Source: Pseudomonadota bacterium
GTDB lineage: Bacteria > Pseudomonadota > Alphaproteobacteria > Micropepsales > Micropepsaceae
NCBI GenBank assembly: GCA_021851325.1
Contig: JAJZDZ010000002.1
Coordinates: 1-64,000, forward strand
Direction of reading: 5' to 3'
DNA length: 64,000 nt
The notes under the pieces are model-generated. The model was not told the DNA's origin, ran no database searches, and worked only from the letters and a program-made list of their open reading frames with translations. Of this stretch, positions 1 through 64,000 are shown in pieces. The position numbers were made by a program, and so were the translations under genes. Position 1 is the stretch's first letter; each line of letters opens with the position of its first letter.

Positions 1-1683
1 GACCTCTCAGCCACCGTCAAGGCCTACTTTGCCCTGAAGATGATTGGTGATGACCCCGAGGACCCACACATGCGTCGCGCCCGCCAGGCCATCCTGGATG
101 CGGGAGGCGCGCGCAAAGCCAATGTCTTCACCCGCATACAGCTGGCGCTCTATGGCGACTGTTCGTGGCAGGATACGCCCACCGTTCCTGCCGAACTGAT
201 CCTTCTGCCACGCTGGTTTCCCATTCACCTGTCCAAGATGAGCTATTGGGCACGCACCGTGATCGTTCCACTTTTGGTGCTGCAATCTGAAAAGCCCATG
301 GCGAAAAACCCGCGCGGGGTACATGTGCCGGAGCTGTTTCTGCCCAAAGGAAGCAGAGCGCATTTGCGTGCCGCCCATCAAAATCCCTACTGGGCCGCAT
401 TTTTTGGCGCGCTTGACGTCATCCTCAAGACCCTGGAGCCGGTCTGGCCCAAAAGGTTGCGTCAGCGGGCCATCGACGCCTGTCTGACGTTCGTGCGCGA
501 GCGCCTCAATGGCGAGGATGGTCTTGGTGCCATCTATCCGGCCATGGCCAACAGCGTGATGATGTTCGACTGCCTGGGCTATCCTCCCACCCATCCCGAC
601 CGCGCGATCGCGCGCAAGTCGGTGGAAAACCTGCTCGTGGTCAAGGAGGACGAAGCCTATTGCCAGCCATGCGTCTCCCCGGTGTGGGATACCGCACTCA
701 CCTGCCATGCGCTCCTGGAGGCCAATGCGGACACGGCCCTGGCCGCGGTCCGCCGTGGTCTTGACTGGCTCAAGCCCCTGCAGGTCCTCGAACTGAAGGG
801 CGACTGGGCCGAGTGGCGCCCGCACGTCCGCCCGGGCGGCTGGGCCTTCCAGTACAACAATCCTCACTATGTCGATCTCGATGATACAGCCGTCGTGGTC
901 ATGGCCCTCGAGCGCGCCCAGCACGCGATCGGCCCTGATCCAGACGCGCCCGAAGCAATTGCCCGTGGCGCCGAATGGATCGTGGGCCTGCAGAGCCGTA
1001 ACGGTGGCTTTGCCGCGTTTGATGCCGATAACACCTATCATTATCTCAACAACATTCCCTTTGCCGATCATGGCGCTCTGCTTGATCCGCCGACCGAAGA
1101 CGTCACCGGACGCTGTCTTGGAATGCTGGCGCAGTTGGGAGAAGCCAAGGACAGCCCCAGAATGAGGCAGGCAATCGACTATCTGGCGCGAACCCAGCTC
1201 AAGGATGGCAGCTGGTTCGGGCGCTGGGGGGTCAATTATATCTATGGTACGTGGTCGGCGTTGTGTGGCCTGCATGCTGCGGGGATTGCACCCGAACACC
1301 CGATGCTGAAAAAGGCCGCCGACTGGCTGATCGCCATCCAGAATGAAGATGGTGGCTGGGGTGAAGACTGCAGCAGCTACAAACTTGACTATAAAGGTTA
1401 TGAACGGGCGCCATCCACCGCGTCACAGACGGCCTGGGCGTTGCTCGGTCTGATGGCAGCAGGCCAGGTCGATCATCCGTCGGTTGCCCGCGGCATCGAA
1501 TATCTGCACACCAGCCAGAACGCCGACGGCCTGTGGGACCAGGACCATTATACCGGTGGTGGTTTTCCGCGCGTCTTCTATCTGCGCTACCACGGCTATC
1601 CAAAATTTTTCCCGCTTTGGGCCCTTGCCCGGTATCGCAATTTGCGTACCTCCAACACCCGCTCGGTTGCCTTCGGTCTATGA
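1..1683 (+). CDS. shc: Squalene-hopene cyclase, 5'-truncated by window edge
   Basis: Cyclises squalene to hopene/hopanol, the committed step of hopanoid synthesis, as a monotopic membrane enzyme. The frame is open from base 1, so the ATG at 40 is internal; about 560 codons are visible against a usual 650-720, so roughly the first 100-150 residues lie outside. The catalytic DxDD motif is seen as DLDDTA at bases 874-891. Several QW repeats are present, such as GGFAAFDADN, GSWFGRWG, DGGWGEDCSS and DGLWDQDHYTGGGFP near the C-terminus. Its stop overlaps the hpnG start (ATGA), which implies translational coupling in a hopanoid operon. Identification is firm. Confidence 0.97.
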   Translation, partial: DLSATVKAYFALKMIGDDPEDPHMRRARQAILDAGGARKANVFTRIQLALYGDCSWQDTPTVPAELILLPRWFPIHLSKMSYWARTVIVPLLVLQSEKPMAKNPRGVHVPELFLPKGSRAHLRAAHQNPYWAAFFGALDVILKTLEPVWPKRLRQRAIDACLTFVRERLNGEDGLGAIYPAMANSVMMFDCLGYPPTHPDRAIARKSVENLLVVKEDEAYCQPCVSPVWDTALTCHALLEANADTALAAVRRGLDWLKPLQVLELKGDWAEWRPHVRPGGWAFQYNNPHYVDLDDTAVVVMALERAQHAIGPDPDAPEAIARGAEWIVGLQSRNGGFAAFDADNTYHYLNNIPFADHGALLDPPTEDVTGRCLGMLAQLGEAKDSPRMRQAIDYLARTQLKDGSWFGRWGVNYIYGTWSALCGLHAAGIAPEHPMLKKAADWLIAIQNEDGGWGEDCSSYKLDYKGYERAPSTASQTAWALLGLMAAGQVDHPSVARGIEYLHTSQNADGLWDQDHYTGGGFPRVFYLRYHGYPKFFPLWALARYRNLRTSNTRSVAFGL

Positions 1684-2348
1684 CAGGTCTTGTTGCCGTT
1701 ACCGGAATGCGGCGCGAAGCCAGATGCTTTGGCAGCGATTGTGAAATCGTCCTGTCCGGTGGCGGAGATAATCATGGACTCGCCGCACGCCTTGAGGCCG
1801 CCATTGCGCGCGGCGGACGCGCCGTTCTGTCTGCTGGCCTATGTGGTGGACTTGATCCGGAGCTTGGACCAGGCCACGTCATCCTTGCCACGGCCATCAT
1901 TGGTACAGGCACGCGTTTTGTCTGCGACGCACGCTGGCGGGCCCTCATGGGCGAAAGCCTCGCCGCGGTCGAAGGCCCGCTTGCGGGCAGCGATCGCATC
2001 GTCGGGTTGCCGGAACAGAAGGCACAGTTGCGGGCCGCCACCGGAGCGCTCGGCGTGGATCTCGAATCCCATATCGCCGCCGAGGTCGCGGCGCGCCACG
2101 GGCTTCCCTTTTGTGCACTCAGAGTGATTGCAGACGGCGCAGCGCATAGCCTGCCACCAGCTGTACATGTGGCGATGACAGCCGAGGGCGACGTCTCGCT
2201 GCCGCGCCTGCTGGGGGCGCTTGCGCGTCAGCCAGGACAACTCGGGGAACTCATCGCCACCGGCTGGCGGGCCCATACGGCCTTTTCCAGCCTATTCCGC
2301 AGCCTGCGCCTTCTTGGTGTCGGGTTTGCTTGCCCTTATCTCGGCTAG
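1680..2348 (+). CDS. hpnG: Hopanoid-associated nucleosidase/phosphorylase HpnG
   Basis: A 222-residue nucleoside phosphorylase-superfamily protein. HpnG is known to remove adenine from adenosylhopane, giving ribosylhopane in bacteriohopanepolyol synthesis. Seen here: a glycine-rich early segment (SAGLCGGLDP), and the family's VDLESH stretch followed by FCALRVIADGA. The start at 1680 is chosen because its ATG overlaps the shc stop as ATGA; a longer upstream frame would run deep into shc. Its 3' end overlaps the oppositely oriented hpnH by 57 bases. Its substrate HpnH product is made by the next gene, which supports the role. Confidence 0.85.
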   Translation: MTGLVAVTGMRREARCFGSDCEIVLSGGGDNHGLAARLEAAIARGGRAVLSAGLCGGLDPELGPGHVILATAIIGTGTRFVCDARWRALMGESLAAVEGPLAGSDRIVGLPEQKAQLRAATGALGVDLESHIAAEVAARHGLPFCALRVIADGAAHSLPPAVHVAMTAEGDVSLPRLLGALARQPGQLGELIATGWRAHTAFSSLFRSLRLLGVGFACPYLG

Positions 2349-3452
2349 CTTGTTCTCGACATGACGCGAAAATACATATTCAGCCGGGCGCTGGTGCGAC
2401 AGATCGATATCGGGTGCCATTGGCCCTTCGGTACGCACGCCGTTGCGGTGTAGCCCCACCAGTTTCCAGGGATGGCGCACGGAATCGGCCACTGCAGTGC
2501 CCTCGAAACCGCAGTGAACCATGCAGTTGGCGCACTTCTCATAGTTGCCGACGCCATACTTGTCCCAGTCGGTATCTTCCATCAGCTCTTTGAAGGTCTT
2601 CACATAGCCTTCGCCAAGCAGATAGCAGGGCTTCTGCCAGCCGAATACGCAACGCAGTGGCATCGACCAAGGCGAGCATTCGTATGTCTGATTGCCAGCC
2701 AGAAAATCCAGGAAGAGATCGGACTGGGTAAAGTCCCATTTCTTTCCACCATCGCCGCGGCGCAAGATGTCACGGAAGAGATTGCGGGTACGCTCGCGGT
2801 TAAGGAAGTGCTCCTGATCTGGCGCACGCTCATAGGCATAACCCGGGGAAACCGTAATGCCATCCACACCCATCGCCATCACGTTATCGAAGAAATTGGC
2901 GGTACGCTCGGGATCGGCGTCGTTGAAGAGCGTGCAGTTGATCTGCACCCGGAAGCCCTTTTGCTTGGCGAGCTTGATCGCGGCAACCGCCTTCTCATAG
3001 GTGCCGTCCTGACACACCGACTTGTCGTGCATCGCCTTGTCGCCGTCGAGATGGATCGACCATGTAAAGTTGGGGTGTGGCTGATACTGATCGATCTTCT
3101 TGGCCAGCAGCAGGGCGTTGGTGCAGAGAATGACGAACTTCTTGCGCGCGATATAGCCTTTGACGATCTGGGGCATTTCACGATGCAGCAGCGGCTCGCC
3201 GCCGGCAATCGACACCGCTGGTGCGCCACACTCATCTATCGCCTGCATGCATTCATCATAGGACAGACGCTGGTTGAGGATGTCATCGGGATAGTCGATT
3301 TTGCCGCAGCCGGCGCACGCCAGATTGCAGCGGAACAAGGGCTCCAGCATCAGCACCAGCGGATAGCGCTTGCGGCCCATTACGTGCTGCTTCGCGACAT
3401 AGGCCCCTATACGGGCAGCCTGCTTAAACGGAATCGGCACTGAACGCTCCAT
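2292..3452 (-). CDS. hpnH: Adenosyl-hopene transferase HpnH (radical SAM)
   Basis: A 386-residue radical SAM enzyme that joins a 5'-deoxyadenosyl group to diploptene to form adenosylhopane, the first side-chain step. The cluster-binding CxxxCxxC motif is at C42, C46 and C49 (RCNLACAGCG), within the family context LVLMLEPLF before it and KIDYPDD after it. A C-terminal Cys-containing segment (CANCMVHCGFEG) is also present. It is transcribed against shc-hpnG and the last 57 bases are shared with the hpnG 3' end. Upstream lies a decayed ispH remnant. Confidence is high from the near-canonical length and motifs. Confidence 0.95.
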   Translation of the reverse strand: MERSVPIPFKQAARIGAYVAKQHVMGRKRYPLVLMLEPLFRCNLACAGCGKIDYPDDILNQRLSYDECMQAIDECGAPAVSIAGGEPLLHREMPQIVKGYIARKKFVILCTNALLLAKKIDQYQPHPNFTWSIHLDGDKAMHDKSVCQDGTYEKAVAAIKLAKQKGFRVQINCTLFNDADPERTANFFDNVMAMGVDGITVSPGYAYERAPDQEHFLNRERTRNLFRDILRRGDGGKKWDFTQSDLFLDFLAGNQTYECSPWSMPLRCVFGWQKPCYLLGEGYVKTFKELMEDTDWDKYGVGNYEKCANCMVHCGFEGTAVADSVRHPWKLVGLHRNGVRTEGPMAPDIDLSHQRPAEYVFSRHVENKLAEIRASKPDTKKAQAAE

Positions 3453-3888
3453 GCTTCACGTCCGCAGCGGGCGAACGCTCGGTTATGTTCTGAGTCTTGC
3501 TGGACGACGAAAGGCGATTGGGTTCCCCTTTGCCATCCATCTGACTCTCTTCCAGCTCCGGGTCGCGGTCACACCCGATCGCGATCTCATCCACTTCCTG
3601 GCCCTCAAACGCCGCGGCACCAGCGGTCAGTTTTCCCATCTGCTTGCCAATTGGCCAAGCGGGGTCAGGTGCTGCAGCGCTGGCGCGGAGATAACTCGGA
3701 ACGCCGCTTTCATCGCTGATCTCGCGCAGGCGGTTGGAGTTGGAGCTGTACGGGCCCGACTACTAGAACAATGTCGGCAATCTTGCAAAGCTCGTGTGCG
3801 GCCTCCTGCCGGTCGGGGGTGACACCGCTGGGAGGCCGCCGCCAACAGCCCGCGAACGAATCTTGAAGACGACCTGCCTCATCCTGCT
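3424..3888 (-). pseudogene. ispH: Remnant of ispH (HMBPP reductase), C-terminal part only, frameshifted
   Basis: On the minus strand two frames together read like the C-terminal third of IspH. Frame one (from about 3888 to 3752) gives RLQDSFAG, then TPDRQEAAHELCKIADIVLVVGP. The frame then shifts by one base near 3751, and the second frame (3750 to 3424) gives YSSNSNRLREISDESGVPSY and later GKLTAGAA. Intact IspH has the same order: (T)NRQEA, VVG, NSSNSNRL, then a TAGAS segment. The N-terminal two thirds, with the first iron-sulfur cysteines, is absent upstream, and a stop lies at about 3889. IspH sits beside hopanoid genes in some bacteria, so the location fits. A functional copy must be elsewhere if the organism uses the MEP pathway (inference). 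Confidence 0.72.
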
Positions 3889-4301
3889 ATTTTAAATAGA
3901 ATCAAATACTTGTTCATATCGGCAGGGCGAGGCCTCAGGTTCGCAATCCGCCCTGCCCGCTTGGCCTGCCCATCTCAACCATATAAGAAGTATGGGTAAT
4001 AGCGTGGCCACAAGGCGATCAACTGACAGCGCAGGCGCAGGCCAACGCATACAGGCGGCCGCGGCCCAGCTGCCCCGTCACAGAGCTGAGGTAACATGGC
4101 CGAGCGAGAACACTCCGACGTCTCCGCGAGCGGCGTCCTGCGCTGTCGACGGTACTGGGAGCATGCCGCGATTGTGCTGCAGGCGTGAGACAAGTCGGAT
4201 CGACAGAGGCATCCGTTTTGGCGTAGCAGCGGTGGAGGATTTGCTCTACAGCCTGCTCGCTCCAGCCACACAGAGACCATCCAGCCAATCAGGGAAACAT
4301 C
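3889..4301. other. Gene-free stretch between ispH remnant and ispA
   Basis: No frame here has a recognisable product. It includes an AT-rich patch around 3888-3912 that stands out from the GC-rich surroundings. The frames open across 3992-4411 and 3975-4280 give compositionally random, Arg/Ser-rich translations. The missing 5' part of ispH is not visible here. It may be decayed sequence carrying the promoter of the downstream prenyl synthase. Confidence 0.6.
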
Positions 4302-5219
4302 ATGACGGGTGTAAACGGGGACGCGGGCGCGTCCGTCGACATGTTAGAGGTCCTCAAAGCCGCATCAGGAGCGGTGGAAGGCGAGATGGAACGTCTGGTT
4401 CCAGCCTCTGAGGCATTGCACGGGCGCATTCACGACGCCATGCGCTACGCTCTTTTTGCGGGTGGAAAGCGCCTGCGTCCGTTTCTCGTCAGCCAGAGCG
4501 CCAAGCTGTTCGCCGTCGAGCCTTCCCGCGCCCTTCGCGTCGGCGCCGCCATTGAATGCTTGCATACCTATTCGCTGGTTCACGACGATCTTCCCTGCAT
4601 GGATGATGATGATCTGCGTCGTGGCCGCCCTACCACCCATCGCGCCTTCGATGAAGCGACCGCAGTTCTGGCGGGTGATGCCCTTTTGACTGTCGCCTTC
4701 GAGATCCTGGCGGCAGAACCCACACATCCTGATCCTGGTGTACGCTGCCGGCTGGTCGAAGAATTGGCGAAGGCAGCAGGACGTGACGGGATGATCGGGG
4801 GACAGATGGTCGACATGCTGGCGGCGCAGCGCGCCTTTGGCGCCGACGAGATTGTCTTGCTGCAACAGATGAAGACCGGCGCTCTGTTTGAATTTTGCTG
4901 CACGGCAGGCGCCATACTCGGCCAGGCGCGCCCGGACGAGGTGACGCGGCTGCGCACATATGCGCGTGACATCGGGCTGATCTTCCAGATCACCGATGAT
5001 CTTCTCGACGTGCTTTCAACCGCGGACAAAGCCGGCAAAGCGGTAGGAAAGGACGCCGCCGCGGGCAAGGCCACGCTCGTCTCCCTATGGGGTGTGGACG
5101 CCGCACGGACTAAGGCCACCGAGCTTGCAGACCATGCCATCGAACTCCTGCGTCCCTATGGCACAACGGCCGCGGAACTTGTCGCTCTGCCGAAATTTCT
5201 GCTTGCACGGGAAAGCTGA
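4302..5219 (+). CDS. ispA: Farnesyl diphosphate synthase (short-chain polyprenyl synthetase)
   Basis: A 305-residue trans-prenyltransferase that condenses IPP with DMAPP/GPP to make farnesyl diphosphate, the precursor of squalene and hence hopanoids. The first Asp-rich motif lies at residues 95-104 (DDLPCMDDDD, followed by LRRG), the second at 232-236 (DDLLD). GGKRLRP at about 54-60 is the IPP-binding Arg region. The tyrosine just before the first motif (HTYSLVHDD) matches IspA-type enzymes. The ATG at 4302 gives a normal-length N-terminus. It lies between the ispH remnant and mlaA, consistent with supplying the hopanoid pathway. Confidence 0.92.
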   Translation: MTGVNGDAGASVDMLEVLKAASGAVEGEMERLVPASEALHGRIHDAMRYALFAGGKRLRPFLVSQSAKLFAVEPSRALRVGAAIECLHTYSLVHDDLPCMDDDDLRRGRPTTHRAFDEATAVLAGDALLTVAFEILAAEPTHPDPGVRCRLVEELAKAAGRDGMIGGQMVDMLAAQRAFGADEIVLLQQMKTGALFEFCCTAGAILGQARPDEVTRLRTYARDIGLIFQITDDLLDVLSTADKAGKAVGKDAAAGKATLVSLWGVDAARTKATELADHAIELLRPYGTTAAELVALPKFLLARES

Positions 5220-5264
5220 CGGCGGCCGCCGCGCACCATCCTCGGGCTTGACGTGCGCCAAAGC

Positions 5265-5297
5265 GGGCCACCGGGCGATCGTGCCCGCGGCAGGCCC
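5265..5297. terminator. Hairpin between convergent ispA and mlaA
   Basis: Nested inverted repeats: outer arms GGGCC (5265-5269) and GGCCC (5293-5297), inner arms CGGGC (5272-5276) and GCCCG (5283-5287) around a GATCGT loop. It sits in the 96-base gap between two convergent genes, the expected place for a two-way terminator. No clear U-tract follows on either strand, so intrinsic termination is uncertain. Confidence 0.4.
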
Positions 5298-5315
5298 GCA
5301 TGAAATACCCTCGTT

Positions 5316-6107
5316 TCAGAAATTTGGCAGATTCTGAATGTTGGGTTTGCCGCGATTTACCTTCGCGGCACGGTACTGCAGGTAGAGGTTTCGGGTGGTC
5401 GCATAGAAGTCGAGCGAGGTCTGTTCCAGACTTTCCACCTGTCCCAGTCGCTCGGCTCGGGCATCGAGGATGCCGAGGAAACCCGCACCGAGACCGTAAT
5501 AAAGGCTACTGCGGTACTGGATGTAAGTCGAGGGATCCAGACCAATATCGACGAGTTTGCCGGTCAGATCGCGTGGCGTGGTCGGGCCGATCAGAGGCAG
5601 CATGAGGAAGGGGCCCTGATTGACCCCCCAGCGTCCCAGCGTGATGCCAAAATCGGTCGAGTGATCGGGGATCCCCATCATGGAGGCGACATTGATGAGG
5701 CCACCGATCCCCACCGTCGAATCGACAAAGAACCGCGCCAGCGTGTCGCCGGCATCATCCGGTTCGCCCTGCAGAACCTTGTTAACAAAAATGACGGGCT
5801 GATCGAGATTACCCAGAAAGTTGTGCACGCCCTCCCGTGCCGGCTTGGGAACCACCGCTACGTAACCCTGGGCAAGAGGGCGGGCGACATTGCGGTCAAG
5901 TTGAAGGTTTAACTTGAAGACCTTGCGGTTGAAGCTCTCATACGGATCATAGGGTGCGTTGGGAGAATTGCTGGCACAGCCGCTGACAATGAGGCCGAGG
6001 GCCAGGACAAGACCCCCTATGATTTTCTGGCGGTGCTGAGAACGCGGGCGGGAAGTGGCCCCAAACTGTGTGGTGTTCAATTCGTCCTCCGCCGTTGCAG
6101 GCCGCAA
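5316..6107 (-). CDS. mlaA: MlaA/VacJ-family outer-membrane lipoprotein
   Basis: A 263-residue lipoprotein of the MlaA family, which moves phospholipids from the outer leaflet of the outer membrane to the periplasmic MlaC carrier. A hydrophobic stretch (GGLVLALGLIVSGC) ends in a lipobox with the acylated cysteine at about residue 44, followed by the family signature YDPYESFNRKVFKLN. The n-region before the signal is unusually long (about 28 residues), so the true start may be a non-ATG codon further in. It is divergent from hpnM, an MlaC-like protein, suggesting the two work together in lipid or hopanoid trafficking. Confidence 0.9.
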   Translation of the reverse strand: MRPATAEDELNTTQFGATSRPRSQHRQKIIGGLVLALGLIVSGCASNSPNAPYDPYESFNRKVFKLNLQLDRNVARPLAQGYVAVVPKPAREGVHNFLGNLDQPVIFVNKVLQGEPDDAGDTLARFFVDSTVGIGGLINVASMMGIPDHSTDFGITLGRWGVNQGPFLMLPLIGPTTPRDLTGKLVDIGLDPSTYIQYRSSLYYGLGAGFLGILDARAERLGQVESLEQTSLDFYATTRNLYLQYRAAKVNRGKPNIQNLPNF

Positions 6108-6376
6108 AAGTGCAATTCAGGGGCTAAAGTATTCGGGTAAAATGCTAGTTTCATTTGATATTCGCAAGTGCAACACGACCAGGATCTGGTCCTACTCCAG
6201 GCTGAAGACCCAGGCCGCCGATTTTCTCCTTGTCTTGGCCGCATTTTTGCCCTTCCCAGATGAAACAAGGACGCATCTACAACTCCCAGCCGTGGCTCAA
6301 AGCCGCTATGGGTTGTTCCCTCCTGTAGAAATTTTCCGGGTCCTGCCCATATAGGTTCATACGCTTCGGAGACGCC

Positions 6377-7033
6377 ATGAGATTTCAAAACCGAACCCGC
6401 CTGCTGGCGACGGCATTGTGCCTGTCCCTGGGGGGCCCCGTCATAGCGCTGGCGCAAAGCCAAACACCGGCTGCCAGCCAGGTTTCCCCTGCGGAAGCCC
6501 GGGCGGCGACGCTGCCGGTGCGGGAATTCTATGATGCGCTCCTCTACACCATGAAACATGCCAAACAGCTGGGTATAAACGGGCGTTTTGCCCGTCTTGA
6601 ACCCGCAGTCAGCAACACCTTCGACTTCGCGGTGATGACCCAGTTCACGGTTGGCCAGTACTGGGACAAAATGACGCCTCAGGAGCGCGTTGCCCTGATG
6701 GATGCCTTTCGCAGGCTCACCACCGCAAACTACGCCCGCAGCTTCAACGGCTATGCCGGCGAGAGCTTTACGGTTACGCCGACTGTGGCACAGCGTGATG
6801 GCGACGATATCGTATCGACGCAGATGAACATACCGGGCAAGGCGCCGATTGCCTTTGTCTACCGCATGCATAAGACACCCAGGGGTTGGCGCATCGTTGA
6901 TATCTATCTCAACGGTTACATTAGCGAGGTGGCGACACGGCGGGCTGACTTCGCCTCAACCCTCAAAAGCGGCGGTGTCGCAGCTCTGACCAAAAAGCTT
7001 GACCAGATGGCCGACCGGACGCTGAAGGGCTAG
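6377..7033 (+). CDS. hpnM: MlaC/Ttg2-family periplasmic lipid-binding protein HpnM
   Basis: A 218-residue exported protein of the MlaC/Ttg2D superfamily, called HpnM when found in hopanoid loci. It starts with a signal peptide (MRFQNRTRLLATALCLSLGG, cleavage likely after ALA). The family pattern is seen in FDFAVMTQFTVGQYWDKMTP, ALMDAFRRLTTANYARSFNGY and GWRIVDIYLNGYI. It runs convergently into hpnN with 13 bases between stops, and is divergent from mlaA. The expected role is carrying a lipid, possibly a hopanoid, across the periplasm; the substrate is inferred from context. Confidence 0.86.
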   Translation: MRFQNRTRLLATALCLSLGGPVIALAQSQTPAASQVSPAEARAATLPVREFYDALLYTMKHAKQLGINGRFARLEPAVSNTFDFAVMTQFTVGQYWDKMTPQERVALMDAFRRLTTANYARSFNGYAGESFTVTPTVAQRDGDDIVSTQMNIPGKAPIAFVYRMHKTPRGWRIVDIYLNGYISEVATRRADFASTLKSGGVAALTKKLDQMADRTLKG

Positions 7034-7046
7034 CCACAAGGCGCGA

Positions 7047-9668
7047 TCAGACAGTACCAGGCGGACGGGTCAGACCTTCGTGTGGCAGCACGTAGGTCAG
7101 AAGTGCTGGCAGCACAAGCAGCATCGACACCAAAATCCAGGCCAGTGCCAGCATCAGAATGATGCCCATGCTGGCGGTGCCCGGATGAGATGAAATCGAC
7201 AGCGTCCCGAAGGCCGTTGCAGTCGTCGCCGCACTCATCACCACCGCGCGGGTCAGGGGAGAGCGCAGCAGCTGTCGCTGGCCACTGCGCCAGGCCATGA
7301 CAAAATAGATGTCGAAGGCAACCCCGATGCCAAACAGCAGCGGCAGGGCAATGATGTTGGCGAAGTTGAGATCGATCCCGGCCAGCACGCATGAGGCCAG
7401 GGTCATGACCCCGGCGAGCACGAGCGGGGCCAGCGCCACCAGCACCTCACCGAAGCGGCGCAGGGCAAACAGCAGGATGATGGCGATGGACAGGAATGAA
7501 TAAATCCCTGCCATCAGAAATGCGCGCACAATCGTGCGCCCAGATTCCAGGATGATGATCGGGGTTCCGGTCGCGTTAGGTGCCACCTTCAGTACCGCAT
7601 CGGTGAAGCGGGTGAGGACGGAATCCTTGTTTGCATCGCCTGAGGGAAAGGCCTGAACGCGGAATTGGCCCGTGGCCGAAATCCAGTCCGCCTTCAGGGA
7701 AGCCGGCAAGCCGGCAAAATCGATCTTATAGGGCGACAGCGCCAGGCGCAGCTGCGCAAGCAGCGTCTTCAGTCCAGGCACAAAGGCGGTGGCAGCGGCG
7801 TTCCGAAGCTCAGGTGGTGCGGCTGCGAGCCGTTGCAAGGTCGCAGCCAGAGCACGGGCATCCTTGGCCGCCTTCAGCGACTTGGTGTGAGGTGCTGCAG
7901 CCAAAAGGGCCGCGGCCACCTCTCTGAGCGTGACTATGGTCTGCGCATCCGTAGGTGGCAGGGGCGTGAAGACCGGGCTGAGCGTGGGCCCAAGAACATT
8001 GGCGGCATCCTTGATGATCGCGATCTTGGCGTCCTGCTCATCTGGCAAGAAACTGTCGATGGTCAGGACCTGGCTGACCTGGGGAAGCTTTTCCAGCCTG
8101 CCGGCAAGTGCCACCGCGGCTTTACGCGAAGGTTGCAGAACATTGATGGTGTTGGGCGAGGTATGGGGGTTCTTCATCAGATCAAGCGCGGTCGCCACAG
8201 CCTCTGTGTGCTTGTTGCGCAGATCCAGAGGATTGGAATCAAAGCGCAGAAAGGGGATCAGTGCAGCGCCGGCAATCAGCATGATCAGTGCCGTGTGCAG
8301 GACGCGCTTGGGCTTGTGACAAAGAAAGTCATCGACCGGGCCCAATGCAGCCCAGCCGACCTCAGTCTGTTCACTGTGCGGCCGGAAGAGTTTGAGGAGC
8401 GCAGGAAGCGCGGTGATACTGAGTACATAGGTGACCACCATGCCCGCGCCGGCGATCAAGCCAAGTTCCTTCACGCCGGCATAATCGGTGGGCAGAAATG
8501 AAAAGAACCCGGCTGCAGCAGCCAGCGCCGCCAGGGTAAGGCCGGCGCCAATACCCTTACCTGCTGCGACCAGAGCCGGATCAAGGTCTCCGTAAACCCG
8601 GCGCTCATGGCGATAGCGCACACAGAACTGAATGCCGAAGTCGACGCCCAGTCCCACAAAGAGCTCGATAAAGGCAACCGAGATGATGTTGAAGGCGCCA
8701 TAAGTGAGGAGCCCGATCGAAGCGGTCACCGCCAAGCCGATGATCATGGTCGAAAGGACCGCCAAGATCATCCGCTTGGAACGCAAGGCGAGCCAGAGCA
8801 TCGTCAGCAGCAGCCCGATCATCAGACTGGCAAGCAGCGCGCCGTTCTGGATGATGGTCGCGAATTCCTCATCAGCCATGGGCACCGGACCGGTCAGGCG
8901 CACGCGCACGCCGGTCGAGGCATCGAGGTGGAGGGCACGGGCCACACGACGGATTTCGTTCGTCGCCCTTTTGCCTGGCATCAGCTGCGCAAAGTCGAGC
9001 TTCGGCTTGACCTCGATGAACGCCCGCGTTTCTGGAACCCCGCTGTGCGGCGATGATTCCACGAGCTTGCTCCAGGGGAAAAATGCGGGCTTGTGGGCAA
9101 GGACGTTGGTGAAGGTCTGATTGAAGATGGCCAGCGGCCTGTCCAGCGAGGCAAGCGTGGCCTGCCCAGTTGTGACCCCCTGCAAAATGGTCTGCAGCGT
9201 GGTCAACACACCGCGCAAGCTGGGATCTGCGGCCAGCCCACCAAGAAAGGGCTGGGCCTTGATCAGCTGCTGCATGGCCGTGTGGATCTGCTCCTTCGAC
9301 AGCAGCAGGAGACCGTCACGCCGGAAATAAGGCCCGCTGTCCGGCCGGCGGACATCCCGAAAGTATCCCGGCTCCTTGCGCAGGGCTGCGGTCAGCGCCG
9401 TGGCAGCCTCCTCGGTGCGCTCGGCGGTGGCTCCATCCAGAACGATCAGGATCAGGTTGTTCTGCTGCGGAAACTCGCGGTCATACTGGATTTCGTTCTG
9501 GCGCCAGAGGGTATTGGGAGCAACGAGGTTGTCGCTGTTGGTGTCCATCGCAAAATGGCTCACCGTGTACCAGCCGCAGACCAAACCGAGCACCACCGCC
9601 ACGAGCACAACGAAGCCCGCAAACCGCGTCGAAATGCGAACGATGGTACTGACAAAACTGGCGAGCAT
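7047..9668 (-). CDS. hpnN: Hopanoid-associated RND transporter HpnN
   Basis: A large inner-membrane MMPL/RND-type protein, about 873 residues from the preferred ATG at 9668 (MLASFVSTIV); an ATG 16 codons upstream at 9716 is possible but adds a polar, non-conserved leader. HpnN is known to be needed to move hopanoids to the outer membrane. Two repeated RND halves are visible: each has a periplasmic loop, then a multi-helix block with the TM4-like motif, VGLGVDFGIQF in the first and FGIGVAFDIYF in the second. Its position next to hpnM and mlaA supports a hopanoid or lipid export module. Confidence 0.92.
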   Translation of the reverse strand: MLASFVSTIVRISTRFAGFVVLVAVVLGLVCGWYTVSHFAMDTNSDNLVAPNTLWRQNEIQYDREFPQQNNLILIVLDGATAERTEEAATALTAALRKEPGYFRDVRRPDSGPYFRRDGLLLLSKEQIHTAMQQLIKAQPFLGGLAADPSLRGVLTTLQTILQGVTTGQATLASLDRPLAIFNQTFTNVLAHKPAFFPWSKLVESSPHSGVPETRAFIEVKPKLDFAQLMPGKRATNEIRRVARALHLDASTGVRVRLTGPVPMADEEFATIIQNGALLASLMIGLLLTMLWLALRSKRMILAVLSTMIIGLAVTASIGLLTYGAFNIISVAFIELFVGLGVDFGIQFCVRYRHERRVYGDLDPALVAAGKGIGAGLTLAALAAAAGFFSFLPTDYAGVKELGLIAGAGMVVTYVLSITALPALLKLFRPHSEQTEVGWAALGPVDDFLCHKPKRVLHTALIMLIAGAALIPFLRFDSNPLDLRNKHTEAVATALDLMKNPHTSPNTINVLQPSRKAAVALAGRLEKLPQVSQVLTIDSFLPDEQDAKIAIIKDAANVLGPTLSPVFTPLPPTDAQTIVTLREVAAALLAAAPHTKSLKAAKDARALAATLQRLAAAPPELRNAAATAFVPGLKTLLAQLRLALSPYKIDFAGLPASLKADWISATGQFRVQAFPSGDANKDSVLTRFTDAVLKVAPNATGTPIIILESGRTIVRAFLMAGIYSFLSIAIILLFALRRFGEVLVALAPLVLAGVMTLASCVLAGIDLNFANIIALPLLFGIGVAFDIYFVMAWRSGQRQLLRSPLTRAVVMSAATTATAFGTLSISSHPGTASMGIILMLALAWILVSMLLVLPALLTYVLPHEGLTRPPGTV

Positions 9669-10214
9669 CCGAATATCCGTCGGGAAGCGCAGCCGCTCAC
9701 ACTGCCCATTACTCAAGCGAGGTCAACCGGCCACGCACCGAGAACGCCAGCTGATTGCGGCGCGGTGTATCCCGAAAGCGTCAGGTCTTGGGGATCCGTA
9801 TATATAGGTTCATCCCGCAGCGCAAAATACCGATCTGAATACTGCCTCCTTGACCGGCCACAGACTGCGGGTCCGGCAAAGCTCATGGCGGCGCCCGGCA
9901 ATACCCATAGCATTATTATGGCAAAATCCAACTTGTGCCGGAAGAACCTGATGCTTCGGGCCTGGCGCGAGCGCCCTGCCCTTTCCCGCAGGCTCCGGCG
10001 TCGGCGGATGCCGCACGCCTTTGCCGTGCAGCGCGGCGGCCGACGCCCAAGGCCTGAAAATCATTTAATCATCACGGCAGCTCCTGAACCGTCGCGAGGG
10101 AGCGGGCACCATCGTCTGCGCGACAAATGCCAAAGAACTGCTCCGCAGCCCCCCATTGCGCGTCTACACGGCCTGTGCAATCGAGCAGTGGAAGCCAAGC
10201 TGAAGGGCCGTTGA
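9669..10214. other. Intergenic region with a short unexplained open frame
   Basis: Between divergent hpnN and the DUF969 gene. Apart from the hpnN promoter candidate I see no standard gene. A frame open from 10069 to the TGA at 10201-10203 encodes a natural-looking peptide that contains GTIVCATNAKELL and ends VYTACAIEQWKPS, 11 bases before the DUF969 start. It lacks an ATG and is preceded in frame by a TAA at 10066. It could be the 3' tail of a decayed gene, or chance. Confidence 0.4.
9797..9825 (-). promoter_or_regulatory. Candidate sigma70 promoter for hpnN
   Basis: Read on the minus strand: TTGCGC (9825-9820), 17-base spacer, TATACG (9802-9797). The first A/G downstream would give a leader of about 120 bases to the ATG at 9668. 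Both boxes are close to consensus and the spacing is ideal; no experimental evidence. Confidence 0.45.
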
Positions 10215-10892
10215 ATGTGGCCGCTCATCGGTATCGGCGTGATCATCATCGGGTTTGCCGCCCGGGTTAATCCGCTGATTGTCATTATCGCGGCCGCACT
10301 TGCGACCGGCATCGCCGCACACCAGAGCCCGCTCGCCATCATCGCGACCTTTGGCAAAGCCTACAATGAGAGCCGCTATGTTTCGATCGTGTGGCTGATA
10401 CTTCCGGTCATTGGGCTGCTGGAGCGTGAGGGTTTGCAGGAACGTGCCCGCATGCTGGTCGCGCGCATGACTGCAGCCACCGCCGGACGTCTGCTCGTTA
10501 TCTATCTGGCTCTGCGGCAGATCACAGCGGCACTGGGGCTGCTGTCGCTGTTTGGCCCTGCCCAGACTGTTCGCCCCCTCATTGCCCCCATGGCCGAGGG
10601 GGCTGCCGAAAGCAGGCTTGGAAGATTGTCCCAGAAATCCCGTCTGCTGATCCGCGCCTATGCCGCCAGCGCCGATAATGTGGGCGCCTTTTTCGGTGAG
10701 GATATCTTCCTCGCCGTTGGCTCCATTCTCCTGATCAAAGGCTTCCTGCAGCAGTTGGGTATCCGCGTGGCGCCCCTCAGCCTTTCGCTGTGGGCCATCC
10801 CCACAGCGCTGCTCGCCTTCGCCATTCACGGCCTGCGCCTGTGGCAACTTGATGTGAAACTCACCCGCCAGAATAGGGACGAGGCACGATGA
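10215..10892 (+). CDS. DUF969 family membrane protein
   Basis: A 225-residue polytopic inner-membrane protein of the DUF969 family. Hydrophobic segments begin at the first residue (MWPLIGIGVIIIGFAARVNPL) and recur through the protein, with a conserved-looking RAYAASADNVGAFFGEDIFLAVG segment split over its second half. DUF969 proteins almost always pair with DUF979 proteins; the pair is suggested to form a transporter and has been noted near 5-oxoproline metabolism genes (family knowledge), but no such enzyme is in this window. The last four bases overlap the DUF979 start (ATGA). Confidence 0.85.
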   Translation: MWPLIGIGVIIIGFAARVNPLIVIIAAALATGIAAHQSPLAIIATFGKAYNESRYVSIVWLILPVIGLLEREGLQERARMLVARMTAATAGRLLVIYLALRQITAALGLLSLFGPAQTVRPLIAPMAEGAAESRLGRLSQKSRLLIRAYAASADNVGAFFGEDIFLAVGSILLIKGFLQQLGIRVAPLSLSLWAIPTALLAFAIHGLRLWQLDVKLTRQNRDEAR

Positions 10893-11845
10893 TCGGACTG
10901 GAGCAGGTCTACTGGCTTATCGGTATGATGTTTCTCGTCATCGCGGCGTTGTCCTGGCGCGACCGCAGTCACCGTAAATGGCTGGGCAACACTGCATTTT
11001 GGGGACTGCTCGGGATCAGCTTTCTGTTTGGTTCAGTGATTGGAAATCTTGCCAACGGCATCCTGGTACTTGCACTTGTCGGGCTGGCCGGCAGCGGCGC
11101 CACAGGTCTGGGGTCGATCACAACCACCAGCACCGATGCCCGCGATGCACGGGCAAGAAAGCATGGTAACTGGCTCTTCGGGCCGGCGCTGATCATCCCC
11201 GTCGTCGCCATCCTTGGCACCTTCACGCTGGGGCAGATCCGGGTTTGGGGGCTGCCGCTCGCAGACCCAAAAGAGGTGACACTGATCGCGCTCGCACTCG
11301 GTATCGCCTTGGCGCTGATTGCCGCCATGCTGTGGCTGCGATCCTCCCTGCATGCACCGCTTGAGGAAGCCAGGCGTCTCAGCGATACGATTGGATGGGC
11401 CGCAATTCTGCCCCAGATGCTCGCCGCGCTGGGGGCAGTGTTCGCCGTCTGTGGCGTGGGGCAGGCGGTTGGCCGGATCGCAACCACCTGGCTCCCGCTC
11501 TCTCACCCGCTGGCTGCGGTGGCCGCATACTGCATCGGCATGGCATTCTTCACGATTGTGATGGGCAATGCGTTTGCCGCCTTTCCGGTGATGACCGCGG
11601 CCATTGGCGTACCTCTGATCGTCAACAAGTTTGGCGGAGATCCCGCAATCATGGGTGCAATTGGTATGCTGTCGGGCTTTTGTGGAACGCTGACGACGCC
11701 GATGGCCGCCAATTTCAATATTGTTCCGGCCGCACTTCTGGAACTGCCCGACCGCTACGGCGTGATCAAGGTACAGATTCCAACTGCCATTGCCATGCTG
11801 GCCGGCAACATCGCACTCATGTCTCTTCTTGTCTTCCGCTTTTAG
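10889..11845 (+). CDS. DUF979 family membrane protein
   Basis: A 318-residue polytopic membrane protein of the DUF979 family, partner of the preceding DUF969 protein, with ATGA overlap between them. About eight to ten hydrophobic stretches are visible, with loops containing GSGATGLGSITTTS and, near the C-terminus, GMLSGFCGTLTTPMAANFN followed by PAALLELPDRYGVIKVQ. The second resembles the substrate-pocket loop of ion-coupled carriers. Function is unproved; a two-component permease is the working idea. The next gene, DUF2891, follows after 10 bases. Confidence 0.85.
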   Translation: MIGLEQVYWLIGMMFLVIAALSWRDRSHRKWLGNTAFWGLLGISFLFGSVIGNLANGILVLALVGLAGSGATGLGSITTTSTDARDARARKHGNWLFGPALIIPVVAILGTFTLGQIRVWGLPLADPKEVTLIALALGIALALIAAMLWLRSSLHAPLEEARRLSDTIGWAAILPQMLAALGAVFAVCGVGQAVGRIATTWLPLSHPLAAVAAYCIGMAFFTIVMGNAFAAFPVMTAAIGVPLIVNKFGGDPAIMGAIGMLSGFCGTLTTPMAANFNIVPAALLELPDRYGVIKVQIPTAIAMLAGNIALMSLLVFRF

Positions 11846-11855
11846 AGGGCCCTCC

Positions 11856-12872
11856 ATGACACCCCTGACCCCGTCGACTGCGAGCCAATTTGCCTCAATC
11901 GCGCTCCGCCATGTCGGCCGCGAATATCCCAACAAGCTTGACCACGTTCTCAATGGACCTGACGATGTCCGCTCTCCGCGGCAACTCCATCCCATCTTTT
12001 TTGGCAGTTTCGACTGGCATTCCTGTGTTCATGGCCACTGGCTGCTCGCCCGTCTCTATCGCCGTTTTCCGGCACTGCCCGAGGCGGCAGCGATCCGTAC
12101 GCTGCTTGACCGCCAGTTCACCCCGGAAAACGTCCAAGGCGAATGCGCCTATCTGCGCCAGCCAGGCACGCGCGGTTTCGAGCGACCTTATGGCTGGGCC
12201 TGGGCGCTCATGCTGGCCGGAGAACTCGCGCGCCACGGCACTCCGGAAGGGCGCACATGGGCAGCGGCCCTCAGGCCGCTGGCCGCGGAATTCGTGCAAC
12301 GCTTCGAGGCCTATCTGCCACTTTGCACCTATCCGGTGCGGGCCGGAGTCCATTCCAACAGCGCCTTTGCTCTCGTCCTTGCACGCGCTTACGCCCGCGC
12401 GACCGGCAACCGGGATTTTGACGCCCTCTGTGCACAGACGGCCCGCCGCTGGTATGGCGACGATCACGATTATCGCAGCCTCGAACCCTCGCAGGATGAA
12501 TTTCTCTCTCCGACCCTCATCGAGGCAGCGCTGATGGCTGACATTCTGTCCGCCGAAGAGTTCACCGCCTGGTTCGCGGCATTTCTTCCCGGTGCGGGAC
12601 ATGGAACTCCTGCCAACGTGTTTTCACCAGCCAGCGTAAGCGACCGCAGCGACGGCAAGATTGCTCATCTGGATGGTCTCAACCTCTCACGGGCGTGGTG
12701 CTTTAGGCTGATCCTGGGACAAATTTCACAGGCAGATCCGCTTTGCGCGCGTGCGCGCCGGGCCATTGATGAACACCTCGCCAGCGCCATCGCACACGTT
12801 GCCGGTGATTATATGGGAGAACACTGGCTTGCCAGCTTCGCCCTGCTGGCCCTGGATCCAGACCCGGAATAA
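11856..12872 (+). CDS. DUF2891 family protein
   Basis: A 338-residue soluble protein of the DUF2891 family. The start at 11856 follows the DUF979 stop by 10 bases and removes a leader that overlaps that gene. Visible features include HPIFFGSFDWHSCVHGHWLLARL near residue 50, with His, Asp and Cys residues, and YGWAWALMLAGELA, RAGVHSNSAFAL and EHWLASFALLAL later. The repeated helical Trp/His pattern resembles an alpha/alpha-barrel as in glycoside hydrolase-like folds (inference). Co-occurrence with DUF969/DUF979 suggests it processes what those proteins import. It ends 3 bases before the convergent tamB stop. Confidence 0.85.
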   Translation: MTPLTPSTASQFASIALRHVGREYPNKLDHVLNGPDDVRSPRQLHPIFFGSFDWHSCVHGHWLLARLYRRFPALPEAAAIRTLLDRQFTPENVQGECAYLRQPGTRGFERPYGWAWALMLAGELARHGTPEGRTWAAALRPLAAEFVQRFEAYLPLCTYPVRAGVHSNSAFALVLARAYARATGNRDFDALCAQTARRWYGDDHDYRSLEPSQDEFLSPTLIEAALMADILSAEEFTAWFAAFLPGAGHGTPANVFSPASVSDRSDGKIAHLDGLNLSRAWCFRLILGQISQADPLCARARRAIDEHLASAIAHVAGDYMGEHWLASFALLALDPDPE

Positions 12873-12875
12873 GCT

Positions 12876-15800
12876 TCAGTAGCGCCAAAGCCAGTCAACG
12901 CCGAGCGAGTTGGCATTGTTGGCGCCCACTGTTCCGGTCACCGTGACGTGAGGCGCTACAGTAATTCGCACTTCGGCAGAACTCGCGGAGCTACTTGCTC
13001 CCTGGGTGACACCGACATAGATCTTGCCACCGATATATTTTCCCGCCGTCACGGAGGCCCCGGTACCCTGGGCGGTATCGGGCCCGGTGACGTTCAGGAC
13101 ATCGAGCCCGGTCAGGTTGCGGGCAAAACCCAAAAGGCCGCCACCACCGCCGCCGCCAAGACCAAGACTGCTCAAAGCACCGGACATTTGCGCAAGCTGA
13201 AATGCCTGCCCGAGGCTAAGCTGCGGCGTACCGGAACCGAACAGGAGATTCGAAAGAATCTCGGACTTGGGCAATGCCGGCACGGAGCTCCAGTTAATCT
13301 TCGGATCGGTCGCAGGACCCTTGATCGTCAGTGTCACCGTCAGCGTACTGCTGGTATGCTGCGCCGTGACATTGACATCGGCATTGCCCGGCAGGGCATT
13401 ACTGATGTGAACTACTCCGCTTTGCACGGTGAATGATTTGCCGATCACGTCGGCGCTACCATTCATGACCTGCAAGCGCCCGCGGAAGGCGGGATGCCCG
13501 ATGGTGCCCGCAATATCAAGATGCCCGTCCCATTCCGAGTTCAGGCCGCGACCAGCGATGTAGAGCCGGTTGGGAATATCAACTGCGATGGCAAGCCGGG
13601 CCGTGCTGAACATCTCCGGCGTTGGTGCCGTGGTGGGGTGTGGCCGCAGGCTTGTCGTGGGACCTGGCGGCTGCCCGGCATAGCGCACATTGATGGTGGG
13701 AATGGAGGGCGGGATGGCAGCACCGAGATCAATACGCACGGTATCACTACGCAGCTTGCCGCTGATCAGGGCAGGACCGGAAGCAGGCAGGTTCACGTTC
13801 AGTGTACCGCTGAGCGCTCCGTGGATGAGGTCCTCACGGATCAGCTCGGCATCGTTCAACGCCACCGTGAGCGCGCCGGTGACGCTGCCAGGCGTTCCTG
13901 GCTGGGCGACTGAGCGCGAGAGCCTGCCGTTCAGCTTGATGGTGCCAGAGCCCCCATCATTGGCAGTCAACTGCACATCTGCCTGCTCGCCGTGGTCCGC
14001 CACGAGTTTGGCATCAAGATTCGTCAGGCGCGTGCCGGTCCGCAGATCACTGAAGCTGCCCTTGGTGATCACGAGGCTGCCGTGAATCCGGGGTTGAGCC
14101 ATATCACCGTCAAGATTGAGGTCTGCGGTGACAAGACCTTTTGCACTCTCTTCGGCCAGCGGCAGCAAGGCTGACAAATGGCCGACATCGAGATTTCTCA
14201 CCAGCAGCTGGCCGCTGATCGTTCCGGAAGTCGCCAGTTCCGGAACAAAGCTGCGGGCAGGACGCGTCAGAGGCAGCTCCAGATTGATCGTGGCAGGCGC
14301 CGGGCTGAACCCATTGATGCGGCCAGCTGCCGTCAGCACTTTTCCATTCCAGTCTGCCTCAAAGGCAAACGCGGCTGGTTCAGCAGGTTTGGCCGCTGAG
14401 GAAAGGACAATGTCGTGCCCCAGCAGGACGAGATGGGCTGTCGTTGAGGCTTGGGTGAGCGCGACCTTCAGCGCCCCATCGAGCGTGCCGTTCGCGTGAT
14501 GCAGCTTTAGAATGCCTGCAAAAGGAGAGACAGGCAGCGACGTCAGCTTTGCCTCAGCCAGCAGTTGATTGGCACCACCGTGGGCCGCAAGCTCAAGGAC
14601 ACCGCCGGATATCGAGACCGAGGTGCGGGCAAGCTGAAACTGCCCCTGCCCAAGCTGCAGCGATGTTGGCGCCTTAAGACCAAAGTGGATTGCCGACCAC
14701 TGTCCCTGAAGCTCAGCCAGCCGAAGCACGAAGGGAGTGAGGCGGGCCTGAGCGCGCGCCTGCAGATCATTTGTGCCCTGACGGAGTTGTACCGTGAAAT
14801 CAACCGGTCCAGACAGGTCGTGCAGGCTCGCCATGGCGCTAAGACGGGCCTGCGCTAGCGATGACACGGTGATATGATCAAGACGCGCGCGAAGCTGAAG
14901 TTCGTGGCCGCGACCCTGCACAAGGATCGTTCCCGCGCCGGTCGCCGGCTGCCCGAGCAGCAGTCCTGCCGGCGCCAGAAGATCACCGCTCAAGCGCAGG
15001 CGTCCGGAATAAACGCCGTGGTCGCGCGCAAGCATGCCGGCAAGCCTGGCAGGCCCGAGCACGCCTTGCGAGACCGCCAGCGTCCAGCCTTGCTGATGAA
15101 CCGCGAGCGTGCTTGCAAGCGCCACGGGCCCAATAGCCGTCCTAGCCGCAACGTGCAGGCGCGCCTGCGAGTTCTGTGCCAGCGTGGCGTGCAGGCCCAG
15201 CCTCACCTCACGCATGAGATTGTCGCCCAGCAAGAGCTTGGGAGCACTGATATCCAGAGCAAGAACCGGTGCCTTTATGCTGCCGCTCGCGCGCGCCTCC
15301 AAGGCGAAGCTTCCGGCAAGAGGTGAGCCCAGCACCGATGCGAAGGGCGCCAGTTCGCCATGGGCAACGGCAACATGGCCGCGAAGTGCTCCAGTTGTGG
15401 AAACGGAGAGTGCCCCGGAGGCGGACAGAGCCGCCAGGTGGAGCCGCAGGTCAGTCAGCTCATAGCCCTTGCCATGTACTGCAAGGCGCCCTGTCAGACG
15501 GGGTGATCGGCCTAAGGCAAGACCAAGACCTTTGGCAGTGATCGCCCGACCAGTAACGTCAAAGGCTCCCTCCAGCGTCCCGCCAAGCGTGAGGTTGGTG
15601 AGTTTAAGGCTGGCAATAACGCTGCCACCAAAGCCCGCATTTGCCTTGAACAGATCCGGCACATGCAGATTGAGAATACCGGAACCCTGCGTCTGCCCCA
15701 GCGCCGCAGTGAGCTTTGCCTCGGCAGCGTGACCCTTGAGGTTGGCCTTGAGTCTGAACTGACCATGGGCGGGACGCTGAAGCTGGGCGCCAAAGCTGAA

Positions 15801-17045
15801 GCCATCGCCCAGGAGAGCGGAGAGCTGAGGCGGCAAGCGCGCAGCCGTGGCTGCGCCGGCAAGCTGCAGCGAGAGTGTGCCATCGGTTTGACGTTCGCCA
15901 TCGAACTTCGCCTTGAGCTGGGTGATCAAAGCGTTCGCCGCACCGATGTTCTTCAGTGTCGCCCTGGCCTGCATACGCGGTGCAGCTTCGCTGCCAGCGA
16001 GAACCATCCCAAGCTCAAGATGACCGATCCGCAGGCCTGCCAGACTGTGCGCTACGCTGCTGTGAAGTGTGACGTGACCGTATAGCCCACCCTTTGCGTT
16101 TGCTCCCAGTTCGCCCATGGCGGCGAAGCCACCCCATGTCAGCGTTAGGAGATGCACCAGAACACCGCGCTGGGCGCTATAGGAAACCCACGCGGATACC
16201 TTACCGTTGGAGGTTGACGCAAATCCGGGCAGCCTGTCTGGGGCGAGGTCAAAGTCGCCGACAATCTGGGTCTTATCAGGCGCCTTGGCCTGGAACGTTA
16301 CGGCCACCCGCCCGATCTTCTCCGCGCGCAGCGTGAGGCCACCATTGAGTGCAGGAAGCGCGCCCGTCAGATCGAGCGAAAGCTGCGTGGCACCAACGCG
16401 CTTCAGACCAGAAAGCTGCGAAAGCAGCATGCCGTCATCATGGGCAGCGGCACGCAGCGAAATCTTTCCCGTGGCCTTGGCATAGCGACTGCGTAGGATA
16501 AATTCTCCCTTACGGGGATGACAGCGTGCAAGTTTCAGATCGGTTGTGAAGCCAGCAGGCCCGATGTCTGCGGTACCTGCAAGGCCGACACAGGCCGCCG
16601 GAGTTTTGAATGCGGCAAGCACAAGATGCGCAATGTCGAGATGTGCCAGAGAGATTCGCGTGCGCGGCAGAAAGCTCTGTGAGCGGCTCTTTCCACCTTT
16701 GGGAAAGCGAGTAAGTTTGGCGTCGCTCAAGGTCAGATTTTGAATACTGACCTGGTTGGAGAGGAGCGCCATGACATCCCACGAAAGTGCGAATTTTTGG
16801 GCCACGAAGAAGGTGCCCTGCTGGTCGGCAACCGCCAGATTGTCGCAGCTGAAGGTACTGAAAAGGCTTCCATTCAGTCGCGAGCAGGAAATCTCATAGC
16901 CGCTCACACGCCCGGCCAGCCACAGGACAGGACCGTTCAATAGTCCTACTTCAAGTGCTGCAACCAGGATCAGCAGCAGGGCGAAGGCTCCGCTGCCGCC
17001 CAACACTATCCATTTTCGCCAGCCTGTGCGCCATTGCTCCCACAT
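12876..17045 (-). CDS. tamB: Translocation and assembly module protein TamB
   Basis: A 1389-residue AsmA-like/DUF490 protein. One N-terminal signal-anchor helix (residues about 12-35, WIVLGGSGAFALLLILVAAL) is followed by a very long beta-rich periplasmic region. TamB spans the periplasm and, with TamA, helps assemble outer-membrane proteins and is implicated in phospholipid transport. The C-terminal DUF490 domain contains GTIGHPAFRGRLQVMNG, then KSEILSNLLFG and a run of seven glycines, and it ends in an aromatic residue (VDWLWRY). Its ATG overlaps the tamA stop (ATGA), confirming an operon. Length is typical for alphaproteobacteria. Confidence 0.93.
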   Translation of the reverse strand: MWEQWRTGWRKWIVLGGSGAFALLLILVAALEVGLLNGPVLWLAGRVSGYEISCSRLNGSLFSTFSCDNLAVADQQGTFFVAQKFALSWDVMALLSNQVSIQNLTLSDAKLTRFPKGGKSRSQSFLPRTRISLAHLDIAHLVLAAFKTPAACVGLAGTADIGPAGFTTDLKLARCHPRKGEFILRSRYAKATGKISLRAAAHDDGMLLSQLSGLKRVGATQLSLDLTGALPALNGGLTLRAEKIGRVAVTFQAKAPDKTQIVGDFDLAPDRLPGFASTSNGKVSAWVSYSAQRGVLVHLLTLTWGGFAAMGELGANAKGGLYGHVTLHSSVAHSLAGLRIGHLELGMVLAGSEAAPRMQARATLKNIGAANALITQLKAKFDGERQTDGTLSLQLAGAATAARLPPQLSALLGDGFSFGAQLQRPAHGQFRLKANLKGHAAEAKLTAALGQTQGSGILNLHVPDLFKANAGFGGSVIASLKLTNLTLGGTLEGAFDVTGRAITAKGLGLALGRSPRLTGRLAVHGKGYELTDLRLHLAALSASGALSVSTTGALRGHVAVAHGELAPFASVLGSPLAGSFALEARASGSIKAPVLALDISAPKLLLGDNLMREVRLGLHATLAQNSQARLHVAARTAIGPVALASTLAVHQQGWTLAVSQGVLGPARLAGMLARDHGVYSGRLRLSGDLLAPAGLLLGQPATGAGTILVQGRGHELQLRARLDHITVSSLAQARLSAMASLHDLSGPVDFTVQLRQGTNDLQARAQARLTPFVLRLAELQGQWSAIHFGLKAPTSLQLGQGQFQLARTSVSISGGVLELAAHGGANQLLAEAKLTSLPVSPFAGILKLHHANGTLDGALKVALTQASTTAHLVLLGHDIVLSSAAKPAEPAAFAFEADWNGKVLTAAGRINGFSPAPATINLELPLTRPARSFVPELATSGTISGQLLVRNLDVGHLSALLPLAEESAKGLVTADLNLDGDMAQPRIHGSLVITKGSFSDLRTGTRLTNLDAKLVADHGEQADVQLTANDGGSGTIKLNGRLSRSVAQPGTPGSVTGALTVALNDAELIREDLIHGALSGTLNVNLPASGPALISGKLRSDTVRIDLGAAIPPSIPTINVRYAGQPPGPTTSLRPHPTTAPTPEMFSTARLAIAVDIPNRLYIAGRGLNSEWDGHLDIAGTIGHPAFRGRLQVMNGSADVIGKSFTVQSGVVHISNALPGNADVNVTAQHTSSTLTVTLTIKGPATDPKINWSSVPALPKSEILSNLLFGSGTPQLSLGQAFQLAQMSGALSSLGLGGGGGGGLLGFARNLTGLDVLNVTGPDTAQGTGASVTAGKYIGGKIYVGVTQGASSSASSAEVRITVAPHVTVTGTVGANNANSLGVDWLWRY

Positions 17046-18808
17046 CAGAAGGCCTGCCCAAGACTAATATAGAGCTGGATTGGCGCATCACCTGGTCCGG
17101 GATTAAGTGGCGTACCGATATCGAGCCGCAATGGACCGAAGCTCGTGAAATAGCGCAAGCCCATCCCCGCACCAACCCGCGGGCTGGCGCTGTTGGCAAA
17201 ATAGGGGCTGGTTGACACCATTCCTGCATCCACGAAGCCGACGATGCCGATATTCTGCCAGGCGCGATACCGTAGCTCGAAGCTAGTTTCAGCGAGCGAC
17301 CGGCCACCGATGAGAATACCCTTGGCGTTGCGCGGCGAGACATGCTGATAGGCATAGCCGCGCACGGACCCGCCACCACCTGCATAGAAACGCAGGTAGG
17401 GTGGAATGGAAAATTCCGGAGCAAAGAGAATGGTTCCGAGCTTGACCCGCGCCGCCGCGATCAACTTGTCATTGAGCGGCTGATAGGTGGACGCCTGGGT
17501 TTTGAGGATGACAAACGCGGTGCGGGTGACCTGAGTGCCGCCAACGGGCATGACCGACATATCAAACCGCGCACCATGACTGGGATTGAGCAGCGAGCCT
17601 GTGGAATCGTAAGCGGCCTCAACCGCCAGTGACGCCAGCAGGCTTCCCGTCGAGACTCCTCCCTGGTTCACCGTTGCAGCCTGAAATCCGAGGCTCGCCT
17701 TGCCGCTCCAGTCCCCTCCCAGAGGCGTTGAAATCTGCGATAACTGACGGATGCCACTGAGCGTATAGGCGTCGGTGGTGTCATGCGCTGTCGTCGCCGA
17801 AAAGACCAAGGTCTGGTCGAGGCCCGGCTGATCAGGCAATGTCAGTGAGGCGCTCAGCAATTGACCAAGGGTTCCGCCTTGGGCCATCAGCTTTAGGGAT
17901 TCCGCATCACCCCACAAATTGCGGTCCTCCCAGCCGATCAGAGCCCCTGGCCCCGTATCGGTCGCGTATTTGGCTCCCAGTTGAATGGTGTGATGAGGCA
18001 TTTCATGCACATCGACAGTGATCGGTGTCTGCCCCGAAGATCCCATCGCCTTGACGTTCGGCTGAACGAGGATTGAGTCAAATAGGTCGAGATTGGACAG
18101 TGTCGTGCGGTATTTGTGTACCAGACGGGCATCATAGGTCGCGCCTGGCTTCCAGGGTACAATGCGCCGGAGAAACGCCGGGCGGGTGCGCGCGGTACCG
18201 GTAACCGTAATCTTGCCGAAAGTACCAACCGGTCCGGGATCCACCTGGAAATCAAGTGCCATACCGGCATTGGCGCGATTTACAACAGCCTGGCGCGCAA
18301 CAATCCGGGCCGCAGGGCGCCCTTCGCTGTGCAATCTGAGAATAAGCGCTGACGTTGCTGCGAGGATGGGCGCTGCCCTGGCCGCCTGACCAAGCTTCAA
18401 GCCGATCTGTGTACAGGATTCTGGCGCCGAGGCTGGAGGCTTGGTGGTATAGCTGATTTCACAGCGACGCAGAGTGAAGAGAGGTCCAGGCTTGGCGATG
18501 ATCGTGACCTGGGCGGGTCGGGCGTCTGCCTTGATCCTCGCGGTTACCTCTGCACCGTAATAGCCATTGGAACGCATCACTTTGTGGAAGGTGTCCAGAT
18601 CATTGTCCACGCGCTGTTCCAGCCCAGCGTAGCCTGGAGGTGGATGGCTCTGATCCTGGAACAGCCGCGAGACCTGTCGGAACTGGCTGTTCAAAGCATC
18701 GCTTCCGCCTGTGATACGGACCTGGTAATCGAGCGTACCGCCTCCAGCTCGCGCCAGCGATGTTGCGAGGAGCCCCAGAGCGCTCAGGAGCGCAGCTGTG
18801 CGGGCCAT
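17045..18808 (-). CDS. tamA: Outer-membrane assembly protein TamA (Omp85 family)
   Basis: A 587-residue Omp85-family protein from the ATG at 18808, chosen because it begins a good signal peptide (MARTAALLSALGLLATSLARA); an ATG at 18859 would add a 17-residue leader. POTRA-like repeats occupy the first half, for example GYYGAEVTARIKADARPAQV and FGKITVTGTARTRPAFLRRI. A C-terminal 16-stranded barrel follows, with GGGGSVRGYAYQHVSPRN, the Omp85 VRGY motif, and a terminal phenylalanine (SLGQAF). It overlaps tamB by the ATGA junction. Product is placed in the outer membrane. Confidence 0.93.
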   Translation of the reverse strand: MARTAALLSALGLLATSLARAGGGTLDYQVRITGGSDALNSQFRQVSRLFQDQSHPPPGYAGLEQRVDNDLDTFHKVMRSNGYYGAEVTARIKADARPAQVTIIAKPGPLFTLRRCEISYTTKPPASAPESCTQIGLKLGQAARAAPILAATSALILRLHSEGRPAARIVARQAVVNRANAGMALDFQVDPGPVGTFGKITVTGTARTRPAFLRRIVPWKPGATYDARLVHKYRTTLSNLDLFDSILVQPNVKAMGSSGQTPITVDVHEMPHHTIQLGAKYATDTGPGALIGWEDRNLWGDAESLKLMAQGGTLGQLLSASLTLPDQPGLDQTLVFSATTAHDTTDAYTLSGIRQLSQISTPLGGDWSGKASLGFQAATVNQGGVSTGSLLASLAVEAAYDSTGSLLNPSHGARFDMSVMPVGGTQVTRTAFVILKTQASTYQPLNDKLIAAARVKLGTILFAPEFSIPPYLRFYAGGGGSVRGYAYQHVSPRNAKGILIGGRSLAETSFELRYRAWQNIGIVGFVDAGMVSTSPYFANSASPRVGAGMGLRYFTSFGPLRLDIGTPLNPGPGDAPIQLYISLGQAF

Positions 18809-19191
18809 GCTCAGGATCCGGACAAGAAGCGGCTGACATTTCCACATCGACGACAACAAAACGCATTAAGCCACCAATAGGAACCCTTGACTTGTATAAA
18901 AATTGTCGCGTCGAAATCAGGTACGCATGCGCACGAGCCGCCAGATATGCCAAAGGTGTGAGCGCGTGGCGCCGGGCGCGATTGGTGCGCGTGTGATCAT
19001 GATGTGTGCTTAAGGTCAGATCCCTGCGCAGGCAGTGACAACCGGATGGACGAGGACTTGCTGTCCGCACCCTCGCTGACCAACATGCTGGCAGCTATAG
19101 CGTCCGCCGAGGACCGCACAGGTCGGCTCAGTCGCGCTGCGTGACCCCAGCGCGGGGATGTAGACCTGCCAAACAGCCGGCAACTGGGCTC
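18809..19191. other. Intergenic region upstream of tamA and downstream of metC
   Basis: No supported gene. Both flanking genes are on the minus strand, so it should hold the metC terminator and the tamA promoter, but I cannot pick a convincing example of either. An AT-rich patch near 18885-18910 breaks the GC-rich background. Confidence 0.5.
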
Positions 19192-20337
19192 TCATCCGCC
19201 CTTAAGCGCCTGTTCGAGATCGGCAATGAGGTCTTCAGCCGCCTCAATCCCTACCGAAAGGCGCAAGAGGTCCATCGGACAGGGGGACTCCGCTCCTTCC
19301 ACCGAGCCGCGATGCTCGATGAGGCTCTCAACCCCACCCAGCGAGGTAGCTCGCTTCCAGAGCTTCACGGCAGCCGCGGCCCTAATCGCGGCCCTCTCTC
19401 CGCCCTTGATCCGGATTGAAAGCATCCCACCGAAGCCACCCTGCATCTGCCTCGCAGCAAGTTCATGATCAGGCCGATGGGCAAGACCAGGATATAGAAC
19501 CTCTGCCACATGCGGGTTCTCCTGCATCGCTAGTGCAATTTTCATTGCATTGGCGCAGGCGACCTGAACCCGAACAAAGAGCGTCCGCATACCGCGCGTC
19601 AGGAGATAGGCTTCAAATGGACCAAGAACACTGCCGAGCCTGACGCGAAGACTGCAGATCCGCTGCCAGTAATCGTCGCTCTCTCTGACCACCAGCGCGC
19701 CAGCGATGACATCACTATGGCCATTGAGATATTTGGTCGCCGAGTGCATGACGATGTCGGCACCCAGGATCAGCGGGCGGGTCAGCACCGGGGTCGCGCA
19801 GGTAGAGTCAACGGCGACCCTTGCACCGGCACCATGGGCAAGCTCGGCGACGGCAGCAATATCGGTGATATGCCATAACGGGTTGGAAGGTGTTTCAATC
19901 CAGACGAGCTTCGTTCGTCCAGGCTGCAGGATCGCCCTTACGGCATCAAGGTTGCTCATGTCGACGCTGTCGACAACAAGGCCCCATTCTTGCGCGTAGC
20001 TCTTGAGCCAGGCCCGCAAGGACCAGTACATCACCTCGGGAATGACAACGTGATCGCCTGGACGCAAAGCCAGAAAACAGCTGGTGGCCGCCGCCATGCC
20101 CGATGAGAAAATCAGCGCCTCTGCGCCCTGCTCCAGGGCTGCGAGCAGAGCCTGAGGCTGATCGAAGCCGGGATTATCTGCACGGGCATACTGCCGGCCC
20201 CGGCGATAGAGATTGTCCGCATCGCGCAGATAGGTGGTGGAGGGATGCAGGGGCTTTACCACGGCACCGGTCTCGGCATCGGTCCAGCCCAATGCCTGGG
20301 CTGCCTGCGTCTGCGGTGTCCAATCGTCATCACCCAT
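19192..20337 (-). CDS. metC: Cystathionine beta-lyase, PLP-dependent
   Basis: A 381-residue Cys/Met-metabolism PLP enzyme. It cleaves cystathionine to homocysteine, pyruvate and ammonia in methionine synthesis. The PLP lysine is K202 in HSATKYLNGHSDV; IETPSNPL and VDSTCATPV are the usual cofactor-pocket motifs. The start at 20337 (MGDDDW) is preferred over the ATG six codons upstream because a GGAG lies nine bases before it. The gene stands alone, with tamA downstream. The beta-lyase assignment over gamma-lyase/synthase rests on overall resemblance and is less sure than the family. Confidence 0.87.
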   Translation of the reverse strand: MGDDDWTPQTQAAQALGWTDAETGAVVKPLHPSTTYLRDADNLYRRGRQYARADNPGFDQPQALLAALEQGAEALIFSSGMAAATSCFLALRPGDHVVIPEVMYWSLRAWLKSYAQEWGLVVDSVDMSNLDAVRAILQPGRTKLVWIETPSNPLWHITDIAAVAELAHGAGARVAVDSTCATPVLTRPLILGADIVMHSATKYLNGHSDVIAGALVVRESDDYWQRICSLRVRLGSVLGPFEAYLLTRGMRTLFVRVQVACANAMKIALAMQENPHVAEVLYPGLAHRPDHELAARQMQGGFGGMLSIRIKGGERAAIRAAAAVKLWKRATSLGGVESLIEHRGSVEGAESPCPMDLLRLSVGIEAAEDLIADLEQALKGG

Positions 20338-20688
20338 GATCTCGTGCTCCTTCAATCGCCGGTCCGGCTTTCCACACGGTGTATGCGGGCGCGCGGGTCA
20401 CTCGACCCCTCCTCTGATCCGCCGTTGAAGGATACAAATCAGCCAGGATCGTGCGCCGGCACCCTGCCATAGGCTCCCAGGGCAAAGCACGGAATAGCAA
20501 TGCTTGCATGGCCAAATGGGGCCCGTCCACTGCGAGCGGACTGAAGATAGGCTCCGAAGAGACACCGCGCCTGGTAGAAAACTGTCCGTTGCGGCACGCC
20601 CCCGCTTGCGCCACGGCTTCCTTCCTGCCCCATCCCTCGCGATATTGCAGGTGCCCTGCAGCAGGGGATCGGGCATGACAGCTTGGCT
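20338..20688. other. Intergenic region without a recognisable gene
   Basis: Lies between two minus-strand genes. Open frames on both strands give low-complexity, Arg/Ser/Pro-rich translations. A small hairpin (CCCTG at 20654-20658, CAGGG at 20662-20666) just past the host-attachment gene is a weak terminator candidate. Nothing else stands out. Confidence 0.5.
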
Positions 20689-21168
20689 TCAGTCCTGGCG
20701 CAGCTCGACCAGTTCTGGTGCGATGTGCGTCCACAGCTGATCGCGGTCCAGCTTGACCAGGTCCTTGCCAATCTCGCGCCAGAACGTCTGGCTCAGCTTC
20801 TGCCCGGCCAGCACGCGAATTTCACCGATTGTCCGCTGTGGTGCCACGATCGCCAAACGGACAAACTCGTGGGCTTCATGGGCGGACTGCAGGCGCTCAA
20901 CAACCTTCCGGACAAAATCATGCTTTTCCAGCTTGTGCGGATCGTGTTCGGTGTCAAACGTATCCTGCTGATGGTGACTACCACCTCTGCGGTAACGCCC
21001 AGGCTGATCACTGCGCACATCGCGCGCGTGCGCATGCAGGTGGGAATAAAGTGGCGTAGCCACCTCCGCGATATGCCCCTGTCCGTTCTCATCGCTTTCT
21101 AATCGCCAGAAATTGGCGCGCGAGGAATCCATCACCACAATCCAGGTGGCAGGAAGAGGACGGTGCAT
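20689..21168 (-). CDS. Host attachment family protein
   Basis: A 159-residue protein of the 'protein required for attachment to host cells' family. The family opens with a TWIVVxDSSRAxF stretch, seen here as TWIVVMDSSRANFW, and contains the later pattern FVRLAIVAPQRTIGEIR, seen around residues 100-120, with a Lys/Glu C-terminal helix ending in LRQD. The name comes from an Agrobacterium attachment locus; the fold resembles release-factor-1-like (eRF1/baeRF) proteins, and the biochemical role is unknown. No signal peptide is seen, so it is probably cytoplasmic. Flanking genes give no operon context. Confidence 0.8.
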   Translation of the reverse strand: MHRPLPATWIVVMDSSRANFWRLESDENGQGHIAEVATPLYSHLHAHARDVRSDQPGRYRRGGSHHQQDTFDTEHDPHKLEKHDFVRKVVERLQSAHEAHEFVRLAIVAPQRTIGEIRVLAGQKLSQTFWREIGKDLVKLDRDQLWTHIAPELVELRQD

Positions 21169-21278
21169 CTGCAGCCTCCGATACTCAGTCGCCCGCGTCC
21201 AGTTACGAGGGCACCCTTTTCCTAACGCCAGAACCTCGCACAGGTGTTGATCTGGCGCAGCGCCCTGAAAACCGGCGC

Positions 21279-23402
21279 TCAGCTGCGTGCAACCTGGACC
21301 GCCAACAGAATTGCGCGGGTAAGCTCGGATGCATCCAGCGCCGGCCAGTCCTGGCCGATCCGCCGGCGCCAGTTGGGATAGGTATCGGTGGTCCCCGGCA
21401 TGTTGATCTGGGCCACTTCGCCAGCCAGATCGTCAAGCTGGACCATCATAAGACGGCTGGGCGCAGTACCCAGGAATTGATGCAACGCCGCAGCCAGCGC
21501 CACTGACAGGTGGGTCGCGACTTCGGGCACAGCCTCCGGCAGCAGACCGGCCTCCAAGAGCGCAGCAAGGAGTGCCGCTTTGGCGCGACGGCGCTCGCGC
21601 TGGGCGGCGAGGCGCTCCTCCTCATCGACGAACTGCCCGGCCCGTTCCCGGTCAGCGATATCGTGTTCCTCCCAAAACCCCCGCAATGTCGGCAGATCGT
21701 GGGTCGAAACGCAGGCGGTCGCATTCTGGGGATAGTCTCTTGGCGGCTTGTAGCGTCCACCCTCTTCTTCGAAATAGAGAACACGATAGGAAAACATGTT
21801 CTGTTCTCCCATAGCCTCGCGAAACCCTTGCGGCACCGTGCCCAGATCTTCACCAATGATCAGACAGCGGTTGCGCACGCTTTCCAGCGCCACAATCGCC
21901 GCAAGATCGGAGAACGGATAGGCTAGGTAGGTACCTGCGCCGGGCGGCAGACCGCGGGGAATCCAGTAGAGGCGCTCCAGCTCCATTGCGTGATCGATGC
22001 GCAAGGCTCCGAAGTGACGCATATTGGCGCGCAGTACGGCGATCACGTCGCGATAGGCATCGCGCCGTAACGCCCGCGGGTTCATCGGCACTACGCCCCA
22101 TTCCTGTCCGTGCTCAGCCAGAGGGTCAGGCGGCGCACCGATGCGCGCATCGCTAGCAAAGAGGTGCTGGGCACCCCAGACATCAGCGCCGTCGGGAGCG
22201 GACGACACAGCCATATCACCATAGATGCCAACCGCCATGCTCCCGGCCTGGTCCGCCGCAGACCCAAGTTGCTGTTCGCACAGCCACTGCAGGTACATGT
22301 GAAAATCGAGTCGTTCAGACTGCTGGCGACAGTACGCATCACACGCGGCCGTGTCCGGGGCGCGATAGGGCTCCGGCCACCGTGTCCAGTCACAGCTCGC
22401 AAACTGCTCGCACAGGGCAGCATGCAGCGCAAAGCGTCGCAGGGCTTCTCCACGCTGCTCAACAAAAGCGTTATAGGCTTTTATGCGCCCATGATCAGGA
22501 TCATGCTGCTGCAAGGCACGGAAGGCAGCGTAAAGCATCGTGAAGGCCGTGTTCTTCGCATGGCTGACCCTCTCATAGTCGACCAGTGCGGCGTCAGCGG
22601 CGGATGCTTTGGAGGCCATCAACACTGTGAGCCCGTCGCAGGCCGCAAACTCCTCGACCTGCGTCAGATCAAGGTAGAGCGGGTTGAGAAACTGCCGGCT
22701 GCTAGGCGAATAGGGACTGGCGAGGTTGGGCTGGGTCGGAAACAGGCTGTGAAGAGGATTAATTCCAACTGCCGCAGCGCCCTGGCGTTGCGACCAGCGG
22801 ATCAGGTCCTTGAGGTCGGTGAAGTCCCCCATACCCAGATTGCCAGGCCGACGCAGGGCATAAAGCGGGGCACTAATGCCAAATACCCGCTGCCGCTCCA
22901 GAACCGGAGGCAGATAACAGCGTTCCGGAGCGACAATAAGTACGGTCTGCTCCCGTCCGTCATCATCTTCACGGATCAAGCGGTGATAGCCATACGGCAG
23001 CGGCGGAAGCGTCAGCATGAAGCGATGATAGCCGCGCCCATCCAGGTAACAGCCGTCTGCCGTCGCATCCAGCTGCGGATGCCATGGGCGGATCTCTTCC
23101 CCTTCTGGCTGCAGCCAAAAGCCGCCGGCGGACTTGCCATCCGCCACCACCACCGGGAGCGAAGCGCTCTGGCCGTGGCGTATAACAGCCACCGGTGGCA
23201 GCTTCTCACGCCAGGGTTCCTCCTCCAGCTGACGCAGGCTCATAGCGATCTCAGCCGGGGTCTTTGCGGCAATCCCCAGAGCTGCCAGGACCGCCTGTGC
23301 GGTTTCGCGGCTGGTGGCATGGCGATGGCCACGTACATCCCAGTAATCGTCGAAGATTCCGGCCTTTCTGCTCAGACGAAATAAAAGATCGTCCTGGGTC
23401 AT
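21279..23402 (-). CDS. malQ: 4-alpha-glucanotransferase (amylomaltase, GH77)
   Basis: A 707-residue GH77 enzyme that transfers alpha-1,4-glucan segments between maltodextrins, working in glycogen breakdown. Catalytic motifs are visible in order: LRIDHAMELERLYWIPRG with the nucleophile Asp, IIGEDLGTVP with the acid/base Glu, and STHDLPTLRGFW with the third carboxylate. An N-terminal domain of about 150 residues matches the long bacterial MalQ type. The start overlaps the glgX stop by four bases (ATGA), so the two are probably cotranscribed and coupled. Confidence 0.94.
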   Translation of the reverse strand: MTQDDLLFRLSRKAGIFDDYWDVRGHRHATSRETAQAVLAALGIAAKTPAEIAMSLRQLEEEPWREKLPPVAVIRHGQSASLPVVVADGKSAGGFWLQPEGEEIRPWHPQLDATADGCYLDGRGYHRFMLTLPPLPYGYHRLIREDDDGREQTVLIVAPERCYLPPVLERQRVFGISAPLYALRRPGNLGMGDFTDLKDLIRWSQRQGAAAVGINPLHSLFPTQPNLASPYSPSSRQFLNPLYLDLTQVEEFAACDGLTVLMASKASAADAALVDYERVSHAKNTAFTMLYAAFRALQQHDPDHGRIKAYNAFVEQRGEALRRFALHAALCEQFASCDWTRWPEPYRAPDTAACDAYCRQQSERLDFHMYLQWLCEQQLGSAADQAGSMAVGIYGDMAVSSAPDGADVWGAQHLFASDARIGAPPDPLAEHGQEWGVVPMNPRALRRDAYRDVIAVLRANMRHFGALRIDHAMELERLYWIPRGLPPGAGTYLAYPFSDLAAIVALESVRNRCLIIGEDLGTVPQGFREAMGEQNMFSYRVLYFEEEGGRYKPPRDYPQNATACVSTHDLPTLRGFWEEHDIADRERAGQFVDEEERLAAQRERRRAKAALLAALLEAGLLPEAVPEVATHLSVALAAALHQFLGTAPSRLMMVQLDDLAGEVAQINMPGTTDTYPNWRRRIGQDWPALDASELTRAILLAVQVARS

Positions 23403-25387
23403 TGGTTGCCTTGCAAGATCATGAGCGAGTTGGCTGGCGCCGTCACCTTGTCGCCGCCGCGAAACTTTTGGGCAGGCTGTGCTTGGGTACAGAGGATCTC
23501 AAGCCAGTCTCCGTCTGGAAGACAGAACTCCTGCGCGGCCAGCCCGCCGTGGAAGAGTATGAGAAAGCGTTCGCCGCCGGCCGCACGCAACATGGTGAGA
23601 CTGCAAAGCCTGACATCCTGCCAATCCGCAAGCTTCATCTCATGGCCGGCAGGCGCAAACCAGCGCGCTGGGGCGCCTTCGCCGCGCAGGGCGGGGTGGT
23701 TGCGGCGCAGCTGCGACAGGGTGGCGACAAAGTTGGACAGCTCGTCTTGCGCGAATGACCACGCAAGCCAGCTCACGGCATTGTCCTGGGCGTAGGCATT
23801 ATTGTTTCCGCCCTGGCTGTGCGCGAGCTCATCCCCCGCACGCAGCATCGGCGTACCCCGCGACACCATCAGCGTGGCGAGGAAGGCCTTCATCCGCGCC
23901 AACCGCAGCTGTGCGAGCGCAGGCTCCGTGCTCGGCCCTTCCGTGCCGCAATTGTCGCTGAAATTATCATCCGTGCCGTCCTCACCCCTTTCGCCATTGG
24001 CGGCATTGTGTTTGTGGCTGTAGGCGACGACATCAGCCAGGCTGAAGCCGTCATGGGAGGTCACAAAATTGAGACTGCGTGCCGCCTCTGAACCAAAAAG
24101 ATCCGAGGAGCCAGACACGCGGGTAGCCAGCTCACCCACCTGACCTCTATCACCACGCCAGAAACGGCGAACACAGTCGCGATAACGCCCGTTCCACTCC
24201 CTCCATGGTGCACCGAAAGCACCTGCCTGATAACCATCCGGCCCCGCGTCCCAGGGTTCCGCGATCAGCTGACAGGCGGCGAGGACAGGTTCCGCCTTGA
24301 TGGCGGTGAGCAAAGGGGCATCGCCACGAAACCGGCCGGCGCTGTCGCGGCCCAGGCTTACCGCAAGATCGAAACGGAAGCCTGCGATCCCCATCTGCAC
24401 CCAATGGCGCAGGCTCTCAAGAACCAGGCGGATGACGGCCGGATGCGCGGTGTTGAGCGTATTACGGCACCCGGTGAAGTCGGCATAGTACCGCGGGTCA
24501 GCGGCCAGCCGGTAGTAGGATGCATTATCCAGCCCGCGAAAGCTGATGGTCGGCCCCATCTCGTCATCTTCACCACTATGGTTGAAGACAACATCGAGAA
24601 TGACAGCGATGCCGGCGTCACGCAGTGCCGCCACGGTCTGCGGCAGCCCCTCTGCGCCAGCAGCCAGATAACGCGGTTCAACTGCGGCAAAGGCGATCGG
24701 ATTATATCCCCAGTAATCCGTGAGCCCGAAGGGCCTCAGCCTGCGGCTCGTCGCAGATGGCGCGATCGGCAGCAATTCGATGGCGTCGACCCCAAGCGCA
24801 CGCAGATGGCTGATAACCGCCTTGCTGCGCAACGCTTCCAGACGACCGCGCAGCGGTGCCGGCACATCAGGATGACGCATCGTCATGCCACGGACATGCA
24901 GCTCGTATATAAGGTCACGGTCAGAGGATCGACGCGGCGGCCTGACTGACGGCAATGGGTCAACCAGAGACTTGATCGCGAAGGCGCCATTGTCGCGCGT
25001 ATCAAAAGACAGATCCCCGCGTGGATCTCCGGGCGTGTAACCGCAATGACGGTCATCCCAGCACCAGGACCCGCTCAGCGCGTGCGCGGCCGGATCAATG
25101 AGCAGCTTCTGGGGGTTAAAGCGATGCCCCTCGCCCGGTGCATAAGGACCGTAAACACGAAAGCCATAAGCCAAGCCGGGACCCGCACCAGGAAGCCGTC
25201 CATGCCAGATATCTCCCGTACGTGCCGGCATATCGTAGCGGTGTTCACCTTCCTGATCGAAGATGCACAGCTGTACATTGCTGGCATGGGCCGAGAATAC
25301 CGCAAAGTTGACGCCTTCGGCATCGGCGCTGGCACCAAGGCGTTCGGCATTGCCCATTTCCAGGGCAGCTGCGCGCTGATTGGCCAT
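23399..25387 (-). CDS. glgX: Glycogen debranching enzyme GlgX (GH13)
   Basis: A 662-residue GH13 isoamylase-type enzyme that cleaves alpha-1,6 branches of glycogen. The N-terminal CBM48-like domain opens with GVNFAVFSAHASNVQLC. GH13 motifs follow: VVFNHSGE, GFRFDLAVSLGR with the nucleophile Asp, LIAEPWDAGPDGYQ with the acid Glu, and VTSHDGFSLADVV with the third Asp. The ATG at 25387 is chosen because GGAGG lies nine bases upstream; an ATG at 25429 would add a basic leader. It is first in a glgX-malQ operon and divergent from glgA. Confidence 0.94.
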   Translation of the reverse strand: MANQRAAALEMGNAERLGASADAEGVNFAVFSAHASNVQLCIFDQEGEHRYDMPARTGDIWHGRLPGAGPGLAYGFRVYGPYAPGEGHRFNPQKLLIDPAAHALSGSWCWDDRHCGYTPGDPRGDLSFDTRDNGAFAIKSLVDPLPSVRPPRRSSDRDLIYELHVRGMTMRHPDVPAPLRGRLEALRSKAVISHLRALGVDAIELLPIAPSATSRRLRPFGLTDYWGYNPIAFAAVEPRYLAAGAEGLPQTVAALRDAGIAVILDVVFNHSGEDDEMGPTISFRGLDNASYYRLAADPRYYADFTGCRNTLNTAHPAVIRLVLESLRHWVQMGIAGFRFDLAVSLGRDSAGRFRGDAPLLTAIKAEPVLAACQLIAEPWDAGPDGYQAGAFGAPWREWNGRYRDCVRRFWRGDRGQVGELATRVSGSSDLFGSEAARSLNFVTSHDGFSLADVVAYSHKHNAANGERGEDGTDDNFSDNCGTEGPSTEPALAQLRLARMKAFLATLMVSRGTPMLRAGDELAHSQGGNNNAYAQDNAVSWLAWSFAQDELSNFVATLSQLRRNHPALRGEGAPARWFAPAGHEMKLADWQDVRLCSLTMLRAAGGERFLILFHGGLAAQEFCLPDGDWLEILCTQAQPAQKFRGGDKVTAPANSLMILQGNQ

Positions 25388-25522
25388 GATCCTACGCCTC
25401 CGTCGAACTTTCTTAGCCGATGCCAGCAACCAATAGAGGCTTTCTGATGTTGATCAATCGCGCGTACCGGTGTGTTGCTAAAAGTTCCGCCATACTTAAA
25501 TCTCATCCCTAAGGAGGATGGC

Positions 25523-27046
25523 ATGCGCCTGCTCTTCGTATCCTCCGAGGTTTATCCGTTTGCCAAAACCGGCGGTCTGGCAGACGTGAGCGAAGCATTG
25601 CCACGGGCGCTGGCCAATCTGGGCGCGGATGTCCGCATTCTCATGCCGGCCTATGGCTGCGCGTTGCGCAAGCTTTCGCGGCCACAGCCGATCGCAGATT
25701 TGTCAGGAATATTGGGCGTAAAGGACGCGCGCTTGCTGTCGGCGCGGCTGCCCGGCTCAGACATACCCGTCTGGCTGGCGGACGCCCCCGAGCTCTACCA
25801 CCGCGATGGTCTTTACCAGAATAACCGGGGAGAGGACTGGCCAGACAATGCCCGCCGTTTCGCCTTTCTCAGCCATGTCGCAGCGCGGATCGGTAAGGGT
25901 GCGCTCGCGCCGCGCTGGCAGCCAGACGTAATCCACGCCAATGACTGGCACACAGGTCTTGTGCCGCTGCTGGTTTCAGCCTCCACTGAGCCCGGCCCCG
26001 CCTGCGTTTTCACGCTGCATAATCTGGCCTTTCAGGGCCTCTTTCCGGCCGAGGACGTAGCCGGTCTGGACCTGCCACAAGACAGCTTCACCCCTGACGG
26101 CGTGGAATATTACGGTAAGATCTCGTTCCTGAAGGCGGGCATCCGTTTTGCCGACAAGCTGACGACGGTCAGCCCCACTTACGCCCGCGAGATCCTCACC
26201 GACGATTACGGCTTCGGTCTCAATGGTCTTTTGCGGGCCCGCGCCAGCGACCTGACGGGCATCCTCAATGGTGCCGATTACGGCATCTGGGATCCGGCCC
26301 ATGACGCGTTTCTGCCCACCAATTATGATTTCAGCGGACTGACTGGCAAAAAGCTTTGCAAGCTCGCACTGCAACGAGAGCTTGGACTGAGCGCAAATCC
26401 GGATCTGCCGCTGCTTGCGTTTATCAGCCGCTTGACCGAGCAGAAGATGGCTGACGTGCTTCTGGAACTCATGCCCAAGCTCGCGCGGCAGGAGCTGCAG
26501 TTGTGCGTGCTGAGCGATGGTGATCACGAACTCGAACGGCGCTTTCGGCAGGTAGCCCGCGCCCATGCCGGCACCGTTGCCGTGCGCATTGGCTACCAGG
26601 AACCTCTGGCGCACCGCATGCAGGCTGGCGCGGATCTGCTCCTGGCTCCGGCCCGCTTTGAGCCCTGTGGCCTGACCCAGATCTACGCCATGCGCTATGG
26701 CACCGTGCCGGTGGTACGGGCGACCGGTGGCCTCGCGGACACGGTCGTAGATACCAGCCGCATCTCGATCAGTGATGGCACCGCAACCGGATTTGTCTTC
26801 GCGGAACCCTCGACCGCGGACCTCGGAGAGGCGATCACACGCGCCCTTGCGTTCTATCGCGAACCACTCGCCTGGCGCCGCCTGCAGCTTAATGACATGA
26901 AACAGGACTTCAGCTGGCAGCGCAGTGCCAATACCTACCTGTCCCTCTATCAGTCGCTCACCGGCCGGTTCCGCGAAGAACTCCGCAGGACCCCTGCCCA
27001 TACGAGCCTCGCGGGCGCGTCGGCCATCGAAAAGGCCCTGGCCTGA
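25523..27046 (+). CDS. glgA: Glycogen synthase, ADP-glucose type (GT5)
   Basis: A 507-residue GT5 enzyme that elongates glycogen from ADP-glucose. The ADP-glucose-binding KTGGLADV motif begins at K15. VIHANDWHTGLVP, ILNGADYGIWDP and the C-terminal RFEPCGLTQIYAMRYGT, with the conserved Glu of the GT-B acceptor loop, are all present. The start at 25523 has an ideal AAGGAGG six bases upstream. glgB and glgC are not in the window. Its TGA is the first half of the palindrome TGATCA that also supplies the stop of the convergent cyclo-ligase gene. Confidence 0.95.
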   Translation: MRLLFVSSEVYPFAKTGGLADVSEALPRALANLGADVRILMPAYGCALRKLSRPQPIADLSGILGVKDARLLSARLPGSDIPVWLADAPELYHRDGLYQNNRGEDWPDNARRFAFLSHVAARIGKGALAPRWQPDVIHANDWHTGLVPLLVSASTEPGPACVFTLHNLAFQGLFPAEDVAGLDLPQDSFTPDGVEYYGKISFLKAGIRFADKLTTVSPTYAREILTDDYGFGLNGLLRARASDLTGILNGADYGIWDPAHDAFLPTNYDFSGLTGKKLCKLALQRELGLSANPDLPLLAFISRLTEQKMADVLLELMPKLARQELQLCVLSDGDHELERRFRQVARAHAGTVAVRIGYQEPLAHRMQAGADLLLAPARFEPCGLTQIYAMRYGTVPVVRATGGLADTVVDTSRISISDGTATGFVFAEPSTADLGEAITRALAFYREPLAWRRLQLNDMKQDFSWQRSANTYLSLYQSLTGRFREELRRTPAHTSLAGASAIEKALA

Positions 27047-27637
27047 TCAGTTTGGAGCAAGATTTGCGGAAAACCGCCTGAACCCTGCTTCGGTCAACAC
27101 CCCGTCCAAAGGCTCATCAAAGCCCTCGGATGCGATCGCCTCGACCTCCTGGCCGGCGAAGGCCACACCGACCGCGCAGATGCGGCCGCTCTGGCGCAGC
27201 GCCCGAAGCGTGCGATCGTAGAACCCGCCGCCATAGCCGACGCGGTGACCTTGGGCATCGAAGGCGAGCAGCGGCACGAGAACCAGCACTGGATGAAGCC
27301 GGGGAGAGCGAGCCTCCGGTTCAGAAATGCCATAGGGGCCCTGTTGCAGCGGCCAGCCCTCTTCGTGCCGATGAAACACCAGGGGCGCCTTGGCCCCGTC
27401 CATACGCGGCAAGCCGACGGGGTGGCCGGCGCGACGCAACCACCTCAGCAGCGGAGCCGGATCGGCTTCGCCAGAAAGCGCACAGTAGCCGCCCACCGCT
27501 GCGCCGGAGGACAAAGGCAGGGCGGCGGCATGGGTGACGAGCTGCAGAGAATGATCCGGAAGCGCAGCCGCAAGCTCGGCCCGCCGTTTTCGCATCAGGG
27601 GGCGCAGGAGTTGCTTGGCGTGACTGACATCAATCAT
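27047..27637 (-). CDS. 5-formyltetrahydrofolate cyclo-ligase
   Basis: A 196-residue enzyme that converts 5-formyl-THF to 5,10-methenyl-THF with ATP. The nucleotide/folate-binding motif is GYGGGFYDRTLRAL near residue 140, with PLLAFDAQGHRVG just before it; the N-terminal KQLLRPLMRKRRAEL helix is typical. The open frame extends 174 bases further upstream, but that part is the 6S RNA, so the ATG at 27637 is chosen. The zapA - 6S RNA - cyclo-ligase order is widely conserved in proteobacteria and supports both neighbours. Known in E. coli as ygfA/fau. Confidence 0.93.
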   Translation of the reverse strand: MIDVSHAKQLLRPLMRKRRAELAAALPDHSLQLVTHAAALPLSSGAAVGGYCALSGEADPAPLLRWLRRAGHPVGLPRMDGAKAPLVFHRHEEGWPLQQGPYGISEPEARSPRLHPVLVLVPLLAFDAQGHRVGYGGGFYDRTLRALRQSGRICAVGVAFAGQEVEAIASEGFDEPLDGVLTEAGFRRFSANLAPN

Positions 27638-27654
27638 GTGACCGGGACCGCAGC

Positions 27655-27812
27655 CGCCGTTGGAATTTGGATCCTCACGGGCCTGCAAGTGCAGGTGGGC
27701 GCCATGTGCCCAAGACCACGATCCTGGGCAGGGACAGCTCCCGGTGAGTACCATTAAGGCCCCTGGGCATCGCATACCTGACGCACGGAGCAGTACCCGG
27801 CCAGCCCCCAAC
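27655..27812 (-). ncRNA. ssrS: 6S RNA (approximate ends)
   Basis: 6S RNA mimics an open promoter and sequesters housekeeping RNA polymerase. It is expected between zapA and the cyclo-ligase gene, and that gap is 181 bases with no protein. Minus-strand features resembling alphaproteobacterial 6S RNA include GGCCTTAATGG, CCGGGAGCTGTCCCTG, then GGTCTTGGGCACATGGCGCC and CACCTGC. Complementary flanking segments (GTGC..AGGT near the 5' side and ACCTGCAC near the 3' side) can close a long stem around a central bulge. Ends are estimated from the position of the flanks, not from a model. Confidence 0.75.
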
Positions 27813-27818
27813 TTAAGG

Positions 27819-28184
27819 CTATGATCCTGCTTCTACAAGGTGAGCCAGGACGGCTTCGGCACGTCCCACCGCCTGTTCCAGGGCCTGCGCCGCAATCCTC
27901 TCTGCCTCGGTCCGCACAGCGCTGTCCGCCACGGCCTGGGGGGCGGGCGGGCGGGGCTCGAGGCTAAGGGCGGCCTGCCGGCTGCGGGCTTCGAAGACCT
28001 CGTCGGCCATCAAGAGCGCGGCCATCAGCAGCAGACGCTGGTCTCCGACCTGTCCCACCGTCTCCTGCACCTCGCGGGCCTTGGCGTCCACCAGAGTTCC
28101 GAGCTCTCGCAAATGCTCTTCCTCGCCGTCATCGCAGGCGATGGTGTAAGCGCGGCCGCTGATCATGACATTGACAAGCGCCAT
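27819..28184 (-). CDS. zapA: Cell division protein ZapA
   Basis: A 121-residue FtsZ-ring-stabilising protein. The N-terminal globular domain reads VNVMISGRAYTIACDDGEEEHL followed by the family's long coiled-coil helix with LLLMAALLMADE near residues 50-62. The extra Ala/Pro/Glu-rich C-terminal tail of about 40 residues is common in alphaproteobacterial ZapA. It begins directly after the stop of a small coiled-coil gene (no intergenic base), so the two should be coupled. 6S RNA follows downstream. Confidence 0.9.
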   Translation of the reverse strand: MALVNVMISGRAYTIACDDGEEEHLRELGTLVDAKAREVQETVGQVGDQRLLLMAALLMADEVFEARSRQAALSLEPRPPAPQAVADSAVRTEAERIAAQALEQAVGRAEAVLAHLVEAGS

Positions 28185-28451
28185 TCAAGATTTTCCCAGT
28201 GCGCTGCGGATTTCTGCTATTGCGCCATCGAGGCGCTGCTCGACTTCTTCGGTAATGCCGGCAAGCTGGCGGCCTTCTTCTTCGAGTTCCTGCACCCGCG
28301 CCATCAGGGCCTCACGTTCCTGGCGCAGGCGCGCAATCTCGGCGGCATCGCGCTCGGCGCGGGCCCGATATCCGGCCAGCGACTGGGCGACCTCTTCAAG
28401 ACGCGTCATCGCCTCGGCAAAGCGGGCTTGTGCGGCTTCAAGCCTGGTCAT
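28185..28451 (-). CDS. Small coiled-coil protein (DUF4164-like) upstream of zapA
   Basis: An 88-residue protein, nearly all predicted helix with heptad-like Leu/Ala spacing (LRQEREALMARVQELEEE across residues about 47-64), beginning MTRLEAAQARF. Alphaproteobacteria commonly carry a small DUF4164-type coiled-coil gene immediately before zapA; its role is unknown but a divisome link is plausible. The ATG at 28451 is preferred over one 24 codons upstream, whose leader is Arg/Cys-rich and lies in the intergenic region. The stop touches the zapA start. Confidence 0.78.
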   Translation of the reverse strand: MTRLEAAQARFAEAMTRLEEVAQSLAGYRARAERDAAEIARLRQEREALMARVQELEEEGRQLAGITEEVEQRLDGAIAEIRSALGKS

Positions 28452-28618
28452 TCGCGCAATCTCCCTCGCGGGCGCCGCGCGGCGCGCGCAAATCACCCCG
28501 CAAACGACGGTCACCTTAGGCACGGGGCCAAGCCGAGGTCAACGCTGCCAGCGCCTGCGCATCGCGTGGATTTGGGGCCTTTTTGCCTTATTTTGACTTC
28601 CCCGCGGGCGCCCCTCCG

Positions 28619-28641
28619 GTGCCACTCTTGACGGGTGGCAC
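28619..28641. promoter_or_regulatory. Inverted repeat spanning a candidate -35 box upstream of tkt
   Basis: Perfect 7-base arms GTGCCAC (28619-28625) and GTGGCAC (28635-28641) with a 9-base spacer that contains TTGACG (28628-28633). TTGACG is followed 17 bases later by TAAGGC (28651-28656), a poor but correctly spaced -10. An operator over the promoter of the tkt-gap-pgk-fba operon is the simplest reading; a transcript hairpin is the alternative. Confidence 0.45.
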
Positions 28642-28697
28642 TTGCTCTCTTAAGGCCGACAGGACGATCTCATGTCCCACACAGAAAGACATTGGCG

Positions 28698-30725
28698 ATG
28701 AGCACCACCGCGCCCACGTCCTCCGTAGCCACAGCGACGGAGATTCTCGAGCCGGGGGAGATCCGTCGCCTGGCCAATGCCATCCGCGCCCTCGCCATGG
28801 ACGCGGTGCAGGCTGCCAACAGTGGCCACCCCGGAATGCCGATGGGCATGGCGGATGTGGCAACTGTCCTGTTCTCCCATTTCCTCAAATTCGATCCCAA
28901 GGATCCAGCCTGGCCAGACCGCGACCGTTTCGTGCTTTCGGCCGGCCATGGCTCGATGTTGCTCTATGGGCTGCTCTATCTCACGGGTTATGCGCGCCCC
29001 ACCATCGCGGACATCAAACGCTTTCGCCAGCTTGGCAGTCCCTGCGCCGGTCATCCCGAATACGGTCACCTGGCCGGAGTCGAGACCACCACCGGCCCGC
29101 TTGGACAGGGCATCGCCACCGCCGTGGGCATGGCCCTGGCCGAGCGCATGCTGAACGCCCGCTATGGTGATGACCTGGTTGACCATCGCACTTATGTCTT
29201 TGCCGGCGATGGCGATCTCATGGAAGGCGTCAGTCATGAGGCCTGCAGCCTCGCCGGGCACCTGAAGCTCAATCGCCTGATCGTGCTTTACGACGACAAC
29301 CATATTTCCATCGATGGCGCCACCAGCCTGGCCGATTCCACCAATACCCTTGAGCGGTTTGACGCGATGGGGTGGAAGACGATGTCCTGCGACGGACTGA
29401 ATGGGGCTGAGGTGCATGCCGCCCTCGCGGCGGCGCAGAACAGCGACCGGCCGGTCCTCATCGCCTGCCGCACCACCATCGGATATGGCCTGCCGACGCG
29501 CGCCGGGACCAACAAGGCGCATGGCGAAGCCCCCGGAACAAACGAAATCGAGGGCGCCCGCAAGAATCTCAACTGGCCCTATCCGGCATTTGAGGTTCCC
29601 GAGGACATCCTGTCAGCCTGGCGTCGCCTTGGCGGGCGTGGCGCCAAGGCACGTAGCGCCTGGAGCGAGCGGCTGGCCAAGTCCGGCAAACGCGCCCCCT
29701 TTGAAGCCGCGATATCGACCAAGATCGGTCCGGAGGTGCTTTCCGCCCTTGCCGCCTACAAGCAGAAGCTGATCGCCGACAAACCCAAGCTTGCCACCCG
29801 CAAATCGTCGGAAGCGGTGCTTGAAGTCATCAATGCTGCCACCGAACTGACGCTTGGCGGCTCGGCCGATCTTACCGGTTCCAACAACACCCTGACCAAG
29901 GGTCTCAGAAGCATTAGCCCGCAGAGCTATGACGGGCGCTACATCCACTTTGGTATCCGTGAACACGGCATGGCGGCCGCCATGAACGGTATCGCCCTGC
30001 ACGGCGGCTTTATTCCCTATGGCGGCACCTTTCTCGTGTTTTCGGACTACGCCCGCCCGTCTATCCGGCTGGCGGCACTCATGCAGTGCCACGTGGTCTA
30101 TGTGATGACCCACGATTCCATCGGTCTTGGCGAGGATGGGCCGACCCACCAGCCGGTCGAACACCTCGCCGCCCTGCGGGCGATCCCCGGGCTCTGCGTG
30201 TTTCGGCCCGCCGATGCCGTGGAAGTTGCCGAGTGCTGGGAACTGGCGTTGACGCGCAAGGCCCCGGCACTGCTGTCGCTGACCCGCCAGAACCTTTCGG
30301 CGCAGCGCCTGACGGCAAGCGGAGAGAATCTCTGTGCCCGTGGTGGCTACGAGATCGCAGCGGCGGACGGCAGCGCCAAGGTCACGCTGATGGCAAGTGG
30401 CTCGGAGGTCGAGATCGCCATCGCCGCCCAGGCCCTGCTGAAGGAGAAGGGCATACCGGCCCGGGTGGTGTCGATGCCCAGCTTCGAGTTGTTCGCTGCC
30501 CAGGACGCGGAATATCGCGCCCGCGTCCTTGGACATGTTCCGCGGGTTGCGGTGGAAGCTGCCGTACGCATGAGCTGGGACCGCTATCTGGATTCTTCCG
30601 ACCGCTTCATCGGGCTCGACCATTTTGGGGCCAGCGCACCTTATCTCGAGCTTTACCAGAAGTTTGGCATCACCGCACAAAACGTGGCAGCTGCGGCCGC
30701 AGAGATTTGTCAGCAGGGGCGCTGA
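28698..30725 (+). CDS. tkt: Transketolase
   Basis: A 675-residue thiamine-diphosphate enzyme that moves two-carbon units between sugar phosphates in the pentose phosphate pathway. It shows [13 protein letters not shown], the TPP-binding [18 protein letters not shown], and DDNHISIDG, with the pyrimidine-domain signature [19 protein letters not shown] in the second half and [19 protein letters not shown] after it. The ATG at 28698 gives the usual short N-terminus; an upstream ATG at 28635 would run through the putative promoter. It heads a run of co-directed genes: gap, pgk, fba, thiE. Confidence 0.97.
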
Positions 30726-30815
30726 GATCGATCAATAAAGCCAGGCAGACCCGCCCCTAGTTTGTGCCCACTCATTCAGGCTCCGGCGTGGCCGGACAGA
30801 TCGGAGAGAATTAAG

Positions 30816-31823
30816 ATGAGCATTCGTGTCGCTATCAATGGCTTTGGTCGCATCGGCCGCAATATTCTGCGCGCCATTGTCGAGTCGAAGCGCAATGACA
30901 TTGTCGTTGTCGCGGTCAATGATCTGGGCCCCGTCGACACCAATGCCCACCTGCTGCGCTATGACAGCGTGCATGGACGCTTTCCGGGACGGGTCGAAGT
31001 CAATGGCGACGTCATGACTGTCGATGGCCACAAGATACGCGTGACCGCCGTCAAGAATCCGGCAGAGTTGCCGCATCGGGAGCTTGGCGTCGACATCGCA
31101 CTGGAATGCACGGGGATTTTCACCGCCAAGGACAAGGCCAAGGCGCATCTTGAAGCTGGCGCCAAACGTGTACTGGTGTCCGCACCGTCCGATGGTGCTG
31201 ACGCCACCATCGTCTATGGCGTCAATCATCACATCCTGACCAAGGATCACATCGTTGTTTCGAACGGTTCCTGCACCACCAATTGCCTGGCCCCCGTGGC
31301 CAAGGTGCTGCACGAAACCATTGGTATCGAAAAAGGCATGATGACAACGGTTCACTCCTACACCAATGACCAGAACATTCTCGACCAACTGCACAAGGAT
31401 CTGCAGCGGGCGCGCGCAGCAGCGATGTCGATGATTCCGAGTTCAACCGGCGCTGCCAAGGCGATCGGGCTTGTCCTTCCCGAACTCAAAGGCAAACTCG
31501 ACGGGGTCTCGATCCGGGTCCCAACACCCAACGTATCGCTGGTCGACCTCAAGGTCATCACCAGCCGTTCGACCACGGTGCAGGAAGTCAACGAGGCCAT
31601 GAAAAAAGCAGCGGCGGGAGCTCTTAAGGGTGTGCTCGAGATCGTTGATGCACCGCTGGTCAGCCATGACTTCAATCACGATCCGGCATCCTCGTCCTTT
31701 GTTTTGGCCGAGACCAAGGTGATGGGCGGCAACCTCGTGGCGGTGATGAGCTGGTATGACAATGAGTGGGGCTTCTCCAATCGCATGGCGGACACTGCGG
31801 TCGCCATGGGCAAGCTGATCTGA
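30816..31823 (+). CDS. gap: Glyceraldehyde-3-phosphate dehydrogenase, type I
   Basis: A 335-residue NAD-dependent enzyme of central carbon metabolism. The Rossmann motif is [10 protein letters not shown] at residues 7-16 and the catalytic Cys is C153 in [12 protein letters not shown]; the downstream YTNDQN and [12 protein letters not shown] motifs are intact. GAGAG precedes the ATG at 30816. It lies 90 bases after tkt and 11 bases before pgk. A glycolytic rather than purely Calvin-cycle role is likely, as no Rubisco genes are visible. Confidence 0.97.
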
Positions 31824-31834
31824 AGGAGGAACCA

Positions 31835-33046
31835 ATGAGCGGCCGCTACGCCACCTTGGATGACCTTGAGGTTCGCTCCAAGCGCGTCCTGGTGAGAGCC
31901 GACCTCAATGTGCCGATGCGCGATGGCAGGATCACCGACAGTTCACGCATCGACCGGCAGGCTCCTACCTTGCGTGAACTCGCCCAGAAGGGGGCCCGCG
32001 TCATCGTGCTCTCGCATTTCGAGCGTCCCAAAGGCAAGCGCGTAGCCAGCATGTCGCTGGGGCCGATTGCTCCGGCATTGGCCCAGGCGATCGGCCGGCC
32101 CGTGGCATTTGCTGATGACTGCATCGGCGAGACCGCGAAGAAGGCCGTCAGCGCCCTTCAGGATGGCGAGGTCCTTCTGCTCGAGAATACCCGCTTTCAC
32201 GCGGGTGAAGAGAGCAATGACCCGGGCTTTCGCGATGCGCTGGCCGCACTGGGTGATCTCTATGTCAACGATGCGTTTTCGGCGGCCCATCGCGCCCACG
32301 CCTCAACCGAAGGGCTCGCCCATGTACTGCCGTCCGCTGCCGGTCGGGCGATGCAGGCCGAACTCGAGCATCTGGCCCAGGCCCTTGAAGATCCCAAACA
32401 TCCGGTGATCGCCGTTGTCGGTGGCGCCAAGGTGTCGACCAAAATTGCCGTCATCGAGCATCTCATGGACAAGGTCGATGTTCTCGTCATTGGCGGGGCT
32501 ATGGCCAACACCTTTCTCGCCGCCGAAGACATCAATGTGGGGCGCTCGCTTTACGAGTCTGACCAGCTCAAGACGGCGCAGCGTATTGTCGGGCTGGCAA
32601 CGACCACGGGCACGGTTCTGATCTTGCCCACGGACGTTGTGGTGGCAAAGGAATTCAAGGCCAACGCACCCTATCGCACCTGCAAGGTGCGCGAAGTCGC
32701 CGCCGACGAGATGATCCTCGATGTCGGTCCGGCGACCATTGCCGAGTTCGAACGGCGTCTGCATACCGCAAACACTCTGGTGTGGAACGGTCCTCTGGGC
32801 GCCTTCGAAACCATTCCGTTTGACGCAGGAACCGTACATGCTGCCCGCCTGGTTGCAGCCCGTACACATTCTGGCGCGCTGCTTTCCGTCGCGGGCGGCG
32901 GGGACACCGTCTCCGCGCTCAATCATGCCGGTGTCGGCGATCAGTTTACCTACGTCTCGACCGCAGGTGGGGCGTTCTTGGAGTGGTTGGAGGGCCGCGA
33001 ATTGCCGGGGGTGGCAGCGCTGGCGGTCAACAAGGGGAAATTATAA
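31835..33046 (+). CDS. pgk: Phosphoglycerate kinase
   Basis: A 403-residue kinase that makes ATP from 1,3-bisphosphoglycerate. [19 protein letters not shown] near residue 22 and [18 protein letters not shown] and NGPLGAFE mark the family, with the ATP loop GGGDT near the C-terminus. The substrate loop usually written SHxGRPKG reads SHFERPKG here, a Gly-to-Glu change that I would check against close relatives. AAGGAGGA lies just ahead of the ATG at 31835. Its TAA shares a base with the fba ATG (TAATG), so the two are coupled. Confidence 0.97.
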
Positions 33047-34071
33047 TGAACAGTGCAGAGCTGAACCGCATCGCCACGGCGATGGTCGCACGCGGCAAGG
33101 GTATCCTCGCGGCAGATGAATCCACGGGCACCATTCAGAAGCGCTTCGATGGCATTGGTGTTGCCAACACGGAAGACAACCGTCGCGACTACCGCGAACT
33201 TCTGTTCCGTTCCGAAGCGGCGATGCGGCAATATATTTCCGGCGTCATCCTGTTTGACGAGACCATTCGCCAGAAGGCCAAGGACGGGACGCGGCTGGTC
33301 GAGCTGATCGAACGTGCCGGCTCCATCCCGGGCATCAAGGTCGATGCTGGGGCCAAACCTCTTGCGCTCTGCCCTGGAGAAACCGTGACCGAAGGGCTTG
33401 ATGGGCTGGGACCACGGTTGGTCGAATATCGCAAGCTGGGGGCCCGCTTTGCCAAGTGGCGGGCAGTCATCGACATTGCTGCCGGGATTCCCAGTGCTAC
33501 CGCGGTCCATGCCAATGCGCATGCGCTGGCGCGCTATGCCGCACTGTGCCAGGAGCATGACATCGTTCCCATCGTCGAGCCGGAAGTGCTGATGGATGGC
33601 GGTCATGATATCGGGCGCTGCGCCGAGGTTACCGAGTTCGTGCTCAAGCAGACCTTTGAGGAGCTTTACGCGCAGCGGGTGATGCTGGAAGGCATGGTAC
33701 TCAAGCCCAATATGGTGATCGCTGGCAAGAAATGCGCCCAGCAGGGCCGCACGGAGGACGTCGCCGAACGCACCCTTGTGGTCCTGAAGCGCTGCGTGCC
33801 GGCAGCGGTACCCGGGATCGCGTTCCTGTCCGGAGGACAGACCGATCAGGAAGCAACCGCTCACCTAAATGCGATGGTCGCCGCTAGCACCCTGCCATGG
33901 GCCCTGACCTTTTCCTATGGCCGTGCGCTGCAGGCCGCCCCGCAAAAGGCCTGGGCGGGCAAGGCCGACAATACTGCACGGGCCCAGGCGGCCTTTGCCC
34001 ACCGGGCCCGCATGAACGGCCTGGCGAGCAAAGGCGAATGGAACGCTGAACTGGAAAAAGAGGCGGCTTGA
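33046..34071 (+). CDS. fba: Fructose-bisphosphate aldolase, class I
   Basis: A 341-residue class I (Schiff-base) aldolase. The family opener [15 protein letters not shown] is at residues 20-34, and the Schiff-base lysine is K220 in [25 protein letters not shown] and [12 protein letters not shown] are intact. The class I fold needs no metal, unlike the class II enzyme found in many bacteria. The ATG overlaps the pgk stop by one base. Its TGA overlaps the TTG start of thiE. Confidence 0.95.
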
Positions 34072-34688
34072 GCAACTGCCGACTTTATCTCATCACACCA
34101 CCGGCGCTTGAGCCCAGGGCCTTTGCTGAAACGCTCAAGGCGGCGCTCGACGCCGGTGATGTGGCATGCCTGCAGCTGCGGCTGAAGGACGTGGCTGACG
34201 ACGAGATCCGTCGCTGCTGCGCGCAGCTGATGCCGGTCGCCCATGCCCACGACGTGGCTTTCGTTCTCAACGACCGTCCTGATCTGGCCCGCGAGATGGG
34301 CTGCGACGGGGTCCATATTGGCCAGAACGACACGCGCTATGAGGACGCACGCAAGCTGGTGGGGCCGGATCGCATCGTCGGGGTGACCTGCCACAATTCC
34401 CGCCATCTGGCGATGGAGGCTGGTGAGGCAGGGGCCGACTATGTGGCGTTTGGAGCATTCTTTCCGACCTCTACCAAGAAGGTGCAATTTTATGCCGAGA
34501 CTGAGCTGCTCACCTGGTGGTCTGAACTGATGGAGATCCCCTGCGTCGCCATCGGTGGCATCACTCTGGCGAACTGCGAAGCGCTGATCGGTGCGGGCGC
34601 GGATTTTCTTGCGGTCGCCAGCGCGGTCTGGGAGCATCCGGAGGGTCCTGCGGCTGCAGTCAGGGCGTTTAATGCCCGCTTTGCCTAA
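34068..34688 (+). CDS. thiE: Thiamine-phosphate synthase-family protein
   Basis: A 206-residue TIM-barrel protein of the ThiE/TenI family. Motifs for ThiE are present: CLQLRLKDV (usually QLR.K), [31 protein letters not shown] and [12 protein letters not shown]. ThiE joins the pyrimidine and thiazole phosphates to make thiamine phosphate; the TenI branch lacks this activity and cannot be ruled out by eye. It starts at a TTG (34068) overlapping the fba TGA as TTGA, with no ATG nearby. The link to transketolase, a thiamine-diphosphate enzyme at the head of this operon, makes biological sense. Confidence 0.82.
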
Positions 34689-34774
34689 CCTGGAGCCCCT
34701 CTCTGGCGGCGTCCTGGAGCCGCTCCGGATATCCTGAACGGCCTTGCTTCTTGCCCTCGCGGCCCTGGCAACGG

Positions 34775-34804
34775 TTTACTTCGGCGCATGGCCCCCGCTA
34801 TAAG
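34775..34804 (+). promoter_or_regulatory. Candidate sigma70 promoter for efp
   Basis: TTTACT (34775-34780), an 18-base spacer, then TATAAG (34799-34804), in the 176-base gap between thiE and efp. This would give a leader of about 55 bases that includes AAGGAGG just before the start. A separate transcription unit for efp-suhB is therefore likely. Confidence 0.45.
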
Positions 34805-34864
34805 CCAGCGCGCTCTTTGCCCCTCCAACCCATTGTCTCGCCCCCTAAGGAGGGCTCGTGTGTT

Positions 34865-35431
34865 ATGGCCAAAATCTCCGGTAACGATGTCCGACCCGGG
34901 ACCATGATCGAGTTCGAGGGCGGTCTGTGGCTTGCGGTCAAGACGCAGAAGGTCAAGCCGGGCAAAGGGGGCGCCTATAACCAGGTCGAACTCAAGAACG
35001 TCACCACCGGCACCAAATTGAACCAGCGCTTCCGCTCCGATGAGACCGTGGAAGAGATCTGGCTGGAAAAGCGTGATTTTCAGTTCCTGTACGCGGCGGA
35101 CGACATGCTCACCTTCATGGACATGGAAAGCTATGACCAGTTCGAGCTTTCTGCCGATTTTGTTGGTGATCAGGCCAGATTTCTCCAGGATGGCATGAAG
35201 ACGCTGGTGACGATGTACGAGGGCAAGCCCCTCGGCATTCAGCTGCCCTTGCAGGTGACACTGACGGTCGCCGAGGCCGATCCTGTTCTGAGAGGGGGAA
35301 CCGCTGCCCCCTCCTACAAGGGTGCGGTGCTCGAAAACGGCCTGAAGATCCAGGTCCCACCCTTCATTGAATCCGGTGAAAAGATCATCGTTTCGACCGA
35401 GGATGGGTCTTACATACGCCGCGCAGAGTAG
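34865..35431 (+). CDS. efp: Translation elongation factor P
   Basis: A 188-residue factor that relieves ribosome stalling at polyproline stretches. The first KOW-like domain carries [15 protein letters not shown] near residues 33-47, where the loop lysine corresponds to the residue modified in E. coli EF-P; whether it is modified here is unknown. C-terminal domain: [16 protein letters not shown], typical. The ATG at 34865 begins the usual MAKISGNDV. suhB follows after nine bases, suggesting a two-gene unit. Confidence 0.96.
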
Positions 35432-35440
35432 ACCAAGCTC

Positions 35441-36262
35441 ATGCCCTACCTTTCTGCCGCACTCAACGTCATGACCGCCGCCGCGCGCAAGGCCGGTCGC
35501 CGCCTGATCCGCGATTTTGGCGAAGTTGAAAACCTGCAGATCTCGCTCAAGGGACCAGGCGACTTCGTCAGCGTCGCCGACCAGCGCACCGAACGCATCC
35601 TGCTAGAAGAGCTGCAGAAAGCTCGACCGGGTTATGGCTTCCTGCTGGAGGAATCGGGCGAGATCGAAGGACCGGACAAGACCCATCGCTTCATCATCGA
35701 CCCGCTTGATGGCACGACCAATTTTTTGCATGGCATTCCTCACTTTGCGATCTCGATCGCACTGGAGCGCGAAGGTCAGCTGGTCTCGGCGGTGGTCTTC
35801 AATCCGATTACTGACGAGATGTTTGTTGCCGAGAAGGGCAGTGGCGCCTATCTCAACGACAAGCGTCTGCGCGTGGCCGCACGCAAACAGATGAACGAGG
35901 CGCTGTTCGCAACCGGTATCCCGTTCGTGGGCCGGGGCGATCATGATGCCTATCTGCAGGAGCTCTCGGCAGTGATGGCTACGACCCCGGGCGTGCGCCG
36001 CTTCGGTTCGGCAGCGCTCGACCTGGCCTGGGTTGCAGCCGGCCGCTACGACGGTTTCTGGGAGCATGGCCTGAAGGCCTGGGACGTGGCGGCAGGCATT
36101 CTGCTCGTGCGCGAGGCCCGCGGGACCGTGACGGACCTCAGTGGCGGCGGCGCCATGCTCGAAAACGGCGATATTCTCGCCAGCAATGAGAACCTGCATC
36201 CCCAGATGCTGCACCTGCTCAAGAGTGCGGGCAGAGAGGCGCGGCCGCAGGCGCACGGTTGA
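35441..36262 (+). CDS. suhB: Inositol monophosphatase family protein
   Basis: A 273-residue Mg-dependent phosphatase that hydrolyses inositol-1-phosphate; SuhB also has roles in rRNA transcription in E. coli. Metal-binding motifs are visible: GFLLEESGEIEG, then IDPLDGTTNFLHGIPHF and, near the C-terminus, WEHGLKAWDVAAGILLVREA, all with the key Asp/Glu residues. It follows efp closely. SuhB versus a plain phosphatase role cannot be separated from sequence alone. Confidence 0.93.
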   Translation: MPYLSAALNVMTAAARKAGRRLIRDFGEVENLQISLKGPGDFVSVADQRTERILLEELQKARPGYGFLLEESGEIEGPDKTHRFIIDPLDGTTNFLHGIPHFAISIALEREGQLVSAVVFNPITDEMFVAEKGSGAYLNDKRLRVAARKQMNEALFATGIPFVGRGDHDAYLQELSAVMATTPGVRRFGSAALDLAWVAAGRYDGFWEHGLKAWDVAAGILLVREARGTVTDLSGGGAMLENGDILASNENLHPQMLHLLKSAGREARPQAHG

Positions 36263-36317
36263 GCCCTGCGCACGCAACGCCTAAAGTGTGATCTCGCAGA
36301 CGCGCCAGGCTGGGCTC

Positions 36318-37205
36318 ATGACCGAGATCTCCTTCCGCCGGCTTGCCCGGACAAGCTTCATTGTTGCCGTCGCGGCCACAGCCTTCAGCTGGAACGCGGC
36401 GGCCTTTGCGCAGGTCCAGATGTATCCTGGCGACGATGTCACCGTGAACCCCTGGGCCGTCCCGGAGCCGGCTGCCACGCGCAATCTGCCCCCGGTCCAT
36501 CTTCATCCACCGCACCCGGCCAGACCGGTGCGTCCCTGGCACAAGCCTGCCCGGCCGCGCCCCAAGGCCCCGGTGAAGAAGCGCCGTGTGGTCAAACAAC
36601 GCGCGGTCAAGCCGCATTTGCCAAAGCCGGCCTTGTCCCATCCCCATCCGGCGGTCGCCATACCCGTCCACAAACCAGTCCACCGTCCTGCCCCAGGTCA
36701 ACGCAAGGCGGCGGCTCCGGTGCGGCCGCAAGCTACCGCCATACCCTTCTCTTTCGGCACCACACATGTGCCTGCCGCTGCCCCCGTCGCAGCGCACCCC
36801 AGCGTTTCTGCTGCCGCGCCGGCGCCAAGCCATACGGCTGGCGCGGTTGCAACGCCCCACATCACGGTGCCAAAGGGCCTCTCCAAGCAGGCGTCGGTAC
36901 TGTTCAATCGCAACTCGTTCGGGCTTTCGGACAACACCAACGCAACACTCAATGATCTGGCCTTCAGCCTGAAGACTGCACTGGCCAGCGGCGCCAGCCG
37001 CGTCGAGCTGGTGGGCTATGGCGGCAATCCCGGGAGCACCTCATCATCGGCCCGACGATTGAGCCTTGAACGGGCACTGGCGGTGCGCCAGGCGCTGATC
37101 GCAGATGGCGTGCCAGCCGAACGCATCGACGTGCGGGCGCTTGGCGGCGTGCCTGCCAATGATCACGGTGCCACCGATCGGGTCGATATCTTCATCAAGT
37201 CCTGA
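36318..37205 (+). CDS. OmpA-domain protein with long Pro/His/Lys-rich linker
   Basis: A 295-residue exported protein. From the ATG at 36318 a signal peptide is visible (FIVAVAATAFSWNAAAFA). Residues about 50-190 are a low-complexity linker rich in Pro, Ala, His and Lys with PVHKPVHRP-type repeats. The last about 110 residues match the OmpA C-terminal peptidoglycan-binding fold (VLFNRNSF, RVELVGYGG, RLSLERALAVRQALIADGV, RVDIFIKS). The long linker could let the domain reach the cell wall. No barrel is present. Its stop shares TGATCA with the convergent MFS gene. Confidence 0.75.
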   Translation: MTEISFRRLARTSFIVAVAATAFSWNAAAFAQVQMYPGDDVTVNPWAVPEPAATRNLPPVHLHPPHPARPVRPWHKPARPRPKAPVKKRRVVKQRAVKPHLPKPALSHPHPAVAIPVHKPVHRPAPGQRKAAAPVRPQATAIPFSFGTTHVPAAAPVAAHPSVSAAAPAPSHTAGAVATPHITVPKGLSKQASVLFNRNSFGLSDNTNATLNDLAFSLKTALASGASRVELVGYGGNPGSTSSSARRLSLERALAVRQALIADGVPAERIDVRALGGVPANDHGATDRVDIFIKS

Positions 37206-38435
37206 TCAGACGCCGGGGTGATGGGCCGAGTACTCGGCCATATCGATCTGCCGGGCCTCGCGGCCGATATAGGCGAAGATGGCGATGAACACCGCAGCCG
37301 CAGCCGCTACCAAGGCGAGTGCCGCCCCGTAACTGCCGTAGACGCCCTCCAGTTGGGCCTGCATGGTGGCGTTGTACGAAGCCAGGAAGTTGCCCAGCTG
37401 GTAAACGGTGCCAGGAAAGGTGCCCCGTGCCTCGGGCGGCGACAGTTCGTTGAGGTGGGCGGGAATGATGCCCCAGCAGCCCTGCACCATGAACTGCATG
37501 ACGAAGGCTGCGGCCCCCAGGACGTAGACCGAACTTGAGAATGCCCAGAACGGGATGACAGGCAGCGACAGCAGTGCCCCAAGGATGAGCGCCCGTCGCC
37601 GACCGATACGTTGTGACAGGGCGCCGAAGAACAGTCCGCCCAGGATCGCCCCGCCCGCAGCAATGAAGTTGATCGAGCTGATCATGCCGTGGCGCATGCC
37701 TTTGTCGACCTTGAGCATGGTGGGATAAAGATCCTGGGTGCCATGGCTGAAGAGGTTCATCGCCATCATGAACAGCATGGCGTAAAGCGCGAGCCGCCAG
37801 TGCTCGCGCAGCAACGAAACCGTGCGGCGACGGCGTCTGCTGCCGCGGTGAAAGCCTGGCGACTCCCGTACATAACGGCGGATGAAGAGAACGAGCAGGG
37901 CGGGCAGGATGCCGACCATGAACATGCCGCGCCAGCCAAGGTAGGGATAAAGAAGACCGTAGACCGCTGATGCGAGAAGCAGTCCGCTCGGATAGCCGGC
38001 CTGTAACAGGCCGGAGACGATACCACGGGCCTCCGCGGGCACGCTTTCCATGGTCAGGGACGCACCCACACCCCATTCCCCACCCATTGCGATGCCGAAG
38101 AGGGCGCGGATGACAAGAAACGTCCACAGATTGGGAGCAAAGGCGGTGGCGAAGCCCAGAACCGCATAGCAGGCGACATCCACCATCAGGACTGGGCGGC
38201 GGCCGTAATGATCGGCCAGACGGCCAAACACAAAGGCCCCCACCGGACGCAGGGCCAGGGTCAGGGTGATTGCCCAGGTGATGGCGGATACCGAACAGTT
38301 GAACGAACGGGCAATGTCCGTGACCAGAAAGATCAGCAGAAAGAAGTCGAAGGCATCCAGCGTCCAGCCAAGATAGGCGGCAATGACCGCATTGCGCTGT
38401 TCTCTTGTCGCGCCCCGAAGCAACCCACTCCGCAT
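37206..38435 (-). CDS. MFS transporter, metabolite:H+ symporter type
   Basis: A 409-residue, 12-helix carrier. It has MFS motif A (GRLADHYGRRPVLM) between TM2 and TM3 and a conserved GWTLDAFDFFLLIF start typical of the sialate/lactate/aromatic-acid symporter branch. A basic loop (HRGSRRRRRTV) splits the two halves. It lies 90 bases downstream of the CoA-transferase genes on the same strand, so an organic acid such as a ketoacid is a plausible substrate (inference). The substrate cannot be read from sequence. Confidence 0.85.
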   Translation of the reverse strand: MRSGLLRGATREQRNAVIAAYLGWTLDAFDFFLLIFLVTDIARSFNCSVSAITWAITLTLALRPVGAFVFGRLADHYGRRPVLMVDVACYAVLGFATAFAPNLWTFLVIRALFGIAMGGEWGVGASLTMESVPAEARGIVSGLLQAGYPSGLLLASAVYGLLYPYLGWRGMFMVGILPALLVLFIRRYVRESPGFHRGSRRRRRTVSLLREHWRLALYAMLFMMAMNLFSHGTQDLYPTMLKVDKGMRHGMISSINFIAAGGAILGGLFFGALSQRIGRRRALILGALLSLPVIPFWAFSSSVYVLGAAAFVMQFMVQGCWGIIPAHLNELSPPEARGTFPGTVYQLGNFLASYNATMQAQLEGVYGSYGAALALVAAAAAVFIAIFAYIGREARQIDMAEYSAHHPGV

Positions 38436-38525
38436 CTCTGTCCGCCGCCTGATGATCCCCTGCTCAGGCTAGGGGGCGAGCTCACAGGGTGCAATGGCAG
38501 CTGGCCAAGATTGCCGTCCGCGGGC

Positions 38526-39155
38526 TCAGTCGACCAAGGTTGCCTCTGTTTTGCTGCGGAGCTCGTCGATCGCGACCCCGGGTGCCAGCTCGACGAGCTT
38601 CAGCCCGCCAGCCACGACGTCCAGGACCGCCAGGTTGGTGATAATGCGCTCAACGCAATGAACACCAGTCAGCGGCAGCGTGCAGCGCCGCAACACCTTT
38701 GTGTTTCCGGCTTTGTCGGTATGGTCCATGGTCACCACACAGCGCTTGACGCCAGCCACCAGATCCATTGCCCCGCCCATGCCCTTTACGAGCTTTCCAG
38801 GAACCATCCAGTTGGCAAGGTCGCCGGTTTCGCTGACTTCCATGGCGCCAAGGATGGACAGGTCTATGTGTCCGCCACGAATCATGGCGAAGCTTTCTGC
38901 TGACGAAAAGAAGGAGGTTTGCGGCAGCGCCGTTACCGTCTGCTTGCCCGCATTGATAAGGTCGGCGTCAACCTCATCCTCGCGCGGAAATGGCCCCATG
39001 CCCAGCATGCCGTTTTCGCTCTGCAGCGTCACATGCATGCCCGGGGGAATGTAGTTGGCTACCAGCGTCGGTATCCCGATGCCGAGATTGACATAGAAGC
39101 CGTCGCGCAATTCCTGTGCGGCGCGTTTGGCCATATCGTCTCTGGTCCAGGCCAT
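38526..39155 (-). CDS. scoB: 3-oxoacid CoA-transferase subunit B
   Basis: A 209-residue beta subunit of a succinyl-CoA:3-oxoacid (acetoacetate) CoA-transferase, which activates acetoacetate using succinyl-CoA. The catalytic SENGMLG glutamate motif is at residues about 45-52, and [21 protein letters not shown] is typical of the family. It follows subunit A after 31 bases. The SCOT rather than AtoA assignment is by overall resemblance. With phaB elsewhere in the window it suggests ketone-body or polyhydroxybutyrate turnover. Confidence 0.92.
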
Positions 39156-39186
39156 AAATGATCTCCAGAACGACCCCTAAGGGCCC

Positions 39187-39888
39187 TCAAGTACGGGTCG
39201 TGCGCTTTTCGATGCGCTTCTCGTACGCGCGCCCGGCAAAGATGCGCTGTACAAAAATCCCCGGCGTATGAATATGATCAGGATCGAGACTGCCAACCGG
39301 CACCAGCTGTTCGACCTCCGCGACGGTTACCTTGCCAGCGGTGGCCATCATCGGATTGAAATTGCGCGCGGTCTTGCGATAGACGAGATTTCCCTCCTCG
39401 TCACCCTTCCAGGCCTTGACGATGGCAAGATCAGCTCTCAGCCCACGCTCAAGAACATAGGTTTCGCCATCAAAGACCTTGAGCTCCTTTCCTTCCGCGA
39501 TCACCGTACCAACGCCGGTCTTGGTATAAAAACCCGGGATGCCGGCGCCGCCTGCACGAATACGTTCCGCCAAGGTTCCTTGCGGGTTGAATTCGAGTTC
39601 AAGCTCGCCTGACAGATACTGGCGCTCGAAGGTGGCGTTCTCACCCACGTAGGAGCTGATCATTTTACGGATCTGTCGGGTGGCCAGCAAAAGACCAAGG
39701 CCAAAATCATCCACCCCGGCATTGTTGGAAATGACGGTCAGGTCCTTAACCTGGCTGTCGCGCAGCGCTGCGATCAGTTTTTCCGGAATCCCGCAAAGTC
39801 CGAAGCCCCCTGACATGATGGTCATGCCATCGAACAAGAGGCCCTCGAGCGCCGACTTTGCGTCTTTGTAGACTTTCTGCATGAGCAT
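39187..39888 (-). CDS. scoA: 3-oxoacid CoA-transferase subunit A
   Basis: A 233-residue alpha subunit, partner of the adjacent subunit B. The glycine-rich FGLCGIPEKLI near residue 29 and KMISSYVGENATFERQYLSGELELEFNPQGTLAERIR (seen in pieces) mark the family. The frame starts MLMQKVYKD; the second Met at 39882 is equally possible. The downstream gene scoB and then an MFS carrier are on the same strand. Confidence 0.92.
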   Translation of the reverse strand: MLMQKVYKDAKSALEGLLFDGMTIMSGGFGLCGIPEKLIAALRDSQVKDLTVISNNAGVDDFGLGLLLATRQIRKMISSYVGENATFERQYLSGELELEFNPQGTLAERIRAGGAGIPGFYTKTGVGTVIAEGKELKVFDGETYVLERGLRADLAIVKAWKGDEEGNLVYRKTARNFNPMMATAGKVTVAEVEQLVPVGSLDPDHIHTPGIFVQRIFAGRAYEKRIEKRTTRT

Positions 39889-39945
39889 GTTCCGACGCGT
39901 CTGCTGCAGGCTTATCGCAATTCCGAAGTTGGGCGCAAGGCCGGC

Positions 39946-40563
39946 TCAAAGGCCAATACGCGCCCGGAATTCAGCGGTGCTATTGGTCCGTGGAAACGCT
40001 TCCTCTGGCACGGCACAGTGGAGGAAGCGGCACAGCGGTTCCCATCCTTCGCCGACGTCATAAGAAAGGAGGCGGTCCGGCCCCAGGGCTGCCGCCACCG
40101 CGCGGTTGTGCGCTTCATAGACCGCGATGACGTGATCCTTATCGAAACGCGTGCCGAACACCTTTTCAAGCAGCACGCGCGCCATAGCCTGCTGGGCGCC
40201 GCGCACACCCTCGGCCGGAGCGGAATGAAGGATGCCTTCAAATATGGTCTGGGAAATGCTCGCGTACCAGGCCTCGCTGTCCCGTCGGGTCAAAATGAAC
40301 TTGGCATTGGGAAATTGCTTTGCCAGTTCGCGCCAGAAATGACAGACCGGCCAGTCGACTCCGGCGCGATAGTCGGCGAGAAACCCATGCCATTCCGGAA
40401 GTTCCCCGAGCAGCGCCTGCCGCCAGATCTCTGCATGTTGGGGCCGCTGAAATACTTCGAGCATGTGATAGCAGGGCGCGTAGCCCAATCGCTCGAGAGC
40501 TGACCGCAACGACAGTGTGCCGGTCCGTCCGAACCCTGCCCCAATAACCTCCACCTGCGCCAT
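39946..40563 (-). CDS. Sulfotransferase-family protein (Sulfotransfer_4 type)
   Basis: A 205-residue P-loop protein. The 5'-phosphosulfate-binding-like loop is GFGRTGTLSLRSALERLGY at residues 9-27, followed by PCYHMLEV and the FILTRRDSEAWYASI strand, typical of this family. No signal peptide is seen, so it is cytoplasmic. Its substrate is unknown; some members are described only as NAD-dependent epimerase/sulfotransferase-like. It lies 57 bases upstream of scoA on the same strand, but may be unrelated to it. Confidence 0.75.
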   Translation of the reverse strand: MAQVEVIGAGFGRTGTLSLRSALERLGYAPCYHMLEVFQRPQHAEIWRQALLGELPEWHGFLADYRAGVDWPVCHFWRELAKQFPNAKFILTRRDSEAWYASISQTIFEGILHSAPAEGVRGAQQAMARVLLEKVFGTRFDKDHVIAVYEAHNRAVAAALGPDRLLSYDVGEGWEPLCRFLHCAVPEEAFPRTNSTAEFRARIGL

Positions 40564-40698
40564 CCTTTGTTCCTTGCCCCGTCACTGTGAGCCAGTCCAC
40601 GGGCGCAGGCAACCACACGGGCACCGCTGCGGCCGGCGCACCAACCGGAACATCCCGCGGCCACTGCGCCGCCCTCGCCCATTCCTCGGCCCCGTCGA

Positions 40699-41976
40699 CT
40701 AGTCCTGCGGGACAACCTCACTCAGCCGGTCAACCTGACGCAATTTGGGAAAGCCCCACATCCACAGGACGGCCACCAGAAGCGTGCCGATGCCCCCCAC
40801 AACAACAGCTGGCACCGTACCCCACCAGCTGGCGGTGAGGCCGGACTCGAATTCACCAAGTTCATTTGAGGCGCCGATAAACAGCATGTTGACGGCACTG
40901 ACCCGACCACGCATGGCATCCGGAGTTGCCATCTGGATCAGGGAGGTGCGGATAAAGACGCTCACCATATCGGCGCCGCCGAGCACGAAGAGCGCCGCAA
41001 GCGACAGGTAGAAGCTGGTAGACAGTCCAAAGAGGATGGTTGCAAGGCCGAACACCGCTACGGCTACAAACATCGCGCTGCCCGCGTGGCGCTGCAACGG
41101 CCAGCGGCCAAAGCCAATGGCCATTAAGGCTGCACCCAACGCCGGGGCGCTGCGCAGCATGCCAAGACCGAGCGGCCCGACATGCAGGATATCGCGCGCG
41201 TAGGCAGGCAGGAGCGCCACAGCGCCGCCTAACAACACGGCAAAGAGATCAAGAGATATCGCGCCCAGAACCACCGGTCGCGCGCGTACGAAGCGCACGC
41301 CCTCACCAACCCGTTCATAGGCGCTGGTCTGACGATTGTGCGCGGCAGAGCGGCGTCGGCCGCCAAGGCTGGTAACCCCCAATGCCGCAACGCCGAAACA
41401 GAGCACGCATGTGCTATAGGCTGCAACGGGGCCCAGCACATAGAGAAAGCCGCCAAGAGCGGGCCCGGCAATCACGGCGGTCTGGAAGACCGACGAGCTC
41501 CAGCCAATAGCTTTGGGCAGGCGTTCGAATGGCACCAGAAAGGGCAGCAGCGAGGAGCCGGCCGGACCGGCAAAGCCGCGACCAGCCCCCAAAAGCACGA
41601 GCACCACATAAAAGGGCAAGGTGTGCGTAATCTTCATGTCACTGAGCAGGACGAACAACACCGCGCAGACCGCGCTTACACCCAGACTGAGGGCATAAAT
41701 GTGCCGCTGATCCCTGCGATCGACGATGTCGCCAGCGGGCAGGGTCAGAAGAAACATCGGCACAAACTGGCTGAGACCAACGAGGCCAAGGGCAAGTGGG
41801 GTACGGGCGATGGCATAGATCTGCCAGCCGACCGCAACCGAAAGGATCTGCGCCGCCACCGCCGATAGAAAGCGCACTCCCAGGAACACATAAAAGTCCC
41901 TGTCGCGATAGGCGAACGGTTCTAGCCCGCTCCGCGGTCCTGGACCTTTCGGCGGTGCGGTCTCGTCCTTTGCCAT
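40699..41976 (-). CDS. MFS transporter, EntS-like exporter type
   Basis: A 425-residue, 12-helix major facilitator resembling the MFS_3/EntS exporter group. The N-terminal half shows FLSAVAAQILSVAVGWQIYA and the motif-A-like GDIVDRRDQRHIYAL; a long loop (GGRRRSAAHNRQTSAYERV) separates the halves. Its ATG overlaps the stop of the glycosyltransferase gene (ATGA), so the pair is coupled. Export of a glycosylated or sulfated small molecule is possible (inference). Confidence 0.82.
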   Translation of the reverse strand: MAKDETAPPKGPGPRSGLEPFAYRDRDFYVFLGVRFLSAVAAQILSVAVGWQIYAIARTPLALGLVGLSQFVPMFLLTLPAGDIVDRRDQRHIYALSLGVSAVCAVLFVLLSDMKITHTLPFYVVLVLLGAGRGFAGPAGSSLLPFLVPFERLPKAIGWSSSVFQTAVIAGPALGGFLYVLGPVAAYSTCVLCFGVAALGVTSLGGRRRSAAHNRQTSAYERVGEGVRFVRARPVVLGAISLDLFAVLLGGAVALLPAYARDILHVGPLGLGMLRSAPALGAALMAIGFGRWPLQRHAGSAMFVAVAVFGLATILFGLSTSFYLSLAALFVLGGADMVSVFIRTSLIQMATPDAMRGRVSAVNMLFIGASNELGEFESGLTASWWGTVPAVVVGGIGTLLVAVLWMWGFPKLRQVDRLSEVVPQD

Positions 41977-43064
41977 CAGACCCCGGCGCTCTGGGCACGC
42001 GCGAGGACACGACGATAGACGGCAAAGGTCCCGCGTACATACGCCTCCGCGGTGAACTGGCTTGCGAAGCTGCGCGTGCCGCCATCCACCAGACGCTGGG
42101 CCAGATCCGGTGCGTTCAGGATCAATCGAATCGCTGCGGCCAGTGCTGGCGGATTGTCGATCGGTACCATGAGGCCATTCTCGCCATCGCGTACATAGGC
42201 ACGCGGCCCCTGTGCCGCCGCTACGATAAGGGGGCGCCGGGCTGACCAGGCTTCCGCCATCACGGTACCAAATGGTTCAAAGCGCGAGGGCATGACGCAG
42301 ATATCACAGGCCGAAAGCAGGCCCGCACGGTCTTCCTGCCAGCCAAGAAAGCGGACGCGCGCACCAAGCCCCAGCGTCCGGACGAGGTCCTCATACTCCT
42401 TGCGGTTGGGTCCTTCTCCTGCGATCCACAAAAAGGCGCCATCGACCTCTTTCAGCGCGTGCAGCAGGGTGTCGATGCCCTTCTTGGGATGAAGTCGCGC
42501 CAGCACGAGGAGGAGGGCAACATCATCCGGTGTATCAAAGCGGGCACGGCTGACAGGCGTACCCGCACCCGTGTCAACCGTGGAAAAAGTGTGGACGCGG
42601 GAAATGTGTTCCTCATCAACACCGCCATCGCGCAAATGCCGCTCCAAATCTGGCGTAATCGCAATGAAGTCATCGCAGGCGCGAAAATCCTTCATCTGGC
42701 GATAGCCGCCAAACCAGCCGATATTGGCGCAACCTGGCCGCCGGCGCGCAAAATGCCCGGCCCGTCCGGTCCAGTACTGGGCGATCTGCGGACGGAAGCT
42801 TTGATGTACGCGCTCAAGGGCAAGACGGGTTGGCCACGGCCATAGCGTCCGGAAACCGGCGGTAGCCACGGCGATACCCAGGTCCTTGAGGCGGGCGATC
42901 TGGCGAGACGGAACGTTAGGCCGAATCGCGACATGTTGATGAAGGCCAGCCTGGTGCAGCGCCTCTACCGCGTCAAAGAAGAAGGTCTCGATGCCGCCGA
43001 TTCCAGCGCCCGACATGACCTGGAGGACCTTAATCGGAGGGGCCTCATCCACGAGACTCATCAA
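41976..43064 (-). CDS. Group-4 glycosyltransferase (GT-B fold)
   Basis: A 362-residue GT4 enzyme. Early GAGIGGIETFFFDAVEAL is the acceptor-domain loop; the C-terminal donor domain shows LLVLARLHPKKGIDTLLHAL, FLGWQEDRAGLLSACDICVMPSRFEPFGTVMAEAWSARRPLIVA in segments, with the EX7E-like Glu pair. No membrane segment or signal is seen. The start may be the second Met one codon in. It is coupled to the downstream MFS gene and lies divergent from a sulfotransferase-like gene. Donor and acceptor sugars are unknown. Confidence 0.85.
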   Translation of the reverse strand: MMSLVDEAPPIKVLQVMSGAGIGGIETFFFDAVEALHQAGLHQHVAIRPNVPSRQIARLKDLGIAVATAGFRTLWPWPTRLALERVHQSFRPQIAQYWTGRAGHFARRRPGCANIGWFGGYRQMKDFRACDDFIAITPDLERHLRDGGVDEEHISRVHTFSTVDTGAGTPVSRARFDTPDDVALLLVLARLHPKKGIDTLLHALKEVDGAFLWIAGEGPNRKEYEDLVRTLGLGARVRFLGWQEDRAGLLSACDICVMPSRFEPFGTVMAEAWSARRPLIVAAAQGPRAYVRDGENGLMVPIDNPPALAAAIRLILNAPDLAQRLVDGGTRSFASQFTAEAYVRGTFAVYRRVLARAQSAGV

Positions 43065-43196
43065 AGACCCCCCAAGGGCGGGAACGTCACAGCCATGAAC
43101 GACATTTCGATACAGGATACTTCTTTCAATCGCACCGACTTTTGGCGATTACCTTGCGCAAGGATTGCGGCTGTAGCAACAGTCGCAATAGGGGAC

Positions 43197-44081
43197 ATGG
43201 CGGACACCACAGAAAAACTGAAATTACCTTCCAAAGCTATCCTCTTGGAGCGTCTGCGGGCCAGATTCTCCCAGCCACACCCTGCGCCCCTCATTCTCTT
43301 CGGTAACCAGAAGTCAGGTGGGACGGCCATTGCCGGCCTGCTTGCAGCGGCAACCGGGCTGCGGGCGACCCTCGATCTGAGCGGCACGAAGGCTCCCTAT
43401 TTTTCCCAGCTGATGCAGGGCAAGGTCAGCCTTCGGACCTTCGTCCGCCGCAATGCCTTCAGCTTCTCGGCTCCCATCATCAAGGACGGCAGCCTGACCT
43501 TCGTAGGCGAGCCCCTGATGGAGCATTTCGGGCTCAAGCGGGCCGGGTTCATCATCCGCGATCCCTTTGACAATATTCGCAGCATTCTCGACCGGCTGAA
43601 ATTGCCGGGACATTTGCAGAGCCTCGATATCAGCACGCTTAAAATTAACCGGACCTGGAAGTCCATCCTTTCAGGTGAGGACATCGGCCTGCCAAAGGGC
43701 CATTATATCGAAACTCTGGCCAGGCGCTGGCTTGCCGCAACCGAATTCTATGAACGCGAACGCCACCGCCTGACGCTGGTGCGCTATGACCGGTTTTGTG
43801 CCGACAAACGGGGGACCATCCTGTGGCTGGCGCATACATTCAATCTCAGCGCCTGCCATGACGTGACGGCGCTGCTCGATCATCCGTTCCAGCGCCGTGG
43901 CACGCCCACACGCGACTGGGAAGGCTTCTTCGGGCACGACAACATGGAGCGGATAACCCAGATTTGCGGCTCGGCCGCGATGCGTCTTGGCTATTATCCG
44001 CCCGCCTTCCTGCAGGCAGCGCCAGCGGTCGCTCCGCTGAGGCAGTCCCGGGCAAAGCGGAGCGCGGCATCGCGCCCCTGA
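43197..44081 (+). CDS. Sulfotransferase-family protein
   Basis: About 294 residues from the ATG at 43197 (MADTTEKLKL); an alternative ATG at 43095 adds 34 residues and lies only 31 bases from the divergent glycosyltransferase start. The P-loop is FGNQKSGGTAIAGLLAAATG, and FIIRDPFDNIRSILDRL resembles the 3'-phosphate-binding strand; LVRYDRFCADKRG follows. Family assignment is moderate because similarity is motif-level. The close divergent arrangement with the glycosyltransferase suggests a shared control region and a common product. Confidence 0.7.
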   Translation: MADTTEKLKLPSKAILLERLRARFSQPHPAPLILFGNQKSGGTAIAGLLAAATGLRATLDLSGTKAPYFSQLMQGKVSLRTFVRRNAFSFSAPIIKDGSLTFVGEPLMEHFGLKRAGFIIRDPFDNIRSILDRLKLPGHLQSLDISTLKINRTWKSILSGEDIGLPKGHYIETLARRWLAATEFYERERHRLTLVRYDRFCADKRGTILWLAHTFNLSACHDVTALLDHPFQRRGTPTRDWEGFFGHDNMERITQICGSAAMRLGYYPPAFLQAAPAVAPLRQSRAKRSAASRP

Positions 44082-44159
44082 TTTGTCCTCGCCAGGCCCA
44101 CAGGCCTTCGCGTTGACGGCGCCAGTCACCGCCTTGCGGCTGACCTCATCGCTTTGCTC

Positions 44160-44624
44160 TCAGCCTGCGCGCTTTCGCTGCGGCACACGAATGCCATCGG
44201 TGCCTGAAAGACGGATGGTGATAACCGTTTGCCCGCGGCCCACCCGAAACCTGGTTGCGTTAAAGCCAGGTTCGCTCAGAAATGGCGTCGCATTGTTGGA
44301 AAACCCGTAGGGCTCAAGAGGAAGACCCAGAACGTCTGTATCGAATTTGCCATTGCGATTGATGTCCTGGAACATCTTGATGGCATAAAATCCGGGCCTG
44401 ACATGCCGAAAGGTAAACGTCGTACTCGGAAACCTGGCTGGCACATTGCGCGACGCCAGAGGATGATTGTTGTGGTGATAATCAGCGCGATCGAACAGCG
44501 CCGCCGAGACAATTCCACCCTTGGGCGAGACATGATCAACATGAACCAGAATCTCGCCCGCACGACAGCCCGCCATCACGGCGCTCCCCGCCAGCATCAC
44601 AGCCAAAATGTACCTGATCGCCAT
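44160..44624 (-). CDS. DUF2141 family exported protein
   Basis: A 154-residue protein. From the ATG at 44624 it has a signal sequence (MAIRYILAVMLAGSAVMAGC) whose AVMAGC end looks like a lipobox, so it may be a lipoprotein. The DUF2141 core is visible: GGIVSAALFDRADY, GFYAIKMFQDINRNGKFDTD and LPLEPYGFSNNA, an immunoglobulin-like beta sandwich of unknown function. The longer frame upstream runs through mscS and is rejected. It follows mscS by 49 bases on the same strand. Confidence 0.82.
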   Translation of the reverse strand: MAIRYILAVMLAGSAVMAGCRAGEILVHVDHVSPKGGIVSAALFDRADYHHNNHPLASRNVPARFPSTTFTFRHVRPGFYAIKMFQDINRNGKFDTDVLGLPLEPYGFSNNATPFLSEPGFNATRFRVGRGQTVITIRLSGTDGIRVPQRKRAG

Positions 44625-44673
44625 CTCTTGCCCTCGATCCGGGTGCACATTCCGCCATGCCGGAGCCAGTCTT

Positions 44674-45999
44674 TCAACCGCCTCCTGCCTCATCGGCGGG
44701 GTCGCCGGCCGGTGCAAGGCCCTGGGCCGGAGTGGGCCTGTCGGACACCCCCCCCTTTGCCCGTGTGGAGCGCAAGGCGCTCGCGATCCCGGGCAGCGAA
44801 GCGCCATGGGCCTTGCCGTGACGGCCGTCAGCGGCAACGCCCTGCGGTGAGGTTGATGGACGGGGGCGATCCATGCTGGCCAGATCCTGCGGTGATGTGA
44901 GATCAGCACGGGTTCGCGGCAGGGCATGGGGAAAGTTCTGCTGGATGAACTCAATGAGCTGTTCACGCACGGCGCAGCGCAGATCCCAGGATTTGGAACT
45001 GTCGGCGGAACTCATCAGCGCCCGCAGCTGGATCACATTGGCTTCAGCTCCGACCACCTGCAAGACTGCGACACCTCCATCCCACAGTGGATTGGCCTTG
45101 ATCAGTTCAAGACACTTTTCGCGCACGGGCTGAATTGGAAGCGTGTAGTCCGCATAAAGGTGAACCTGACCCAGGATCTGCGAACTCGTATAGGTCCAAT
45201 TGCGAAACGGCTGCTCCAAAAAATAGGACAGCGGCACGATCAACCGGCGCAGATCCCAGATGCGTACCACCACATAGGTGGCCGTGAACTCTTCGATGCG
45301 CCCCCATTCGCCGTCAACAACCACGACATCATCAAGCTTGATAGGCTGCGCAAGAGCAATCTGGATGCCCGCAATCAGATTGCTGAGAAGCGGACGAGCG
45401 GCAAGTCCAACCGCCAGGCCAGCGACTCCTGCGCTTGCAAACAGGCTGATGCCGAACTGCCGGACGCTGCTGAAGCTCATCAAGGCAAAGCCTAGGGTGA
45501 CCAGAAGAATCAGGACGTTGATAGTCCGACGCAACACCCGCAGCTGAGTCGCAGCTTTGCGTGCCAGCAGATTGTCAGTAACATCAAGGCGAAGCGATTC
45601 CATGTAGCGGGCAATGGCGATATCCGCGCCCAGATAGATCGCGTAACCCACAAGAAGAATGAAGCCTGCCACAAGCAGCGGCCGCGTCGCGTCCAGCACC
45701 TCAGTGGAGAGTGGCAGGAGCGGCAAGGCGGTTCCCACCGCAAGTAACAGGACAGCCCAGCGCACCAAGACCCGGATCCGGACAAAGACCAGCTGCAGCA
45801 ACGGATGCCAGCGCTTTGCCCAATGACCGGCGATCCACACGATCGCCATCTGCAGCGCAAAGCCCATGATGAGGATTGCGATGCCAACCACAACCGCACT
45901 GGCCCACGGCGGCGCAAATCTAAAATGGCGGACAATGAGCGCAGTTAGGTTTTGCAAATCGCGGTGTGCCTCCGTGCCGCAGGTCACAATCGCCGGCAA
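44674..45999 (-). CDS. Mechanosensitive channel, MscS family
   Basis: A 441-residue small-conductance mechanosensitive channel. Several N-terminal helices precede the pore-lining TM3 with alternating Gly/Ala (ASAGVAGLAVGLAARPLLSNLIAGI). The beta domain follows with IKLDDVVVVDGEWGRIEE and YVVVRIWDLRRLIVP. A C-terminal cytoplasmic domain ends in a low-complexity Ser/Pro/Gly tail of about 60 residues. It protects against hypo-osmotic shock. An exact subtype cannot be set. Confidence 0.9.
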   Translation of the reverse strand: MPAIVTCGTEAHRDLQNLTALIVRHFRFAPPWASAVVVGIAILIMGFALQMAIVWIAGHWAKRWHPLLQLVFVRIRVLVRWAVLLLAVGTALPLLPLSTEVLDATRPLLVAGFILLVGYAIYLGADIAIARYMESLRLDVTDNLLARKAATQLRVLRRTINVLILLVTLGFALMSFSSVRQFGISLFASAGVAGLAVGLAARPLLSNLIAGIQIALAQPIKLDDVVVVDGEWGRIEEFTATYVVVRIWDLRRLIVPLSYFLEQPFRNWTYTSSQILGQVHLYADYTLPIQPVREKCLELIKANPLWDGGVAVLQVVGAEANVIQLRALMSSADSSKSWDLRCAVREQLIEFIQQNFPHALPRTRADLTSPQDLASMDRPRPSTSPQGVAADGRHGKAHGASLPGIASALRSTRAKGGVSDRPTPAQGLAPAGDPADEAGGG

Positions 46000-46118
46000 T
46001 GCCAGCAGACAGTCACATGGCCAACGCCACAGGCAGGGAGTGGTTCCAGCGAATCCAAAGCAAAAGACCGGCGCAGCGCATTCGCGCCCGCCGGTCCCTT
46101 AGCTGAACACAGACGTGA

Positions 46119-46466
46119 TCAGACGGCTTCTTTGAGTTCCTTGGCCGGACGGAAGGCAACCTTCTTGCTGGCCTTGATCTTGATCTGCTCACCGGTGGCG
46201 GGATTACGGCCAATACGGGCTGCGCGCTTGCGCACCTGTAAAATGCCGAGTCCGTTCAGACGAACCCGCACGCCCTTCTTGAGCTGCTTGGTGATGATGT
46301 CGGCCATATCGTCAAGCAAAGCGTTCGCCGCCTTGTTCGACATTTCATGCTTTTCCGCGAGCTGGGCTCCGAGCTGGCGGGTCGTCATGGTCTCCGTCTT
46401 CGTTTTGGCGCCGGCGGCGGCCTTCTTGGCAGGAGCTTTGCTTGCAGTCTTGGCGGCTTTGGCCAT
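46119..46466 (-). CDS. HU-family DNA-binding protein with Lys/Ala-rich N-terminal extension
   Basis: A 115-residue protein. The HU/IHF fold begins at about M27 (TTRQLGAQLAEKHEMS) and includes the DNA-arm region GLGILQVRKRAARIGRNPATGEQIKI, with the intercalating proline in RNPATG. The first 26 residues (MAKAAKTASKAPAKKAAAGA...) are Lys/Ala-rich, like histone H1 tails. The ATG at 46466 is preferred since the upstream GGA-rich site precedes it; a start at M27 would give a standard 89-residue HU. It bends and compacts DNA. Confidence 0.92.
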   Translation of the reverse strand: MAKAAKTASKAPAKKAAAGAKTKTETMTTRQLGAQLAEKHEMSNKAANALLDDMADIITKQLKKGVRVRLNGLGILQVRKRAARIGRNPATGEQIKIKASKKVAFRPAKELKEAV

Positions 46467-46501
46467 GGGTTAGTCCTTCCCCGAATCAATCAATGGTGCC
46501 G

Positions 46502-46529
46502 AGTTTACTGCTTTTTTTGCGTCCGTGAA
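46502..46529 (-). promoter_or_regulatory. Candidate promoter for the HU gene
   Basis: On the minus strand TTCACG (46529-46524), 16-base spacer that contains an A-run, then TAAACT (46507-46502), placing initiation about 30 bases before the ATG at 46466. Confidence 0.4.
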
Positions 46530-46718
46530 TCGGCGCGATGCCACAAAATGCCCATTTGCGTGGTCTTTTCGCAACGGAGCTGGGGACATCCTGCGGCAGG
46601 GACGCATAAAACCCCGTAAAATCAGGGCTTGTGGCCAGGCAGGTGGCTATGGCAGGCGCTGCATCCTGCCTCTCGAGCCTGCAAGACAATGGGGGGCCGC
46701 AAGGCGGGCATGGTGGCG

Positions 46719-46744
46719 CCCGCCCGCACTCAGTGCCGGGCGGG
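46719..46744 (-). terminator. Strong hairpin downstream of rplS
   Basis: Arms CCCGCCCGCAC (46719-46729) and GTGCCGGGCGGG (46733-46744) pair over 11 bases with one bulged base and a 3-base loop. It starts about 30 bases past the rplS stop. A U-tract is lacking, so it may work with Rho or as a 3'-end stabiliser. A second small repeat, GGGCG/CGCCC, lies at about 46759-46774. Confidence 0.5.
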
Positions 46745-46774
46745 GCAGGCAAGGGGGGGCGTAAACCCGCCCGA

Positions 46775-47203
46775 TTAGGCTTTGGCAGCGTCCTTGGCCG
46801 CGATTTCGCTTGCGCGCTCGCCGCGCTCGGCAATACGTGCGGCTTTACCGCGACGGCCGCGCAGATAATAGAGTTTGGCGCGCGCGACTTTGCCCCGGCG
46901 GACGATTTCCACCGAATCCAGCAACGGCGAGTAGATGGGAAACACGCGCTCGACGCCTTCGCCGTAGGAGATCTTGCGCACGGTGAAGCTTTCATTGAGG
47001 CCGGCGCCCTGACGGGAAATGCAGACGCCCTCGAACGCCTGAATGCGCTCACGGGTCTTCATCTGCTTCGTCTTCTCGTCAAACGAAGCATCCACCACTT
47101 TGACATTGACGCGCAGCGTGTCGCCAGGACGAAAGTCGGGAGCGGGCTTGTCACCGCGCAAGGCGGCAGCCTGTTCGGCTTCGAGGGTTTGCAGAAGGTT
47201 CAT
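46775..47203 (-). CDS. rplS: 50S ribosomal protein L19
   Basis: A 142-residue ribosomal protein at the 30S-50S interface. The signature [51 protein letters not shown] and [23 protein letters not shown] is intact. A short Ala-rich C-terminal tail is present, as in many alphaproteobacteria. It is the last gene of the rpsP-rimM-GNAT-trmD-rplS run, 56 bases after trmD. Confidence 0.98.
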
Positions 47204-47259
47204 CGCAGGTCTCCGTCGGCGCAGGCGTCTGCCAAATTCATGAAGGGGGGCCGTATAGC

Positions 47260-47961
47260 CTAGTGTTTCCCGGATTCATAGAGGGAGAAGAGGTCGGGAC
47301 GGCGGCTTTTCGTCAGCGCTTCCGCCTCCGTCCGTCGCCAGCGCGCAATACGGCCGTGATCGCCGGACGAAAGAACCTCAGGAATGCTCCGCCCCTCGAA
47401 GCTCTGTGGTCGCGTAAACTGCGGATACTCCAGAAGATTTTCCGAAAAGGTGTCCTCCTGGGCCGAGGCCTCAGCGCCCAGGACCCCCGGAAGCAGCCGC
47501 ACACAGGCCTCAATCAGAGCCAGCGCCGGGGTTTCACCGCCCGCCGCAACAAAATCCCCGATGGAGAGCTCTTCGAGCTGGCGTGCCTCGATGGCCCGTT
47601 GGTCGAGGCCCTCAAAGCGGCCGCAGAGAAGGGTCACTCCGGGTCCTGCGGCCAGCGTCCGGACGCGCGCCTGATCAAGCAGTCGGCCCCGCGGGCTAAG
47701 ATAGATCAGAGGGCCCCTCGCGCCTGCGGCCAGGGCCGCATCGATGGCGGCACAGGCTACATCGGGGCGCATTACCATCCCCGGCCCACCACCGGCCGGG
47801 GTATCATCGACGCTGCGGTGCCGCCCCACACCATGCTGGCGAATGTCGTGAACCGTCAGCTGCCACAGTCCCCGGGCCGCGGCCTTGCCGATCAGGGAGA
47901 CCCCGAGCGGCCCCGGAAAGATCTCGGGGAAGAGCGTGAGCACGGTTGCCGACCAGCTCAT
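47260..47961 (-). CDS. trmD: tRNA (guanine-N1)-methyltransferase TrmD
   Basis: A 233-residue SPOUT-class enzyme that methylates G37 of tRNA, preventing frameshifts. Motifs: [35 protein letters not shown] and [11 protein letters not shown]. The usual downstream rplS follows. Its ATG overlaps the stop of an upstream acetyltransferase gene, which is not the usual neighbour; rimM normally stands there. Confidence 0.97.
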
Positions 47962-48422
47962 TTGAGCTCCAGCTTGAAGCCTACATGCGTGGCCACGAAG
48001 CCAAGCCGCTCGTAAAACAGGTGAGCCCGCCCCCGCCTGCGGTCAGAACTGAGCTGGACCAGCTGGCAGCCTTCCTTTCGGGCCTGGGCGATGGCATGGC
48101 GCAGCATGGCTTCACCGATACCGCCGCCGCGCCTGCCGGATTTGACCCGCACGGCTTCGATCTGGGCGCGCCGGGCGCCGCAGCGCGACAGCCCCGCGAT
48201 CACGGTGAACTGATAGGTGCCAACGGGCTCACCATCGCGTTCCACAATGACGATATGGTTGCCGGCCTGCGCCTTTACCTCCCGCAGGGCTGCGATATAG
48301 ACCGGATCCACACCACTGCGGAGCGGACGCTCACGCCCCCGGCCCAGCCCGTCGTCATCCAGCATGGCGACGATGGCCGCAAGGTCGTCCTCGCCGGCTT
48401 CGCGAAATATCAGCTCGCTCAT
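47958..48422 (-). CDS. GNAT-family acetyltransferase inserted in the trmD operon
   Basis: A 154-residue GNAT acetyltransferase. It shows FREAGEDDLAAIVAML at the N-terminus, the acetyl-CoA loop as RRGGGIGEAML, and the C-terminal [20 protein letters not shown] typical of the fold. Substrate unknown. It overlaps rimM upstream and trmD downstream by four bases each, so it is fully embedded in the ribosomal operon and probably coupled. Reading frame and base usage look like its neighbours. Confidence 0.88.
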   Translation of the reverse strand: MSELIFREAGEDDLAAIVAMLDDDGLGRGRERPLRSGVDPVYIAALREVKAQAGNHIVIVERDGEPVGTYQFTVIAGLSRCGARRAQIEAVRVKSGRRGGGIGEAMLRHAIAQARKEGCQLVQLSSDRRRGRAHLFYERLGFVATHVGFKLELK

Positions 48423-48958
48423 TCGACATCTCCTCTGATGGGATGGCCCGCTGATCGAGCCTCGACCTCTTCGGGAGGAACAATGACAATCCGTCCGGTG
48501 GCGATCTCGACCTCTGGCACAAACTGACGGTTGAAGGGCAGCAAGGCTTCGCTGCCGTCGGTGCGCTCGATATCCACCACGTCCCCGGCACCAAAATTGT
48601 GAATCCCGCGGATATGGCCGATCAGGCGCCCTTCGCTATCCTCGACCCGCAATCCCACCAGATCGGCGTGATAGAACTCCTCCGCCTCGGTCTGCGGCAA
48701 TGCCGTACGCGCGACGAACAGCTCGCTGCCCTTGAGCCCTTCTGCCGCGTGACGGTCCCTGACCTGATCGAATTGCGCAATGGCAGAGACCGCATCAACC
48801 GCGCGGATGTGGCTCACCGCGTAGACCTGGCCCTTGGCATCGTGCACCGGGCCATAGGCCGCCAGCCGCTCCGGCGTCTCGGTGAAGGTTCGCACCTTCA
48901 CCTCGCCCTTCAGACCATGAGCGCCCAGCACGACACCAAGAAGAATGTCCGCGGCCAT
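48419..48958 (-). CDS. rimM: 16S rRNA maturation factor RimM
   Basis: A 179-residue ribosome assembly factor that helps mature the 30S head with S19. The N-terminal domain begins ILLGVVLGAHGLKGEVKVRTFT; the C-terminal PRC-barrel contains GHIRGIHNFGAGDVVDIE and LLPFNRQFVPEVEIATGRIVI. The ATG at 48958 is chosen; the longer frame overlaps rpsP. It lies 11 bases after rpsP. Confidence 0.95.
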   Translation of the reverse strand: MAADILLGVVLGAHGLKGEVKVRTFTETPERLAAYGPVHDAKGQVYAVSHIRAVDAVSAIAQFDQVRDRHAAEGLKGSELFVARTALPQTEAEEFYHADLVGLRVEDSEGRLIGHIRGIHNFGAGDVVDIERTDGSEALLPFNRQFVPEVEIATGRIVIVPPEEVEARSAGHPIRGDVE

Positions 48959-48969
48959 GAACGACGCCG

Positions 48970-49326
48970 TTATGCCGCCGCGCCGCCAGCCTCTGCGGCC
49001 TTGGCTGCTGCCTCGGCGCGTTCCTGAGCCTTTTTCTTCGGCTTGGACTTCTGCGGATTGTTGTGGCTCAAGGGTTTGACCAGGCCGGCATCGGCAAGGA
49101 AACGGTGCACGCGATCGGTGGCGATAGCCCCTTTGCCAAGCCAAGCCTTGGCCTTGTCGAGGTCGAGCTTGATGCGATCGGCATGATCTTGCGGCAGCAG
49201 CGGATTGTAGAAGCCGATCTTCTCAATGAAACGGCCATCGCGCGGCGAATGTGAATCGGCCACCACCACAGAGTAATGCGGGCGCTTTTTGGTGCCACCG
49301 CGGGCCAAACGGATACGAAGTGCCAT
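48970..49326 (-). CDS. rpsP: 30S ribosomal protein S16
   Basis: A 118-residue small-subunit protein. The opening [24 protein letters not shown] and [14 protein letters not shown] match S16. The C-terminus carries an added Lys then Ala-rich tail ([20 protein letters not shown]), common in alphaproteobacteria. ffh lies upstream by 91 bases; a GGCGGC-ACCT-GCCGCC hairpin (49383-49398) lies in that gap. Confidence 0.98.
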
Positions 49327-49417
49327 GACTGTCCATTCCTTTCAAAACATTAAACCAGAGTAAAATGCGCACAGGTCCTTCAGGCGGCACCTGCCGCCGG
49401 CCAAGACACATACACGC

Positions 49418-50812
49418 TCATTTCTTGCTTCCCGGCATCATTCCAGGTGGAAGCTGAGGCATGCCACCGCCAAACAGGCCGGCAAGATTGCCCATACCGG
49501 CCAGTCCACGCGGCCCCATACGACCCATTTTCTTCATGACGTCAGACATCTGCCGATGCATTTTAAGCAGCTTGTTGACATCACTGACTTCAACGCCGGC
49601 GCCGGCAGCGATCCGCTTGCGCCGCGAACCATTGATAATGTCCGGCTTGACGCGCTCCTGCCGCGTCATAGAACCGATGATCGCTTCCTGACGGGTGATG
49701 ATCTTGTCATCAAGGCCGGCGGCATTCATCTGATCCTTGATCTTGCCTACGCCTGGCAGCATCGACAGCACGCCTTGCATACCACCCAGCTTTTTCATCT
49801 GCCGCAGCTGTTCAGCGAGGTCGTTCATGTCGAACTCCCCTCGCTTCATCTTTTTGGCGATGGCTTCGGCTTTTTCCTTGTCGATGGTTTCGGCCGCCCG
49901 TTCGACGAGGCTGACCACATCGCCCATGTCGAGAATGCGTCCGGCCACCCGCTCCGGATAGAACGGTTCCAGGGCATCGAGCTTTTCTCCGACACCCAGG
50001 AACTTGATGGGAGCGCCGGTCACCTTGCGCATCGACAATGCTGCGCCACCACGCGCGTCACCATCCGCCCGCGTCAGGATGATGCCGGAGAGCTTGACCC
50101 TGTCGTTGAAGGCCTTGGCAATATTGACCGCGTCCTGTCCGGTCAGGCTATCCGCCACGAGCAGGGTTTCATGCGGATTGACCTGGGCCCGCACGGCGGC
50201 AACCTCGGTCATCAGCTGCTCATCCACGTGCTGGCGCCCGGCTGTATCCAGGATCACCACGTCATAGCCACCGACCTTGGCAGAAGCCATGGCACGGCGG
50301 GCAATCTCAACCGGACCCTGACCGGCGATGATCGGCAGGGTTGCAACGCCAGCCTGTTCGCCCAGGATCTTCAGCTGCTCCATCGCGGCCGGACGACTGG
50401 TATCGAGCGAAGCCATCAGGACACGTTTTTTTTCACGGCTCTGCAGCAAGACAGAGAGCTTGGCGCTGGTTGTGGTTTTGCCCGATCCCTGCAATCCCAC
50501 CATCAAGATCGGAGCAGGCGGTGAGCCAAGATCAAGCCCCTCATTTTTCTCACCAAGGGTCTCGACGAGGGCGTCGTGTACGATCTTGACCACCTGCTGG
50601 CCCGGGGTCACCGATCGAATGACCGCCTCGCCGATGGCCTTTGGCCGCACGCCGTCAATAAACTCTTTCACGACCGGCAGCGCGACGTCGGCCTCCAGCA
50701 GGGCTACGCGGACTTCGCGCAATGCCTCCTCGACATCGCTCTCCGTCAGCGCACCACGCCCTCTCAGCCGATCAAACGTAGTGCCAAGGCGCTTCTGTAA
50801 GGAGTCAAACAC
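49418..50812 (-). CDS. ffh: Signal recognition particle protein Ffh
   Basis: The 464-residue SRP54 GTPase that targets nascent membrane proteins with 4.5S RNA to FtsY. The NG domain shows GLQGSGKTTTSAKL, DTAGRQHVDEQL and TRADGDARGG; the M domain contains the Met-rich, signal-binding C-terminal region. It probably starts at the GTG at 50812 (FDSLQKRLGTTFD), giving the normal family N-terminus; the ATG at 50848 adds 12 residues. FtsY, its receptor, is also in this window. Confidence 0.96.
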   Translation of the reverse strand: MFDSLQKRLGTTFDRLRGRGALTESDVEEALREVRVALLEADVALPVVKEFIDGVRPKAIGEAVIRSVTPGQQVVKIVHDALVETLGEKNEGLDLGSPPAPILMVGLQGSGKTTTSAKLSVLLQSREKKRVLMASLDTSRPAAMEQLKILGEQAGVATLPIIAGQGPVEIARRAMASAKVGGYDVVILDTAGRQHVDEQLMTEVAAVRAQVNPHETLLVADSLTGQDAVNIAKAFNDRVKLSGIILTRADGDARGGAALSMRKVTGAPIKFLGVGEKLDALEPFYPERVAGRILDMGDVVSLVERAAETIDKEKAEAIAKKMKRGEFDMNDLAEQLRQMKKLGGMQGVLSMLPGVGKIKDQMNAAGLDDKIITRQEAIIGSMTRQERVKPDIINGSRRKRIAAGAGVEVSDVNKLLKMHRQMSDVMKKMGRMGPRGLAGMGNLAGLFGGGMPQLPPGMMPGSKK

Positions 50813-51019
50813 GTCTGCATCACCATTTCCCTGCGCCAGCAGGAACAAGCATTAAAACCCCAGGGGGCGCACCTGCGCTGCCTGGGGGCGATCCTGGGCC
50901 GAGCCCGGGACCGGAAAGTTCTGGGGGGCTTTCCGGATTGCCGTCGATTTAGTCCGGAACAACCCGCGAGTCAAATTTCCGGCGTTAGCCCGTCATCGCA
51001 GGGGGCTCGTCCGGCCGAC

Positions 51020-51055
51020 GTGAGGCGGACGGGGAAAGCTCCCGCCCGGCCTCAC
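51020..51055 (-). terminator. Hairpin downstream of the exported S9 peptidase gene
   Basis: Outer arms GTGAGGC (51020-51026) and GCCTCAC (51049-51055) enclose near-complementary inner arms GGACGGG (51027-51033) and CCCGCCC (51041-51047). It starts 10 bases past the stop of the gene at 51065. No U-tract follows, so it is a terminator candidate only. Confidence 0.45.
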
Positions 51056-51064
51056 GCCGCACGG

Positions 51065-53209
51065 CTATTTCAGGCCCAGATGCTGCTGGAAGAAGGTATA
51101 GGTGAGCGCCCAGTAATTGGCCTCCTCGGCGTGGGTCGAACCTGGCCCATGCCCCCCTTCTGCCTCTTCATTGAACAGCACCTGATGGCCCTGTGCCTCC
51201 ATCTTGGCAGCCATCATGCGGGCGTATACCGGCGTAACGCGGTCATCGCTTGTTTCGGTAATGAACAGTACCGGCGGATATTTCACGTTCGGCTTGACGT
51301 TCTCAAACGGTGAGTAGCGGCGGATATAGGCCCGCATTTTAGGATTGGCAGGATTGCCATATTCCGCCTCCCACGACGCGCCGGCGCCATAGTGCGTGTA
51401 GCGCAGCATGTCGATGAGTGGCCGCTGACAGACCACGGCCGCGAGCAGATCAGGGCGCTGCACCATGACCGTAGAGACCAACAGCCCACCGTTTGAGGCG
51501 CCGACGATGCCAAGCATTTTGGGGGTCGACCAGTCATGATGCTCAATATCCGCCGCCACTGCCTCGAAGTCATCAAAGGCGCGCTGGCGATGGTATTTCA
51601 GCGCTGCCTGGTGCCAGGCCGGGCCAAACTCACCCCCTCCACGAATGTTGGCAACCGCGATGGCGCCACCCTTCAGAACCCAGTTCTTGACGGCATCGAG
51701 CGGTCGGTAGCCGTCATCCCAGTACCAGGGAAAAAGCGACAGCTGAAAGCCGCCATATCCGTACAAAATGGTTGGCACTGGCCCCTTGGCGTCAGCCGGG
51801 CGGATCAGGAAATACGGTATCTCAGTGCCATCCTTTGACTTCACCCAATGCTGCGCGACCGAAACGAGCTTGGGATTGAAGCGCTGCGGCAGCGCATAGA
51901 TGGCCTTTACCTGATGGCTGCCATCATCGAAATAAAGCGTGGGTGGCTGGGTGAAGCTTTCGAACTGGATATAGGCCTGCGGACCCCACGCATTGACGCT
52001 GACCAGCGACGTTGATCCCCCCTTCGGCAGGGTAAGACGACGGCCTTTGGTCCAATGGCCCTTGATGAAATGAAAGGCGAGAACCTGACCTTTCACGTCC
52101 TTGTAGATGGCGGCATAGACCGCATCGCGGCCCGCTGCGATATCGCCGATCGCCTCATGTTTTCCCGGTGTGTAGAGCACCGCGGGCTGTGGGGTAGAGG
52201 TTTTGGCAAACCCCGGGGCTGGCAGGGCAAAAAGTGCACCCTGCGCGATGGTGGTACCGGCCGGCGTCTTCCACGCGTCCTGGAGGGTAAAGATCAGCTG
52301 ACCATTGGTCGCGCCAACCAGCTGCGCGTTCTGCGGAACCTTGATCTGGATGAGATGGCCATCGGCAGCGACGTCATAATAGTCCGCCTTGAAAAAGCTC
52401 TGCTGCCGAATAATCAGCGAGATGGTGCCGTAAGGACCATGAATAACCACCGGATCTGCCCCCATATCGGTGGGTCGCGCCTCAAAGACGGTCTTGGCCG
52501 CGGTCAGGGGCTCGCCGCGATGCCACAGCTTGATGATGCGCGGATAGGATGCTGGCGTTATCGAGCCTGGCCCGAAATTGGTGGTGAACAGGATCGTGTT
52601 GCGGTTCACATAGCTGGCCTGGCTCTTGGCCAGTGACAGCCGGAACCCATTGGCGATGAAGTTCTGCGTTTTCGGATCGAATTCACGGATGACAACCGCA
52701 TCTCCGCCCCCCGGCGACAGGCGCACCAGGCAACGGTCGAGGGCTCGCGTGCAGTCTGCGCCCTTCCAGACCCAGTCCTTGTGGGCGTGCTTGTCCAGGG
52801 CATCGAGATCAAGGAGCGTGTGCCAGACCGGATGGCCGGAATCGTAAGACGCGATGCTGGCCCGACGCCAGATCCCGCGCACATGGGTTGGGTCCTGCCA
52901 GAAATTATAGACCCAGTGGCCCCGCAGCGATGGCTCGGCAATCCGTGCCGGATTGTTGAGCATCCCAAGAATGGTGTGCATGTGGGCGCGATAGGACGGA
53001 TCGCTCTTCAGCACGCGATCGCTCATCGCATTCTGTTGCCTGACCCAGGCAAGAGCGCGCGGACTGTGAATTTTCGCCAGCCACAGATAAGGATCGCTGT
53101 CTGCCGCGGTCTGGCTGCCTGCCGGCGGCGTGGGGTTGGCCAAAGCCACGCTGGCGGCCGAAAGGGCTCCGGCCGTAGCAGCGGCAATCATCAGGGTACG
53201 GATCCGCAC
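51065..53209 (-). CDS. Prolyl oligopeptidase-family serine peptidase (S9A), exported
   Basis: A 714-residue S9A peptidase. A signal peptide is clear (MRIRTLMIAAATAGALSAAS, then VALA before NPTPP). A beta-propeller N-terminal domain is followed by an alpha/beta-hydrolase domain with the Ser nucleophile S572 in VGASNGGLL and a His in EEAEGGHGPGSTHAEE; a conserved DDRVTP region is nearby. It cleaves peptides after proline in the periplasm or outside the cell. A non-exported paralogue follows upstream in transcription, 89 bases away. Confidence 0.9.
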   Translation of the reverse strand: MRIRTLMIAAATAGALSAASVALANPTPPAGSQTAADSDPYLWLAKIHSPRALAWVRQQNAMSDRVLKSDPSYRAHMHTILGMLNNPARIAEPSLRGHWVYNFWQDPTHVRGIWRRASIASYDSGHPVWHTLLDLDALDKHAHKDWVWKGADCTRALDRCLVRLSPGGGDAVVIREFDPKTQNFIANGFRLSLAKSQASYVNRNTILFTTNFGPGSITPASYPRIIKLWHRGEPLTAAKTVFEARPTDMGADPVVIHGPYGTISLIIRQQSFFKADYYDVAADGHLIQIKVPQNAQLVGATNGQLIFTLQDAWKTPAGTTIAQGALFALPAPGFAKTSTPQPAVLYTPGKHEAIGDIAAGRDAVYAAIYKDVKGQVLAFHFIKGHWTKGRRLTLPKGGSTSLVSVNAWGPQAYIQFESFTQPPTLYFDDGSHQVKAIYALPQRFNPKLVSVAQHWVKSKDGTEIPYFLIRPADAKGPVPTILYGYGGFQLSLFPWYWDDGYRPLDAVKNWVLKGGAIAVANIRGGGEFGPAWHQAALKYHRQRAFDDFEAVAADIEHHDWSTPKMLGIVGASNGGLLVSTVMVQRPDLLAAVVCQRPLIDMLRYTHYGAGASWEAEYGNPANPKMRAYIRRYSPFENVKPNVKYPPVLFITETSDDRVTPVYARMMAAKMEAQGHQVLFNEEAEGGHGPGSTHAEEANYWALTYTFFQQHLGLK

Positions 53210-53298
53210 GTTTCACTCTCCCTCGCGCGCAAAGCGGCGGGATTTGAGGAGGCCAGACCCCATCGGTCAAGTCATAGACCGGCTACCTAACGCAGGAT

Positions 53299-55350
53299 TT
53301 ACATGGGCAAGCCCAGCTGCTGCTTGAGCCAGATATAGCTGAAAGCCCACATCTCTGCGGCCTGCCGGTGGTCGGCGGCGCCGGCATGACCGCCATCAGT
53401 GTTCTCGTAAAACCAGACGCGATGACCCTGGGCCTGCATGCGGGCCGCCAGCTTGCGTGCGTGCACAGGCGTCACCCGGTCGTCCGTTGAGGCGGTCAGC
53501 AGCAAGAGCGGTGGATATCGCCTCTCGCGGTGAACATTCTGGTAGGGCGAATAGCCCGCAATGATCGGTCGCAACTGTGGATCGGAGGGATCGCCATACT
53601 CGGCCTCCCAGGAGGCTCCGGCACCGATCCGCATGTAAGCCAGCATGTCGGTCAGGGGCACCTGGCACACCACCGCGCCGATCAGTTCCGGATGCTGGGT
53701 CATCAGCGTGGCCACGAGTAGCCCGCCATTGGAGCCTCCCATCGCTCCAAGCTGGTCCGGCCGGCAAAAGCCGCGGACAACGAGATCTTGCGCCACTGCA
53801 GCGAAGTCATCAAAGGCGCGTTGCCGGTTGGCCTTGCGTGCGGCGTCGTGCCAGGCCGGTCCGAATTCGCCGCCACCGCGAATGTTGGCCACGACATAAT
53901 TGCCGCCCTCACTCAGCCACAACCTCCCCGCCAGAGCCGAATAGCTCGGCAGCAGGGCGACTTCAAAGCCGCCATAGCCGTAGAGGATGGTGGGACGGGG
54001 CGCCATCTCGCCCCGAGCATGGGTGACAAAGTAGGGCACCATGGTGCCGTCAGCCGAACGGGCCTCAAATTGTTCCGTCACCAGCCCGGCGGCCTCAAAA
54101 CGCGGCGGCAGCGATTTCAAGGGCTGCGGCCCACCCTCTGCGGCATAGCCATAGAGCGTGGGCGGCACGAGATAGGACTCGAACAGGAACTGCACAGTCC
54201 GTCCGCGCCTGTCGGCACTGACGATCCGCACCGTGCCGCCCTCTGGCAAAGCTATTTTGGCCGCGTGCCAGCCAGACGGATTATGATCCAGGCGCAGGAC
54301 CCGGCCCTGCACGTTTTCAACCCTGCTGACATAAAGGGCGTCGCAGCTGGCCCGGACGTCGGCCAGAGCTGCCCTGGGGCCTGGCGCATCCAGGAGCACG
54401 CTTGCGCCGAGGGGGGACGAAGGCTGCTGGGGCTCGAGGCGTACGCCGATCAGCGCGCCCTGAGGGAAAAGCTCGCCATCGGGTTGCCATTGGGCGCGCA
54501 ACTTGATGATGAGCCAGCCCTGGAACACGGCTTCAAGCTCGGCAGAGGCGGGCAGCGGCAACCTCAGGGTTCCAAGCGCCGCGTCGACAAGATGATATTC
54601 GTTCTCAAAAAATGACGTCGCCCGTGCGATCAGGGCGACCGTGCCCTGGGCGGTATGAAACACCAGGGGTGCAACCAGTACATCCTCATCGGTGCCAGCA
54701 AAGATGACGGGGTCCTGGTCAGGATCACGGCCTCGGCGCCACAATTTGACACTACGCGGATAGCCAGAGCGCGTCAGCGAACCCTGACCACAATCCGTGG
54801 CATAGAGAACCGCGTCGTCATCGAGATAGGCTACTTCACTTTTGGCCTCAGACAGCGTGAACCCGGTTTCGAGGAATTTCCCTGCAGCAAGGTCAAATTC
54901 ACGTACCACCACGCTGTCACCGCCTCCCCGCGACAGGCTGACCAGGGCCCGGTCTTGCGTCGGGGCCAGCGTCGCCCCTTTGAACAGCCAGTTTTCCCGT
55001 TCAGCGGCGGCAAGCGCATCCAGATCGAGCAAGACCTGCCAGGAGGGAACCGGCTGCGCATATTCGGCGATCGCGGTCCGGCGCCAGAGCCCCCGGGGAT
55101 GCTCATGATCCTGCCAGAAATTATACGCCTGGCCGCCCTCTAGCTCGGCCAGGGCAATGCGGTCGGGCGCATCGAGCACGGCCAGAGCGCGCGCGTAATA
55201 GTCACCGTAGCAGGGCAAGCCAGTCAGTGCGTCGCGTGTACGCGCGTTCTGCGCCTGCACCCAGTCAAGCGCCCGCTGGCTCCCGATGTCCTCGAGCCAG
55301 ACCCATTCGTCTGCCGCCTCGTGCATATCCAGTGCGACTGCCAAATCCAC
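53299..55350 (-). CDS. Prolyl oligopeptidase-family serine peptidase (S9A), no signal peptide
   Basis: A 683-residue paralogue of the next gene, beginning MDLAVALDMHEAADEWVWLEDI with no signal peptide, so it is probably cytoplasmic; M at residue 9 is an alternative start. Ser nucleophile S540 sits in MGGSNGGLLVATL, and DDRVTPVHARKL and TDGGHAGAADHRQ supply the Asp and His regions. The two proteins share the same catalytic layout but differ in length and targeting, which suggests duplication followed by separation of compartments. Confidence 0.88.
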   Translation of the reverse strand: MDLAVALDMHEAADEWVWLEDIGSQRALDWVQAQNARTRDALTGLPCYGDYYARALAVLDAPDRIALAELEGGQAYNFWQDHEHPRGLWRRTAIAEYAQPVPSWQVLLDLDALAAAERENWLFKGATLAPTQDRALVSLSRGGGDSVVVREFDLAAGKFLETGFTLSEAKSEVAYLDDDAVLYATDCGQGSLTRSGYPRSVKLWRRGRDPDQDPVIFAGTDEDVLVAPLVFHTAQGTVALIARATSFFENEYHLVDAALGTLRLPLPASAELEAVFQGWLIIKLRAQWQPDGELFPQGALIGVRLEPQQPSSPLGASVLLDAPGPRAALADVRASCDALYVSRVENVQGRVLRLDHNPSGWHAAKIALPEGGTVRIVSADRRGRTVQFLFESYLVPPTLYGYAAEGGPQPLKSLPPRFEAAGLVTEQFEARSADGTMVPYFVTHARGEMAPRPTILYGYGGFEVALLPSYSALAGRLWLSEGGNYVVANIRGGGEFGPAWHDAARKANRQRAFDDFAAVAQDLVVRGFCRPDQLGAMGGSNGGLLVATLMTQHPELIGAVVCQVPLTDMLAYMRIGAGASWEAEYGDPSDPQLRPIIAGYSPYQNVHRERRYPPLLLLTASTDDRVTPVHARKLAARMQAQGHRVWFYENTDGGHAGAADHRQAAEMWAFSYIWLKQQLGLPM

Positions 55351-55424
55351 TCGGGCTTGTCACCCCTGCAATTAAGCGGGTCAAGATCTAGCGATAACCC
55401 GGGCGAGCCTCTATAAGCCCGGAC

Positions 55425-56249
55425 ATGACGGCATTCCTTAAAATGCATGGCCTCGGCAATGATTTCGTCGTGTTCGATGCCCGGCGCAGTCCCCTGACGC
55501 TGTCGATGGCGCAGGTCTGTGCTATTGCCGATCGGCGCACAGGCATTGGTTGTGATCAGGTCATCGTGATCGAAACGGCTCTGCAGGCAGACGCCACCAT
55601 GCGCATTTTCAATGCCGATGGCAGCGAAGTCGAAAGCTGCGGCAATGCGGCACGCTGTGTGGGCGCGCTGCTCCTGTCCGAGGCGCAACAGTCAAATATT
55701 CGTCTCGACACGGCTGGCGGCCAGCTCGTGTGCATGGCAGCCCGTGGCGGGAACATTGCGGTCGACATGGGGGTTCCCCGTCTGAACTGGCGGGACATTC
55801 CCCTGGCCCGGGACTGCGACACCCAGAACCTGGTTCTGGAGCTTGACGGACAGAGGCTCCACGCCCGTGCCGTTTCCATGGGAAATCCTCACTGCGTCCT
55901 GTTCGTTGATGATGCGCAGGGCACAGCCGTGGCCGAACTCGGCCCGCGCATTGAGCACCATCCGCTGTTCCCGGCGCGTACCAATGTTGAATTCGTGCAA
56001 GTGATGTCGCGCACACTCCTGCGCATGCGGGTGTGGGAACGTGGTGTCGGTATAACAAGGGCCTGCGGCACCGGTGCCTGCGCCAGTGCCGTTGCGGCCG
56101 CGTGTGCAGCCCGTTGCGACCGGGATCTCGATATCGACCTGGACGGTGGGCGCCTTCACATCCACTGGCGCGAGGACGACCACGTCATCATGAGCGGCCC
56201 CGTGAGGCACGTTTTCTCGGGCGAGATTGCACTTGAGGCAATGGCATGA
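55425..56249 (+). CDS. dapF: Diaminopimelate epimerase
   Basis: A 274-residue PLP-independent epimerase that makes meso-diaminopimelate for lysine and peptidoglycan. Both catalytic cysteines are present in family motifs: ESCGNAARCVGALL in the first half and ITRACGTGACASAVAA in the second. FLKMHGLGNDFVVFD starts the protein. Its ATGA overlaps the mtaB start, beginning a four-gene coupled series. Confidence 0.97.
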   Translation: MTAFLKMHGLGNDFVVFDARRSPLTLSMAQVCAIADRRTGIGCDQVIVIETALQADATMRIFNADGSEVESCGNAARCVGALLLSEAQQSNIRLDTAGGQLVCMAARGGNIAVDMGVPRLNWRDIPLARDCDTQNLVLELDGQRLHARAVSMGNPHCVLFVDDAQGTAVAELGPRIEHHPLFPARTNVEFVQVMSRTLLRMRVWERGVGITRACGTGACASAVAAACAARCDRDLDIDLDGGRLHIHWREDDHVIMSGPVRHVFSGEIALEAMA

Positions 56250-57499
56250 GCGAGGAGTCCTGCACCAATCAGATTGTCAGCTTTGGCTGCCGCCTCAACA
56301 CTTACGAAGCGGAGGTTATGCGCCGCCACGCGGAAGATCGCGGGCTTGAAGGCGCGATCATTTTCAACACCTGTGCGGTAACCGCAGAAGCCGTGCGCCA
56401 GTCGCAGCAGGCAATCCGCAAGGCACGCCGTGAACATCCTGCGGCTAAAATCATCGTCACCGGCTGCGCCGCGCAAATTGAGCCACAACGCTTTGCCGCG
56501 ATGCAGGAAGTCGACATCATTCTTGGCAATGCCGAAAAGCTGCAGCAGTCCTCCTATGAATTTGGTGCGGCTGAACGGGTACGGGTAAATGACATCATGA
56601 GCGTCCGCGAAACTGCGGCGCAGTTCGTCGACGGCTTCAAAGACCGCGCCCGTGCCTTTGTCCAGATCCAGAATGGCTGCGATCACCGCTGTACCTTCTG
56701 TGTCATCCCTTTTGGCCGGGGCAATTCACGTAGCGTCGGCATGGGGGAGGTGATACGCCAGACCCAGCAGCTGGTAGAGGGTGGCTATTCGGAAGTCGTA
56801 CTCACCGGGGTCGATCTGACTGCCTATGGCACTGACCTGCCGGGGGAAGCGACGCTCGGCCAGCTGGTTCGCAAGCTGCTTGCACGCGTTCCCAAGCTAC
56901 GCCGCTTGCGACTGTCCTCGCTCGATGCCATTGAGGTCGATGACGCGCTCTGGCAGGCCATCGCTGAAGAAGACCGCCTGATGCCGCATTTCCACCTCTC
57001 GGTGCAAGCCGGAGATGACCTCATTCTGAAGCGCATGAAACGGCGTCATTTGCGTCATCACACCATCACCTTCTGTGATCGGGTCCGAAGAGTGCGGCCA
57101 GATGCGGTCTTTGGCGCCGACCTGATTGCCGGCTTTCCAACCGAAAGCGAGGATATGGCGGCCAATACCCGCGCTCTTGTAGAAGATGCCGGGCTTACCT
57201 ATCTGCATGTCTTCCCTTTCAGCCCAAGACCGGGAACGCCGGCTGCCCGCATGCCTCAACTCGCCAAACCCCTCATCAAGCAGCGTGCTGCAGCTCTGCG
57301 CGCACTTGGCGAAAAGATGCAGGCGAAGCATTTTGGGCGTCTTCTGGGCAGCCAGCAGGAAATTCTCGTCGAAACCGCGGGCAGGGGCCGTACCCGCTGT
57401 TTCGCCCCCGTCACCTTTGCTGGCGACGCCAGGCCGGGAACTTTCCTGACGCTGACGATAACTGGCCACAACCGTGATCATCTGACAGGGACCCAGTGA
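56246..57499 (+). CDS. mtaB: tRNA t6A37 methylthiotransferase MtaB
   Basis: A 417-residue radical SAM enzyme that converts t6A37 to ms2t6A37 in tRNA. The N-terminal UPF0004 cluster ligands are in SFGCRLNTYEAE, FNTCAVTAEA and VTGCAAQIEP; the radical SAM motif is CDHRCTFC in NGCDHRCTFCVIPFGRGNSR. The C-terminal TRAM region is short. The MtaB rather than MiaB assignment rests on the RLNTYE motif and genomic location before ftsY. Its last bases form GTGA with the ftsY start. Confidence 0.93.
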   Translation: MSEESCTNQIVSFGCRLNTYEAEVMRRHAEDRGLEGAIIFNTCAVTAEAVRQSQQAIRKARREHPAAKIIVTGCAAQIEPQRFAAMQEVDIILGNAEKLQQSSYEFGAAERVRVNDIMSVRETAAQFVDGFKDRARAFVQIQNGCDHRCTFCVIPFGRGNSRSVGMGEVIRQTQQLVEGGYSEVVLTGVDLTAYGTDLPGEATLGQLVRKLLARVPKLRRLRLSSLDAIEVDDALWQAIAEEDRLMPHFHLSVQAGDDLILKRMKRRHLRHHTITFCDRVRRVRPDAVFGADLIAGFPTESEDMAANTRALVEDAGLTYLHVFPFSPRPGTPAARMPQLAKPLIKQRAAALRALGEKMQAKHFGRLLGSQQEILVETAGRGRTRCFAPVTFAGDARPGTFLTLTITGHNRDHLTGTQ

Positions 57500-58440
57500 G
57501 AACATTCGGAGAAGCCCCGCCGCCTCCCAGCTGGGTAGACAGGCTCAAAAGCGGACTTTCGCGTTCCACCGGATCGCTGGGAGAAAGCCTGAGCGGCGTT
57601 TTTAACAAGACCCGCCTTGATGCACAGACCGTAGCCGAGCTTGAAGAGGCCTTGATCCAGGCAGATCTGGGTACAGGTCTGGCTGCCAGGTTGGCTGCGG
57701 CCGTGGCCAAGGGACGCTACGACCGGGAGATTTCCGAAGCGGAACTAAGACGCGTGCTTGCGGATGAGATCACCAAGGTGCTCACTGCGGTCGAAAAGCC
57801 GCTGCGTGTGGAAGCCGACAGGGCTCCGTTCGTAATCCTCGTCGCCGGCGTCAACGGCACCGGAAAGACCACCACGATCGGCAAACTCGCCAAGCGCCTG
57901 CGCGAGGAGGGGGCCAACGTGGTCCTGGCGGCCGGTGATACCTTTCGTGCGGCTGCGATCGAGCAATTGCAGGTGTGGGGCGAGCGCACAGGTGCCGAAG
58001 TGGTCGCGCGCGGAGCCGGCGCCGACGCCGCCGGCCTCGCATTCGATGCAATTCAGCGGGCCAGACAAAAAGGCGCAGACGTGGTGCTGATCGATACCGC
58101 CGGCCGCCTGCAGAACAAGGCCGGACTTATGGCCGAGCTCGAAAAAATCGTCCGCGTGATCAGAAAACTCGACGCCAGCGCTCCGCATGCCGTGCTTCTC
58201 GTCCTCGATGCCACCACCGGACAGAATGCACTGTCCCAGGTCGAAGCCTTCAAGGCCACGGTGCCGCTCACCGGCCTCATCATGACCAAGCTGGACGGCA
58301 CCGCCAAGGGCGGCATCCTTGTGGCCTTGGCCGACCGTTTCGGCGTTCCGGTCCACTTCATTGGTGTCGGTGAAGCCGCGGAGGATCTGCAGCCCTTCTC
58401 CGCCAAAGCCTTTGCCGAGGCCCTCACAGGCGCAAAATGA
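57496..58440 (+). CDS. ftsY: Signal recognition particle receptor FtsY
   Basis: A 314-residue SRP receptor GTPase, short because it lacks the long acidic A-domain of E. coli FtsY, as is usual in alphaproteobacteria. G motifs: GVNGTGKTTTIGKLAKRL, DTAGRLQNKAGLM and TKLDGTAKGG. It starts at a GTG overlapping the mtaB stop. It hands ribosomes from Ffh to the Sec translocon at the inner membrane. It overlaps the yciB start by four bases. Confidence 0.97.
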   Translation: MRTFGEAPPPPSWVDRLKSGLSRSTGSLGESLSGVFNKTRLDAQTVAELEEALIQADLGTGLAARLAAAVAKGRYDREISEAELRRVLADEITKVLTAVEKPLRVEADRAPFVILVAGVNGTGKTTTIGKLAKRLREEGANVVLAAGDTFRAAAIEQLQVWGERTGAEVVARGAGADAAGLAFDAIQRARQKGADVVLIDTAGRLQNKAGLMAELEKIVRVIRKLDASAPHAVLLVLDATTGQNALSQVEAFKATVPLTGLIMTKLDGTAKGGILVALADRFGVPVHFIGVGEAAEDLQPFSAKAFAEALTGAK

Positions 58441-59042
58441 GCAACAGCCAACCCACTGAAGCACCCAGCCCCAGCTCCCCCCAGATGCCGCTGGCGCGGC
58501 TGTTGAGTGATCTGGGGCCACTGATCCTGTTTTTCATCGCCTACAAATTTGCAGGCATCTTTGTTGCTACCGCAACATTCATGGTGACCACAGTTCTTTC
58601 TTTGGGCCTGATCTGGTGGCGTGAAAAGAAGATCGCCGTGATGCCATTATTCACCGCGGTTCTGGTCCTGGTCTTTGGGTCCTTAACCCTGATTTTCAAG
58701 GACGCCACCTTCATAAAGATGAAGCCAACAATACTTTATGCCTTTTTCGGGCTTTTTTTGTTGGGTGGTCTCAAGTTTGAGCGTCATTTTCTGCGCATGG
58801 TGTTTGCGCAGGCCTTCGAACTCGACGACGCCGGATGGCGGGCATTGACCTGGCGCTGGGGATTGTTCTTTCTGGCTCTCGCCGGCCTCAACGAGGCTGT
58901 CTGGCGCAATACTTCGACTGCGGTCTGGGTTGATTTCAAGGTCTTTGCAATCATGCCCCTCATCTTTGTCTTCGCAATTGCCCAGACCCCACTGGTACTG
59001 CGTCACCAAATTGTGAAGGACGCCCCTAAGACGGATTCGTGA
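58437..59042 (+). CDS. yciB: Inner membrane protein YciB (septation protein A)
   Basis: A 201-residue protein with five to six hydrophobic helices. LLSDLGPLILFFIAYKFAGIFVATA at the start, then KPTILYAFFGLFLLGGLKF and ALTWRWGLFFLALAGLNEAVWRN, match the family. YciB/IspA-type septation proteins affect cell-envelope integrity; the exact role is unsettled. It overlaps ftsY by ATGA and shares 17 bases with the convergent NUDIX gene. Confidence 0.93.
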   Translation: MSNSQPTEAPSPSSPQMPLARLLSDLGPLILFFIAYKFAGIFVATATFMVTTVLSLGLIWWREKKIAVMPLFTAVLVLVFGSLTLIFKDATFIKMKPTILYAFFGLFLLGGLKFERHFLRMVFAQAFELDDAGWRALTWRWGLFFLALAGLNEAVWRNTSTAVWVDFKVFAIMPLIFVFAIAQTPLVLRHQIVKDAPKTDS

Positions 59043-59562
59043 ACGGAGCAAAAACCTCACGACCCTGAACTGCGTGCCAGTGCTCCAGTGCCCAGCGCAC
59101 ACTGGGAAAGGCAAGTTCAGCCCAAGGAATTTCCGACCATAAAAAAAGTCTTGTCTCGAGGCTTTCAGGGCCGGGCGCGAACTCGGGACGATCGAGCTGC
59201 GCGCGATAGAAAAGCTGTACCTGGCTGATGTGAGGTACAGAATAAACACCCAGCAGTGCGTCGATTGCGATCTGGCAGCAGGCCTCTTCGCGGGCCTCAC
59301 GCCGGGCGCCCTCTTGCGGTGTTTCGTGCTCCTCAAGAAATCCCGCAGGTAAAGTCCAATAACCATGGCGCGGGGCGATTGCGCGGCGACACAGCAGAAT
59401 TCGATCCTGATGGGTGACAACCGCACCAACAATAATTTTCGGATTGGTGTAATGAATGTGCCCACACTGGCCGCACACATCACGTTCATGCGTGTCGCCC
59501 TGGGGGACGCGCCGCACAAAATGTGGCCCGGGTGCCACGAACGAGGGAGAATTTTTATTCAT
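59026..59562 (-). CDS. NUDIX hydrolase with Zn-ribbon
   Basis: A 178-residue NUDIX protein. A small zinc-ribbon-like part (CGQCGHIHYTNPK) precedes the NUDIX fold, as in NudC-like and related enzymes. The NUDIX box reads GFLEEHETPQEGARREAREEAC, in which the usual Gly after REXXEE is Cys, so catalysis should be tested. The ATG at 59562 is used because the upstream frame is an artefact of the neighbour strand. Substrate (ADP-ribose, NADH or other) is unknown. Confidence 0.83.
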   Translation of the reverse strand: MNKNSPSFVAPGPHFVRRVPQGDTHERDVCGQCGHIHYTNPKIIVGAVVTHQDRILLCRRAIAPRHGYWTLPAGFLEEHETPQEGARREAREEACCQIAIDALLGVYSVPHISQVQLFYRAQLDRPEFAPGPESLETRLFLWSEIPWAELAFPSVRWALEHWHAVQGREVFAPFTNPS

Positions 59563-59785
59563 GGCCAACGCTCGCGCAATTGGGGGCAATCCGCAAGCCG
59601 GTCTTGCACTCGGAAAAGTTTTTACCCCAGTGCCTGTTGTGATTCGCCCAATCTCTCGTCTAATGTTCGCCCGCCAAAAGGGGGCGCGAGACCGCAACGC
59701 CGTATTTGTCGTGTAGGCCGAGGCTGTCAGTTCGCGTTTGGAAAACAGCCGGGTCGCCGGCGAAGTGAAGACGCAGGGGATTGCG

Positions 59786-60304
59786 ATGATCGCAAAGGCA
59801 CAGCGCAAGTTGAACGGCCATCTGGATTTTTCCGAGGCGCCGTCGCATCTGATGCGCCGCTGCCAGCAATTTTATGGTGATCTGTACGCGCGGGAATATG
59901 GCACACGTGAGCTGACCAAGCAGCAGTTCACCGTTCTCGCGGCGCTTGAACACCATGAAGGTGTCAGCCAGACGGCGCTGGTGGAAATGACCGGTATCGA
60001 CCGTTCAACGCTTGCCGAAATGGTGCGCCGGATGTTGGACAGAGGTCTGATTTCGCGCCAGCGAACCGAGGAGGATCAACGCGCCAACGCTGTTGCCATC
60101 ACAACCACTGGACGCAAGGCATTGCGCGGTGCGCGCGCGGCGGCAGACCGTGCCGAGAAGGCGCTCTTGGAAGCTTTGCCGGTAGCCGAGCGTCCACGCT
60201 TCGTCAAAATGCTGGCTGCCATCGCGGCGGCGGCCGAAGAGCGCAGTGTTGAGACCTCTGCCAAGTTGCGGCGCAAGACCTCGGCGCGCAAACGCCTGCC
60301 CTAA
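59786..60304 (+). CDS. MarR-family transcriptional regulator
   Basis: A 172-residue winged helix-turn-helix protein. ELTKQQFTVLAAL, GVSQTALVEMTGIDRSTLAEMVRRMLDRGLISRQ (in segments) and the wing EEDQRANAVAITTTGRKAL match MarR. The ATG at 59786 has AGGGG six bases upstream. A basic C-terminal tail (KLRRKTSARKRLP) may bind DNA non-specifically. No obvious operator is visible nearby; target and ligand are unknown. Confidence 0.9.
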   Translation: MIAKAQRKLNGHLDFSEAPSHLMRRCQQFYGDLYAREYGTRELTKQQFTVLAALEHHEGVSQTALVEMTGIDRSTLAEMVRRMLDRGLISRQRTEEDQRANAVAITTTGRKALRGARAAADRAEKALLEALPVAERPRFVKMLAAIAAAAEERSVETSAKLRRKTSARKRLP

Positions 60305-60309
60305 GACCG

Positions 60310-60543
60310 TCAGACGACCACGTCTACCATGACGCCCAGTCCGCGCGGCAAGGCCGCCGGCGGCGCCGGTGCGGCCTGCTGCGGGGGCTTGTGTGGCGTG
60401 TCGCCTGACGCAGGAGCAAAGCCCTCAGGTACAAAGCGCGTTGCCGTTTTGGCCTGGACGCCGGCGCGGGCCGGGTTGCTGGTCTGCTGTGCGGCGAGCA
60501 AGTTGGCGGCACTGATCTGCATGCCGTCAGCATGCTGCAACAT
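60310..60543 (-). CDS. Small unknown protein downstream of ccmG
   Basis: About 77 residues if it starts at 60543 (MLQHADGMQ), or 70 from 60522 (MQISAANLLAAQQ). The N-terminus is helical with Ala/Leu/Gln; the C-terminal part is rich in Pro and Ala and ends GLGVMVDVVV. No Shine-Dalgarno is clear ahead of either ATG. It lies 13 bases after ccmG and tail-to-tail with the MarR gene, so it could be translated from the ccm message. Not recognised. Confidence 0.5.
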   Translation of the reverse strand: MLQHADGMQISAANLLAAQQTSNPARAGVQAKTATRFVPEGFAPASGDTPHKPPQQAAPAPPAALPRGLGVMVDVVV

Positions 60544-60556
60544 GGTTAGGGAAGCG

Positions 60557-61096
60557 TTACACGCCCTGGGCTTTGCGGATGGCCGGTAGCAGTTGTCTTT
60601 CAATGATCCCCGGGGTGAGCGGCCCCTGGTAGCGGAGTTTAACAATGCCACGGCCATTGACCACGAAGGTCTCTGGAACCCCCGTAATGCCCCAGTCGAT
60701 GCCAACGCGGCCGGCTTCGTCGACGTCCAGCCGGCTGAACGGATTGCCATTGTGCGCAAGGAATTTCCGTGTCTGGGCCGGGATATCCTTGTAGGCAACA
60801 CCGTAAAGACGCACGCCCTTGATCGCGGTGATGAGAGGCAGCACTGGGGCCTCCTCGCGACAGGGTACACACCATGAGGCGAAGAAATTCACCACGGTGA
60901 CATGGCCGTCGGCCAGGTCTGCCGGTGTAAAGCCCCTAAAGCTCCCACCCAGTGCGGGCATGGTGTCACGCGGCACCGGCTTATTGAGCAGCACCGAAGG
61001 CAGGTCCATCGGTGGCGGCGCCAGCAGTCCCCGGAAGAGGAAATAGGTGACACCGGCAAAAAGGAGCACCGGCAGCACATAAAGCAGCCGCTTCAT
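60557..61096 (-). CDS. ccmG: Thiol:disulfide interchange protein CcmG/DsbE
   Basis: A 179-residue thioredoxin-like protein that reduces apocytochrome c cysteines for haem attachment. An N-terminal membrane anchor (YVLPVLLFAGVTYFLFRGLL) is followed by the active-site WCVPC at residues 75-79 (ASWCVPCREEAP). The GVPETFVVNGRG cis-Pro loop is intact. Its ATG overlaps the ccmD stop, so it is coupled to the ccm operon. Confidence 0.96.
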   Translation of the reverse strand: MKRLLYVLPVLLFAGVTYFLFRGLLAPPPMDLPSVLLNKPVPRDTMPALGGSFRGFTPADLADGHVTVVNFFASWCVPCREEAPVLPLITAIKGVRLYGVAYKDIPAQTRKFLAHNGNPFSRLDVDEAGRVGIDWGITGVPETFVVNGRGIVKLRYQGPLTPGIIERQLLPAIRKAQGV

Positions 61097-61266
61097 GACT
61101 CGTCCTCCTTCATTTCCTCTTCGAGGAGCGCCAATTTGCGGCTCACCTGCCGAAAGCCATGCAGGGTCCAGAACACCATCCCGCCGATCCCGAGCAGGCT
61201 GATGCCGTAGGCGGGCCAGACATAGGCGGCATAACCGCCCATCTCAAGGTAGGTCATGATGCTCAT
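61093..61266 (-). CDS. ccmD: Haem exporter protein CcmD
   Basis: A 57-residue membrane protein. It shows a single helix (YVWPAYGISLLGIGGMVFWTL) followed by a charged C-terminal helix (RKLALLEEEMKEDE), as in CcmD. It assists release of holo-CcmE from the CcmABC complex. Start at 61266 overlaps the ccmC stop (ATGA); an ATG at 61257 is also possible. Its stop overlaps ccmG. Confidence 0.88.
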   Translation of the reverse strand: MSIMTYLEMGGYAAYVWPAYGISLLGIGGMVFWTLHGFRQVSRKLALLEEEMKEDES

Positions 61267-61988
61267 GCCGTCCCCATTCGCAGTTGCAGGGTACGGGCTC
61301 TGCGCGCCAAGATTTCGGTTCGGATCCGCACCATCCACAGGGCCAGGAAAAGAAATGTATAGCCGAATGCCATCAGAAACAGCGGCCACAGAAACACCGG
61401 CGCGATGAGGGGGCCACCCTTCACAAAGATACTTTCGCCCTGGTGCAACGTATTCCACCAGTCCACCGAATATTTGATAATCGGCAAATTGACGGCACCC
61501 ACGAGCGCGAGGATTGCGCAGGCGCGCGCGGCGCGGGTCTCATCTTCAATCGCCGTCCACAGCGCCATATAGCCGAGATAGAGGAAGAACAGGATCAGAA
61601 AGGACGTCAGCCGCGCATCCCAGACCCAGTAGGCGCCCCACATCGGCTTGCCCCACAGCGAGCCGGTAATCAGCGCCAGCGCCGTAAACACCGCTCCCAG
61701 TGGGGCTGCGGCCTTGGCGGCTGCGTCGGCAAGTGGATGGCGATTGACCAGTCCGAACAGGCTTGCAACTGCCATCGAAGCGTACGCCATCATGCCCACC
61801 CAGGCCGCAGGCACGTGAATGAACATGATCTTGACGGTCTGCCCCTGCTGGTAATCTGGCGGCACACGGAACAGGCCAATGAAGAGACCCGCCCCAAGAC
61901 ACAGGATAGCAATGGCCCAGAACCAGGGGAGCAGCGCCGCGGAAAAGCGCATGAACCGTTTGGGATTTGCCAGTTCGAATATGTTCAT
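61263..61988 (-). CDS. ccmC: Haem lyase/exporter membrane protein CcmC
   Basis: A 241-residue polytopic protein that presents haem to CcmE. The WWD-type motif is GKPMWGAYWVWDARLTS near the middle, with IMFIHVPAAWVGMMAY before it and the conserved His residues in place. The ATG at 61988 is chosen over one 38 codons upstream. It lies 59 bases after ccmB and overlaps ccmD. Confidence 0.96.
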   Translation of the reverse strand: MNIFELANPKRFMRFSAALLPWFWAIAILCLGAGLFIGLFRVPPDYQQGQTVKIMFIHVPAAWVGMMAYASMAVASLFGLVNRHPLADAAAKAAAPLGAVFTALALITGSLWGKPMWGAYWVWDARLTSFLILFFLYLGYMALWTAIEDETRAARACAILALVGAVNLPIIKYSVDWWNTLHQGESIFVKGGPLIAPVFLWPLFLMAFGYTFLFLALWMVRIRTEILARRARTLQLRMGTA

Positions 61989-62047
61989 CGTTGTGAGATG
62001 CCCTGTTCGTGACCGCTGGAAAAGGCGGCCTATGGTCCCATGCGTTG

Positions 62048-62713
62048 CTATCCGGCGAGATTGAGCCGGACCGCTGCCGCAGCAGCAAAAGGCGCCAGAC
62101 ACACCGCGGCAAGTGAAAAGGCGGAGAGGAGCCAGATTGCGCCATTGTCGAGCCCGCTGAGGGCAGCACTCACAACCCCCGCACCGAAAATGACCACCGG
62201 GCTGAGCAGAGGGAGCACCAGAAGCGGCAGGATCAGCCCGCCGCGGCGAATACTGATGGTCAATCCCGCCCCGATGGCGCCGATAGCACTGACAGCCGGG
62301 GTGCCAATGGCAAGCGAAACCAGCAGTGGAACATAGCCAGCCACAGGCAGATCAAAGAGCAGGGCGAGCAAGGGCGAGAGTATCGTTAAGGGCAAACCCG
62401 TCGTTAGCCAGTGCGCAACAATCTTTGCCGCCGCGGAGGTTTCGAGCGTCATCGGTGCCAAAGCGATCTGATCAAGGCTGCCATCTTCATAATCGGCCTG
62501 AAACAGCCGGTCGAGCGACAGGAGCGCAGCCAATATGGCGGCCACCCAAAGCACCCCACCGGCGATGCGCCCCAGCAGCTTCAGGTCCGCGCCGATGCCA
62601 AGCGGCACCAAAACTGCCACCGCCGCGAAAAATGCCAGCGCCAGGGCCGCTCCGCCTCCGGCGCGGGTGGCCAACCGCAGATCGCGGTACAGAAGTGCCC
62701 GAAAACCACTCAT
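62048..62713 (-). CDS. ccmB: Haem ABC exporter membrane subunit CcmB
   Basis: A 221-residue polytopic membrane subunit of the CcmAB exporter that drives release of holo-CcmE. Hydrophobic segments are spread throughout, with YEDGSLDQIALAPMTLE near residues 75-90, a family signature. It overlaps ccmA by four bases (ATGA) and is followed by ccmC. Confidence 0.94.
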   Translation of the reverse strand: MSGFRALLYRDLRLATRAGGGAALALAFFAAVAVLVPLGIGADLKLLGRIAGGVLWVAAILAALLSLDRLFQADYEDGSLDQIALAPMTLETSAAAKIVAHWLTTGLPLTILSPLLALLFDLPVAGYVPLLVSLAIGTPAVSAIGAIGAGLTISIRRGGLILPLLVLPLLSPVVIFGAGVVSAALSGLDNGAIWLLSAFSLAAVCLAPFAAAAAVRLNLAG

Positions 62714-63339
62714 GGGGCACCCAGTTCCAGACGGGCACAGTCGAGCCCGAGCGCTTCATGGGTGGCGGCGATCACCAGCCCACCATTGCGGCAATGGGCC
62801 GTCACAAAGTTCCCGACCATCGCCTTGCCGCGCACGTCGAGCGCGGCCAGCGGCTCGTCCAGAAGCCACACCGGGCGATGGCTGACTATCAGACGCGCCA
62901 AGGCCAGACGCCGGCGCATGCCGGCGGAAAGATACTGGCCCGGCAGATCGCGGGCCCGCGTCAGTCCCACTTCCTCCAGAAGGCCACGCAGGTCAGCCCC
63001 CGTCTGGCCACAGAGGCGGGCGTAAAAGGAAAGATTTTCGAGCACGCTGAGATTTGGCTTGATCCCGTCCTGATGACCCAGCCACCCGACAAGACGGGCC
63101 CGCTCATCACCGTCGAGGCGGCTGTCATCGCTCAGGATCAGTTCGATGCGGCCGGCAAAAGCCGGCAGAAACCCGGCCAGCACCCGCAAGAGGCTGGTTT
63201 TGCCTGCCCCGTTCGGCCCTTCCAGGGACAGAACTTCCCCGGCAGACAGGCGAAAACCCAGCCGCCGGAACACGGCCCGTCCACCGCGCACGACGGCGAG
63301 GTCCGAGGCGATCAGGGTCGAAACGCGTGGTGTATCCAT
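62710..63339 (-). CDS. ccmA: Haem ABC exporter ATPase CcmA
   Basis: A 209-residue ABC ATPase. Walker A is GPNGAGKTS, the ABC signature is YLSAGMRRRLALARL, and Walker B is PVWLLDEPLAALD. It powers CcmB. It is the first visible ccm gene and sits 42 bases after phaB on the same strand. ccmE, ccmF and ccmH are not in the window. Confidence 0.95.
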   Translation of the reverse strand: MDTPRVSTLIASDLAVVRGGRAVFRRLGFRLSAGEVLSLEGPNGAGKTSLLRVLAGFLPAFAGRIELILSDDSRLDGDERARLVGWLGHQDGIKPNLSVLENLSFYARLCGQTGADLRGLLEEVGLTRARDLPGQYLSAGMRRRLALARLIVSHRPVWLLDEPLAALDVRGKAMVGNFVTAHCRNGGLVIAATHEALGLDCARLELGAP

Positions 63340-63380
63340 GGCCCTGTCATAGCGGCGTTCGCACCACTTGTCCCGCCCGT

Positions 63381-64000
63381 TCAGTACATGTGCTGGCCGC
63401 CATTGATCGACAATGTCGAGCCCGTGATGAACCCGGCATCGTCAGCGACGAGAAAGAGGACGCCACGCGCAATCTCCTCAGCCTTGCCCAGACGCCCCAC
63501 CGGGATGCGGGCGACGATCTTCTCCAGCACATTGGCCGGAACGGCCGCAACCATATCGGTGTCGATATAGCCCGGAGCGATGGCATTGACGGTGATGCCT
63601 TTCGCCGCGCCCTCCTGGGCCAGAGCCTTGGTGAAGCCATGGATGCCGGACTTGGCGGCTGCGTAGTTGACCTGGCCGTACTGTCCTGCCTGGCCATTGA
63701 TGGAGCCGATATTGACGATCCGCCCGAAGCTCCGCGCGAGCATGTCATCCCAGACGGCCTTGCACATATTGAAGCAGCCACCGAGATTGGTATCGAGCAC
63801 TTCGTCCCAGCCTTCGCGACTCATCTTCTTCATCGTGCCGTCTCGGGTAATGCCCGCATTGTTGACGACGATTTCGATCGGCCCGAGCTCTGCCTTTATC
63901 TTCTCTGTCGCGCGCTGTACCGCAGCAAGATCGGCAACGTCGAACTTGTAGACTGCAATACCTGTGCGCTCTGCGAACTGAGCCGCGCGGGCATCATTGC
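63381..64000 (-). CDS. phaB: Acetoacetyl-CoA reductase, 5'-truncated by window edge
   Basis: The last 205 or so residues of a short-chain dehydrogenase; the N-terminal cofactor loop lies beyond base 64000. The visible frame reads NNAGITRDGTMKKM, SFGRIVNIGSINGQAGQYGQ, the catalytic Tyr/Lys in YAAAKSGIHGF, and DTDMVAAVP, ending SINGGQHMY. PhaB reduces acetoacetyl-CoA to 3-hydroxybutyryl-CoA for polyhydroxybutyrate. The QVNYAAAKSG and GITRDGTMKKM motifs favour PhaB over FabG; the rest of a pha cluster would be expected beyond the window. Confidence 0.9.
   Translation of the reverse strand, partial: NDARAAQFAERTGIAVYKFDVADLAAVQRATEKIKAELGPIEIVVNNAGITRDGTMKKMSREGWDEVLDTNLGGCFNMCKAVWDDMLARSFGRIVNIGSINGQAGQYGQVNYAAAKSGIHGFTKALAQEGAAKGITVNAIAPGYIDTDMVAAVPANVLEKIVARIPVGRLGKAEEIARGVLFLVADDAGFITGSTLSINGGQHMY

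Follow-up and report, generated by a model that had tools for sequence, protein, structure and literature searches.

A decaying ispH gene next to hpnH and opposite losses of two IspH lineages within one genus of Micropepsaceae

In subdivision 1 Acidobacteria, ispH forms a gene cluster with shc and hpnH (shc-hpnH-ispH), as described previously (PMC5462960). Mycobacterium tuberculosis carries two LytB homologues, which according to the title of that report are not genetically redundant (PMC4550268). Here we describe an alphaproteobacterial locus in which the ispH directly upstream of hpnH is dead, and the fate of a second ispH across the genus. The window is the whole 64,000-nucleotide stretch that was analysed, positions 1 to 64,000 of contig JAJZDZ010000002.1 (assembly GCA_021851325.1); the genome it comes from, here called G000, comprises 3.53 Mb in 103 contigs and is 98% complete. 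We searched 40 relatives, including 24 of the same genus, and the genus counts below are out of 25 genomes, with G000 included.

The ispH remnant beside hpnH

Translation of all minus-strand frames between positions 3400 and 4310 gave the motif ...DRQEAAHELCKIADIVLVVGP in one frame and ...SGPYSSNSNRLREISDESGVPSYL...GKLTAGAAA in the next frame, in agreement with the original prediction that two minus-strand frames reproduce the order of the IspH motifs. When each frame was compared singly with the Pfam LYTB model, the scores were 16.1 bits (E 0.0072) and 12.8 bits (E 0.072), both under the cut-off of 24.5 bits; the motif reading therefore required independent support, which was supplied by the relatives. 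Aligned as DNA with the intact ispH of the relative G005, the 3′ part of the remnant scored 327, while the maximum of 300 dinucleotide shuffles was 59. The alignment with a relative's ispH is thus significant, and the 3′ part is similar to the IspH family (PF02401).

The 3′ third of the gene lies on the minus strand at about 3483-3823, with the former IspH stop near 3483. The frame shift predicted at about 3751 does displace the frame by one base, and is precisely a 2-base loss relative to G005. With this break, an extra 1-base insertion near 3522 and an eroded 5′ half, the remnant cannot be read as a single frame of about 300 residues. Nor are the three conserved cysteines (C12, C96, and C194 in G005 numbering) retained: the C194 codon falls in a 55-base gap, and the C12 and C96 regions are eroded or lost.

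Most of the first 580 bases of ispH are lost in G000. The 3′ third is the readable part, as predicted; the N-terminal two thirds, said to be missing, are eroded and shortened, not cleanly absent, since the 5′ stretch at 3822-4212 scored 72 against the matching stretch of G023, a second genus member (0 of 300 shuffles that high, maximum 43). The start of the G023 ispH is still detectable (76 against G005 bases 1-152; 0 of 300 shuffles, maximum 40), and the direct comparison of the 5′ stretch between G000 and G005 was weaker, at 47 (0 of 300 shuffles, maximum 41; reverse-strand control 26). The G023 start codon aligns opposite about 4106 of G000, while a low-gap-cost direct alignment of G000 with G005 puts the start elsewhere, near 4065; because the alignments differ, the 5′ limit of the remnant is approximate. 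The remnant thus extends further than the proposed interval of 3424-3888, to about 4106, and below 3452 the sequence is already hpnH coding (Table 1). From the alignments, both dead copies (G000 and G023) seem to have lost a sizeable internal segment beyond about base 150, whose exact ends are unreadable where the cheap-gap alignments fragment.

Table 1. Features of the hpnH-ispH region (positions in the window)
Feature	Position	Strand	Remarks
Whole ispH remnant, hpnH-linked lineage	3483..4106	-	alignments with G023 and G005; 5′ limit approximate
Readable piece 1, corresponding to G005 ispH bases 586-657 (about residues 196-219)	3752..3823	-	81% identical to G005
Readable piece 2, past the 2-base loss, corresponding to G005 ispH bases 660 to stop	3483..3751	-	1-base insertion near 3522
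Conserved stretch inside the remnant, possible hpnH cis element, unproven	3690..3813	-	G000 versus G023
hpnH (radical SAM, DUF3463), intact, downstream neighbour	2292..3452	-	
Polyprenyl synthetase (ispA-like), divergent neighbour	4302..5219	+	same place in 18 of 20 complete genus loci
Phosphorylase-family gene, taken as hpnG from its position and family	1533..2348	+	convergent with hpnH, overlapping; start not settled

Every genus genome except G002 had a strong HpnH match (24 of 25). In the 20 genus genomes that gave a complete hpnH-linked ispH, hpnH is the next gene downstream in 19, the contig of G012 ending there, and the divergent ispA-like gene lies upstream in 18; in G008 and G011 the hpnH-linked ispH is split over contig ends. 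An intact orthologue therefore occupies the slot of the remnant in relatives, in the order ispA (divergent), ispH, hpnH. This gene order, with the copy of G023 also decayed, upholds the proposal that the decayed ispH once belonged to it.

Several further details of these loci were recorded. The hpnG and hpnH frames converge with a 57-base overlap (window 2292-2348), over which G000 and G023 are 98% identical. The hpnH match of G003 (L020, G003:C218:35947-37101) contains one internal TAG. Contig G011:C170 (L073:4385-4911) holds residues 1-102 of the hpnH-linked ispH after which residues 1-34 recur at the contig end, a repeat that is probably an assembly artefact.

The same slot holds a dead ispH in G023, whose HpnH is 99% identical to that of G000, and an intact one in G005 (HpnH 96% identical), where contig C135 carries hpnH, ispH, ispA, and mlaA together; G005 is the only near relative with an intact copy, and its assembly is fragmented, with 8% contamination. 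In a MAFFT alignment, both dead copies have the same 55-base gap, which spans G005 bases 533-587 and removes the conserved Cys194 codon, the alignment behind this common gap being poor on its 5′ side. The lesion of G000 near 3751 is private, because G023 is without 6 bases at the place of the 2-base loss. Over bases 570-923, identity by codon position between G000 and G023 was 78/109, 80/109, and 84/108, compared with 91/111, 85/111, and 76/113 for G000 versus G005, and 84/109, 84/109, and 74/108 for G023 versus G005; the living gene hpnH gave 0.979, 1.000, and 0.694. Judged from these counts, the dead copies have no coding signature between them and a fading one against the living G005 gene. 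The flat identities of G000 and G023 are those of a pseudogene freed of coding constraint after inactivation.

Two IspH lineages across the genus

A search for an intact ispH elsewhere in G000, as had been suggested, found one: the only above-threshold PF02401 match, at C37:105179-106012, is unbroken, scores 313.6 bits and covers all positions of the model except the first and the last. Its product closely resembles IspH chains of known structure (best 3ke8_A, E 4e-109), and thrB and rnhA follow downstream. The ispG family and the Dxr N-terminal-domain family are represented once each in G000, which therefore appears to depend on the pathway requiring IspH.

The surviving IspH is 53% identical to the hpnH-linked protein of G005, whereas its identity to the thrB-linked copies of G023 and G005 is 94-95%. 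A maximum-likelihood tree was built from 51 IspH sequences, all from one class. In it the hpnH-linked proteins (25 rows, five of them from other families within the class) and the thrB-type and other alphaproteobacterial proteins (26 rows) fell on opposite sides with 100/100 support, and the surviving G000 gene clustered with its thrB-linked counterparts in G023 and G005 (100/99). Both intact copy types have C12, C96, C194, H41, H74, H124, and E126, which we take to be catalytic or cluster residues and which are among the columns invariant in the 51 rows. Among the matches listed, the nearest ispH was that of the metagenome-assembled "Proteobacteria bacterium isolate SZAS-36" (78%), then those of Parvibaculum (74% and 72%), with one match each in SZAS-36 and two Parvibaculum genomes. 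On G022:C64 (L070), rnhA directly follows ispH, and the genome has no ThrB match.

Among the 25 genus genomes, the thrB-linked copy stands alone in three and the hpnH-linked copy in 17 (including the two split by contig ends), five have both copies whole (G004, G005, G013, G020, and G022), and none has neither. The thrB-linked copy is whole in eight (G000, G002, G004, G005, G013, G020, G022, and G023). A fragment of it persists in G007, where residues 1-68 are fused to residues 281-321 immediately before thrB (L188:2759-3066, G007:C1; E ~1e-11), and a weaker one in G019, where what is left is the final 32-35 residues (best E 2e-4). An N-terminal thrB-linked fragment (E 6e-5) also occurs in G034, which belongs to another family. 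In the remaining 15 of the 17, no thrB-linked fragment was detected at E 0.05 in the upstream flank of thrB, taken to a length of up to 1500 bases, and from this absence, in assemblies 74-100% complete, we infer that the thrB-linked copy was lost there as well. Different species have thus lost different copies, and none of the 25 has lost both; the opposite losses (3/17/5/0) therefore point to differential loss of two redundant IspH lineages. G002, the sole genus genome without an HpnH match, keeps only the thrB-linked ispH, which may reflect hopanoid loss or an assembly gap.

Explanations of the remnant and its conserved stretch

We conclude with high confidence that in the remnant the hpnH-linked ispH has become a pseudogene that is decaying where it stood, the two redundant IspH lineages having been lost differentially. 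Seen directly in the genomes are the remnant in its slot, a second and intact copy, the existence of two lineages, the common decay, and the mirror-image fragments. An ancestor would have had two ispH genes that were only distantly related but presumably interchangeable: one stood immediately before hpnH, the other in the ispH-thrB-rnhA cluster that is general among alphaproteobacteria. With the two enzymes presumably having the same activity, either copy would have been dispensable. The hpnH-linked copy would have been inactivated before G000 and G023 split and its 5′ half lost since, with the thrB-linked copy supplying HMBPP reductase in this lineage, while most other species of the genus would have lost the thrB-linked copy instead, leaving the fragments of G007 and G019. 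This order of lesions and the neutrality of the loss are presumed, the 5′ half being too eroded for the order of events to be read.

A sequencing or assembly error near 3751, with the gene intact in the organism, might be entertained for a genome in 103 contigs and a change of only 2 bases, but the lesions are many, most of the first 580 bases being gone, and G000 and G023 have diverged equally at all codon positions. An assembly slip is made unlikely by a second species, G023, whose ispH is also dead in this slot and shows the same 55-base gap; we give this explanation very little credence. Relocation, in which the copy on C37 is the former neighbour of hpnH, would fit the presence of exactly one intact ispH, sited elsewhere in the genome. 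However, the 53% identity to the hpnH-linked IspH of G005, against 94-95% to the thrB-linked copies, and the separate lineage (100/100) mean that the surviving gene is not the hpnH neighbour moved, and G004, G005, G013, G020, and G022 hold both. On identity and tree we reject relocation as most improbable; of the original suggestion that the gene had been replaced or relocated, replacement stands, the survivor being of a separate, deep lineage linked to thrB and rnhA. Similarly, the 71-codon frame open at 3424-3639 could be read as a new short gene, but G023 has no matching frame, on which ground we rejected the candidate, and the codon positions are flat between the dead copies, so that such a gene is hardly to be expected.

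The pseudogene explanation leaves one feature of the remnant to be considered, its uneven conservation. In the pairwise alignment, identity between G000 and G023 was 92% in 3690-3813 (118 aligned of 124 bases), 82% in 3453-3570, and 68% in 3571-3689, while the three-way MAFFT alignment gave 84% for the first of these stretches, with flat codon positions (31/37, 29/37, and 34/38). Coding third positions of the two genomes averaged 0.61-0.72 over six genes, and the gaps between genes were 66% identical for the convergent ispA-mlaA gap and 82-93% upstream of genes, where promoters are expected. The excess conservation of 3690-3813 over synonymous sites is not predicted by plain neutral decay, and part of the dead ispH may have been kept as the promoter or leader of hpnH, with 3690-3813 under selection as DNA and the pseudogene acting as a control region. 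The 92% identity, set against the third positions and matching the promoter-type gaps, argues for this, as do the third positions against the still-coding G005 gene (32/40). However, among 40-codon windows at third positions, none of 388 reached 0.89 but five reached 0.84, the MAFFT value, and the 80% against G005 was attained by 5 of 222 windows; moreover, the stretch was picked after inspection of the data, from a single informative species pair. Four-fold identity was not raised there in the 20 intact genus ispH genes (0.52-0.61 versus 0.57 overall), which speaks against a control region and led us to reject a regulatory element embedded genus-wide. No promoter consensus match lies in 3690-3813, the sole match being outside, at 3916-3889 (1 found, 0.4 expected); the terminator consensus scan found 1 where 0.9 were expected, and Rfam gave no match at the gathering score, with two implausible matches far below it at E up to 1. 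Overall, we consider retention as a control region unlikely, though worth keeping in mind as a tentative possibility.

Significance and relation to known systems

Pseudogene formation by loss of a redundant copy is of a well-known kind, and the interesting part is the reciprocal record within one genus. The genus provides a natural series for an essential enzyme, with both IspH lineages together, either alone, and the corpses of each (G000 and G023 for one; G007 and, weakly, G019 for the other). This series makes it testable whether hopanoid-linked and housekeeping IspH differ or whether the linkage to hpnH is mere gene order. It also calls for caution in synteny-based pathway prediction, as an ispH next to hpnH is not to be taken for granted. 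If the conserved stretch does act on hpnH, a hopanoid gene would have a pseudogene for its control region. In a partial literature search, which included PMC12583986, PMC5462960, PMC10134818, and PMC13001223, we found no case of opposite losses of two IspH lineages in a hopanoid producer.

Compared with the IspH/LytB family (HMBPP reductase, PF02401), the remnant aligns with the C-terminal third, but its frame is interrupted, and both the N-terminal half and the Cys194 codon are lacking. As in the acidobacterial cluster (PMC5462960), ispH clusters with hpnH in this genus and in five genomes of other families (G030, G031, G034, G037, and G039); unlike that cluster, ispH is dead here in two species of the genus. 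The presence of two IspH homologues per bacterial genome is shared with M. tuberculosis, but in contrast to the lack of redundancy stated in the title of that report (PMC4550268), the losses on either side in this genus suggest that the two copies are redundant.
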